Shown one piece after another: positions 1 through 36,630 of a DNA stretch of 36,630 nt (position 1 is the stretch's first letter; every line of letters begins with the position of its first letter). Made by a program: the position numbers and the translations under genes. The notes under the pieces are model-generated. The model was not told where the DNA came from. It made no database searches and worked only from the letters and a program-made list of their open reading frames with translations. Source of the stretch: a virus; the IMG/VR virus record IMGVR_UViG_3300036761_001879, positions 1 to 36,630 of that record. One strand, given 5' to 3'.

Positions 1-126
1 CCTGGCCGATAAGCTCCAGGGGATGAGCGACCCGCTCGAGCGCGCGAAACTCCTTACCGAAATGTTTGGGAAGAATTGGTCGGTGCTCACGCCCATTCTT
101 TACCAGGGCGGGGATGCCCTGCGCGC
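1..126 (+). repeat. Terminal direct repeat, left copy (assembly overlap)
   Basis: Bases 1-126 are identical to 36465-36590. The next 40 bases are homologous but differ at 11 positions. Most differences are synonymous in the tape-measure frame. This reads as a circular or permuted genome with two alleles sampled at its ends, rather than a fixed terminal repeat. Confidence 0.9.
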
Positions 127-1624
127 CCAAGCACACGCAGTCGCGGACGGCCTCATCCTCACGGACGCGGCTTCGAAAAAGACGCGCGAGTACGAGGTGG
201 CAGTTGACGCGCTGAAGGATTCGATTACTGCCCTCAAGCACCAGGTCGGGCTGACGGTCATCGACATCTGGCTCAAGATTCGCACCGCGCTTACGTCAGA
301 CACAACATCCGCGCAGGCGGCCGCCGACGCCCAACAGCGCTCGCTCCGCGAGGCCAACATCCGAGCGGCCGAGGGTCGAGGCGTCCAGACGGGAATGGTC
401 GCTGGGGGCACATCCGCCACAGTCATTGCCCAGCGGACAGCCGCCGCGACGCAGGCGGCCATCGACCGGGAGCGGGCAATCAGGCAGGAGACGACGTGGG
501 GCCTCGCCGTGGGCACGAGCGCCCGAGAGGCGCGGCGCTTGGCTATTGCGACAGACAGCCTTGCCATCGCCAAGCGTGAAGTGACCCGCACGCAGGACCG
601 CATGAGCGAAGGGCAACAGGCCTGGAATGGGTTTGCCCAGGATGCCGCGGGCAGACTTGAGAACATGGTCGGGCATGGCAAGAGATACGAGGCGGGTCTG
701 CAGGCGATCGACAAGGCCACGGGCTCCAACCTCTATGGAGCCTTCCAACTCGACAAACAGCAGCGAAAGCTCGAGGTTGATTTCGCCCGCGGCAAAATCT
801 CGGCCGAGCAGTATGGCAAGGGCATCGCGGACATCGGCAAGGCGAAGGGCCTCACGCCAATGGACACTGTTATTGAAACCGCAAACGCAGCCATTGCGCG
901 CGTGGGAGAAGTTCAAGCGTCACTCAACGCCATGCGAGACAAGATTGTAACCATTTGGGTCAGGACACTGCCCCTGCCTCCCGGCACCACGGGCGGCGGC
1001 TGCTTCGTCGCCGGCACGCCGGTCGACTGCCCGGGCGGCCGGCGCCGCGTCGAGCAGGTGAGGGTCGGCCAGCGAGTCGTAGTCTACATCCCGTTGACCG
1101 GTGCCCGCATCACCTCGCGCGTGGTGAAGACAACGCGGGTCGCCCGCGACGATCTGGTCAGCCTCTACACCTCGCAGGCCGAGATCCTCGGAATCAGCCC
1201 GAACCATCGCTTCCTCACCACCTCGGGCGAGTTCGTCGAGGTCGGGCGGCTGGCCGTCGGCACCCGCCTGGTGACGAAGTACGGGCCGGCCAGCGTGCTG
1301 CGGGTCGTGCGCTTCCCGGGCGAGCACGAGGTATACAACCTGGAAGTCGCGCACCCGGCGCACACTTACCTGGTGGCCGGGCACGTCGTTCACAATGCGA
1401 AGTCCGGTGGCCAGTTCGGACTCGACATGATCGTCCCGCCAGGCTACAACGAAAACTTCCCGGTGATGGCCGGCTCGGGTGAGCGGGTCACGGTCGAGAC
1501 GCCCGGCATGCAGTCCTCGCCGCATGCGGGTGGCGGCCCGGTCATCGGCACGGTCAACGTCGGCAACGAGATCGACGAGCATGACCTGCTGGCCAAAGTC
1601 GCGCGGCTGTCAGGGAGGCACTGA
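2..1624 (+). CDS. Tail tape-measure protein, C-terminal part, with embedded Hint domain (5' end continues from 36040)
   Basis: This is the downstream part of the tape-measure protein that starts at 36040; the frame is open from base 2. Joined across the circle the protein would be 682 residues. The tape measure sets tail length and lines the tail tube. The N-terminal part here is Ala/Gln-rich and helical. A 132-residue Hint domain follows (bases 1001-1396). The C-terminus then resumes with AKSGGQFGLDMIVPPGYNE and GERVTVETPG, which resembles the glycine-rich end common in tape-measure proteins. The stop overlaps the next start as TGATG. Bases 127 to about 985 look less GC-rich than their surroundings. 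The tape-measure call rests on position after the frameshifted chaperone gene, on the helical and hydrophobic character, and on the C-terminal motif. Confidence 0.85.
   Translation: MADKLQGMSDPLERAKLLTEMFGKNWSVLTPILYQGGDALRAQAHAVADGLILTDAASKKTREYEVAVDALKDSITALKHQVGLTVIDIWLKIRTALTSDTTSAQAAADAQQRSLREANIRAAEGRGVQTGMVAGGTSATVIAQRTAAATQAAIDRERAIRQETTWGLAVGTSAREARRLAIATDSLAIAKREVTRTQDRMSEGQQAWNGFAQDAAGRLENMVGHGKRYEAGLQAIDKATGSNLYGAFQLDKQQRKLEVDFARGKISAEQYGKGIADIGKAKGLTPMDTVIETANAAIARVGEVQASLNAMRDKIVTIWVRTLPLPPGTTGGGCFVAGTPVDCPGGRRRVEQVRVGQRVVVYIPLTGARITSRVVKTTRVARDDLVSLYTSQAEILGISPNHRFLTTSGEFVEVGRLAVGTRLVTKYGPASVLRVVRFPGEHEVYNLEVAHPAHTYLVAGHVVHNAKSGGQFGLDMIVPPGYNENFPVMAGSGERVTVETPGMQSSPHAGGGPVIGTVNVGNEIDEHDLLAKVARLSGRH
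1001..1396 (+). other. Hint (intein / bacterial intein-like) domain inside the tape-measure protein
   Basis: Residues 476-607 of the joined protein. It opens with Cys in CFVAGTPV (intein block A), has ISPNHRFLT with the S-x-x-H form of block B, VYNLEVAHPAHTYLVAG (block F) and ends HVVHN (block G). The next residue is Ala, not Cys, Ser or Thr. The 132-residue length fits a mini-intein or bacterial intein-like (BIL) domain with no room for a homing endonuclease. Family knowledge: Hint domains with a nucleophile at +1 splice, while BIL domains without one can cleave or splice by other routes. The outcome here (splicing, cleavage of the tail protein, or no activity) is inference. Confidence 0.85.
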
Positions 1625-3597
1625 TGGCCACCCTCGAAATCACGGACGGCTTGACCTTCACCATTCCGATGGTGTCACTGTCGGGCTTCATGCTGGCGAA
1701 GGGCGGCGCCCCCGGTTTCATCTTCGACGCCTCGCACCTGCGTGGCGACATCGAGGGCTCGTCGGCCGTCATCCCCGACCCTTACCGCCTCAACATGGCC
1801 GGCTTCTCGCACGACGATGCGGCGACGAAGATCCAGGCGCTCATCCGGGCGCTGGCCAGCGCGGCCGAATATCGCAAGTCGGGCCGCTGGTACACGCCCG
1901 TCTACATCAAGGCACAGACCGAGTTCGAGACCAACCCGCGCTACTCGATCTGCTTCGGCTGCTTTGAGCTCGAGCACCCGGAGCTCTACGGCGCGCACTT
2001 CCGGCCCGAGGGCTGGATTGTCGAGAAGGGCATGACCCTCCTGCGCGAGACGGCCTGGCGCGACCGGCAGCCGGGCACGCTGCCGACCCGCCTGGTCCTG
2101 GCCACCCGCGACGGATTCGGCGGCCCGTACAGCCAGGGCCACATTGTCTCACACCGCGAGGACTCGCCGGTCATCACGTACATCTATGTGCACGACGTCT
2201 CGGTCGGCTTCTCGGCGAACCTCGTCAACTCGACTGCCTTCGCCTACTTCCCGGCCGCGCCGGCCGTCGGCGACATCCTCTATATCGGCTCGACCACGCG
2301 ACTCCCGCTCAACATCGTCTTCGACACACCCGGCGGGGCCGCGGTCTGGACCCTGGCCGTGAAGTATTCGACCGGCGCGGCAACCTTCGGCACGCTCACT
2401 CTTGGCACCAATTGCGGCGTCTACCCAAACATGCAGTATTTCCTGCAGGCCGCAGGGACGAATGTCCTCTCAATCAACCCGCCCAGCGATGTCGCCCTGG
2501 GCACGGTCAACGGTGTCTCTGCCTTCTGGGTGCGCATTGAAATCACTGCCTACACGTCTGGCGGCGCCAGCGCCCAGGCCTACGAGAAGGTCTACACGGT
2601 CAACACGCCCTACCTCGAGGTGCCGGCGTTGTCGGTGAAGGGTGACACGCGCCCGCTCGTACTCCTGCGCGCCTATAGTGACGGAGAGGGAACGACGACA
2701 CCCAGCCCGCAGTCCACATCGCGCATCCTGGTCGCGGCCCGGTCGCGCGGGCTGACGTCTTTTACGCCAGTCCTCAACGCCGCGAACCAGCTCAACCCGG
2801 CCGGCTGGGGTCTGGCGGGTGGCACGGACGGCGCGCTACAGGCCGACCAGAGGGCCTCGGGTCTCTACGCATACCGGACCTCGTTTGCGACCAACATCAA
2901 TCATGTGGTGCGTTTCACGCTGACTGGAACGAGCAAGTTGCCCGATTGGCTGGGCGCCTTCAAGGTCTTCGTCCGCGCTCGGCAGAATGGAGGCGCGGCC
3001 GGCGACGTCTCGGTTAGCTTGCGCATCGGTCTGGGCGGAAGCGGAGACGATGTGCCGCACTACGACACTCTGACCGTGAAGACTAAGACTTTTGACAAGA
3101 CTTGGGAATTCATCGACCTGGGCCGCTTGCAGACGCACATGGCGGAGCTCTCGCCAGCCGACACCTTCACCACAGCCGACATCGCCGTGCAGATCTTAGC
3201 CTCGCGTGCCTCGGGCGCCGCGACGATCGACTACGACTCGATCTGGTTCATGCCCTGCGATGAGTGGATTGCCGCTTTCAAGGACCCGCTGCAGAACACC
3301 AGCCTCGGCTCGTCGGCCCTGAAGAGTTTCACCTACCTGGACATCGACGGCGGCGTTCTGGTCGACCGCATCCTCAAATACCGCATCATCGGCACGAACA
3401 ACATCCCCGGCGAGGAGTGGCTGCTCGAGGGGCGGCCGCCCAAGTTGCGCTGGACCGACAAGACCCAGCTCTACTTCATGATGCTGCACTACCCGACCAC
3501 CTGGGGCGTCGGCCCGCTGCTCTCCCCGCTGGGCATGCACCTGGGCGTTGAGCTGTACGTCGTCAACCGCTACCTGGTCCTGCGGGGGGCTGCCTGA
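1624..3597 (+). CDS. Minor tail / distal tail protein
   Basis: 657 residues, starting at an ATG that overlaps the tape-measure stop (TGATG) and ending in a TGATG overlap with the next gene, so translation is probably coupled. Immediately after the tape measure is the usual place for distal-tail and tail-tip proteins, and the composition (long beta-rich stretches, many Thr/Ser/Gly, few Cys) fits a structural protein of the tail tip. Residues about 420-545 look like a jelly-roll, carbohydrate-binding-like segment, which would suit host-surface contact. I recognise no catalytic motif. The specific family is not assigned; function is inferred from position. Confidence 0.7.
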   Translation: MATLEITDGLTFTIPMVSLSGFMLAKGGAPGFIFDASHLRGDIEGSSAVIPDPYRLNMAGFSHDDAATKIQALIRALASAAEYRKSGRWYTPVYIKAQTEFETNPRYSICFGCFELEHPELYGAHFRPEGWIVEKGMTLLRETAWRDRQPGTLPTRLVLATRDGFGGPYSQGHIVSHREDSPVITYIYVHDVSVGFSANLVNSTAFAYFPAAPAVGDILYIGSTTRLPLNIVFDTPGGAAVWTLAVKYSTGAATFGTLTLGTNCGVYPNMQYFLQAAGTNVLSINPPSDVALGTVNGVSAFWVRIEITAYTSGGASAQAYEKVYTVNTPYLEVPALSVKGDTRPLVLLRAYSDGEGTTTPSPQSTSRILVAARSRGLTSFTPVLNAANQLNPAGWGLAGGTDGALQADQRASGLYAYRTSFATNINHVVRFTLTGTSKLPDWLGAFKVFVRARQNGGAAGDVSVSLRIGLGGSGDDVPHYDTLTVKTKTFDKTWEFIDLGRLQTHMAELSPADTFTTADIAVQILASRASGAATIDYDSIWFMPCDEWIAAFKDPLQNTSLGSSALKSFTYLDIDGGVLVDRILKYRIIGTNNIPGEEWLLEGRPPKLRWTDKTQLYFMMLHYPTTWGVGPLLSPLGMHLGVELYVVNRYLVLRGAA

Positions 3598-4490
3598 TGC
3601 CCTGGCAGGGCTCGATCGTCGTCTCACAGAACGCCGTTACCTCCTGGGAACGGTACGGGCACACCTTCACCCGCTCCGCGATGGAGGGGTTGCCCGGTCA
3701 CCGCAAGGTCGACGCGGAAGAGGGCGCCGAGGGCGGCTGGGGCACCGCCCACTTCACCATCTACGGCGACGTCTCCTTCCTGGCCGACTTCTTCGAGCGC
3801 GGTCTGTCGCGCCACGTCGAGTTCTACGACGAAGAGGCGACCCAGGTCTACGAGGGCATGCTGTATGCCATGACCCTCTTCATCGAGAACGAGGGCGCGA
3901 AGATCAGCCTGGACGACGTCTGGAACCGGGGCTGGATGCGCTTCCGGGTGCGCGGCTCGGGCACGACCGGGCGGTCGACGGTGACCGACATGCTCGACAG
4001 CCAGGGGCGCTTCGGCATCAAAGAGAAAGTTCTGCAGGGCGCCGAGCTCGAGAGCATCGCCGTGGCCGACCAGGCGGTCGCCTCCTATCTGCGCCTGCAC
4101 AAGTGGCCGCGCGCCACGCCCGAGAACATGAAGACCGGGCTCGAGGCCGCAGTCTTCGAGCCGCCGCAGATCCAGTGCGCCTGCGAGGGCTACTGGAAGA
4201 CGCTCGAGTGGCAGGTCTACAATCAGACCGCCTCGCACGGCGCCCAGGGCGCGGACGTCGAGATCAATGACATCGTCACGGCGAAGGCACAGTTCGTTGC
4301 GGTGAAGGACATCCGCTCTGACCCGACGCCCGTCTCAAAGGAGTACGATGTCGACCGCACGCCGGCGGACCTGCTCTCGGGCATCTGCCGGCTTGGCCTC
4401 TCGGACTATACGCGAGTCATCCCGCGCATGACCAACGGGGGGACACTGTACGTTGGGGATGCCGCGCCGCCCGTGCTGCCGCCGGTGTAG
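3597..4490 (+). CDS. Minor tail protein
   Basis: 297 residues, with the start overlapping the preceding stop (TGATG). The sequence begins MPWQGSIVVSQNAVTSWERY and is a mixed alpha/beta protein with no signal peptide or membrane segment. It sits second after the tape measure, between two other presumed tail-tip proteins, and is followed by a 5-base gap. It may be a tail-hub or baseplate-like component. I do not recognise the family; the tail role is inferred from the operon. Confidence 0.6.
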   Translation: MPWQGSIVVSQNAVTSWERYGHTFTRSAMEGLPGHRKVDAEEGAEGGWGTAHFTIYGDVSFLADFFERGLSRHVEFYDEEATQVYEGMLYAMTLFIENEGAKISLDDVWNRGWMRFRVRGSGTTGRSTVTDMLDSQGRFGIKEKVLQGAELESIAVADQAVASYLRLHKWPRATPENMKTGLEAAVFEPPQIQCACEGYWKTLEWQVYNQTASHGAQGADVEINDIVTAKAQFVAVKDIRSDPTPVSKEYDVDRTPADLLSGICRLGLSDYTRVIPRMTNGGTLYVGDAAPPVLPPV

Positions 4491-4495
4491 GTGCC

Positions 4496-5425
4496 ATGCC
4501 TTATATCAGCGTGATGAATACGCAGGTCGCAGTCTGGGGCTCGGGCAACGGCTCGATTGCCGCCTATGCCGTCGGCACCGAGCCGCACCGCATGCTGGTC
4601 TCGATCGTCCAGGCCTACCGGGGCGCGCCGACGGTCGTCATCCCGACCGGGGTCACGCACAATGCCGTCGCCATGACCGAGAAGGTCGACTTCCGCAAGG
4701 GGGCCGGCGGTCAAGTCGGCATCAGTCTCTGGTATCTGCTCGACGCCGGCGGCACCGGCAACATCACCACGACCGGCCTGGGGGTGGACGCCAACGCCGG
4801 CACGCGCATGGTGGCCTACTATCTCACGCCGGTCTTCCCCACGACGCCCTGGCGCGCCGCCACGACAGCCAATGGCAACGGCACGGTCTCGACCGTGATC
4901 TGCGCCTGCACGGGCGGCGACTTGGCCATCGACGCCTCGGCGAAGGGCACGACGGAGGCCATGACCCAGGGTGCCGGGCAGACGCTGATCAGCATGGGCA
5001 ACGGCGGCGGCTTCCTCGAGGCGGGCAACTCGTCAAAGGACGGCGCCCTCTCGACTACCTTCACCTGGACCTGGGTCAATAACCGCGACTGGATTGCCTC
5101 GGCCATCGGCGTGCGACCCTTCGCCGCCTCGCGCTCGCGCAACCTGGCCTACACCTACGAGATCGTCAACGGCCGGCGCGTAGTGCGCGACGCCAATGGC
5201 GCCATCGTTCCGCCCTGGCGGGTGCGCGCCGACTCGTGGGCCGAGGTGCTGCGCTTCTTCCAGCCGACGACCGCCGAGAGCGACACCTACATTGACGACC
5301 AGGCGAAGGTCTATTTCGAGCGGGTGCACTGGGATGGCGAGGACGAGGGCCTGGACTTTGAGACCGACCGCGCCCAGTTCTCTGAGGTCGTGCTGGCCCA
5401 GGCGGCCGGCGGGATGAATGCCTGA
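4496..5425 (+). CDS. Tail protein, possible receptor-binding or tip protein
   Basis: 309 residues. The first ~210 are rich in Gly, Ala and Thr with short beta-like segments, as in extracellular fibre or tip proteins. The last ~90 are charged and contain a long acidic stretch (VHWDGEDEGLDFETDRAQF). The start follows the previous gene by five bases with only a weak AGGTG Shine-Dalgarno, and the stop overlaps the next start (TGATG). No chaperone or hydrolase motif is visible. The receptor-binding idea is inference from composition and place. Confidence 0.55.
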   Translation: MPYISVMNTQVAVWGSGNGSIAAYAVGTEPHRMLVSIVQAYRGAPTVVIPTGVTHNAVAMTEKVDFRKGAGGQVGISLWYLLDAGGTGNITTTGLGVDANAGTRMVAYYLTPVFPTTPWRAATTANGNGTVSTVICACTGGDLAIDASAKGTTEAMTQGAGQTLISMGNGGGFLEAGNSSKDGALSTTFTWTWVNNRDWIASAIGVRPFAASRSRNLAYTYEIVNGRRVVRDANGAIVPPWRVRADSWAEVLRFFQPTTAESDTYIDDQAKVYFERVHWDGEDEGLDFETDRAQFSEVVLAQAAGGMNA

Positions 5426-5652
5426 TGTCGATTCTGATTGAGGGGCCGGACGTGCTGGGCTATAGCCCGACCGTCTACATCACCACGACCAATTACACGG
5501 CCGCCTCCTATGGCAAGGCCGGCCCGACTGTGCAGAACAATGGCCGAGCCGGCCGGGAAGCGGCCTCGCTCATGGACCAGTTCGTCGGGATGATCGGGCC
5601 GATGGTTGTCTACTACTCGCCGGCGGCCTGGGTGCGGGAGGTGTGCGGATGA
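5425..5652 (+). CDS. Small tail-region protein, unknown
   Basis: 75 residues beginning MSILIEGPDVLGYSPTVYI. It overlaps the gene before it (TGATG) and the gene after it (ATGA at 5649-5652), so it belongs to a tightly coupled tail string. Mid-protein it is rich in Tyr, Thr and Asn and ends with a hydrophobic Val/Tyr stretch. No motif is recognised. It could be a minor tip component or an accessory to the preceding protein. Confidence 0.55.
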   Translation: MSILIEGPDVLGYSPTVYITTTNYTAASYGKAGPTVQNNGRAGREAASLMDQFVGMIGPMVVYYSPAAWVREVCG

Positions 5653-6062
5653 CGCCGCAAGCGGCACTTCGGATGTACCGGCACGACGCGCACCTGATCG
5701 TCGCCGAAGATCTGGACGACCTCGAGCGCCAGGTGTCCGAGCTGGCTGTCGCCGGCGATGGGCTCGCGAAGGCCGACGCCGACCAGAAGGCGAAGGTCAA
5801 GGTACGCGGCGGCACGCTGAAGATTGCCAACCCGGACGGCGACAAGACCATCGACGCCATCCTGCTCGTGCTCGAGCAGCTCGGCCTGCTGCCCAGGGTC
5901 GAGCCCGAATACCGCGAGCTGTGGGAGGGCGAGACGGTCTTCATGGTCGACGAGAAGGGCGAGCGCGTGCCGCGCGATGTTCGCGAGTGGCTCGCTCTGC
6001 TGGGCGCCGGCAAGGTGGCCGAGCGCGTCGACGGCCACTGGCTGGCGAAGGCGAAGGATTAG
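5649..6062 (+). CDS. Conserved small protein in tail-lysis junction, unknown
   Basis: 137 residues from the ATG at 5649, which overlaps the preceding stop as ATGA. A GTG two codons upstream is possible but less likely. The N-terminus (HDAHLIVAEDLDDLERQVSE) resembles the start of the 94-residue protein at 15169 (YHILHAESAEALEQQVNEIL), suggesting the same short alpha/beta fold, perhaps DUF1737-like. The middle is Lys/Asp-rich. It lies between tail genes and the lysis genes. No enzymatic residues are apparent. Confidence 0.55.
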   Translation: MTPQAALRMYRHDAHLIVAEDLDDLERQVSELAVAGDGLAKADADQKAKVKVRGGTLKIANPDGDKTIDAILLVLEQLGLLPRVEPEYRELWEGETVFMVDEKGERVPRDVREWLALLGAGKVAERVDGHWLAKAKD

Positions 6063-6068
6063 GCGCGC

Positions 6069-6227
6069 ATGTTTGCCGCGGGGCTTCTGCTCATGGTCGC
6101 GGGCCTGGCGATGCTGCTCTACGCGGCGGTCGGGTACCCGCGCACCGGCCGCTGGGAACGTATGGCGGTCGTGCTGATCGTCGCCGGCATGGTCATCCTG
6201 CTGGTCGGCGGCATTCGAGGAGGGTAG
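6069..6227 (+). CDS. Small membrane protein, holin candidate
   Basis: 52 residues, beginning MFAAGLLLMVAGLAMLLYAA. It has two hydrophobic segments (about residues 3-20 and 32-47) joined by a short basic loop (PRTGRWER), so it is a helical hairpin with short ends. It lies 7 bases after one gene and 1 base before the endolysin gene, whose Shine-Dalgarno (GAGGAGGG) is inside its 3' end. A two-segment membrane protein directly before an endolysin is the usual holin arrangement. The role is inferred; a second membrane-protein pair is present at 18458-19267. Confidence 0.6.
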   Translation: MFAAGLLLMVAGLAMLLYAAVGYPRTGRWERMAVVLIVAGMVILLVGGIRGG

Positions 6228-6228
6228 C

Positions 6229-7044
6229 ATGGTCAACCTGGCGAACCTGGACGGCAAGGGATTCTTCATCAATGACCTGCGGCTGCAGACGGCGGCCGCC
6301 TGGTCCGAGAAGTGTGCCGCGGCTGGTGCGAAGCGCGTCATGCTCAAGGTGGACTCGGCGATGAACGTCGGCCGCCTGGCGCCGGCAGCCGCCGCCTTCA
6401 AGGCGAAGGGCATCAGCGTGGAGGCCTGGCACTACATCCTGCCGAAGGACCCGGTCGGCAGCGCGCGCCGTGCGGCCCTGGACTGCGCGACGATGGAGCT
6501 TGCAACGGGCCGCGCGATCGGCGCCTTCCACGTCGACGCGGAGGGACCATATAACCTCCCGGGCAATATCGACGAGCTGGCGGCGCGCGCCTACATGGGC
6601 GAGCTGCGCGCGCGTCTGGGGAAGACGGTTCCCATTGGGCTGTGCTCGTATCGCTATCCTTCCTACCAGCCCAACTTTCCCTGGCTGGCCTTCGTCTACG
6701 CCTCGGACTTCCACAGCCCGCAGGTCTACTGGGTCGGCGCCCACAATCCGGGCTTTCAACTTCGCAAGTCGATAGCCGAGCTGTTGAAGATCCGCAAGCT
6801 GCCGGTCATCCCGGTGGGCGCCGCCTACAGCGAGAAGGTGAAGATCAACGGACACACTCAGGTCTGGTGGTCGTCGCCGCCCGAGCTCGAGGAATTCATG
6901 GACGCCGCCGCGGCCGCCAAGTGCCCGGGGCTGGGCGTCTGGTTCGCAGATGAAATGTTCTCGGTCAACTGGTGGGAGTTCAAGGGGTCGACCGTCGCCA
7001 TGCGCCAGGCCTGGGTGAAGACCTTCTCCCTTCCCTGGCCATGA
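6229..7044 (+). CDS. Endolysin, TIM-barrel glycosidase-like (GH25-like)
   Basis: 271 residues, with a good Shine-Dalgarno (GAGGAGGGTAGC) before the ATG. The protein reads as a beta/alpha barrel. It has an early barrel strand at RVMLKVDSA, the active-site-like FHVDAEGP with Asp103 and Glu105 (the Asp-x-Glu pattern used by GH25 lysozymes), and later strands at VPIGLCSYRYPSY, FVYASDFHSPQVYWVG and CPGLGVWFADE. It has no signal peptide, so it would need a holin. It ends the late operon. The exact family is not certain; a glycosidase acting on the cell wall is the best reading. Confidence 0.65.
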   Translation: MVNLANLDGKGFFINDLRLQTAAAWSEKCAAAGAKRVMLKVDSAMNVGRLAPAAAAFKAKGISVEAWHYILPKDPVGSARRAALDCATMELATGRAIGAFHVDAEGPYNLPGNIDELAARAYMGELRARLGKTVPIGLCSYRYPSYQPNFPWLAFVYASDFHSPQVYWVGAHNPGFQLRKSIAELLKIRKLPVIPVGAAYSEKVKINGHTQVWWSSPPELEEFMDAAAAAKCPGLGVWFADEMFSVNWWEFKGSTVAMRQAWVKTFSLPWP

Positions 7045-7190
7045 GCCGGGTCTTTCCGCGGAAATACTCGCGGCGCCGGGCCGACATCCGGGGCTGGTCT
7101 GCCGGCCGGCGGGCACAGGAAGGCTTGAGGCGAACGGCAGGCGGCCGGCCGGGGCCGGGGGGCGTGGGTCTCGCCTGGTGCCCGGGTTGA
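7041..7190 (+). CDS. Possible small basic protein overlapping endolysin stop
   Basis: A 49-residue ORF starts at an ATG overlapping the endolysin stop (ATGA) and ends within the promoter at 7187. It is very Arg/Gly-rich (MSRVFPRKYSRRRADIRGW). The phage palindrome at 7053-7066 falls inside it and encodes Phe-Pro-Arg-Lys. The overlap favours translation, but the composition is what random GC-rich sequence would give. If it is not coding, the 7045-7186 stretch holds only the palindrome and GC-rich inverted repeats without a U-run. Confidence 0.25.
   Translation: MSRVFPRKYSRRRADIRGWSAGRRAQEGLRRTAGGRPGPGGVGLAWCPG
7053..7066. promoter_or_regulatory. Palindromic site TTTCCGCGGAAATA (copy 1)
   Basis: Exact copy of a 14-bp palindrome also present at 10998-11011 and 24000-24013, with variants at 15464-15477 and 33945-33958. 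It lies just after the endolysin stop and about 120 bases before the promoter at 7187. The halves TTTC and GAAA separated by 4 bp match the layout of bacterial parS. Confidence 0.7.
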
Positions 7191-7216
7191 CAGGCCTGCC
7201 GGGGCCGGCGTATAAT
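7187..7216 (+). promoter_or_regulatory. Perfect-consensus sigma-70-type promoter
   Basis: TTGACA at 7187-7192 and TATAAT at 7211-7216 with an 18-base spacer. Both hexamers are perfect consensus, which is striking in a GC-rich phage. Transcription would begin near 7223. The only thing downstream before the terminator at 7316 is a 15-codon ORF, so the promoter serves a solitary short transcript. Confidence 0.85.
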
Positions 7217-7235
7217 CTGGGGCGGGGAGGTGCAC

Positions 7236-7283
7236 ATGAAGAGAAACCGGTTCCCCCTTTGCCGCCGTGTCTGTAGCCCTTAG
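7236..7283 (+). CDS. Micro-ORF of 15 codons in the short transcript
   Basis: MKRNRFPLCRRVCSP follows GGGGAGGTGCAC at good Shine-Dalgarno spacing. The peptide is strongly basic with two Cys. The stop lies in the loop region of the hairpin at 7261-7300, so translating ribosomes would open one arm of it. Whether it is a working peptide or a leader that couples translation to RNA folding cannot be told from sequence. Confidence 0.4.
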   Translation: MKRNRFPLCRRVCSP

Positions 7284-7315
7284 AGGCTCTGGCCGGCGGC
7301 ACTGCGTTAAAGGCC

Positions 7316-7340
7316 AAGCGCCCCCGGGTGGGGGCGCTTT
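7316..7340 (+). terminator. Rho-independent terminator
   Basis: AAGCGCCCCC (7316-7325), loop GGGT, then GGGGGCGCTT (7330-7339) and a short T-run. It ends the short transcript and would also stop read-through from the late operon before the convergent gene at 7356. Confidence 0.75.
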
Positions 7341-7355
7341 CGATTCGCGGCTCGG

Positions 7356-7631
7356 TCAGTTCATCGACGTGGACACCAGGCGCAGGTAAAGCTTGAGGTC
7401 CATGCGCCCGTACACCGCCAGGCCGCTGGTGTCATTCAGGTGGGGCAGGTCGAGCGCCTCGCGCTGCTTCGCCGGGTCGTGGGCTTGCGCGTCGAGCCAG
7501 ACATGGAGCATGTACCCGGTGCCGTCAGGATAGAGCTCGGCGGTGAGCGGGCCGGGGCGATGATCGAGCCGGCGCAGGTGCGCGGTCCACAGCATCTGGT
7601 GCCACTGCATGGCTTCCGTGATAGTGCGCAT
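7356..7631 (-). CDS. Unknown 91-residue early protein
   Basis: The start at 7631 has a good Shine-Dalgarno (GAGAAGGAGAACGCC). The protein begins MRTITEAMQWHQMLWTAHLR and is a compact alpha/beta sequence with no Cys and no membrane segment. It is the last gene of the leftward early block. A strong hairpin with a U-run (7647-7681) lies directly before its Shine-Dalgarno, so expression is probably attenuated relative to the ParB-like gene upstream. No function is recognised. Confidence 0.6.
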   Translation of the reverse strand: MRTITEAMQWHQMLWTAHLRRLDHRPGPLTAELYPDGTGYMLHVWLDAQAHDPAKQREALDLPHLNDTSGLAVYGRMDLKLYLRLVSTSMN

Positions 7632-7646
7632 GGCGTTCTCCTTCTC

Positions 7647-7681
7647 AAAAAACCGGGGCGGGTGTGACCAGCACCCGCCCC
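7647..7681 (-). terminator. Terminator/attenuator before the 7631 gene
   Basis: On the minus strand GGGGCGGGTG (7681-7672) pairs with CACCCGCCCC (7664-7655) over a 7-base loop. It is followed by GG and six U (7652-7647). It ends transcription from the ParB-like gene or attenuates into the 7631 gene. The Shine-Dalgarno of that gene follows within a few bases. Confidence 0.75.
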
Positions 7682-7761
7682 CACCTCAGGGAGACCTCCG
7701 GCGCGCCGTGGCGGTTCCCCTCTCGAGGGTTGGCTCACGCACGCGCGAGAGTTCCACTATA

Positions 7762-9615
7762 TCACCTCGAGCGGGTGCGGGTGCCGGCGGCCGCCTTGCG
7801 CGGGATGCGCTTTTTGGCCAGCGGCTCAGGCCTGGGCGCCTTGCCCTTGCCGTGCCGCGGGCAGAAGATACCGTCGGCGCCCAGGACCCAGCCCTCCTGC
7901 AGGTTCGCCTTCGTGATGCGCGGCAGGCCGGCGAAGACGCCGCAGGTATGGCAGTTGAAGTCTGTCTTGTGGACCGGCGGCACGTTCCAGTTGGCCGGTA
8001 GTTTCAGACCGAGATCCGCCGCGGCTTCGCTGGTCGCCTTCTGCGCCCGGGTCCAGGTCTCGTAGGTCTCGGGCTCGTGCGACCACAGGCGCAGGCCGAA
8101 GCCGAGCTCGACGTCGGCCGCCTCGCGCATTGAGCGGTCGCTGTCCTTCGTGATGGCCTCCGCCAGGCGGGCGTGGATGGCCAGCAGCATCACCCGCCGC
8201 CGGCGCAGCTCCTCGCGGTCCAGCCCGGTCACCTTCGCGGCAGCCCGCGCCCAGCCGGCGTCGAGCGCGGCCAGAAGCGGGGTGACCGATTGCGGGATGG
8301 GGTAGGCCGACGTCAGCAGCGCCTCGAAGTAGATCAGCGGCTCGTCGGTCAGGCCGAGCTTGCGGCCGGCCAGGGTCGAGATCGACTCGAACAGCCACAA
8401 CGAGTCGTACTTGCCGCGGATGAGCGCCGCCCGTTCGCGGCGGGCATCGGCCCGCGCGGTGGCGATGGCTTTCTTCTCGGCCGGGGTTGGCTTGCCTTCC
8501 TTCGCAGGCTTGGGCAGCCGGCCGGCGCGGACCTTGAGCATCTTCTGGTAGGCGGCCGACTTGCGGACGTCGGCGGTCGCCAGGACCACGAAGTCAGAGC
8601 CGAGCACGGTGCGGCATGTACCCATCCAGACCCGCTGGTCATTCCTTGCAACCAGGCGCAGGTCGACCGCCTTCGTGGCGACGATCTTCGCGGCCTGGCT
8701 CTGCCCCTCGTAGGAGCCTTCCCAGATCAACCAGGTCTTCTCGTCGGCGCCGGCAATCGGCAGGCCGGTGTGCTTCGCGGCGCGCTCGAGCTCGGCCTGC
8801 AGGGCGATGGTCATCTTCAGGTCGAAGCATTCGGGGCGCGAGCAGTAGCTGCGGTTCGAGTAGTTCTCGCGGTCGACGCGGAAGGGGCAGCCCTCGCAGG
8901 TGCGGATTTGGAATTGGCCCAGCCCTCCCTCGCCCAACTGTGGCACAAGGATGATCTTCTCGGGCCAGCCCTTCTTCCAGGGCACGCCGTAGAGCTCGCG
9001 GCCGAGCTTGGCGAGAAACTTCTCCTTCTCATCTTCCAGGCGCGAGTCCGCCTGGCGTCCGGGCTTGGCATTCGCCACCCGCTGCGCCAGCACGGTCGCC
9101 GCCGGCGCGTCGAGCTTGGCCAGGACGACGAGCTCGCGCGCGTGACGTTCAGACAGGGCGCCGGTGTGCACCAGGGTCTGGATGTCTTCGGGCAACTCGA
9201 GCATGCGCATCAGGTTCGAGACCTGGGCCTGGCCCAGGCCGAACAGGGCACCGGCCTCGGCCTGCCCGACATGGAAGCCGTCGATGAATACGCGCAGGGC
9301 GCGGCCTTTGTCGATGGCCGAGAGGTCATGGCGCTTGGCGTTCTCGACAATGGCCTCCTCTGCCATCTCGCGGTCGGCCAGGTTCACCACGTCGACCGGC
9401 ATGGTCTCGGCCTGCAGCCGGCGCATGGCCGCCAGGCGCGAGTGGCCGAAGGCGAGCTGCACCCGGCCTTCAAAGCGCCGGCCGCGCGGGGGTTGCAAGA
9501 GGCCGCGCACCTTGATGTCGGCCATGAGCGCCTCGAGGTGGGCGAGATCTTCGCCGCGCCGCGTCTGCCAGGGGTTGGGGTCGATCTGATCAAGCCGTAC
9601 CAATTCGATGGTCAT
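7762..9615 (-). CDS. ParB/RepB-like DNA-binding protein with cysteine clusters
   Basis: 617 residues from the ATG at 9615, which has AAAGGGAG before it and overlaps the upstream stop. Residues 1-75 are a ParB N-terminal domain (DQIDPNPWQTRR, GLLQPPRGRRFEG, then GHSR at 57-60 where ParB has GERR). ENAKRHDL at 91-98 matches ParB box III. A ParB-type HTH follows at about 117-140 (SNLMRMLELPEDI), then SERHARELV. C240xxC243 and C258x4C263, and later CHTCG...FCPRHG near the C-terminus, look like metal sites. It is about twice the length of a chromosomal ParB. No ParA is encoded. It may bind the parS-like palindromes, regulate genes or act as a nuclease. Confidence 0.8.
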   Translation of the reverse strand: MTIELVRLDQIDPNPWQTRRGEDLAHLEALMADIKVRGLLQPPRGRRFEGRVQLAFGHSRLAAMRRLQAETMPVDVVNLADREMAEEAIVENAKRHDLSAIDKGRALRVFIDGFHVGQAEAGALFGLGQAQVSNLMRMLELPEDIQTLVHTGALSERHARELVVLAKLDAPAATVLAQRVANAKPGRQADSRLEDEKEKFLAKLGRELYGVPWKKGWPEKIILVPQLGEGGLGQFQIRTCEGCPFRVDRENYSNRSYCSRPECFDLKMTIALQAELERAAKHTGLPIAGADEKTWLIWEGSYEGQSQAAKIVATKAVDLRLVARNDQRVWMGTCRTVLGSDFVVLATADVRKSAAYQKMLKVRAGRLPKPAKEGKPTPAEKKAIATARADARRERAALIRGKYDSLWLFESISTLAGRKLGLTDEPLIYFEALLTSAYPIPQSVTPLLAALDAGWARAAAKVTGLDREELRRRRVMLLAIHARLAEAITKDSDRSMREAADVELGFGLRLWSHEPETYETWTRAQKATSEAAADLGLKLPANWNVPPVHKTDFNCHTCGVFAGLPRITKANLQEGWVLGADGIFCPRHGKGKAPRPEPLAKKRIPRKAAAGTRTRSR

Positions 9616-9908
9616 TGCGCATCTCCCTTTGTCGTGCCTGTCTGCGAAGGCAGGCTGGCGGATTCGATTTCCTTCCATACGATGCGGCCCCGGCAGATGT
9701 TCGAGTTGACCCGGCCGTCGGGCAGGTGCCAGGGGCCGTTGACGTGAATTGGAGTGTAGAAGTTATCGCCGTAGCCGCGCTGCGATTGCGGGATGCCGAC
9801 CTGCCCGCACTTCTCGCAATGGTAGGCCATGCGGGGGGCGGCGAGGCGCGCCGCCCTCCGCCGCCACTTCTCGTCCTCAAAGTCTGAGTCGGAAAGCCAG
9901 CGGGCCAT
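9612..9908 (-). CDS. Unknown 98-residue protein with CxxC motif
   Basis: The ATG at 9908 overlaps the upstream stop (TAATG), and its own stop overlaps the ParB-like start, so all three are translationally coupled. The N-terminus is Arg/Asp-rich; YHCEKCGQVGIP is a CxxC knuckle, and one further Cys (SNICRGRIVW) lies about 40 residues later. This could be an incomplete zinc ribbon. No function is recognised; coupling suggests it works with its neighbours. Confidence 0.55.
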   Translation of the reverse strand: MARWLSDSDFEDEKWRRRAARLAAPRMAYHCEKCGQVGIPQSQRGYGDNFYTPIHVNGPWHLPDGRVNSNICRGRIVWKEIESASLPSQTGTTKGDAQ

Positions 9909-10621
9909 TAGCTGTGCGCCGGTGCCGGGGCGGGAACGAGGCAGGTCACCTTGTGGGGTTGGCCTTTCTCGTTCGTCACGAAGAAGGCGACCCAGGCGGT
10001 CATGTCGTGCTGCTTCAGGGGGTCGAGCGTGTCCGGGTTGATACCAACCGCGGTCAAGACCTCGGGCCAGATGCGGACGCCGTGCTGCATGAAGCGGCCG
10101 CCCTTGAGCTTCCATTGGGCGGTGCCGTTCTTGACTTCGCCGACCAGCACCTGGGCGCGGAAGGACGAGACTTCGGGCGTCGCCCCACCATCGGGCGCGG
10201 GCACCGGGCCGGCGGGTGCCGGGGGTGCGCCGTGGGCGGCGGGAGGCGGCGAGACCGGCGCGGGTGCAACGAGCACCGCCGCCGGCGGAGGGGCGACCGT
10301 AGTGCTGGTCACGGCCGGCGCGCTGACGACGATCGGGGCGGGCGCCGGCTTGGCGGCGCCATTCGTCGCGCCGGCGCCGACCTGCTTGGCGTGGCCTTTC
10401 ACCTCGACCACCTGCTTCATCGCGGCCACCAGGCACTGCAGATGAACCGCAAACTGCTCGGGGGGCAGATCGGCGCGGATGGTGGTCTGGATGTTGAAGA
10501 CCTCTTCGCGGCCGTAGGTCCAGAAGAAGTTACTCGAGACCTCGTTCGGGTCAATCTTCACGGGGACCGGGCCGGCGGGCATGCCGGGCGCGGGCGTTAC
10601 GAGTGGAGCGGGCGTGGTCAT
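9908..10621 (-). CDS. Unknown 237-residue two-domain early protein with Pro/Ala linker
   Basis: I chose the ATG at 10621 because AAGGAG lies just upstream; longer in-frame extensions are low-complexity. An N-terminal domain (about residues 17-75, VSSNFFWTYGREEVFNIQT then a helix rich in Gln/Val) is joined by a ~80-residue Ala/Pro/Thr linker to a C-terminal domain (SSFRAQVLVGEVKNGTAQW ... WVAFFVTNEKGQPHKVTCLV). The C-terminal half could be an OB-like or beta-barrel fold, but that is only an impression. It is the second gene of the leftward early block. Confidence 0.6.
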   Translation of the reverse strand: MTTPAPLVTPAPGMPAGPVPVKIDPNEVSSNFFWTYGREEVFNIQTTIRADLPPEQFAVHLQCLVAAMKQVVEVKGHAKQVGAGATNGAAKPAPAPIVVSAPAVTSTTVAPPPAAVLVAPAPVSPPPAAHGAPPAPAGPVPAPDGGATPEVSSFRAQVLVGEVKNGTAQWKLKGGRFMQHGVRIWPEVLTAVGINPDTLDPLKQHDMTAWVAFFVTNEKGQPHKVTCLVPAPAPAHS

Positions 10622-10635
10622 GGTCAGTCTCCTTG

Positions 10636-10896
10636 TCAGTCGTTGCGCGAATAGGCTCGGTCGTCCGGCCAGTCGTTCGCCGCCGCGCTGATGTTCTGCG
10701 GCAGCGCCGGGCAGCGCAGGACGTGCTCGTTCCAGGCCGCGATGATCGAGGGCTCGGTCGCCTGGTTCGAGAAGTGGATGACCTCGCCGCAGTCCTTGCA
10801 GCGCAGGTCGGGGCCGTGCGGGGTAGCTTCGATATGGTAGTACGGGGTTTCGAGCGCAATCATCCTGGCTTGGGGTGCGGGGCGGGGCTGGGTCAT
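10636..10896 (-). CDS. Small zinc-ribbon-like protein
   Basis: 86 residues, the first gene after the leftward promoter at 10951-10979. LRCKDCGEVIHFSN is a CxxC knuckle followed by His; one more Cys (LRCPALP) lies downstream. The rest is helical (TEPSIIAAWNEHV). The start has only a modest Shine-Dalgarno (CAGGAGGCAGACC). Likely a small metal-binding early protein; no specific role can be assigned. Confidence 0.55.
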   Translation of the reverse strand: MTQPRPAPQARMIALETPYYHIEATPHGPDLRCKDCGEVIHFSNQATEPSIIAAWNEHVLRCPALPQNISAAANDWPDDRAYSRND

Positions 10897-10950
10897 GGTC
10901 TGCCTCCTGGGGTCTAGTCGGGCCGCGCGGGCGGCCCACGGGTTGACCCA

Positions 10951-10979
10951 ACTATACCCTTCCCGGCAGTGGAAAGCAA
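10951..10979 (-). promoter_or_regulatory. Leftward early promoter
   Basis: On the minus strand TTGCTT (10979-10974), a 17-base spacer and TATAGT (10956-10951). It reads toward the gene at 10896 and stands back to back with the rightward promoter at 11030, with the palindrome at 10997-11011 between them. Confidence 0.65.
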
Positions 10980-10996
10980 GACCCGATATACGGGAG

Positions 10997-11011
10997 ATTT
11001 CCGCGGAAATA
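10997..11011. promoter_or_regulatory. Palindromic site ATTTCCGCGGAAATA (copy 2) between divergent promoters
   Basis: Exact copy of the repeated palindrome, extended by one A. It lies 18 bases from each flanking -35 element, a central position suited to controlling both promoters. A second small inverted repeat, CCCG-atata-CGGG, sits just left of it (10982-10994). Confidence 0.75.
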
Positions 11012-11029
11012 GGACATGGCTGGCGGGGC

Positions 11030-11057
11030 TTGACTCAACTGCCCGGTCCGGTATACA
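11030..11057 (+). promoter_or_regulatory. Rightward early promoter
   Basis: TTGACT (11030-11035), 16-base spacer, TATACA (11052-11057). The next gene starts at 11066, only 8 bases past the -10 element, and has no Shine-Dalgarno, so the transcript is probably leaderless. Confidence 0.6.
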
Positions 11058-11065
11058 GTCGGCGC

Positions 11066-11293
11066 ATGCCCAACTCAACCGCACCCTATAAGCTGCTCAC
11101 GACCCAGGCGGCTGCCGCCCGGCTCGGCATCATGTCGCGCCGGGTGCGGCAACTGATCGAGGCCGGCCGCATCCACGGGGTCCGCTTCGGTCACGCCTGG
11201 CTGGTGCCCGAGCCGGAAGTCCGCCGCTACCTGCGCAGTCGACGACCGTACAAGACGAAGCCCGGCCCGCGGCCGACTAGGCCGGCGCCGTGA
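11066..11293 (+). CDS. HTH DNA-binding protein, excisionase/MerR-like (leaderless)
   Basis: 75 residues. LLTTQAAAARLGIMSRRVRQ followed by EAGRIHGVRFGHAWLVP is a winged HTH of the excisionase (HTH_17) type, as found in small phage regulators and Xis proteins. The basic tail is Pro/Lys/Arg-rich. It is the first gene of the rightward early block, starts where its promoter should initiate and lacks a Shine-Dalgarno. Its position beside divergent promoters and a palindrome suggests it regulates the early switch. No integrase is present, so a strict excisionase role is unlikely. The stop overlaps the next start (GTGA). Confidence 0.75.
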   Translation: MPNSTAPYKLLTTQAAAARLGIMSRRVRQLIEAGRIHGVRFGHAWLVPEPEVRRYLRSRRPYKTKPGPRPTRPAP

Positions 11294-11931
11294 GCGGATT
11301 TGAATCCCCTAACTACACCCAATGCCCGAATGACCTCTTCGACCGCTGGCTGGCCGTGATGGGCGAGGCCGAAGTGCGCGTGGTGCTGTTCGCCTGCAGA
11401 CAGACATTCGGCTTCCACCGCCCGGTCGCTCGAATAAGCTTGTCGGCCATGATGAAGGCAACCGGACTGTCACGCCAGGGAGTTTTGAATGGTGCTGGCG
11501 CTGCCGAAGCGCGAGGTCTTCTGCGTCGATCGGCGGAGGGCGGCGTCAACCTTTGGGAGCTTGTTGTTTTGGCCCCCCCACCCCTGGCGGGCGAGGGTAG
11601 TCAACGTAGTGGACCAGGCGAAGAGCAACCAGTCAACGAGGTGGACCGGCCTAGTCAACGAGGTGGACCGCCATCTATTAAAGAAACAGTTAAAGAAACC
11701 GGGATGAGGAAAGAGGCCGGGAACAGTCGCGCCGCCCGGCAAAGTGCCCTCGACGAAATCGCGGCGCACTTCGCCAGCGGTCCGAGCCGCGACCGGGCGA
11801 AAGACGAGCCGTATCTCATGGCGCGCAGAGCGCTCGCGATGGGCATGCCCGCCGACCACTGGAGCGAGTTGATGGAGCAGGCGCGCAAGGCACTGCCGGC
11901 ACCAGCCGCCGAAGAAGGAGTGAAGTCATGA
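11290..11931 (+). CDS. Replication initiation protein, lambda O-like
   Basis: 213 residues from a GTG overlapping the preceding stop. The N-terminal domain (about 8-95) matches the phage replication O winged-helix pattern: NYTQCPNDLFDRWL, then RVVLFACRQTFGFHR, ISLSAMMKATGLSRQGVLNG and EARGLLRR. The middle (about 103-135) is encoded by three direct repeats and an A-rich stretch, the lambda arrangement in which the origin lies inside O. The C-terminal ~60 residues are helical and presumably contact a helicase or loader. I see no recognisable DnaC-type loader downstream, so the partner may be a host protein. Confidence 0.8.
   Translation: MSGFESPNYTQCPNDLFDRWLAVMGEAEVRVVLFACRQTFGFHRPVARISLSAMMKATGLSRQGVLNGAGAAEARGLLRRSAEGGVNLWELVVLAPPPLAGEGSQRSGPGEEQPVNEVDRPSQRGGPPSIKETVKETGMRKEAGNSRAARQSALDEIAAHFASGPSRDRAKDEPYLMARRALAMGMPADHWSELMEQARKALPAPAAEEGVKS
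11599..11700 (+). other. Putative replication origin: iterons plus A-rich tract
   Basis: Three 17-bp direct repeats AGTCAACGARGTGGACC (first copy has a T at position 9) lie at 11599-11615, 11631-11647 and 11653-11669. An A-rich stretch (11673-11700, ATTAAAGAAACAGTTAAAG) follows directly and would melt easily in this GC-rich genome. The order iterons then AT-rich DNA inside an O-like gene is that of the lambda origin. Confidence 0.75.
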
Positions 11932-12434
11932 CTGCACAGACCAACCCGCTGCCGGCGAGGACCGGCAACCTGAGGCGCCGCCTGAGCTGGCGCATGCACA
12001 AAGCGATGGGCCTGTTCCGGGGCGCCGTCGTGATCTGGTTCCCGGCGGGCCACAGTGAGACCTTTGGTAAGTGGATTGACGAAGTGCGCGAGCTCGAGCG
12101 CAACCTGGGCAGCGCCCGCGACATGCTGATCGAGAACGACGCGCGCACCTTTGGCCGGCACCCCATCACCGGCAAGGACGTCGCGCCCTGGACGGCCGAC
12201 GACTGCTACACCTGGGAGCTGAAGGTGCGGGCCTTCGTTCGCGCACTCGCCCTGGCGGACGAGCTGCCGATTGCCGACGAGCAGGCCACCGCAGAGAACC
12301 TCGCCGAGGCCTGCCGGCTGATCGAGCGCGGCATCGCCTCCGAGGATGGGCTTGAGGGCGAAGACGGCTCCGCCTTCCTTCACAAGGTCGGCTTCTGGGC
12401 GCGACCGGGCGACGACGATGGCAAAGCCACCTGA
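11928..12434 (+). CDS. Unknown 168-residue early protein
   Basis: The start overlaps the replication gene stop (ATGA). The N-terminus is basic (ARTGNLRRRLSWRMHKAMG), then RGAVVIWFPAG, and the remainder is helical and acidic with regular Ala/Leu/Glu spacing. There is no Walker motif, so it is not a classical DnaC-like loader, although its position just after the O-like gene is where lambda has P. A helicase-interacting role is only a guess from position. Confidence 0.6.
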   Translation: MTAQTNPLPARTGNLRRRLSWRMHKAMGLFRGAVVIWFPAGHSETFGKWIDEVRELERNLGSARDMLIENDARTFGRHPITGKDVAPWTADDCYTWELKVRAFVRALALADELPIADEQATAENLAEACRLIERGIASEDGLEGEDGSAFLHKVGFWARPGDDDGKAT

Positions 12435-12753
12435 GCTCGTGCCGCCCGAGCTTGAGGGCGAGGCCTTCCGCAACGCAGCCGACGGCCTGCGCATGCGCGG
12501 CGCGATGGGCGTCGGCGGCCCTCGTGCCGAGGGGTCGGCCAAGCGGTATCGCATAGCCACCAGGAGCATCAAGGGTAGCGGCTTCCGCCCATCGCATCCG
12601 GTGCAGGCGCTCGACACCTGTGCCTCAATGCTTGCCCTCGTCGGCGCCCGCTGCGAGCTAATGCCCGGGCACGACGGGCCGCACCGCTCCACCGCCGACC
12701 TGGGCATCGGCGTGGGCACCGTGGTCGAGTGGACCGTGGAAGGAGGGACATGA
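12418..12753 (+). CDS. Small Cys/His protein, unknown
   Basis: 111 residues from the ATG at 12418, which overlaps the previous gene by 17 bases and lacks a clear Shine-Dalgarno. An Arg/Gly-rich first half precedes TCASMLALVGARCELMPGHD, then GPHR. The Cys...Cys-x4-GH-x2-H pattern recurs in small phage proteins and probably binds a metal. The stop overlaps the next start (ATGA). Confidence 0.55.
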   Translation: MAKPPELVPPELEGEAFRNAADGLRMRGAMGVGGPRAEGSAKRYRIATRSIKGSGFRPSHPVQALDTCASMLALVGARCELMPGHDGPHRSTADLGIGVGTVVEWTVEGGT

Positions 12754-12788
12754 TGGCAGCCAGATACGCCAACGAGGGCGGGCGATGA
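12750..12788 (+). CDS. 12-codon coupling ORF
   Basis: MMAARYANEGGR has an excellent Shine-Dalgarno (AAGGAGGGAC), begins on the stop of the previous gene (ATGA at 12750) and ends on the start of the next (ATGA at 12785). It is too short to fold. It most likely carries ribosomes from one gene to the next, but it could be translated into a working peptide. Confidence 0.45.
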   Translation: MMAARYANEGGR

Positions 12789-13126
12789 GCAGCGAGGTCC
12801 GTCGGTGTGTCTTGTGCGACTTGCCGGTCGCGGCCGGACCGAACAAGGCGCAATGGGGATTCGCCTGGGGGCCGTGCCGCTGGGTGCACCACCACTGCGC
12901 CGACCTGCTGGCGGCCGCCTACCAGCGCATGACGAAGGCGCGCGACCTGCAGGGCCTGAAGGACGACCTGGCGGAGGCGTATCGCCGCGGCGATGCGATG
13001 GCCCGCGCGGGCAGCGTGCTGCAGGCGCCCGGGGGCTTCCCCGGGAAGATCGGCCAGGATTGGATTGACGCGCTGGTCGAGTGGGATAAGTTGACCGGCG
13101 TCTTGAGTGGAGGGAAGAAACCATGA
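12785..13126 (+). CDS. Small zinc-finger-like protein
   Basis: 113 residues. RRCVLCDLPVAAGPNKAQWG followed by the CRWVHHHCADLL segment gives CxxC...C...HHHC, a treble-clef or PHD-like arrangement of Cys and His. The C-terminal half is helical. Its start overlaps the 12-codon ORF, and its stop overlaps the next start. Probably a metal-stabilised phage accessory protein that may bind nucleic acid or protein; no specific function. Confidence 0.6.
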   Translation: MSSEVRRCVLCDLPVAAGPNKAQWGFAWGPCRWVHHHCADLLAAAYQRMTKARDLQGLKDDLAEAYRRGDAMARAGSVLQAPGGFPGKIGQDWIDALVEWDKLTGVLSGGKKP

Positions 13127-13554
13127 CTAAACCAAAGCCGCTGCCGGCGACGTTCGTCGCTGCAGTCCATTCAGTCTTGAAGTCGCACGTCGGCCTGGCA
13201 CACGCCATGCCCAACGGGCGCATCGTCGCCGCGCTGTCGGTGATGGGCGTCAAGGCGACCTCGCGCCAGGTGCGTGCGGCCGCCCGGCAACTGCGGCGCG
13301 AGGGAGTGGTCGCCTGCAGCTCGTCGAGCAGGGGGCATTACCTGGCGGCCTCGCCCAGGGAGCTGGCCGACTTCCTGCGGCGCGAAATCCACAGCCGCGC
13401 GGTCGACCTGCTGGCGACCGAGGCCGAGTTGCGCGTCGCTGGCGCGCAGACCTGGCCGGTCGAGATGGCGCAACTCAAGCTGCCCAACCTGCTCGAGGCG
13501 GCGATGGCGGCCGGCATCAAAATCTCGCCGGCCTACCACACGAGGGAGGGATGA
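13123..13554 (+). CDS. Winged-helix-like small protein, unknown
   Basis: 143 residues with an ATGA overlap at the start. Residues about 25-75 (RIVAALSVMGVKATSRQVRA then LRREGVVACSSSSRGHYLAA) read as a winged helix with recognition helix and beta-hairpin wing, as in small phage regulators. The C-terminal half is helical, including RAVDLLATEAELRVA. Likely DNA-binding; the target is unknown. Confidence 0.6.
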   Translation: MTKPKPLPATFVAAVHSVLKSHVGLAHAMPNGRIVAALSVMGVKATSRQVRAAARQLRREGVVACSSSSRGHYLAASPRELADFLRREIHSRAVDLLATEAELRVAGAQTWPVEMAQLKLPNLLEAAMAAGIKISPAYHTREG

Positions 13555-13555
13555 C

Positions 13556-13780
13556 ATGAAACAGATCTGGCCTGGCGTAGTTCTCTTGATCGTCGCACTC
13601 ATACTGGTGCTGGTCTCGTGCGCGCCCGGGCAGCCGCCGGCCCCGGGCGACCTCCAGGGAGGCCTGGGTACGATCGGCCGGCACATCGACCGGGAGGCGG
13701 GCGTTGTCTGCTATTGGCTTCCAGGCTACCAGGCGATTTCTCTGTCGTGCCTGCCCATAGGCGAGACGAGGCTGCGGTGA
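13556..13780 (+). CDS. Phage lipoprotein, superinfection-exclusion candidate
   Basis: 74 residues beginning MKQIWPGVVLLIVALILVLV. This is a lipoprotein signal peptide with the lipobox L19-V20-S21-C22. The mature part is ~52 residues, starts Pro/Gly-rich and contains two more Cys (VVCYWLPGYQ and LSCLPIG) that could form a disulfide. It is preceded by GAGGGAGGG. Early phage lipoproteins of this size (such as T5 Llp) block receptors for superinfecting phage; that role here is inference. A Rz1-like spanin subunit is the alternative, but there is no Rz partner overlapping it. Confidence 0.7.
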   Translation: MKQIWPGVVLLIVALILVLVSCAPGQPPAPGDLQGGLGTIGRHIDREAGVVCYWLPGYQAISLSCLPIGETRLR

Positions 13781-13833
13781 CGACCCTCGTCTTCGTGGCA
13801 CCGGTCGCACAGCGGCCGCTGCCGGGGATCTGA
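13777..13833 (+). CDS. Possible 18-codon coupling ORF
   Basis: A GTG overlapping the lipoprotein stop opens a short frame that ends one base before the next gene's start at 13835. There is no Shine-Dalgarno for it. It may simply be the spacer over which ribosomes re-initiate. Confidence 0.2.
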   Translation: MTTLVFVAPVAQRPLPGI

Positions 13834-13834
13834 G

Positions 13835-14230
13835 ATGGGTGCGAGCAAGGGCCGACGCCAGGTGAAGTATCGGCGCGCGAAGGGCACCGGCCGCAATGCG
13901 GCAGTCATTCGCCACCGGGTCGCGGAAGCGCGGGAAGTGCAGCTCAAGGACGTCAAGGTCCATGCGGCCCTCGATGAGACAGACCTGACCGAGGCGCTTC
14001 AGCGCATGAGGCGCGCGCCTCATGCGCTGCATCCGTTGAAGGCCGACGAGCCGGCCGAAGGCCAGAGCCTGCACGTCACCTTCACCGCAGAGAAGGAGGC
14101 GTGGCACTGGCCCGGTCTATCGCTCGCCTGGCGCATTCGCCTCCGCGCAATCTTCTGGCTCTTGATCTTGGGCCTGCTGTGCATCGCAGGTGCCGCCGTT
14201 CTTCTTGTCGCAATTGCAAAGGGAGGCTGA
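13835..14230 (+). CDS. Tail-anchored membrane protein, unknown
   Basis: 131 residues. The N-terminal ~105 are basic and soluble (MGASKGRRQVKYRRAKGTG). One strong hydrophobic segment lies near the C-terminus (about residues 106-128, WLLILGLLCIAGAAVLLVAI), so the protein should be anchored by its C-terminus with the basic domain in the cytoplasm. A 30-bp perfect palindrome lies inside the gene (14000-14029). It sits one gene after the lipoprotein, so the two may act together at the membrane, but that is inference. Confidence 0.6.
   Translation: MGASKGRRQVKYRRAKGTGRNAAVIRHRVAEAREVQLKDVKVHAALDETDLTEALQRMRRAPHALHPLKADEPAEGQSLHVTFTAEKEAWHWPGLSLAWRIRLRAIFWLLILGLLCIAGAAVLLVAIAKGG
14000..14029. repeat. 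30-bp perfect palindrome
   Basis: CAGCGCATGAGGCGC (14000-14014) is followed at once by its exact reverse complement. There is no spacer. It encodes QRMRRAPHAL in the gene at 13835. It could extrude as a cruciform, fold in mRNA or be a binding site. Confidence 0.8.
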
Positions 14231-14231
14231 C

Positions 14232-14513
14232 ATGGCTCATCCGATTCTTGGTAACAAGGTCCGCGACAGCATCACCGGATTCTTCGGCGTCGCCATCGGC
14301 CGGACCGAATGGCTCTACGGCTGTACGCGCATCGGCATCGAGGCGCCCGGGCTGAAGCCGGACGGTACGCTGATCGGCGTCGAGTGGTTTGACGAGCAGC
14401 GGGTCGAGATCATTGTCGACCAGGCGCCCGCCGTCTCGCCCACCAGCACCGCCGAGAGTGGCGGCCCCCATGACGCGCCGACCCGCGCCGCTGACCCGGC
14501 GAGGCCAGGATGA
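14232..14513 (+). CDS. Conserved small phage protein, unknown
   Basis: 93 residues from the ATG at 14232 (GGGAGGCTGAC before it). The core GNKVRDSITGFFGVAIGRTE followed by WLYGCTRIGIEAPGL and VEWFDEQRVEII is a beta-rich pattern that I recall from short hypothetical proteins in many phages and prophages. It resembles an SH3-like barrel. The C-terminal ~30 residues are disordered. The stop overlaps the next start (ATGA). Confidence 0.65.
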   Translation: MAHPILGNKVRDSITGFFGVAIGRTEWLYGCTRIGIEAPGLKPDGTLIGVEWFDEQRVEIIVDQAPAVSPTSTAESGGPHDAPTRAADPARPG

Positions 14514-14737
14514 TCGGCCCGACCGTATCCGCAATGAGCGCCCTGGCCATGCAGGTCTGCGTTCCGAAGGAGTGGACCGACCAGCAGGTGCGCGACTTCG
14601 CCGAGAAGATGAATCCATGCGGCACCCAGGGCGGCTGGCACATTCGTTACCAGGGCGACCCGGACCTGGCTGGCGCGCCCGAGCGCGCGGTCTGCGAGCT
14701 CGATGCCGACCAGGTCCACATCATGCTGGGCGCCTGA
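14510..14737 (+). CDS. Conserved small phage protein, unknown
   Basis: 75 residues with an ATGA overlap. MQVCVPKEWTDQQVRDFAEK, then NPCGTQGGWHIRYQGDPDL and the ending DADQVHIMLGA match a short protein commonly found in phage early regions. The function is unknown. Three Cys residues (CVP, NPCG, AVCEL) are spread across it. An internal ATG at the MQVC position could also be the start. Confidence 0.6.
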   Translation: MIGPTVSAMSALAMQVCVPKEWTDQQVRDFAEKMNPCGTQGGWHIRYQGDPDLAGAPERAVCELDADQVHIMLGA

Positions 14738-14749
14738 AGGGAGCGTGCC

Positions 14750-15169
14750 ATGCGCCAACTGCAAGTGAAAGGCTTTCTGCCAGGCAACTCGCAGGCCGGC
14801 GACCGCTGGGAATACGACATCGCCGATGGCCTGACCCGCATCGCGCTCTACTGCGAGGGCGGGCGCTTCGCCGTGAGCCGCTTCAAGGATGGCGCCTGGC
14901 ACCTGGTCGGGTCGCGTCTCTCGGAGGCCGGCGTCGAGTCGTTCCTGCCTCCGGGCTGGACGTACCACAAGCTGATGATCTTTCTCGACGGCTACTCGCA
15001 GGGCGCCGAGCAAGCCTTCTGGAGAATGATGCACGAGGGGCCGATGGCCTGGGCCACGTCGCAACCGCCGCCGGCGACACCCCTGCGCGTGCGCGCCAAG
15101 CTCGCGCTCGATCGGCTGACTGTTCCGATTCGCCGCTTCACTCAACGCTTCACCGAAAGGAATGACTGA
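14750..15169 (+). CDS. Unknown 139-residue early protein
   Basis: The Shine-Dalgarno is AAGGGAGCGTGCC. The sequence is beta-rich at first (RWEYDIADGLTRIALYCEGG, RFAVSRFKDGAWHLVG), then has a hydrophobic/aromatic middle and an Arg/Leu-rich helical tail. No motif is recognised. The stop overlaps the next start (TGATG). Confidence 0.5.
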   Translation: MRQLQVKGFLPGNSQAGDRWEYDIADGLTRIALYCEGGRFAVSRFKDGAWHLVGSRLSEAGVESFLPPGWTYHKLMIFLDGYSQGAEQAFWRMMHEGPMAWATSQPPPATPLRVRAKLALDRLTVPIRRFTQRFTERND

Positions 15170-15453
15170 TGGAGATGAAACCGGGCTACCACATCCTGCA
15201 TGCCGAGTCGGCCGAGGCGCTCGAGCAGCAGGTCAACGAGATCTTAGTCGAGGCCAGCCAGCATCGCATGCAGACGATCTTCTGCGGCGGCGTGACGAGC
15301 TCGCGCATGCGCGTCGTCGCCGCCAGCCAGGCGGGCGTCGGCTTCCCCACGTTCGAGGAGAAGACCGTCCTTACCCAGGCGCTCTTCCTCGCTCTGCTGC
15401 AGCCGGCCGGCCTGCTCGTGCCAACCCTCGGCCCGGGCGGCAAGGCCAACTGA
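15169..15453 (+). CDS. Small alpha/beta protein, DUF1737-like
   Basis: 94 residues. KPGYHILHAESAEALEQQVN resembles the N-terminal strand-helix unit of the tail-region protein at 5649, and both look like DUF1737 proteins. The C-terminal half ends in a hydrophobic stretch (LTQALFLALLQPAGLLVPTL). An alternative start two codons in (15175) is possible. It is followed by the palindrome variant at 15463. Confidence 0.55.
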   Translation: MEMKPGYHILHAESAEALEQQVNEILVEASQHRMQTIFCGGVTSSRMRVVAASQAGVGFPTFEEKTVLTQALFLALLQPAGLLVPTLGPGGKAN

Positions 15454-15462
15454 GCGCGACCG

Positions 15463-15477
15463 ATTTCTATGGAAATC
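15463..15477. promoter_or_regulatory. Palindromic site ATTTCTATGGAAATC (variant)
   Basis: Keeps the TTTC-N4-GAAA halves of the repeated palindrome with TATG as spacer; the flanks make GATTTC-tatg-GAAATC. It lies 9 bases after one gene and 17 bases before the GTG start of the HTH/zinc protein, so it could be that gene's operator. Confidence 0.55.
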
Positions 15478-15494
15478 CCGAGAGGGGGCGCCTG

Positions 15495-15968
15495 GTGAAA
15501 TCCGCGGGCCGGAAGCACGCTGTACGGGTGGCCAGGAAGGCCGTCAAAAGGGGTCAAGGTGCCACGCACCCCCCGGGGCGCGCATTTCCCTACCTGCAGG
15601 CGCCCGGACGCGCCCGGGCGCGACTTGGACTCTCCCTCTCTGAGATGGCCGGCGAGCTCACCGCCCGCAGCCCATCGCGCGCCGTGCCACTCTCCAAGCA
15701 GGCGGTCGCCTACTGGGAGTCGCATGGGCGGGTCGAGGCGCTCGAGGTGCGGCGCGCCTATGCGACGCTGATGGCGAACATGCTCTCGGCCGAGCGCGGC
15801 GAAGTGGTCGGCGTGCGCATCCGGCCGGCCTGGCGCGTCGAAGTCTTTCTCCAGTGTGAGCGGTGCGGCCGATGGCATCGACTCGCGACACTGCGCCAGC
15901 GCCGCTTCCGCGGCTGCCGGCGCGCGACGACTGTGGCGACTGCTTCACTGACCCGCGCAAACACCTAA
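15495..15968 (+). CDS. Cro/CI-type HTH protein with zinc knuckle
   Basis: 157 residues from GTG at 15495 (GAGAGGGGGCG upstream). After a basic N-terminus, ARARLGLSLSEMAGELTA with LSKQAVAYWESHGR and a third helix (EVRRAYATLMANML) form an XRE-type HTH. A second part has LQCERCGRWHRLATL with a further Cys (RGCRR), a likely zinc knuckle. It is the best candidate for a CI-like repressor here. The palindrome variant lies just upstream of its start, suggesting autoregulation. A 49-residue ORF in another frame overlaps its 3' end. Confidence 0.6.
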   Translation: MKSAGRKHAVRVARKAVKRGQGATHPPGRAFPYLQAPGRARARLGLSLSEMAGELTARSPSRAVPLSKQAVAYWESHGRVEALEVRRAYATLMANMLSAERGEVVGVRIRPAWRVEVFLQCERCGRWHRLATLRQRRFRGCRRATTVATASLTRANT

Positions 15969-16021
15969 GCCTGCCCGCGCTGTGGGAGGCCGACGAGCCG
16001 GCCAACGAGAAGGGCTTCTAA
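15872..16021 (+). CDS. Small overlapping ORF with CxxC
   Basis: 49 residues in a different frame from the HTH gene, whose 3' end it overlaps by 97 bases. It ends in DDCGDCFTDPRKHLSLPALW and an acidic tail. Its stop forms TAATG with the methyltransferase start, as expected for a coupled gene. The non-overlapping part (15969-16021) would otherwise be a 52-base gap. Plausible but unproven. Confidence 0.4.
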   Translation: MASTRDTAPAPLPRLPARDDCGDCFTDPRKHLSLPALWEADEPANEKGF

Positions 16022-17364
16022 TGCTGATGCACGGCAATGCAAGGCACATTCCATTGGCAGACGCAAGCGTGCAGACGTGCGTCACCTCGCCGCCGTACTG
16101 GGGGCTGAGGGACTATGGGTTGGCGACGTGGGAGGGCGGGGATGCGGAGTGCGACCACATCCAGAGGGTTGCCCGCCACGATGGAGGGCGGGTTCAGGTA
16201 GACGGGTTTCATGGTTCTGCGGCGAAGGATAGCGACAAGGGTGGCATTGCCTACCGGGGGACCTGCGGCAAGTGCGGGGCCGTTCAGAGGGACGTCGGCA
16301 TCGGCCTGGAGCGGACGCCGGATGAGTACGTGGCGAATATTGTGGCCGTGTCCCGCGAGGTCAAGCGGGTGCTGAGGCCGGATGGGACGCTGTGGCTGAA
16401 CCTGGGTGACAGTTTCGCATCCGCTTGGGCTTGCAAGCGACGCTCGATTGTGGGGCAAGGGTCGCCCGACGAATCAATCGAGCGCGGGCGCATGGCCCCT
16501 GGGCTGAAGGAGAAGGATTTAGTCGGAATCCCGTGGCGCGTGGCCTTCGCCCTGCAAGCCGACGGCTGGTATCTGCGCAGCGACATCATCTGGCACAAGC
16601 CGAATCCGATGCCCGAGTCTGTGACCGACCGACCGACGAAGGCGCATGAGTACCTGTTCCTGCTGGCGAAGGCGCAGAGGTACTACTACGACGCGGAGGC
16701 GATCAAAGAGGCGGCCGGCGGATGGAATGGTAGCAAATTCGATGATGCTCGAGACTTGGAGATCCGGCCCACTACTGGGCGAAAGCCGAGCGAGAGCAAG
16801 GTGCGCGGAGAATTCAACGGCAAGACGAATGCCATGCCCGGGCACGAGGCTTTCCGCGCCGTGACCGAGACCCGCAATCGCCGCGACGTGTGGACCATCC
16901 CGACCCAGCCCTATCGCGGCGCGCACTTCGCCACATTCCCCGAGAAACTTGTCGAGCCGTGCATCCTGGCGGGAACAAGCCCAAAGGCGTGCGGCGTGTG
17001 CGGGGCACCGTGGGAGAGAGTGACGGAACGCGCCGGTAAGAGAAGAGGCCAAAGTGGTGATAAAGGAAATGGGCGAGAGTTGCAGGGCCTGAGAACATCG
17101 GCGCGTATGGGCCACGGCGCGGGATGGAGAAACGAGCCCCCGCCAACGTCGACGAGTCTCGGCTGGCGCCCTAGCTGTGACCACAACGATGATACCGGCC
17201 TCTGTATCGTTCTCGACCCTTTCTGCGGCAGCGGCACGACAGGCGCTGTTGCGGTTCGGCTGGGGCGCAGGTTCGTGGGGCTGGACATGCAGCCGAAGTA
17301 TCTGGAGCTGGCGCGCAATCGCATTACAGCGGCGCCGGTTCCTCTTATGCCGGAAGGTTTGTGA
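16021..17364 (+). CDS. DNA methyltransferase, TSPPYW type
   Basis: 447 residues from ATG 16021. VTSPPYWGLRDYG (S23-P-P-Y26) is the catalytic motif IV, and DPFCGSGTTG (from Asp399) is the AdoMet-binding motif I. The order IV then I marks the beta group of amino-methyltransferases. SPPY is commonest in N4-cytosine enzymes, but m6A cannot be excluded. Two Cys pairs (CGKCGAV and CGVCGAP) may bind zinc. It has no restriction partner, so self-protection or regulation is likely. Its base composition looks less GC-rich than its neighbours, suggesting recent acquisition. Confidence 0.9.
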   Translation: MLMHGNARHIPLADASVQTCVTSPPYWGLRDYGLATWEGGDAECDHIQRVARHDGGRVQVDGFHGSAAKDSDKGGIAYRGTCGKCGAVQRDVGIGLERTPDEYVANIVAVSREVKRVLRPDGTLWLNLGDSFASAWACKRRSIVGQGSPDESIERGRMAPGLKEKDLVGIPWRVAFALQADGWYLRSDIIWHKPNPMPESVTDRPTKAHEYLFLLAKAQRYYYDAEAIKEAAGGWNGSKFDDARDLEIRPTTGRKPSESKVRGEFNGKTNAMPGHEAFRAVTETRNRRDVWTIPTQPYRGAHFATFPEKLVEPCILAGTSPKACGVCGAPWERVTERAGKRRGQSGDKGNGRELQGLRTSARMGHGAGWRNEPPPTSTSLGWRPSCDHNDDTGLCIVLDPFCGSGTTGAVAVRLGRRFVGLDMQPKYLELARNRITAAPVPLMPEGL

Positions 17365-17376
17365 GGAGAAGAAGAC

Positions 17377-17877
17377 ATGAGCAGGCGTATGAATCCATTC
17401 CCGGGCGGGCAGGCGACGACGGGCGCCATCGAGCACGTGCGCGGGTCTGGTGTTGCCGGCGTGACCGCTGCGCCGGGCAGGCCGAAGTTCCGCCGGGTCA
17501 ACCTGCGCCTCAAGCGGCTGCTGAGACTGGCCTATGTGACCGGCGAAGGGTCGGCTGCCTCGGACGAGGTCGGCGGACCGATGCAGTTCATTCCACGGCC
17601 GCGGCCGCCGGCGACCCTGCGCCCCGACTGGAAGATGCCCGAGGCGCCGCTCGCTGAGTGCCCGCAGTGCCGCGGTCCGCTCCTGCCTAACTGCTTTCAC
17701 ACCGGCGATGCCATCGCCCTGTGCTGGGATTGCACCCAGGGCTGCCAGGCGGTGCCTGACGACATCGCCTACATGATCGACGTCTGGCCTTTCGTCGAGG
17801 AGATCGTCACCCTGGCGGACTTCGGGCGCATCGGCTTCATGGTCGAAGGGCAGCCCTGGAAGGAGAGTGCGCCATGA
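17377..17877 (+). CDS. Zinc-ribbon protein, unknown
   Basis: 166 residues with a good Shine-Dalgarno (TGAGGAGAAG). The first ~90 residues are Arg/Pro/Gly-rich. AECPQCRGPLLPNC followed by LCWDCTQGC is a four-Cys zinc ribbon at about residues 93-117. The C-terminal ~45 residues are acidic and hydrophobic. The stop overlaps the RusA-like start (ATGA), so the two may act together, for example in recombination or structure-specific DNA binding. That is inference. Confidence 0.55.
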   Translation: MSRRMNPFPGGQATTGAIEHVRGSGVAGVTAAPGRPKFRRVNLRLKRLLRLAYVTGEGSAASDEVGGPMQFIPRPRPPATLRPDWKMPEAPLAECPQCRGPLLPNCFHTGDAIALCWDCTQGCQAVPDDIAYMIDVWPFVEEIVTLADFGRIGFMVEGQPWKESAP

Positions 17878-18359
17878 GGGATGGCAACGGCAACCAGCGG
17901 CGCCTGAAGGAGAGCGTGCCACTGATCGACATCACCCTGCCCTGGCCGGCCGAGATGCTCTTCCCCAACCATCACGCGCCGCCCATCGCAAAGCATGGGG
18001 CGGTGAAGGCCGCCCGGCTCGAGGCGTGCCTGTTGACTTCCAGCGCGATCGTCGGCGTCGCCGACGTCGCGGCCTGGACGCTGGCTCTGGAGCGGGTCGC
18101 CCAGGCACGCAAGGGCGAGATCCGCATCATGCTGTGCGCCGGCTTCGCGCCGCCCGACCGGCGCCACCGCGACATCGACAACTGCCTGGCCGCCTGCAAA
18201 GCCTACATCGACGGCCTGGCCGAGGCCTTGTACCTGAACGACTCCTGCTTCTCGCCGTACTTCCTCGACTGGCTTCCGGTGGTCGAGCGCGGCGCGGTGC
18301 GCCTGCGCCTCTTCGATACACGCCACGGCCTGGACGTGATCAGCTTCGCCCGCCGCTGA
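17874..18359 (+). CDS. rusA: RusA-like Holliday-junction endonuclease
   Basis: 161 residues, ATGA overlap, Shine-Dalgarno AAGGAGAG. The diagnostic stretch is PDRRHRDIDNCLAACKAYID: Asp100, Asp102, Asn103, Lys109 and Asp113, followed by LNDS (Asp123), corresponding to the acidic residues and lysine of RusA active sites. RusA proteins resolve Holliday junctions and branched replication intermediates before packaging. The length is slightly above the usual 120-140. The N-terminal strand (LIDITLPWPAEMLFPN) is also typical. Confidence 0.8.
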   Translation: MRDGNGNQRRLKESVPLIDITLPWPAEMLFPNHHAPPIAKHGAVKAARLEACLLTSSAIVGVADVAAWTLALERVAQARKGEIRIMLCAGFAPPDRRHRDIDNCLAACKAYIDGLAEALYLNDSCFSPYFLDWLPVVERGAVRLRLFDTRHGLDVISFARR

Positions 18360-18457
18360 GGGCCACCCACCTGCCCGCGCAGGCGGGTTGCCGCCGGGTG
18401 TATCATCTTCTTAGCCAAGTCCGCTGTTCCCATTCGCTGATCTTCGAGGAGGCACAC

Positions 18458-18829
18458 ATGGACAGCTTCACCACACAGCAGCTTCTACTCGCGGCCGGCA
18501 TGCTGGCGCTGATCTTCCTGGCGGCCGGCGCAGTCGAAGCGGTGGTCGAGTACCTGCTCGGCCTGCCCTTCGACCTCATCCAGAAGCCGGGCTGGAAGGC
18601 GGCCAAGCCGATGATCCTGGCCTACGCCTCCGCGCTGGCCGGCGTCGCACTGGCCTTCGTCTACCGCTTCGACTTCTTCAACATCCTGGCGGGCCTGTTC
18701 CTGATGGCTGTGCCGGTGACCGCCGCGGGCATGATCTTCACCGGGGCCATCATCGGGCGCGGCGCAAACTTTGTCCACCAGTTCGTCTCGAAGTTCTTCC
18801 CCAAGCCGGCGCAAGGTCCTGGGGCCTAA
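18458..18829 (+). CDS. Holin-like membrane protein
   Basis: 123 residues with a strong Shine-Dalgarno (GAGGAGGCACAC). Hydrophobic segments lie at about 8-33 (LLLAAGMLALIFLAAGAVEA), 50-67 and 73-100, separated by short loops, with a basic C-terminus (SKFFPKP). Three segments and this size fit a holin-type protein. It is followed by a coiled-coil/TM protein as in XhlA-XhlB cassettes. It lies far from the endolysin at 6229, so its role may be a second lysis or membrane function. The 98-base gap before it (18360-18457) holds GC-rich inverted repeats without a U-run and a lone TATCAT. Confidence 0.6.
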   Translation: MDSFTTQQLLLAAGMLALIFLAAGAVEAVVEYLLGLPFDLIQKPGWKAAKPMILAYASALAGVALAFVYRFDFFNILAGLFLMAVPVTAAGMIFTGAIIGRGANFVHQFVSKFFPKPAQGPGA

Positions 18830-18832
18830 GCC

Positions 18833-19267
18833 GTGGGTGGCCCGACGAAGAAGTCACCCAACGGCGAACGCCTGAGCGCCATCGAGTCGACGCTGGGCAG
18901 CCTGAAGGATGGCATCACCGAATCGAACCACCTGACCGGCCTGCAGCTCGTGGAATTTCGAGTGGCTCTGGCCGACGATCGACAGCGTCTGGGCGACCAC
19001 CTGGTCGAGTGCGCGCGCGAGAGCGAGCACTTGGCTGGCGTCGATCGAGACCTGTCGGTCGTCAAGGCGGCCCAGCTCGTCAGCGAAGCCAAGCTCAACG
19101 CTGCCCAACAGACCCTCTCGGCCATCAGCGAGATGCGCAGCAGCCTCAAGGCGGTGGTAGGCCTCATGCCCTACGTGCGCGCCATCGTCTACGGGGGCGG
19201 CCTGCTCATGGCAGCGGTGGTGACGCTGCTTGTCTCGATTCTCACTCACCAATTCAGCTTTCCCTAA
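18833..19267 (+). CDS. Coiled-coil, tail-anchored membrane protein (XhlA-like)
   Basis: 144 residues from a GTG three bases after the preceding stop. The first ~110 residues have heptad-like Leu/Ala/Val spacing (SAIESTLGSLKDGITESNHL; AAQLVSEAKLNAAQQTLSAI), so a coiled coil is likely. One hydrophobic segment ends the protein (AIVYGGGLLMAAVVTLLVSI). This layout is that of XhlA-type lysis proteins, which work with a holin. The assignment rests on architecture only. Confidence 0.55.
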   Translation: MGGPTKKSPNGERLSAIESTLGSLKDGITESNHLTGLQLVEFRVALADDRQRLGDHLVECARESEHLAGVDRDLSVVKAAQLVSEAKLNAAQQTLSAISEMRSSLKAVVGLMPYVRAIVYGGGLLMAAVVTLLVSILTHQFSFP

Positions 19268-19276
19268 GAACGACCG

Positions 19277-20563
19277 ATGCCGAAGAGGGGCGCCGCCCGG
19301 CGCAAGGCCAAGCCGAAGACACCCGTCCGCCGCATCCGCTCGGTGGCTGACCTGCGGCCCGACCCGCACAATGCCCGGGTGCATAACGAGCGCAACGTCG
19401 CGGCGATGGTCGACTCGCTCGAGCAGCTCGGCGCCGGCCGCAGCATCCTGATCGACGGCGCCGGGCGGGTCATCGCCGGCAATGGCATCGTCCAGGCGGC
19501 CACCCAGGCTGGCATCAAGCGCATTCGGGTCGTCAACGCCACCGGGAAAGAGATCATCGCCGTGCGGCGCGCAGATCTGAAGGGCGCCCGCCGGCTGCGC
19601 ATGGCCCTGGCCGACAACCGAACGGGCGAGATGGCCGAGTGGGACGAGGACGTGCTTGCTGATATTGCCGCCAGTGAACGAGAGGCTCTGGAAGGCCTGT
19701 GGTCAGACGCTGAGATAGCCGAGATGATTCCAGTTGACCCGGCGACCGATCCTGGCGCGCGCATGGATGAGGGCGCGGCTTTGCGAGAGAAGTGGGGCGT
19801 CGAGACTGGGCAGGTCTGGCTGCTTGGCGAACACCGCCTGATGTGCGGCGACAGCACAAAGGCAGAGGACGTGGCGAGGCTGATGGGCGGGGAGAAGGCA
19901 TCTTGCATGTGGACCGATCCCCCGTATGGAGTTGGCTACGTAGGCAAGACGAAAGACGCACTGACCATGCAGAACGATGGGGCGGGCAACTTATCTGAGT
20001 TGCTCATGGCGGCGCTCACGAATGCCGACAAGATATTGATCGGGAGTGCGCCTTTCTACATTGCGCACCCGGCGGGTGCGCTACAGGTCGTGTTTTTGAG
20101 GGTGGTTGAGGCCATTGGCTGGAGGATACACGAACAACTGATCTGGGTGAAAGACAGCATGGTGCTTGGCCATTCGGACTACCACTATAAGCACGAACCC
20201 ATCCTCTATGGGTGGACCTCTGGCGGGGGCAGGGCGGGCCGAGGGAACCACGAGGGATCACATTGGTATGGGGACAATTCACGAGTGACCGTGTTTGAGA
20301 TCCCGCGGCCGAAGGCATCCGAAGAACACCCGACCATGAAACCAGTCGAACTTGTCGAGGCGCATGTGGGCAACAGTTCGCGGATCGATGAAGTGATTTA
20401 TGACCCGTTCCTGGGGAGCGGAACGACCATCATCGCTTGTGAGCGCTTGGGGCGCAAGTGTCGGGCAATCGAAATCAGTCCGGCCTACTGTGCCGTCGCA
20501 ATCCAGCGCTGGGCCGAGATGACGGGCGGCAGCCCAAAGCTCGAGAAGGTCCGGCCCGGGTGA
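19277..20563 (+). CDS. ParB-domain/adenine DNA methyltransferase fusion
   Basis: 428 residues. The N-terminus is a ParB-like domain (VADLRPDPHNARVHNERNV, then GRVIAGNGIVQAA). The C-terminus is a beta-group methyltransferase with TDPPYG (D214-P-P-Y217, motif IV) and DPFLGSGTT (from Asp376, motif I). This fusion is well known in phages and usually makes N6-methyladenine. Codon use changes near 19660: the ParB part is as GC-rich as its neighbours, the methyltransferase part less so. That suggests the two halves have different recent histories. It is the last gene of the rightward early block. Confidence 0.88.
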   Translation: MPKRGAARRKAKPKTPVRRIRSVADLRPDPHNARVHNERNVAAMVDSLEQLGAGRSILIDGAGRVIAGNGIVQAATQAGIKRIRVVNATGKEIIAVRRADLKGARRLRMALADNRTGEMAEWDEDVLADIAASEREALEGLWSDAEIAEMIPVDPATDPGARMDEGAALREKWGVETGQVWLLGEHRLMCGDSTKAEDVARLMGGEKASCMWTDPPYGVGYVGKTKDALTMQNDGAGNLSELLMAALTNADKILIGSAPFYIAHPAGALQVVFLRVVEAIGWRIHEQLIWVKDSMVLGHSDYHYKHEPILYGWTSGGGRAGRGNHEGSHWYGDNSRVTVFEIPRPKASEEHPTMKPVELVEAHVGNSSRIDEVIYDPFLGSGTTIIACERLGRKCRAIEISPAYCAVAIQRWAEMTGGSPKLEKVRPG

Positions 20564-20581
20564 CGATCGGCGGAAGGAATC

Positions 20582-20613
20582 AAAAAGCGCCAGGCAGATG
20601 CCTGGCGCTTTTA
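20582..20613. terminator. Bidirectional Rho-independent terminator
   Basis: GCGCCAGGC (20587-20595), loop AGAT, GCCTGGCGC (20600-20608), flanked by AAAAA on the left and TTTT on the right. The symmetric flanks let it end both the rightward block (stop at 20563) and the leftward operon (stop at 20632). Confidence 0.9.
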
Positions 20614-20631
20614 TCGTCGGGGGCCGGCCGA

Positions 20632-20880
20632 CTAGAACGGCCGCTCGGCCTTCTTCCCTTGCCGGCGCAGGATGGCGCCCAGCCGTTTGTGGCCGGCGAA
20701 GCGATACCAGCGCTCGTACCAATCGCACACCTGCACGGCCGACCAGGCGATGTCAAATAGCGCCTCGGCGTCGGCCGAGGCCTGGTCCATTGCCTGCAGC
20801 CGGCGCGTCTGTTCGGCGTCGGGCGTGGTGCCGGCCGGCTCGTGTCCACCCGGTCCTGGCGTTACGTCGATGATGGGCAT
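20632..20880 (-). CDS. Unknown 82-residue protein
   Basis: Last gene of the leftward operon. The start at 20880 has AAGGAGG at good spacing and overlaps the previous gene by 19 bases. MPIIDVTPGPGGHEPAGTTP is followed by helices (DQASADAEALFDIAWSAVQV) and a basic end. A member of a set of small proteins with unknown roles. Confidence 0.6.
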   Translation of the reverse strand: MPIIDVTPGPGGHEPAGTTPDAEQTRRLQAMDQASADAEALFDIAWSAVQVCDWYERWYRFAGHKRLGAILRRQGKKAERPF

Positions 20881-21284
20881 GGCTGTGCCTCCTTCAAGGC
20901 GGCTTCGGCGTTTTCGCAATCGCCGATGGCGACCGGGCGGCCCCGCTGCAACGCCTCGACGAGCAGGTCGGTCATCCGCCTGTTCAGGGCGGTCTGTTCC
21001 GCCTGCAGCGTCTCGATGCGGGCTGCGTCCGCCTCGGTCACCACCACCGGCGTGCGGGGCGACCCGACGATGGCGCGGCGCAGGGGCTCGGCTTTGGGAT
21101 ACTTGCTGACCCGGAAGCCGTACATATCCATGTGAATGCTCTCGGGCTCGTCGACCACCACTTCGCGGAAGCCGGCGATGGTCAGCACTTTCTCGGTGGT
21201 CTTTCGGGCGGGGCGATACTTCGGCCGGCGGACCGACAGCGCCGGCCGCCCCGCGTGCCACGGGATGAGGTAGTAGGTTGTCAT
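20862..21284 (-). CDS. Unknown 140-residue protein
   Basis: Start at 21284 (MTTYYLIPWHAGRPALSVRR), with the shared AAGGGAGA Shine-Dalgarno of the intergenic element just upstream. The N-terminal half is beta-rich and the C-terminal half helical (EADAARIETLQAEQTALNRR), perhaps a short coiled coil. No motif is recognised. Longer upstream starts would run into the structured RNA element and are unlikely. Confidence 0.6.
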   Translation of the reverse strand: MTTYYLIPWHAGRPALSVRRPKYRPARKTTEKVLTIAGFREVVVDEPESIHMDMYGFRVSKYPKAEPLRRAIVGSPRTPVVVTEADAARIETLQAEQTALNRRMTDLLVEALQRGRPVAIGDCENAEAALKEAQPCPSST

Positions 21285-21362
21285 ACGGTCTCCCTTCGAG
21301 GCTGAACCGCCTCTGCCCGGGCGGGTCCGCATGGACCTGCCCGGTGAGTGGCGCGTCAGGCG
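21285..21362 (-). repeat. Repeated intergenic RNA element (copy 1)
   Basis: In the transcript: a variable stem (21343-21318, 11 bp around a 4-base loop with one A/C mismatch), a conserved hairpin GAGGCGGTTCAGCCTC (21313-21298), and the Shine-Dalgarno AAGGGAGA before the 21284 gene. Closest to the copy at 21636-21708. Confidence 0.8.
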
Positions 21363-21635
21363 CTAGACGTTGAAGGCGTACCGGGTCAAGGTTCTCCAGG
21401 CGTCCTCGGCCGCGGGGCCGTGCAGGTGGGGGTTAGGGGTGTTATCGTCGGCCAGGCGGATGACAAGGTGGGCCGGAATGATGTCACCCACAATGGCGCC
21501 GGCTTTCGCCTCGCCCTCGTTGAGGTCAGCCAGCGTGACCGGGCGCGGCGGGGTATAGTCCGCGACGGTGATGGCCGACACGCGGACCAGTGTCGTCTCG
21601 TCGAGCATGATGAACGCGGGAAGTAGAACGGTCAT
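21363..21635 (-). CDS. Unknown 90-residue protein
   Basis: Begins MTVLLPAFIMLDETTLVRVS. It has beta-like N-terminal strands, no Cys and an acidic middle (TLADLNEGEAKAGAIVGD). It is flanked on both sides by copies of the intergenic RNA element, whose Shine-Dalgarno (AAGGGAGA) serves it. No function is recognised. Confidence 0.6.
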   Translation of the reverse strand: MTVLLPAFIMLDETTLVRVSAITVADYTPPRPVTLADLNEGEAKAGAIVGDIIPAHLVIRLADDNTPNPHLHGPAAEDAWRTLTRYAFNV

Positions 21636-21708
21636 GATGTTCTCCCTTGTGAGGCTGAACCGCCTCTGCCCGGGCAGGTCCGCGTGGACCTGCCCGGTGA
21701 GTGGCGTG
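21636..21708 (-). repeat. Repeated intergenic RNA element (copy 2)
   Basis: A perfect 11-bp variable stem (21696-21671) with a 4-base loop, then GAGGCGGTTCAGCCTC (21666-21651), then AAGGGAGA. It is nearly identical to copy 1 throughout. Confidence 0.8.
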
Positions 21709-22557
21709 TCAGGCTTGCGCGGCCACCAGCTCTGCGGCCGGGGCCGTGGTCTTCGCCGGCAGGCCGGCAGTCAAGACCTTCTGCGCGGCCGAGAAGATGC
21801 GCCGCGCGGACTGCTCGCTGATCGTCTCGCCGTCGTGCAACCAGCCCTGGATGTAGCCGCGGCTGTCGGCCGTGTCGCCCATCTGAAGCGCTTCCGCGCA
21901 CAGCAGGGCAACGCCCTCGGCCTCGACTTCGCGGATGTGGCGCGGCGTGCGGGGCGTGTCATCCATGCGCGCACCCTCGGCCGTGTGACCGAGCAGGACG
22001 TGTGCAAACTCGTGGAAGCGCGTTCGTACCGGCGTCGGGTCGAGCGGGTTGACCGCATAGCGCCGGGCGATGGCGTACCCCATCGCGTTGCCGTCGGTAT
22101 GCTGGAAGGTCTCGCGGGTGATGTCGAGCGCCCGTTCGGCCTGGTCGGCGTTCCATTCGTCGGCCGGCAGCTCGTCGGGCATCGCTTCACCGTCGGTCTG
22201 GCTCAGGATGAACCAGTGCGGCTTGAGGGCAAACCAGGTATAGGTCTCGCCCGTCTTCTCGCCGTTTGCGTCTTTCTCGGGCAGCGGGATGGGCATCCAC
22301 AAGTACACGGCCTTCTCGTCGCGCCGCACCTGGCGCCCCAACTTCTGCCAGCCCTTGTAGGTGTTGATGGGGCCGGCCGGGATGCCGCGCACGTAGCACT
22401 GCCACAGCGCCAGCATCTGGTTGCCGATGCTGTAGCCGTGGAAGGTGCGGAAGGCAGTCGAGATCGTTCCGGGCTCGGTGACCGCTCGATTGAGCAGGTC
22501 GCGCCAGTCGGCGCCGATGCGCGGGGACGTGCTGGTCGTCGTTCGTCGGGTGGTCAT
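21709..22557 (-). CDS. ArdC-like anti-restriction / ssDNA-binding metalloprotein
   Basis: 282 residues from ATG 22557. The N-terminal part (YSIGNQMLALWQCYVRGIPA, NTYKGWQKLGRQVRRDEKAV) matches the ArdC N-terminal single-strand DNA-binding domain (Y/S-x2-N-x2-LL ... GW...GR.V..GEK). The C-terminal part has HEFAHVLLGH (His182, Glu183, His186), a zincin HExxH site, and a downstream Glu in REVEAEGVA as probable third ligand. ArdC proteins from plasmids protect incoming DNA from restriction. It lies mid-operon, among small unknown proteins, and is likely expressed early. Confidence 0.82.
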   Translation of the reverse strand: MTTRRTTTSTSPRIGADWRDLLNRAVTEPGTISTAFRTFHGYSIGNQMLALWQCYVRGIPAGPINTYKGWQKLGRQVRRDEKAVYLWMPIPLPEKDANGEKTGETYTWFALKPHWFILSQTDGEAMPDELPADEWNADQAERALDITRETFQHTDGNAMGYAIARRYAVNPLDPTPVRTRFHEFAHVLLGHTAEGARMDDTPRTPRHIREVEAEGVALLCAEALQMGDTADSRGYIQGWLHDGETISEQSARRIFSAAQKVLTAGLPAKTTAPAAELVAAQA

Positions 22558-22656
22558 GGTGGTCTCCCTTGAGGCGCATAAGTCGTTCAACCCTGGCGGG
22601 TCCTCGCCGACGTCGGTCACAGGACCGGCGCCGAGCGGCGAGCCACCAGGCGCGTG
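22558..22656 (-). other. Intergenic segment with partial RNA element
   Basis: It shares only the 3' end of the repeated element (GCGCCTCAAGGGAGACCAC) before the ArdC-like start. The rest can form a different, longer fold (CTCGCCG near 22641 against CGGCGAG near 22605). It appears to be a replaced or degenerate copy. Confidence 0.5.
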
Positions 22657-22932
22657 CTAGATCTGATGCGCTTCCGCGCGCGCGAGCACTGCTTCCTCGA
22701 GCAGCCCTAGCACGACGTTCTCGCCGGGGGCGGCGATGATGTCACTCACCAGCCGCATCACCCGGTCCAGCCCCAGGTCTTCGATCATCCCGCGCATGTC
22801 GATGGCGGCGATGGTGAAGAGCTTCCGGCTGGCCAACAGCCGGCTGCGTTCCTGCGCCAGGCCGTAGCTGGTGCTGAAGGCGAAGGGGCGGGTCGTGCGT
22901 GGCTTGCCATTCGTCGAGCCGTAGGTGGTCAT
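22657..22932 (-). CDS. Unknown 91-residue protein
   Basis: Start at 22932 (MTTYGSTNGKPRTTRPFAFS), with the shared Shine-Dalgarno AAGGGAGA. The C-terminal two thirds are helical with alternating hydrophobic residues (MRGMIEDLGLDRVMRLVSDI). Its N-terminal MTTY resembles that of the 140-residue protein at 21284. No function is recognised. Confidence 0.6.
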   Translation of the reverse strand: MTTYGSTNGKPRTTRPFAFSTSYGLAQERSRLLASRKLFTIAAIDMRGMIEDLGLDRVMRLVSDIIAAPGENVVLGLLEEAVLARAEAHQI

Positions 22933-23010
22933 GTGTCTCTCCCTTGAGGCTGAGCCGCCTCCGCTCCGGCCGGACCGCCTGGTCCGGCCGGATGGGTCGA
23001 GGCTCAACTT
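22933..23010 (-). repeat. Repeated intergenic RNA element (copy 3)
   Basis: The variable stem is a perfect 12 bp (22992-22965, TCCGGCCGGACC and its complement) of different sequence from copies 1 and 2. It is followed by GAGGCGGCTCAGCCTC (22961-22946) and AAGGGAGA. The different but fully paired stem is covariation evidence for RNA structure. Confidence 0.8.
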
Positions 23011-23244
23011 CTAGTTTCGAAGCGAATTCAATGTCTGTGCGACCATTTTGAGTTTCTCTTCGGCATTGAAAATCTCAAAGCCGACCGAGAAGGGTTCGCC
23101 CTCGCGCCATGTCTGGCCGGACAGCTTTCTGGCCTTCTCGGTTTCTGCGCATGCCAGGTCAAGGTAATGGAGTGCTTTCGCGAGCGCGCTATTGAACCGA
23201 GCGACTTGCGTTCCGGGGTCGAGCGGGCTATTTGGGGTAGTCAT
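23011..23244 (-). CDS. Unknown 77-residue helical protein
   Basis: Begins MTTPNSPLDPGTQVARFNSA and is mostly helical (ALAKALHYLDLACAETEKAR; NAEEKLKMVAQTLNSLRN). It resembles the 74-residue protein at 23543 in size and in the helix LLEKACLKIDLAREV, so they may be paralogues. RNA elements flank it on both sides. Confidence 0.6.
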   Translation of the reverse strand: MTTPNSPLDPGTQVARFNSALAKALHYLDLACAETEKARKLSGQTWREGEPFSVGFEIFNAEEKLKMVAQTLNSLRN

Positions 23245-23318
23245 GGTCGGTCTCCCTTGAGGCTGAACCGCCTCTGCCCTGCCGCGACGCGGGTCGTGGC
23301 AGGTGAGCGGCGTGTCAA
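23245..23318 (-). repeat. Repeated intergenic RNA element (copy 4)
   Basis: The variable stem (23303-23278) pairs over 11 positions with one A/C mismatch and has yet another sequence. The conserved hairpin is at 23274-23259, followed by AAGGGAGA before the 23244 gene. Confidence 0.8.
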
Positions 23319-23543
23319 CTAGTAGTCCTTGCCGATGAAGAGGCGGATTTTCTGCGCGGCCTGCATGGTCGGCTCTTTCATGGCGTAGAGCTTTTCCTCG
23401 AGCGCCTGGGTGCCCGGTTCGTCGCGGACGACTTCGCGCGCCAGGTCGATCTTCAAGCAGGCCTTCTCGAGCAGCGCGTGCGCCTCGGTCAACAGACGGG
23501 CAATGCGGATGTTCTGGTAGGCTGTTTTCGATTCGGCGGTCAT
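23319..23543 (-). CDS. Unknown 74-residue helical protein
   Basis: First clear gene of the leftward operon, about 335 bases after the predicted transcription start. It is helical throughout (KTAYQNIRIARLLTEAHALL, EKLYAMKEPTMQAAQKIRLF), with a GGGAGA Shine-Dalgarno. Possibly related to the 77-residue protein at 23244. It may dimerise through its helices; no function is recognised. Confidence 0.6.
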   Translation of the reverse strand: MTAESKTAYQNIRIARLLTEAHALLEKACLKIDLAREVVRDEPGTQALEEKLYAMKEPTMQAAQKIRLFIGKDY

Positions 23544-23655
23544 GGTGGTCTCCCGGGTGAATGGCGGGTCGAGTTACCCTGACCGCCCGGCAACCTGTCG
23601 GCTGCTGGGCGGATGTGTCTCTCGACTTTTCTGCGCGCCCGTTTTACGGCTTGGC

Positions 23656-23817
23656 CTACTCGGGCGGGCGATGTTCGGCGGTGGTCTCTGCGGCGGCGTC
23701 TCGCTGGGCCTTCGGTCTGTCTTTTTCTCTTCGTTCCCGCGCCTGTGCCGGTGGTCGTTCTTCGGCTCTCCCCGGGCGGCGGGCGATTTGATCTGGTGCA
23801 CCTGGGGCCTCGGTCAT
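23656..23817 (-). CDS. Possible 53-residue leader ORF
   Basis: The frame begins MTEAPGAPDQIARRPGRAEE and continues as an Arg/Glu/Ala-rich low-complexity sequence. A second frame (23801-23574, GTG start, 75 residues, very basic) overlaps it. Neither has a clear Shine-Dalgarno. The minus strand is purine-rich, as in a transcribed leader, but coding is doubtful. Confidence 0.2.
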   Translation of the reverse strand: MTEAPGAPDQIARRPGRAEERPPAQARERREKDRPKAQRDAAAETTAEHRPPE

Positions 23818-23884
23818 CAGCGGCGTGCGCTGGTGCAGGGCCTTGCGTCGATTGTTAAGGTGCCGTTCCCCGTTCTTGTTAATA

Positions 23885-23913
23885 AGTATATACCGGTTCC
23901 GGCAGTAAGTCAA
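23885..23913 (-). promoter_or_regulatory. Leftward promoter of the ArdC operon
   Basis: On the minus strand TTGACT (23913-23908), a 17-base spacer and TATACT (23890-23885): five of six matches in each hexamer. Transcription would start near 23878 and run through the genes from 23543 to 20632. Confidence 0.8.
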
Positions 23914-23999
23914 GCCGGCCGGGGGGGGCCTCTTGCGGCATGTGGTAGGATAAGGCTGGAATTCGGGGAAGATTTTGCCCTGCAACTGGTGACATTGCC

Positions 24000-24013
24000 T
24001 TTCCGCGGAAATA
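24000..24013. promoter_or_regulatory. Palindromic site TTTCCGCGGAAATA (copy 3)
   Basis: Exact copy, 55 bases before the small terminase gene, at the head of the late operon. It is where a regulator of late transcription, or a packaging or partition protein, could act. Confidence 0.7.
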
Positions 24014-24068
24014 CCCCCTCCCAGCCCGTGGCGGGTGGCGGAACGACGTAGGCCAGATCTGAGGCGGG

Positions 24069-24518
24069 ATGCCGAAAGCCAAGCGCGCCGGGTCTGCAAA
24101 ACAGAAAAAGAACACGCCGCGGCCGGCGAAGACCACGCCCGGCAAGCGGCGCGCACCACGCACGGCCTGGCAGCCGGGGCAGTCCGGCAACCCGCGCGGG
24201 CGGCCGCCGGTGGGCCTGGCTGCAGCCGAGCTCGTGCGCCGCATCGGCGACGAGGTGATGGTCTCGCCCGACGGCAAAGTCCACATGACCCGGCTCGAGG
24301 GCGTGGTGCGGCGCATGTATCTTCTGGCGGGCAACGGCAACGTGCAGGCGGCGACCATCCTCTTCAACCGGGGCTGGGGCATGCCGCCGCAGACGATCGA
24401 AGGCGAGCTCACGACGTACACTCCCGAGCAACTCGAGAAGCAGCGCCGGTCGCGGATGAAGGCGGTCATGCCCGCGCTGGCGCGCATGGTGCAGAGGCTC
24501 AACGCCGAGGATGCCTGA
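24069..24518 (+). CDS. Small terminase subunit-like protein (DUF5681-like)
   Basis: 149 residues. A basic N-terminus (MPKAKRAGSAKQKKNTPRPA) leads to TAWQPGQSGNPRGRPP, the signature of the DUF5681 proteins found just before large terminases. The C-terminal part is helical. The stop is directly followed by the GTG start of the large terminase. The role in recognising DNA for packaging is inferred from position and motif. Confidence 0.7.
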   Translation: MPKAKRAGSAKQKKNTPRPAKTTPGKRRAPRTAWQPGQSGNPRGRPPVGLAAAELVRRIGDEVMVSPDGKVHMTRLEGVVRRMYLLAGNGNVQAATILFNRGWGMPPQTIEGELTTYTPEQLEKQRRSRMKAVMPALARMVQRLNAEDA

Positions 24519-25958
24519 GTGCCAGGCCGGCCGTTCGAGCCTTCGCCGTCTCTTGACTTCCTGCTCGCGAACCTGGACCTGCCCGAGGCGACCGGCGAGC
24601 CGGGTGCGACCTGGCAGGACTTCCAGCTCGAGCACCTGAACCTTAACAAGCTACTCGCGATAGAGACCAAGAGCCGGCAGGTCGGCTGGTCGTGGACGTG
24701 CGCGGCCGAGGCCGTGGCGAATGCGGCGCTGGTCCACCGCTCCACCTCGATCTTCGTCTCGATCAACATGGACGAGTCGAAGGAGAAGGTGCGCTACGCC
24801 AAGACCATCAACGAGGCTCTGGCGCGCGACGTGCGCCTGCGGATGATCGGCGACAGCGCGACCGAGGTCGAGTACGCCAACGGGTCGCGCATCATCAGCC
24901 ACCCCTGCCGGCCGGTGCGCGGCAAGGCGAAGGCCAACGTCTACCTGGACGAGTTCGCGCACTACCCGAAGGACCGGGAGATCTATGCCAGCGCCTTGCC
25001 GGTCACGTCGCGCGGCGGCCTCTTGCGGGTCGGGTCATCACCCCTGGGCGCGGCGGGCATGTTCTGGGAGATTGCGGAACAGAAGCTGCGCCCCTACCCG
25101 GGCTACTGGCGCCGCTCAATTCCGTGGTGGCTGGTGACGGGCCTGTGCCGCAACGTGGAGGCAGCCCGCCAGCAGGCGCCGGCCATGACGACGGAGGAGC
25201 GCGTGACGAAGTTCGCCTCGATGCGCCTGGCCGAGATCTTCGAGAACATGCCGCTCGGCGACTACCAGCAAGAGTACGAGTGCGCGACGGTCGACGAGCA
25301 GATTGCCTGGGTGCCCTGGGAGATCATCAAGGCCAACCAGGAAGGCGCCGAGACGCTGCTCTTCTGGCAGGCGCACAGTGTCGAGCAGGCCTTCGCCGCC
25401 ATCGAGGCGATGGCCGCCGACCTGCGGAAGATCGAGGCGGCCTTCTGCGGCGGGCTGGACGTCGGGCGCAAGAAGGACCTGACCGAGATTACACTGCTCG
25501 GGAAAGGCACGACCGGCCACCTGCCATACCGCCTGGGCGTGAGTCTGGCGGGGGTGAAGTTTGACGACCAGAAGGCGGTGGTCGACCGCATGCTCGAGCG
25601 GCTGCCGGTAACCCTGCTCTTGGTTGACCAGACCGGCCTGGGCATGCAGATGGCCGAGGACCTACACACCAAGCACAAAGCGCGAGTAGAGGGCGTCGAC
25701 TTTACCAACGAGAGGAAGGAGCTGTGGGCGGTCGAGCTCAAGGTGCGCATGGAGCGTCGCGCGCTGCCGCTGCCGCTTGACCGAGAGCTGGTCTACCAGG
25801 TCCACAGCATCAAGCGAAAGATGACCGAGGCCAAGAACGCGGTCTTCGATGTCGATGCGAATGCCAAGCACCACGCGGACAAGTTCTGGTCGCTGGCCCT
25901 GGCCTGCTGGGCGGGCAAGGGGTCGCGCAAGGCAACGCTGAGGGCAGGATGGCTCTGA
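24519..25958 (+). CDS. terL: Terminase large subunit
   Basis: 479 residues from a GTG placed directly after the small-subunit stop. KSRQVGWSW (51-59) is the terminase form of Walker A, and VYLDEFAHY (Asp144-Glu145) is Walker B. The nuclease domain has LDVGRKKD (Asp314, Asp320), LLVDQTG (Asp370) and HADKFW (Asp454), the spaced acidic residues of an RNase H-like fold. The protein pumps DNA into the prohead and cuts it. Length is typical. It overlaps the portal gene by 10 bases. Confidence 0.93.
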   Translation: MPGRPFEPSPSLDFLLANLDLPEATGEPGATWQDFQLEHLNLNKLLAIETKSRQVGWSWTCAAEAVANAALVHRSTSIFVSINMDESKEKVRYAKTINEALARDVRLRMIGDSATEVEYANGSRIISHPCRPVRGKAKANVYLDEFAHYPKDREIYASALPVTSRGGLLRVGSSPLGAAGMFWEIAEQKLRPYPGYWRRSIPWWLVTGLCRNVEAARQQAPAMTTEERVTKFASMRLAEIFENMPLGDYQQEYECATVDEQIAWVPWEIIKANQEGAETLLFWQAHSVEQAFAAIEAMAADLRKIEAAFCGGLDVGRKKDLTEITLLGKGTTGHLPYRLGVSLAGVKFDDQKAVVDRMLERLPVTLLLVDQTGLGMQMAEDLHTKHKARVEGVDFTNERKELWAVELKVRMERRALPLPLDRELVYQVHSIKRKMTEAKNAVFDVDANAKHHADKFWSLALACWAGKGSRKATLRAGWL

Positions 25959-28123
25959 CCGATAGCATCAGACACTGGGCCGCCAAGACAATCCTCAAGT
26001 GGGGCAACGTCGTTCTCGTGCCGCAATGGGAACGGCGGAGCTTCATGCAGCCGACGTTCCGCAATCTCGCGGTCGAAGGCTACCGCGGCAACGGCATCAT
26101 CTTCGCTTGCCTGTCGGCCTGGGCCTTCTCCTTCCCCGAGCCGCCGCTGCTGGTCTGGGAGGAGGGGCCGGGCGGCCGCGTGCCACTGCCCATGCATGGT
26201 CTCTCGCAACTGCTGCGCCGGCCCAACCCGCAGATGGGCCTATCGGAGCTGTTGCAGTTCTCGATCGTCTACATGGGCATCGGCGGCAACTGCTACTGGT
26301 ACAAGGTACGGTCGGCCGCCGGCCGCCCGGTCGAGCTGTGGCCGCTGCACGACGGGCAGATCAACCCGGTCGCCGGCGAGCACCGCATGATCGACCACTA
26401 CGAATTCCTGGGCGCGACCGGCGCGCCTCTGCCCATCCCCGCCGAAGACATCGTTCACTTCAAATGGATGCCCGACCCGTTGCAGCCGCAGCGCGGGCTC
26501 GGCCCGCTGATGGCGGTCCTGCGCGAGGTCGACACCGACAACGAGGCCACCCGCTACGTCTTCGCCCTGCTCAAGAACGACGCCATGCCGCGCCTGGCCA
26601 TCACCGTGCCCGAGACGCGCGGCGAGCTGTCGCCCGAAGAGCATGCCCGCCTGCGCGAGGAGTTTACCGAGAAGCACGGCGGCACCCAGCGCGGAGGCAT
26701 CGCCCTGCTCGAGGCCGGCCTGGACATCAGGCCGATTGCGCTCAACCTGAAGGAAATGGAATTCGGCACGCTGCGCGACGTGCCCGAGGCGCGCCTGTGC
26801 TCGGCCTTCCGCGTGCCGGCGGTCGTCGTCGGGGCCAACGTCGGCCTGTCGAAGGGCGGCCAGTTTGCCAACCACAAAGAGTCGGTGCTCGACTTCACCG
26901 AGCGCAGCCTGGTGCCGGCCTGGGGAATGTTTGACGATAAGGTGACGGCCGACCTCTTGCCCGAGTTCGGCGGCACGCCGCGCCAGGTCGTGATGTTCGA
27001 CACCGACCGCGTCGTCGCCCTGGCCGACAAGCGTGCAACCGAGCGCCAGTGGGCGCTGACTGGGCTGACAGCGGGCGGCCTCCTGGTGAACGAATTCCGC
27101 GCGGCCGCGGGCCTGCCTCCTGACGACGGCGGCAACATCTATCTGCGCGGCTTCGCCGTGACCGAGGTGCCCGGGCGGGTGCCGGCGCCGGCCAAGACAG
27201 GACGCAAGGACGGCGAAGGCTGGGCGCCGTGCGAGGCCTGCGGGCGCACTGACCGCGCCGACCCGGACACGAAATGCTGCCGCGGCTGCGGGTCGCCTCG
27301 CAAGTTAACGAAGGACCTGCCGCGGCGGGGCGTGCCGAAGTCATGGAAGGCGCTGTCACCTGACCTGGTCCGCAAGGCCGAAGCGGCCGTCGCCGCCCAG
27401 CGCGCCATCCGGGCGATGGTCGTCCGGCACATGGAGAGCGGCCTCGACGACTGGCTGACGCAGCTCGCCGACCGGGTGGTCGCCCGGGCGCGCAAGGACT
27501 GGACGCCGAAGCGGGTCCAAGCGAAGGACCTGCCCAATGCGGAAGACCTACTGACCGACACCGACGCCGACGAGCTGACGGCCATCATCAAGCGCTACTT
27601 CGTCGAGCTGCTGGGTGCGACGTGGCCGCTGGTTGACGCCGAGATCGGCATCACTGTTGCCTTCGACCTCAAGGACCCGGCTGTCATCCGCGTCCTGGCC
27701 ACGGCCGGCCAGGACGTGCGGAAGATCAACCAGACCACGCTCGATGAGCTCAGGCGTGCGCTACAATATGGGGCAGACCAGGGCTGGAGCATTCAGAACC
27801 TGGTCGCCGGCGATGCCGAGGCGGGCATCCTGGGCCTGCGCCAGATCATCGAGGAGGTCTACAAGGGCCGCGCCCGGACGATTGCCCGCACCGAGCTAGG
27901 CACCGCGCAGAACCTGGGCACCGCTGCCCGCTACCGCGCCGCCGGGCTCGAGCACGTGCTGATCTTCGACGACGGCCAGGGCGATGAAGACGAGGAGTGC
28001 GTGGTCGCCAACGGCGCCGTGTGGACTCTCGATGAGTTTGACGAGAACCCGCTCGAGCATCCGAATTGCGTGAGGTGCGGGTCGCCTTATCTGCCCGAGC
28101 TCATGGCAGGCACGGAGGAGTAG
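25949..28123 (+). CDS. Portal protein fused to zinc ribbon and MuF-like domain
   Basis: 724 residues, far longer than the ~400 of an HK97 portal. Residues ~1-400 are the portal (GNCYWYKVRSAAGRPVELWP; EDIVHFKWMPDP; GLSKGGQFANHKES). A four-Cys zinc ribbon follows (C428, C431, C444, C447). The rest, with ARTIARTELGTAQNLGTAAR and WTLDEFDENPLEHPNCVRCG, matches the MuF/SPP1 gp7 minor head domain usually encoded by a separate gene. The portal forms the DNA entry ring, and MuF proteins attach inside it and can be ejected. No frameshift is seen, so the fusion is real as sequenced. Confidence 0.88.
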   Translation: MALTDSIRHWAAKTILKWGNVVLVPQWERRSFMQPTFRNLAVEGYRGNGIIFACLSAWAFSFPEPPLLVWEEGPGGRVPLPMHGLSQLLRRPNPQMGLSELLQFSIVYMGIGGNCYWYKVRSAAGRPVELWPLHDGQINPVAGEHRMIDHYEFLGATGAPLPIPAEDIVHFKWMPDPLQPQRGLGPLMAVLREVDTDNEATRYVFALLKNDAMPRLAITVPETRGELSPEEHARLREEFTEKHGGTQRGGIALLEAGLDIRPIALNLKEMEFGTLRDVPEARLCSAFRVPAVVVGANVGLSKGGQFANHKESVLDFTERSLVPAWGMFDDKVTADLLPEFGGTPRQVVMFDTDRVVALADKRATERQWALTGLTAGGLLVNEFRAAAGLPPDDGGNIYLRGFAVTEVPGRVPAPAKTGRKDGEGWAPCEACGRTDRADPDTKCCRGCGSPRKLTKDLPRRGVPKSWKALSPDLVRKAEAAVAAQRAIRAMVVRHMESGLDDWLTQLADRVVARARKDWTPKRVQAKDLPNAEDLLTDTDADELTAIIKRYFVELLGATWPLVDAEIGITVAFDLKDPAVIRVLATAGQDVRKINQTTLDELRRALQYGADQGWSIQNLVAGDAEAGILGLRQIIEEVYKGRARTIARTELGTAQNLGTAARYRAAGLEHVLIFDDGQGDEDEECVVANGAVWTLDEFDENPLEHPNCVRCGSPYLPELMAGTEE

Positions 28124-28126
28124 ACG

Positions 28127-29296
28127 ATGCGTACAAAATCCGACGCGCTCTATTTGCGGCTGCGCGAGGCCGGCGCCCTGCGCCAGAAGGCGGCGCCGCT
28201 CTACGTCAAGGGCATCGAGGACCGCACGGTCAAGCAGATCTTCGCGGTCATGGGCAACGTGGACGACGGCGGCGAGCGCATTCACCCGGGCGCCTTCGCC
28301 AAGACCATCCTCGAGGACGTCGACCGGGTGCGCGTGCTCTGGCAGCATGACCGCTGGGAGCCGCCCATCGGCGTGCCGCTGGTGGTGAAGGAGCTTCCGC
28401 GCGAGGACCTGCCGGCCGAGCTCTTGGTCGACGAGCCGGACGCCACCGGCGCGCTGTACGCCGAGATCAAATACATCGACACGCCGCGTGGGAACGAAGT
28501 GCTGGTCGGCATCCGCGAGAAGGCCATCCGCGAGAATTCGTTCATGTACGACGAGGTCACAGCCAGCGAGACCGTCATGGGTGAGGAGAAGGTGCGCGAG
28601 CTGATCGAGCTGCGCCTGTGGGATTTGTCGCCGGTCAACTGGGGCATGAATCCCGCGACCCTCAACCTGAAGGCAGCCCTGCCCTACCGCGACACCGGTG
28701 TCGCCAGTGAAGATCTGGCCTGGTCGGCGCCCGGGCTGGCCGACTTCACCGAGGCGGTCTGGGACGACCTGGCGGACACCGAGCGCCGTCGTATCGCGGC
28801 GCACTTCGCATGGGCCGAGGCCATGCCGCCCGCCTCGTTCGGCCAACTCAAATTGCCGCATCACACGGCCGGCAAGTCGGGCGTCGGGCCGGCGGTCTGG
28901 CGCGCATGCGCGGCCGCGATGGGCGCCCTCATGGGCGGCCGCGGGGGCGTGTCCGTGCCCGACGGCGACCGGCGCGGCATCTACGACCACCTGGTCGGCC
29001 ACTACAAGCAGTTCGAGAAGACGCCGCCCGATTTCAAAATGCTCGAGGCGGTCCACCAGCACTACATCGCCTGCGCCACCTTCGCCTCGATCGACCTGGA
29101 CCCGGCGAAGGGCGCGGCCAACGTGGCCTACGATGCCGCGATGCGGGCGATGAACGAGACGCAAACCAAGCTCGAGGCGCTCATGCCAGCCGATGGGCCG
29201 CGCCCGGCCAGCCCGGCGCACCCGTCACTGACCCTAGAGTCCCTCAAGCTTCAAGCGCAATCGACGCGGACGCGGATTGCGCTGCACGCCAAGTAG
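28127..29296 (+). CDS. Prohead maturation protease
   Basis: 389 residues. The N-terminal ~180 match the HK97 prohead protease family: GERIHPGAFAKTI, the His of LWQHDRWEPPIG and the likely nucleophile Ser in REKAIRENSFMY, then LWDLSPVNWGMNPA. A C-terminal extension (SFGQLKLPHHTAGKSGVGPA; GIYDHLVGHYKQFEK) is of the kind fused to proteases in related phages. It cleaves the capsid N-terminal arm during maturation. It lies between portal and capsid as expected. Confidence 0.85.
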   Translation: MRTKSDALYLRLREAGALRQKAAPLYVKGIEDRTVKQIFAVMGNVDDGGERIHPGAFAKTILEDVDRVRVLWQHDRWEPPIGVPLVVKELPREDLPAELLVDEPDATGALYAEIKYIDTPRGNEVLVGIREKAIRENSFMYDEVTASETVMGEEKVRELIELRLWDLSPVNWGMNPATLNLKAALPYRDTGVASEDLAWSAPGLADFTEAVWDDLADTERRRIAAHFAWAEAMPPASFGQLKLPHHTAGKSGVGPAVWRACAAAMGALMGGRGGVSVPDGDRRGIYDHLVGHYKQFEKTPPDFKMLEAVHQHYIACATFASIDLDPAKGAANVAYDAAMRAMNETQTKLEALMPADGPRPASPAHPSLTLESLKLQAQSTRTRIALHAK

Positions 29297-29328
29297 TCGC
29301 GAGACAATTCGACTCCCTGGAGGTTCCA

Positions 29329-30636
29329 ATGAAAGTCAATCCGAAGGTCATGGCACTGTACGAATCGGCCGCCGCCCTGCACGCGAAGGGCGCTGAGATC
29401 CTCGCCACGTTCGAGGGCAAGGACCTGCCGGCCGACAAGGGCACCGAGGCGAAGGGTTTCCTCGACCAGGCCGAGGCGAAGATTGCCGAGGCGCAGATGC
29501 ACGAGAAGTCCGATGCCCTGGGCGCGTTCCTGAAGGAGCCGCGGCAAGGTCTGCCCGCGCTCTTCGGTGCGCCGGCGGCAGCCGCTGGCCCGTTCAAGGG
29601 CCTGGGCGAGCAGCTCATGGCGGTCAAGGACCTGGCGAAGGGCACCCGGCGCGACGAGCGCCTGTTCGAGGTCATGGCCCAGGCGAAGGCGCTGGGCATG
29701 AGCGAGGAGATTGGGTCGGAGGGCGGCTTCCTTCTGCAGCCCGGCTTCACCGCCGAGATCTTCCGCCGCGCCTACGAGGTCGGCCAACTGGCGGCCCGCT
29801 GCAAGGGCTACCCGGTCAACCCGGCCTCCAACAGCCTCACCATCAACGCCATCGACGAGCAGAGCCGCGCGACCGGCAGCCGCTACGGCGGCATGCAGTC
29901 CTACTGGGTCGCCCCCGGTGTGACCGTCACGCCGAGCATGCCGAAGTTCCGCCAGATCGAGCTGCGCCTCAAGAAGCTGATGAGCCTGCACTATGCGACC
30001 GACGAAGAGCTGGCCGACGTGTCGGTGCTCGAGTCGATTGTGGGCGATGCAGCCACTGAGGAAATCGCCTGGATGGTTGACGAAGCCATCCTGACCGGGT
30101 CCGGCGCCGGCATGCCGCTGGGCATCCTCAACTCGCCGTGCCTGGTGACCGTGGCGAAGGAGACCGGCCAGGTGGCCGGGTCCGTCGTCACCGAGAACAT
30201 CGCTAAGATGTGGGGCCGCTCCTGGGGCCGGGGCCGCGCGAACGCGGTCTGGCTAATCAACCAGGACGTCGAGCCTTCGCTGGACGTGATGAGCCTCACG
30301 GTGGGCGTGGGCGGCGTGCCGACCTACTTCCCTCCCGGCGGCATCGCGGACGCAGCCTACGGCCGCTTGAAGGGCCGCCCGGTCCTCACCATCGAGAATT
30401 GCCCGACCCTGGGCGCGGTGGGTGACATCGTCCTGGCCGAGCTCGACCAGTACCTGCTCGCCAACAAAGGCGGCGTGCAGGCCGCGAGCTCTATCCATGT
30501 CCAGTTCCTCACCGACCAGTCGGTCTTCCGCTTTATCTTCCGGGTGGATGGCCAGCCGGCCTGGAACACACCGCTGACGCCGGCGAAGGGCAGCAATACC
30601 CTGAGCCCGTTCGTCGCCCTGGCTGCCCGCGCGTAA
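29329..30636 (+). CDS. Major capsid protein, HK97 fold
   Basis: 435 residues from ATG 29329 with CTGGAGGTT before it. The first ~120 residues are helical and charged, a scaffold-like delta domain that the protease would remove. The remainder has HK97 hallmarks: EIGSEGGFLLQPGFTAEIFR, QIELRLKKLMSLHYATDEEL (E-loop/spine region), AILTGSGAGMPLGIL, and the P/A-domain end QSVFRFIFRVDGQP. Downstream structural genes are each separated by hairpin-bearing spacers. Confidence 0.92.
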   Translation: MKVNPKVMALYESAAALHAKGAEILATFEGKDLPADKGTEAKGFLDQAEAKIAEAQMHEKSDALGAFLKEPRQGLPALFGAPAAAAGPFKGLGEQLMAVKDLAKGTRRDERLFEVMAQAKALGMSEEIGSEGGFLLQPGFTAEIFRRAYEVGQLAARCKGYPVNPASNSLTINAIDEQSRATGSRYGGMQSYWVAPGVTVTPSMPKFRQIELRLKKLMSLHYATDEELADVSVLESIVGDAATEEIAWMVDEAILTGSGAGMPLGILNSPCLVTVAKETGQVAGSVVTENIAKMWGRSWGRGRANAVWLINQDVEPSLDVMSLTVGVGGVPTYFPPGGIADAAYGRLKGRPVLTIENCPTLGAVGDIVLAELDQYLLANKGGVQAASSIHVQFLTDQSVFRFIFRVDGQPAWNTPLTPAKGSNTLSPFVALAARA

Positions 30637-30666
30637 CCCGGGGCGGCCGACACACGCTGACTGAGT

Positions 30667-30686
30667 GAGGGGCCTCACGGCCCCTC
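30667..30686 (+). promoter_or_regulatory. Intercistronic hairpin before the 30701 gene
   Basis: GAGGGGCC, loop TCAC, GGCCCCTC, followed at once by the Shine-Dalgarno AAGGAG. Likely a stabilising or processing hairpin; without a U-run it is not a terminator. Confidence 0.7.
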
Positions 30687-30700
30687 AAGGAGAACCGAAG

Positions 30701-31183
30701 ATGAAGCCTCCTATGCTAGTGGAAGACTTCAAGAACGTGCAGGCGCTGTACCCGCAGGTCAACACGGGCGCCCTGGTCGGCGCCTACATCTCGCTCAAGA
30801 CCGCGCATATGTGCTGGGTGAAGCTGGGCATCCAGCAAGGCAATGCGGCGGTCATCGCCGTGACGATCGAGCAGGCGACCGCCATCGCCGGCACCGGCTC
30901 GACGCCCATCACGGTCGCCGTGCCCATCTGGTGGAACATCGACACGTCACTCACCGACGCCCTGGTGCGCCAGCCGGCGGCCGTGGGCTTCACGACCGAC
31001 GCCGGCGTCAAGAACAAAGAGCTCTGGTTCGAGATCGACCCGGCCACCCTCAACATCGCGGGCGGCTTCGATTGCCTGACCGTGAAGTGTGCGGCCTCGA
31101 ATGCGGCGAACCTGGTCTATGCCGAGTACTTCCTGGCCGACCGCTACTCGCAGGCGACGCCGCCGAGCGCGCGCGTGGACTAA
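30701..31183 (+). CDS. Post-capsid structural protein (head decoration candidate)
   Basis: 160 residues with Shine-Dalgarno AAGGAG. Beta-rich with alternating hydrophobic strands (AAVIAVTIEQATAIAG, TPITVAVPIWWNIDT, ELWFEIDPATLNIAGG). The pattern TDALVRQPAAVGFTTDAG and the ending LVYAEYFLADRYSQA suggest a capsid accessory protein. It directly follows the major capsid gene, the usual place for decoration proteins. The family is not certain. Confidence 0.6.
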   Translation: MKPPMLVEDFKNVQALYPQVNTGALVGAYISLKTAHMCWVKLGIQQGNAAVIAVTIEQATAIAGTGSTPITVAVPIWWNIDTSLTDALVRQPAAVGFTTDAGVKNKELWFEIDPATLNIAGGFDCLTVKCAASNAANLVYAEYFLADRYSQATPPSARVD

Positions 31184-31210
31184 CCCGAATCGCTGAGCAC
31201 ACCATCAACA

Positions 31211-31236
31211 GGGGAGGGACCTCCCGGTCCCTCCCC
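31211..31236 (+). promoter_or_regulatory. Intercistronic hairpin before the 31253 gene
   Basis: An 11-bp perfect stem (GGGGAGGGACC with its complement) and TCCC loop, followed by CACAGGAGAAG. Same layout as at 30667 with unrelated sequence. Confidence 0.75.
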
Positions 31237-31252
31237 CACAGGAGAAGCGAAC

Positions 31253-31738
31253 ATGCCTTCCGATTCAGAGCTACTTGCCATAGCAAGTGTGAACCTGGGT
31301 AAGATGGTCACCCGCGAGCCAGAGGCGCTGCCCCTGCAGACCTCCAAGAACCTGTTCCTGTCGACCGGCTTCGTGCTGCTCACCGGCTTCATCGGCATCT
31401 TCACTGTGCCGGCTGATGCCGGTGCCACGACCCTCAAGCCGTGGATTGGGGCGGCGGGCGCGACCGACATCGCGGCCACCACCACGACCATCGCCTCCTA
31501 TCCGGTCGGCGCCAAGCTCACCATCACCGGGGTCTTCGCCACGGCGATGGTCCAGACAGCGACCAAGATTCCGACCTCGATGGTCACCATGCACGGCCTG
31601 ATGATTCAGAAGGTCACCTGGCCGGGCGGCATGAACCTGGGCATCACCACGGCGGCCGCCGACAACACGGCCGCGCGCGTCCGGTGGCTCTGCTTCTACA
31701 TCCCCATCGAGCCGGGGGCCGCGGTCCTGGCCGTCTAG
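31253..31738 (+). CDS. Structural protein, unknown
   Basis: 161 residues with Shine-Dalgarno CAGGAGAAGC. Thr/Ala/Gly-rich and beta-like (ATTTTIASYPVGAKLTITGV; MHGLMIQKVTWPGGMNLGIT), with no membrane segment except a moderately hydrophobic stretch near residue 35. Its size and neighbourhood match the proteins at 30701 and 31803. It may be a head decoration or neck protein; function is inferred from position. Confidence 0.5.
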   Translation: MPSDSELLAIASVNLGKMVTREPEALPLQTSKNLFLSTGFVLLTGFIGIFTVPADAGATTLKPWIGAAGATDIAATTTTIASYPVGAKLTITGVFATAMVQTATKIPTSMVTMHGLMIQKVTWPGGMNLGITTAAADNTAARVRWLCFYIPIEPGAAVLAV

Positions 31739-31760
31739 CGGGCTGGGCTGCATGACAATC

Positions 31761-31785
31761 AGGGCCGGCCCTGCCGGCCGGCCCT
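31761..31785 (+). promoter_or_regulatory. Intercistronic hairpin before the 31803 gene
   Basis: AGGGCCGGCC (31761-31770), loop CTGCC, GGCCGGCCCT (31776-31785), a perfect 10-bp stem. A Shine-Dalgarno (GAGAGAGG) follows. Confidence 0.75.
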
Positions 31786-31802
31786 GGAGAGAGAGGTGCA
31801 CT

Positions 31803-32273
31803 ATGCCGCTGTTCTCGAAGCGCGCGGTCGATCTGCTGCAGGGCGAAGCGATGGTGCTCGAGCCATCGTCCGCCCATGTGACCATCGTCGCCAACCAGGC
31901 CTGCGTCAACCCGTGGATTTGTCTGGGCGAGCGAAGGCGCGTGCTGTTCCTGGTCGACCTGACCGCTGCCGCGAGTGTCGTCGGCGATACGCTCGACGTC
32001 CTGATCGACGCGCTGGCGCCGGACGGGCTAACCTGGCTCAACGCGATTCACTTCCCGCAAATGCTCGGCAACGGCGGCGCGAAGAAGTTCTTCGGGGTAC
32101 TCGACCCGACCAATCCGGGCGCCGTCACCTTCGACGTCTCGGCCGATGCGGCCGTCGGCGTCGTGCGGCCGGGGGTCTTCGGGTCGCAGTTCCGCGGCCG
32201 CTACACCATCACTGGCGCCGCGGCGCAGTCCTTCACCTTCTCGCTCTCGCTGTACGCGGTCGGAGCCGCCTAA
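31803..32273 (+). CDS. Structural protein, beta-rich (decoration/head protein)
   Basis: 156 residues from ATG 31803. LLQGEAMVLEPSSAHVTIVA and RRVLFLVDLTAAASVVGDTL precede TFDVSADAAVGVVRPGVFGS and a C-terminal FSLSLYAVG. This is a beta-sandwich-like pattern seen in small head proteins near capsid genes of HK97-type phages. It ends two bases before the connector gene. Confidence 0.55.
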   Translation: MPLFSKRAVDLLQGEAMVLEPSSAHVTIVANQACVNPWICLGERRRVLFLVDLTAAASVVGDTLDVLIDALAPDGLTWLNAIHFPQMLGNGGAKKFFGVLDPTNPGAVTFDVSADAAVGVVRPGVFGSQFRGRYTITGAAAQSFTFSLSLYAVGAA

Positions 32274-32275
32274 CG

Positions 32276-32821
32276 ATGGCCAGTCTCGTCTCGCCTGAAG
32301 AGGTCCGGGTCCTGGTGCACACCGGCCTGTCGACGCCCGAGCTGCAGGCCATCATCGACCGCGAAGAGGCGGAGGTGATTCGCCTGGTCGGGCCGCACTA
32401 CATCGACCAGGCGCAGACCATCAGCGAGACGCTGCCCGGCGGCCTGCCCAGCCTGTGGCTGCGCCGGCCGGTGGCCTCGGTCATCTCGGTCACCGAAGAC
32501 GGGCGGCTCCTGACAAGCGGCGAGTACCTGGTCTGGGGCACGAAGGGCCAGATCAAGCGCCTGTCGGGCGTGTCGGCCTGGCTGGTGGGCGACGAGGGGC
32601 TGCCCTGGTCTAACAAGTGGGGCCAGGTCATCGTCATCGTCTACAACCCGGCCGACGACAACGCCCGGCGCAAGCCGGTCATCATCGAGCTGGTGCGCCT
32701 GGGCATCGAGCGTACGGTCATGCGCGGCGAGTCGGTCGCCGGCGAGTACTCCTACCAGGCGCCGGAGTGGGAGAAGGAGCGCGGCATCATCCTGCACCGC
32801 CTCCAATTCGTGCACGTCTAA
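32276..32821 (+). CDS. Head-tail connector (adaptor) protein
   Basis: 181 residues. The N-terminal helix-rich part (SLVSPEEVRVLVHTGLSTPE, LQAIIDREEAEVIRLVGPHY) followed by RRPVASVISVTEDGRLLTSG and the ending VIIELVRLGIERTVM matches the gp6/gp15-type adaptor pattern, which stacks under the portal. Position after the capsid-associated genes and before the closure protein agrees. Confidence 0.65.
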   Translation: MASLVSPEEVRVLVHTGLSTPELQAIIDREEAEVIRLVGPHYIDQAQTISETLPGGLPSLWLRRPVASVISVTEDGRLLTSGEYLVWGTKGQIKRLSGVSAWLVGDEGLPWSNKWGQVIVIVYNPADDNARRKPVIIELVRLGIERTVMRGESVAGEYSYQAPEWEKERGIILHRLQFVHV

Positions 32822-32823
32822 CA

Positions 32824-32840
32824 CCCGCCCTCGCGGCGGG
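32824..32840 (+). promoter_or_regulatory. Intercistronic hairpin before the 32855 gene
   Basis: CCCGCC, loop CTCGC, GGCGGG, directly followed by AAGGAG. It fits the series of hairpin-plus-Shine-Dalgarno spacers at 30667, 31211 and 31761. Confidence 0.65.
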
Positions 32841-32854
32841 AAGGAGAGCCTGCA

Positions 32855-33178
32855 ATGGCAGAGATCAACATGACGGTCGCGCGCATCAACCGGGTCGGGG
32901 GTGTCAACATCACCACGGCCAAGACCGCCTGCACGTCCGGCAACAACTACCACGTGCCGAACGACGGCAACGTCCGCCTGTACTACCTGAGCGCCGCGGG
33001 CGGCACCTCGACCATCATCACGCCGGCCACGCTCGACAACCTGGCGGTCGCGGATCTGACCCTCACCATCACGAACACGGTGCCCTTCCTGTTCGGGCCG
33101 TTCCCGGTCAACATCTACGGCGCCGACCTGGTCTTCAGCGTGTCGGCCAACACCGACGTCTGCGCCATCGGCGGCTGA
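32855..33178 (+). CDS. Small beta-sandwich head protein
   Basis: 107 residues. ARINRVGGVNITTAKTACTS, YHVPNDGNVRLYYLSAAGG and LTLTITNTVPFLFGPFPVNI form a regular series of strands. Short proteins of this style with NDG and GG turns occur as head or neck accessory proteins. It sits between the connector and the closure gene. No enzymatic motif. Confidence 0.55.
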   Translation: MAEINMTVARINRVGGVNITTAKTACTSGNNYHVPNDGNVRLYYLSAAGGTSTIITPATLDNLAVADLTLTITNTVPFLFGPFPVNIYGADLVFSVSANTDVCAIGG

Positions 33179-33180
33179 GC

Positions 33181-33531
33181 ATGGGAGTCGCCGCGCACTT
33201 CCTGCACCTGGCCATTCTGCAGCGCGACATGGGGGCGGTCGACGCCTACAACGTGCGTCAGTCTGTATGGCAAGACCTGCCCCCGGTCCGCTGCCGGCTG
33301 GTTGAGAAGGTGCAGCGCATCCTGAACAACGAGCGGACCGACATCGTCGCCGTGACCACGCTCACCCTGCTGGTCGGCCCGCAGGTCGAGGTCGACGAGC
33401 GCATGCGGGTGCGCCAGGTCACGCTCGAGGACGGCACTGACGTCGTCGGGCCGTTCACCATCCAGGCCGTGCTCGTGCGGCGCACGCATGCCGCGCATCA
33501 CAAGTCGCTGGTCCTGGGGCGGGTGGTCTGA
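33181..33531 (+). CDS. Head closure / stopper protein
   Basis: 116 residues, two bases after the previous gene. After an N-terminal helix (MGVAAHFLHLAILQRDMGAV), strands such as VRCRLVEKVQRILNNERTDI and TTLTLLVGPQVEVDERMRVR, with a PFTIQAVLVRRTHAAHH ending, match the small beta-barrel head-closure proteins (SPP1 gp16-like). The stop overlaps the next start (TGATG). Confidence 0.6.
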   Translation: MGVAAHFLHLAILQRDMGAVDAYNVRQSVWQDLPPVRCRLVEKVQRILNNERTDIVAVTTLTLLVGPQVEVDERMRVRQVTLEDGTDVVGPFTIQAVLVRRTHAAHHKSLVLGRVV

Positions 33532-33968
33532 TGGGCGGCTACCTGGCAGAGTGGCACGGCCCGCAGGTCATCAAGCTGTGCCAGGAGCGTGTCGCGCTGG
33601 CCCTGGGCGACTTCGGCCTGTCGATCGAGGGCGCAGCGAAGGGTGAGCTCTTCAAGGGGCACGGCGTCCTGACCTCCACCCTGCGCCGGTCGATTCACAC
33701 CGCGCACCCGGGCTACGCCTGGGAGAATGACAACGTGCCGCCCAGCGATGCATCGCCCGAACGCGGGGGCGTCTTCGTGCCCGCCCTCATCCAGGGCAAT
33801 CGCATCTCGCTCGAGGTCGGCACCGGCATGGAGTACGCCTTGCCGGTGCACCAGGGCTGGTCGAATGAGTGGAGCGGGGCCAGCTTCGAAGGCTACCACT
33901 TCATGACCATCGCCCTCCACTGGGCGAAAGGTCTGTGGCCGGGATTTCTGCGGAAATACCGACTCTGA
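33531..33968 (+). CDS. Tail completion protein, HK97 gp10-like
   Basis: 145 residues. The order helix, SIEGAAKGELFKGHGVLTST, LRRSIHTAHPGYAW, then VPALIQGNRISLEVGTGMEY and ALPVHQGWS is typical of HK97 gp10-type proteins (LRxSI ... VGT ... YA..V..G). The C-terminus FLRKYRL is encoded by a variant of the repeated palindrome (33945-33958). It probably joins head and tail. Confidence 0.75.
   Translation: MGGYLAEWHGPQVIKLCQERVALALGDFGLSIEGAAKGELFKGHGVLTSTLRRSIHTAHPGYAWENDNVPPSDASPERGGVFVPALIQGNRISLEVGTGMEYALPVHQGWSNEWSGASFEGYHFMTIALHWAKGLWPGFLRKYRL
33945..33958. promoter_or_regulatory. Palindromic site TTTCTGCGGAAATA (variant)
   Basis: One mismatch to the repeated palindrome. It lies inside the last codons of the 33531 gene, 52 bases before the tail-terminator gene. 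Unlike three of the other sites it is clearly in coding sequence, which fits a dispersed chromosome-type site better than a promoter operator. Confidence 0.55.
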
Positions 33969-33973
33969 GATTC

Positions 33974-34007
33974 CCCTCGAAAGAGGGCCGCCCCCGAAGG
34001 AGGGGCC
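33974..34007 (+). promoter_or_regulatory. Two tandem hairpins masking a Shine-Dalgarno
   Basis: CCCTC-gaaa-GAGGG (33974-33987), then GGCC/CCCC pairing with GGGGCC (33987-34007) with GAAGGAGG in the loop and 3' arm. The ribosome site of the 34011 gene would be partly hidden, suggesting control of translation. Confidence 0.5.
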
Positions 34008-34010
34008 GCG

Positions 34011-34442
34011 ATGATCGACCCGCTCGAAACCGTGATGGCCTTCCTGAAGCTCGACGGCGAGCTGACGACCCTGGTCGGCGACCGCATCGCGGCCAAGCGG
34101 CGCTTCGGCCAGGCCGGCCAGGCCGCCTGGACGACTGGGCAGACAGCGCTGGTCGTGCGCCTGAACGGCGGCCGACCCAACATCGACGTCGAGGTGCAAG
34201 AGGTCTCGATCGAGGCGCGCTGCTTCGCCGGGTCGGCCTTCGAGGCGATGAAGATCTGGATGCGCCTGGTGCACCTCTCGCGCGAGGGCGTGCGCGAGCC
34301 GGTCAATACGAGCCTCGGGCTCGGGCTGCTCTACAGCTTTCTCTCGGCCTCCGGGCCGTCGCTGCTCTGGGACCCGGAGGTCGGTATGGACTTCGTCGCG
34401 TCGTTCTTCGACGCCACGGTCGCGGAAGGAGCTCTCGCATGA
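34011..34442 (+). CDS. Tail terminator protein
   Basis: 143 residues. DPLETVMAFLKLDGELTTLV followed by GDRIAAKRRF, then TALVVRLNGGRPNIDVEVQE and VSIEARCFAGSAFEAMKIWM is the alpha/beta layout of gpU/gp17-type tail terminators, which cap the tail tube. The C-terminal strands (EVGMDFVASFFDATVAE) agree. The stop overlaps the next start (ATGA). Confidence 0.7.
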   Translation: MIDPLETVMAFLKLDGELTTLVGDRIAAKRRFGQAGQAAWTTGQTALVVRLNGGRPNIDVEVQEVSIEARCFAGSAFEAMKIWMRLVHLSREGVREPVNTSLGLGLLYSFLSASGPSLLWDPEVGMDFVASFFDATVAEGALA

Positions 34443-34729
34443 AGAAGACTGAAGCGCAGGATAAACTCGGCGGGCCGAGCACCGGTGCCGCGCGCCCGGG
34501 CGGACCGGACGCCTCGGAGCTGGTGACCGTGCAACTCTTGGGCGCCAACGAGCAGACAGGCCTCGGGCAGCCGGGCTCGATCGTACAGGTCGCCCGCGGC
34601 ACCGCCATTCGCATGCACCGCATGCGCCTGGCCGAGATCGTCACGTTTGAGCCGGCGGCCGCGCCCCTGCGGCAGCCGGTCGCACCGGCCGAGTTGTCGG
34701 CGGCCGCAGACGAGGAGAGTGAAGCATGA
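34439..34729 (+). CDS. Small protein before major tail protein, unknown
   Basis: 96 residues between the tail terminator and the major tail protein, overlapping both (ATGA at each end). A disordered N-terminus (KLGGPSTGAARPGGP), a beta-rich core (SELVTVQLLGANEQTGLGQP; IVQVARGTAIRMHRMRLAEI) and an acidic Ala-rich tail. The tight coupling suggests a tail-assembly part. No recognised family. Confidence 0.55.
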   Translation: MKKTEAQDKLGGPSTGAARPGGPDASELVTVQLLGANEQTGLGQPGSIVQVARGTAIRMHRMRLAEIVTFEPAAAPLRQPVAPAELSAAADEESEA

Positions 34730-35301
34730 CAACGGGCTACGACTTGCTGACGGGCGTCGGCCGCATCTATATCGCGCCCCAGGGAACGGCCTTCCCGGCG
34801 CTCAACGCGGCCGTCGCCTCGCCCTGGCGTGATCTGGGCGAGACCGAGGGCGGCGTCAAGGTCGCCTTCGACGACAAGCTCGAGGAGAAGATGGTCGACC
34901 AGGAGACCGGCCCGGTCAAGGTCTGGCGCACCGAGGAGCACGTCACGATCGAGACCAAGCTCGCCACCGCCACGCTGGAGAACCTGGCCGACGTGCTGGG
35001 CGTGGGCGTCGTCACCGTGCCGGCCTCGGCCGGCGTGCCAGCCACGCGCGCGGTGCCGATGTACGCGGGCTTCCCGGTCAAGGAGTATTCGTACCTGTTC
35101 CGCGGCTTCTCGGCCTACGCTGACTTCCCGGCGCAATACGAGCTCATCCGCGGCTACTTCGGCGGGGCCTCCGAGCTCGACCACCAGAAAGGCGCCTCGA
35201 CGCCCATCTCCTGCAAGTTCTTCGCCCTGATCAATCTGAACGCGGGCGGCGATGCGGAGAAGTTCGGGCGCCTGATTCACCAGACCGGCGCGGCCCTGTA
35301 A
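34726..35301 (+). CDS. Major tail (tube) protein
   Basis: 191 residues. DLLTGVGRIYIAPQGTAFPA followed by WRDLGETEGGVKVAFDDKLE, KVWRTEEHVTIETKLATATL and FRGFSAYADFPAQYELIRG reads as the phage tube-protein fold, with the early GxTEGGV segment typical of siphovirus tube proteins. Many copies would build the tail tube around the tape measure. It directly precedes the chaperone genes. A 51-base gap with nothing notable follows. Confidence 0.8.
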   Translation: MTTGYDLLTGVGRIYIAPQGTAFPALNAAVASPWRDLGETEGGVKVAFDDKLEEKMVDQETGPVKVWRTEEHVTIETKLATATLENLADVLGVGVVTVPASAGVPATRAVPMYAGFPVKEYSYLFRGFSAYADFPAQYELIRGYFGGASELDHQKGASTPISCKFFALINLNAGGDAEKFGRLIHQTGAAL

Positions 35302-35352
35302 AGTAGACGCGCTCGGGCAGCGTAACCGCATTGTATCCGCCACGAGGGTTAT

Positions 35353-35811
35353 ATGGCGAACGAGAAGAGCACTCTCAACCTGGACGAGATCTTCGGCCTC
35401 TCGAACATCCCCACGGTGCGCTGGGAGGGGCGGGAGTATGACCTACTCCCGCCCGAGGCGCTCGGGCCGCGCGAGTTCCTGCTGTACGACCAACTCAAGG
35501 GCCGCGCCGACGCCCTGCGTGCCACGCCTAACAAGGCGCTGGGCGAGGAAGAGACACAGAACCTCGAACGCTTCACGCAGGACCTCTTGGAGATCATCTG
35601 CCCCGAGCTGGCCGCGAAGAACCTGGTCTTCATGGCCAGGGTCGCTGTGCTGACGTTCTATAACGAGCAGGTCGGGCGGCGCGACAAGGCGCAAAAAAAG
35701 GGGGCCAAGCGCCGGACTGGGGCTTCGTCTATTCGCGCCTGGCTTTCTGGTATGGCATGGGGTTTGAAGTTGTCTCGCACACCCCACTCGCCGCCATCCG
35801 AGTCTACTTAG
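35353..35811 (+). CDS. Tail assembly chaperone (zero-frame product, gpG-like)
   Basis: 152 residues with Shine-Dalgarno GAGGGTTAT. It lies between the tube protein and tape measure, the conserved slot for tail chaperones. It is helical and charged (FLLYDQLKGRADALRATPNK; LERFTQDLLEIICPELAAKN). A canonical slippery heptamer A-AAA-AAG occurs in frame at 35694-35700. In zero frame translation continues 36 more codons to 35811; a -1 shift makes a longer product. These proteins coat the tape measure before the tube polymerises. Confidence 0.8.
   Translation: MANEKSTLNLDEIFGLSNIPTVRWEGREYDLLPPEALGPREFLLYDQLKGRADALRATPNKALGEEETQNLERFTQDLLEIICPELAAKNLVFMARVAVLTFYNEQVGRRDKAQKKGAKRRTGASSIRAWLSGMAWGLKLSRTPHSPPSEST
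35694..35700 (+). promoter_or_regulatory. -1 ribosomal frameshift site A AAA AAG
   Basis: The zero-frame codons are CAA AAA AAG GGG, so A-AAA-AAG is phased exactly as the canonical slippery heptamer (as in dnaX). After slippage reading continues GGG GGC CAA in the -1 frame, which stays open to 36047. Confidence 0.85.
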
Positions 35812-36047
35812 AGCGATTGCCCGGTCTGCAGGCCGAGCTGAAGATCATGCTCGCCAGTGCCGCCAGCCTTCCGCACACTTCACAAAGCGCGCGCGAGCAT
35901 GTTCTCGACGGATGGGAAGAGCAAATGTTGTCTGACCTTCCGCACACGCCGCGCGTCGCACCGCCTGGCCTCCTGGCGATGATGGGAATACGAGTGGTGG
36001 CAGTGCCTGCGAAGCCTGAAGAGGAATCAGGAAAAGCGAATGGCTGA
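35700..36047 (+). CDS. Tail assembly chaperone, -1 frame extension (gpT-like part of gpGT)
   Basis: The -1 frame adds 115 residues to the first 116 of the 35353 gene, giving a 231-residue fusion. It begins GGQAPDWGFVYSRLAFWYGM and contains PLAAIRVYLERLPGLQAELK. An internal ATG (35757) exists, but no good Shine-Dalgarno precedes it, and the residues before it (DWGFVYSRLAFWYG) look like genuine protein. The stop overlaps the tape-measure start by 8 bases. The G/GT arrangement is conserved in siphoviruses. Confidence 0.8.
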   Translation, partial: GGQAPDWGFVYSRLAFWYGMGFEVVSHTPLAAIRVYLERLPGLQAELKIMLASAASLPHTSQSAREHVLDGWEEQMLSDLPHTPRVAPPGLLAMMGIRVVAVPAKPEEESGKANG

Positions 36048-36630
36048 TCAAAGTCTCGGCAGAGCCGTCCTCGACCTGGACGCGAACGACCAAAAGCTGC
36101 AGGCCAAAATCGGCGGGGTGAAGTCGAGCGTCCTGGGCAGCTTCGGTGCCATCGGCTCAAAGGCGCAGGGGCTCGCCAATAGCATGCTGGGCGGCCTGGG
36201 GCTGCCAGCCATCGCTATCGGCGGCTTGGGCGCGGCGGCGGCCATCGGCTTTGCCGCGACGGCCATCGTCAAAGCCACCACCGAGACCGTCGCATGGGCG
36301 AAAGAGAACCGCGACCTCTCGCGCAACCTGGGTATATCGACCGAAGAGACCTCGCGCCTGATCGAGGTCGCCGACGACTGGGGCATCACCAGCGGGCAGG
36401 TGTCGACCGCCCTCGAGATGGCGGTCAAGCGCGGCTACCGGCCGACGATTGAAAACCTCGCCACCCTGGCCGATAAGCTCCAGGGGATGAGCGACCCGCT
36501 CGAGCGCGCGAAACTCCTTACCGAAATGTTTGGGAAGAATTGGTCGGTGCTCACGCCCATTCTTTACCAGGGCGGGGATGCCCTGCGCGCTCAGGCAGCC
36601 GCCGTCGCAGACGGGCTCATTCTCACCTCC
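36040..36630 (+). CDS. Tail tape-measure protein, N-terminal part (continues at base 2)
   Basis: 197 residues to the window edge from ATG 36040 (GAGGAATCAGG upstream). It starts with GRAVLDLDANDQKLQAKIGG, the short phage-tail tape-measure N-terminal motif, followed by a long hydrophobic stretch (about residues 45-80, GGLGAAAAIGFAATAIVKAT) and helical sequence (NLGISTEETSRLIEVADDWG). The same frame resumes at base 2 through the 126-base overlap. The last 40 bases differ from bases 127-166 at 11 positions. Confidence 0.88.
   Translation, partial: MADQSLGRAVLDLDANDQKLQAKIGGVKSSVLGSFGAIGSKAQGLANSMLGGLGLPAIAIGGLGAAAAIGFAATAIVKATTETVAWAKENRDLSRNLGISTEETSRLIEVADDWGITSGQVSTALEMAVKRGYRPTIENLATLADKLQGMSDPLERAKLLTEMFGKNWSVLTPILYQGGDALRAQAAAVADGLILTS
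36465..36590 (+). repeat. Terminal direct repeat, right copy
   Basis: Identical to 1-126. The following 40 bases (36591-36630) are a diverged homologue of 127-166, giving AAAVADGLILT against AHAVADGLILT in the protein. Confidence 0.9.

What the first reader, a model, noticed from the sequence alone, without database searches (positions are those of the whole stretch)
1001..1396. Hint (intein-like) domain inside a phage tape-measure protein, with Ala at +1
Seen: Cys476 start, SPNH block B-like motif, HVVHN end, 132 residues, inserted just before the conserved glycine-rich C-terminal motif. The residue after Asn is Ala, so standard splicing chemistry is not available. As in bacterial intein-like domains, it may cleave the tape measure, releasing the C-terminal ~75 residues, or ligate it to another molecule. 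Self-processing of a tape measure would be a new control on tail assembly, where C-terminal cleavage is known in some phages but is done by other means.
Basis: partly seen in the sequence, partly recalled or inferred. Interest (0 to 1): 0.85.

Follow-up and report, generated by a model that had tools for sequence, protein, structure and literature searches.

The report
Self-processing domain inside phage ruler protein
A virus of bacteria carries, inside the protein ruler that sets its tail length, an intact-looking relative of the self-cutting intein domain, placed just before the ruler's tail-tip end; the same arrangement recurs in several unrelated phage rulers and other tail proteins, which suggests that some phages mature their tails by self-processing of these proteins.

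Summary
Confirmed: window 1001-1396 (+) encodes a 132-residue Hint domain, Cys...His-Asn followed by Ala, in the tail tape-measure protein (TMP), 75 residues before its end. A profile that excludes the window finds the domain at E=3e-35. Its predicted fold (pLDDT over 90) matches first two bacterial intein-like (BIL) structures: CthBIL4 2LWY, Z 21.6, 1.4 A; Tetrahymena BIL2.

It is not unique. At least three further TMP lineages carry a Hint at the same place. In one (8 members) the Hint is the best-conserved part, all catalytic residues are invariant, and +1 is Ala, Ile or Lys. A homologous Hint-free TMP (L196) gives an empty-site comparison. Hints also occur in gpJ-type tip proteins and at the C-termini of other virion-associated proteins. 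In one scan, phage enzymes had Cys/Ser at +1; tail-type hosts did not.

Best reading: an A-type-BIL-like autoprocessing domain that cuts the TMP between ruler and tip-binding end. Net cleavage is favoured; religation by aminolysis, known for A-type BILs, is a serious rival. Activity is inferred, not shown.

The parts
36040..36630 (+). [quoted passage not shown] overlaps the contig start)
   Evidence: 36465-36590 identical to 1-126; same protein sequence LADKLQGMSDPLERAKLLTEMFGKNW
2..1624 (+). C-terminal 540 codons of the tape-measure protein (residues 143-682 after the virtual join) plus stop
   Evidence: phrog_8125 tape measure E 7e-5; tail terminator and major tail protein upstream; C-terminus matches annotated TMPs
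986..1000 (+). Thr-Thr-Gly-Gly-Gly flank immediately before Cys1; Gly at -1 and -2 recurs in most relatives
   Evidence: Gly at -1 in 39 of 49 rows; part of the set was selected for GG
1001..1396 (+). Hint domain, 132 residues, TMP residues 476-607
1001..1003 (+). Cys1 (Cys476), N-terminal nucleophile
1196..1207 (+). Block B: Ser66-Pro-Asn-His69; His69 invariant in 49 of 49, Ser66 replaces the usual Thr
1361..1369 (+). Block F His121-Thr-Tyr
1391..1396 (+). Block G His131-Asn132 (Asn607), predicted site of Asn cyclisation
1397..1399 (+). Ala at +1 (Ala608), not a nucleophile
1397..1621 (+). 75-residue conserved C-terminal TMP module (GGQF...GERVTVETP)
34726..35301 (+). Major tail protein gene, upstream of the TMP (context)
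   Evidence: phrog_117 E 1.6e-9
34011..34442 (+). Tail terminator gene (context)
   Evidence: phrog_123 E 0.0016

Best explanation
The domain is a catalytically intact, A-type-BIL-like Hint autoprocessing module built into the phage tape measure. After folding, Gly475-Cys476 undergoes an N-S acyl shift to a thioester, and Asn607 cyclises to break the bond to Ala608. Because Ala608 cannot take part in transesterification, the favoured net result is cleavage: the Hint leaves, and the 475-residue ruler is separated from the 75-residue tip-binding module. This would be a self-catalysed counterpart of the proteolytic TMP maturation known in T5 and lambda; in T5 the cleaved C-terminal peptide stays in the tip. 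Shown here: the fold, the catalytic residues, the position, the recurrence, and constraint on the domain in a second TMP lineage. Inferred: that the reactions occur, their order, and their timing in tail assembly.
For: Fold and closest structures are BIL domains. All Hint catalytic residues present; block B His invariant in 49 of 49 Hints without being selected for. Hint lies exactly between the ruler and the conserved TMP C-terminus. In the 8-member TMP lineage the Hint is the best-conserved segment (mean identity 0.577 against 0.395 and 0.405), Cys/His/His-Asn never change and +1 is A, I or K. In the same scan, phage enzyme hosts have C/S at +1 wherever resolved, GG|C tail-type hosts do not. 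Virion-associated proteins that END at the Hint (HN-K-stop) cannot be using it to splice. Literature: cleavage dominates in type A BILs (PMC4031507); T5 TMP is cut near its C-terminus (PMC10038345).
Against: No activity was measured. Early cleavage would detach the tip-binding end before assembly, so timing would have to be controlled. Hint-free TMP relatives have the two flanks as one chain, which splicing would restore and cleavage would not. Ser66 in place of Thr could slow the first step. No close relative of this very TMP was found, so constraint is shown only for another lineage.
Confidence: 0.45

Rival explanations
1. Splicing by aminolysis: after thioester formation and Asn cyclisation the free amino group of Ala608 attacks the Gly475 thioester; the Hint is excised and a contiguous 550-residue TMP results (TTGGG-AKSGGQF).
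For: [quoted passage not shown] the closest structure is CthBIL4, whose reported trans-splicing 'without nucleophilic side chains' is the title of a reference in that paper. Hint-free homologous TMP L196 and the Lucius TMP show the flanks as one chain. A folded domain in the ruler near the tube lumen would be awkward, so removal with religation is attractive.
Against: Cleavage dominates in type A BILs (PMC4031507), and another review says they cannot ligate (PMC7765530). If splicing were what selection keeps, a Cys/Ser/Thr at +1 would be expected, yet +1 is A/I/K in all 8 members of one lineage. Does not explain Hints at protein C-termini.
Confidence: 0.3
2. Conjugation: the Gly475 thioester is attacked by an amine of another tail protein (Lys side chain) and the ruler becomes covalently linked to the tip, as BIL2 of Tetrahymena makes isopeptide bonds.
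For: BIL2 forms Lys isopeptide bonds (PMC8616854) and is the second-best fold match; Gly-Gly before Cys recurs, and Lys at +1 is the commonest residue in relatives.
Against: No acceptor protein is identified; +1 in the window is Ala (Lys is +2).
Confidence: 0.1
3. The Hint does not react in the phage; it is a folded structural element, for example a plug or spacer between ruler and tip.
For: No activity has been shown; non-catalytic use of a fold is possible.
Against: Catalytic residues would not need to be kept, yet they are invariant over TMPs that are only 31-52% identical in their N-part and are all present in the window.
Confidence: 0.1
4. A decaying intein that has lost its endonuclease and its +1 nucleophile and is on the way out.
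For: Mini size, no endonuclease, no +1 nucleophile, a homologous TMP without it (L196), Ser for Thr in block B.
Against: In the 8-member lineage the Hint is the best-kept segment of the TMP and is one clade (97/84 support), i.e. old and retained; no catalytic residue is lost in the window.
Confidence: 0.05

Closest known systems
A-type bacterial intein-like (BIL) domains, e.g. Clostridium thermocellum CthBIL4 (PDB 2LWY)
   Same: Hint fold (Z 21.6, 1.4 A over 133 residues, 29% identity), Cys1, block B His, His-Asn end, no +1 nucleophile
   Different: Host is a phage tape measure, not one of the bacterial proteins with hypervariable regions from which BILs were described; activity not tested
PT-HINT / pretoxin Hint of polymorphic toxins and CdiA (PF07591)
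   Same: Weak Pfam match; Hint placed just before a C-terminal module that it may release; several genome hits of the window Hint are such proteins
   Different: The module behind the Hint is the conserved TMP C-terminus, not a toxin
Canonical phage inteins (terminase, helicase, ribonucleotide reductase)
   Same: Same fold and residues Cys1, His, His-Asn
   Different: Inteins resolved in the same scan have Cys or Ser at +1; here Ala. No endonuclease
Tetrahymena BIL2 (PDB 6Y75)
   Same: Second-best fold match; acts behind Gly-ended domains; can form isopeptide bonds
   Different: Eukaryotic polyubiquitin locus; +1 context differs
T5 pb2 and lambda gpH tape-measure processing
   Same: Break near the TMP C-terminus that separates ruler and C-terminal peptide (PMC10038345)
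   Different: Described as proteolytic; here the cutter would be part of the TMP itself

Membership tests
Hint superfamily | Horseshoe Hint fold | tested here: met
   AlphaFold2 pLDDT over 90; 2LWY E 1.9e-10, Z 21.6
Hint superfamily | N-terminal Cys/Ser nucleophile and block B His | tested here: met
   Cys476 and His69 of the domain
A-type BIL | C-terminal His-Asn | tested here: met
   HVVHN
A-type BIL | No nucleophile at +1 | tested here: met
   Ala608
A-type BIL | Hosted in hypervariable regions of non-conserved bacterial proteins | tested here: not met
   Host is a phage tape measure; hence called A-type-BIL-like, not filed as a classic BIL
A-type BIL | Autocleavage, with some splicing by aminolysis | not testable with these tools
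   Needs expression and mass spectrometry
Canonical class 1 intein | Cys, Ser or Thr at +1 | tested here: not met
   Ala at 1397-1399; A, I or K in the 8-member TMP lineage
Canonical class 1 intein | Insertion that leaves an intact host chain when absent | tested here: inconclusive
   Hint-free relatives exist for the L140/L007 lineage (L196); for the window's own lineage only the distant Lucius TMP
Hedgehog-type Hog domain | Sterol-recognition region behind the Hint and cholesterol transfer | tested here: not met
   The Hint is followed by the TMP C-terminal module; Hedgehog Hint is a fold match only
Phage tape-measure protein | Position after the major tail protein; TMP family match | tested here: met

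The most novel reading that the evidence does not exclude
Self-processing Hint domains are a recurrent, selected device of tailed-phage tails: they sit at glycine-rich joints of tape measures, gpJ-type tip proteins and C-termini of other virion-associated proteins, and cut or conjugate these proteins without any protease as the tail matures.
Probability: 0.45. Interest if true: 0.82.

Novelty: new variant of a known kind. Interest (0 to 1): 0.64.

Why it matters
How and when a tape measure is cut or released from the tail tip is an open point of siphophage assembly, described as proteolytic in the papers read here. A Hint inside the TMP would make the event intramolecular and testable with two point mutants. 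It would also add virion proteins to the known hosts of BIL-type chemistry; I found no description of this in the open-access library searched.

Tried and rejected
Single-sequence scans of viral contigs with the Hint plus C-terminus, the downstream gene or the N-part of the TMP gave no relatives; alignments were needed. MT836326 (L002) is an RHS-like protein and not a virion protein. L168, first taken for a TMP because its match reached residue 205, has no TMP features. The genome-contig scan gave mostly polymorphic-toxin-like or RHS-like bacterial proteins, not prophage TMPs. The tree neither shows nor excludes a single origin of TMP Hints (5 changes on the tree, 1 forced). No cultured phage with a TMP Hint was seen among the listed hits in 50,697 phage records (only the best rows were shown). 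No dN/dS was computed: the family members are too divergent. The second structure-prediction job was not used.

Full report
Observation. Window 1001-1396 on the + strand reads CFVAGTP...SPNHRF...VYNLEVAHPAHTYLVAGHVVHN, 132 residues, followed by Ala and, counting it, 75 residues to the stop. The window is the whole virus record of 36,630 bases. Its two ends overlap inside the same gene: 1-126 equals 36465-36590, after which the last ~36 bases of the end copy carry 8 substitutions, as expected from co-occurring strains.

Is it a Hint? Pfam PT-HINT E=9.8e-6 and Hint_2 E=1.5e-5, both just under their cut-offs. The best solved relative by sequence is the BIL domain of C. thermocellum, 2LWY, E=4.5e-7. 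A profile from 48 other Hints hits the full TMP at E=3e-35, and none of 999 shuffled versions is reported. AlphaFold2, with an alignment of 49 sequences, gives pLDDT over 90 for the domain and low confidence for the flanks. Foldseek and VIA-align rank 2LWY first (E=1.9e-10; Z 21.6, 1.4 A over 133 residues) and Tetrahymena BIL2 second; inteins follow closely, so the BIL preference in fold is slight.

Is the host a tape measure? The contig has a large terminase (Pfam Terminase_6N) and a portal, then a tail terminator and a major tail protein, then the gene in question; a PHROG tape-measure family matches residues 1-86 of the fragment. The 75 residues after the Hint match, among 50,697 phage records, only annotated tape measures of Sphingomonas phages Lucius and Kharn; the E-values are weak (0.05-0.09), but the shared motif GGQF...GERVTVETP is evident and a shuffle test gives z=7.1. 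They also match the C-terminus of L007 (VPPGY...SGERVTV; z=4.8).

Catalytic residues. Cys1, block B His69, block F HTY, His131 and Asn132 are present. In the alignment of 49 Hints His69 is invariant without having been selected for; Cys1 and the terminal HN were required when most rows were chosen. Ser66 replaces the usual Thr (Thr 45, Ser 4), and Asn stands in block F after VY as in most of the set. +1 in the set is K 19, G 10, A 7, I 5, D 3, T 2, M 2, N 1; this set is dominated by tail-type hosts and partly selected for GG before Cys.

Relatives. An alignment-based scan of viral contigs and a second one found Hints in other tape measures: (i) a lineage of 8 proteins of 1059-1558 aa (L025, L027, L031, L057, L084, L087, L187, L189), in which L084 lies behind a tail-assembly chaperone gene and the members have a TMP-like C-terminus; (ii) L007 and L140, long TMP-like proteins alike in their coiled part (45% identity), with the Hint at the same place and +1 Ile or Thr; (iii) L005, whose C-terminus matches PHROG tape measures, +1 Ile. 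With the window these are at least four TMP types. The Hint of lineage (i) is one clade, but the tree does not settle how many origins there were.

Constraint. In lineage (i) mean pairwise identity is 0.577 in the Hint, 0.395 before it and 0.405 after it; the Hint exceeds the N-part in all 28 pairs. Cys, His and His-Asn never change, while +1 is A (5), I (1) or K (2). An acceptor for canonical splicing would be easy to gain by mutation but is absent, which argues that the selected reactions are those of the Hint itself. In the loci, hosts that look like enzymes (flanks such as VDE|C) have Cys or Ser at +1 in every case where the end was resolved; the GG|C tail-type hosts resolved there have A or I, and a further group with Ser before Cys has K. 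Host type there was judged from flanks, not by a blind classification.

Empty site. L196 is a TMP of the L140/L007 lineage without Hint: collinear with L140 up to the residues before the Hint (31.6% identity, E=4e-124) and again at the C-terminus (E=0.002 in a two-sequence comparison), the distance between the blocks differing by about one Hint length. So the flanks of the Hint are one chain in a Hint-free relative.

Mechanism. From the literature: type A BILs end in His-Asn, lack the +1 nucleophile, form the N-terminal thioester, cyclise Asn, and mostly cleave; some splicing occurs when the freed amino end attacks the thioester (PMC4031507). One review states that A-type BILs cannot ligate their flanks (PMC7765530), so the sources differ. 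T5 TMP is cut near its C-terminus and the C-terminal peptide remains in the tip (PMC10038345). In some Pseudomonas CdiA proteins a BIL ends just before the toxin that is released (PMC9086364). I therefore favour self-cleavage that separates ruler and tip-binding end (0.45) over splicing by aminolysis (0.30), conjugation (0.10), a non-reacting structural element (0.10) and a decaying intein (0.05). The steps at Gly475-Cys476 and Asn607-Ala608 are inferred; nothing here shows that they happen or when.

Wider pattern. The same scans found Hints at the N-terminus of gpJ-type tip proteins (L019 and L133, with Pfam FNIII-A_GpJ; L021 has two in tandem) and at the extreme C-terminus of virion-associated proteins, some ending HN-K-stop (L091, L103). 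Cultured examples: Erwinia phage Alexandra gp112, annotated virion structural protein, and a putative tail protein of Alcaligenes phage Afa-NA1. A C-terminal Hint has almost nothing to splice to, which supports the view that cleavage or conjugation is the common activity.

Novelty. The chemistry and fold are known (A-type BIL-like). The host and the recurrence in tape measures were not found in the open-access papers searched; subscription papers, including the original BIL surveys, could not be read. I rate it a new variant of a known kind.

Noticed in passing
L091, L093, L103, L121, L124, L130, L134 (end of the matched ORF): Phage proteins whose last domain is a Hint, ending His-Asn-Lys-stop, most with Gly-Gly before Cys; L091 and L103 belong to phrog_358 / DUF4815. 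A related group ends HN-GGGNKR or similar (L101, L114, L117, L118, L120, L144).
   Followed up: partly
L006, L019, L021, L133, L139: Hint domain near the N-terminus of gpJ-type central tail fibre / tip proteins, with Gly-rich flanks; L021 has two Hints in tandem.
   Followed up: partly
L200:3017-4459, L199:4032-5462, L201:3077-4528: Cultured phages with a Hint in a virion or tail protein: Erwinia phage Alexandra gp112, Alcaligenes phage Afa-NA1 tail protein (both near the C-terminus), Achromobacter phage JWF gp28. Possible test systems.
   Followed up: partly
L010-L013, L026, L041, L052, L078: A group of viral-contig proteins with Hint domains (two in L011-L013) followed by Lys-Ser, Lys-Gln or Lys-Thr, with proline-rich tails in some; the host protein is unidentified.
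   Followed up: no
window 1-162 and 36465-36626: The contig ends overlap inside the TMP gene: 126 bases identical, then 8 substitutions in 36 bases, which suggests co-occurring strains that differ within the TMP gene.
   Followed up: partly
window 15982-17364 and 19277-20563: Two DNA methyltransferase genes (PF01555); the first also has a second methyltransferase domain at its C-terminus.
   Followed up: no
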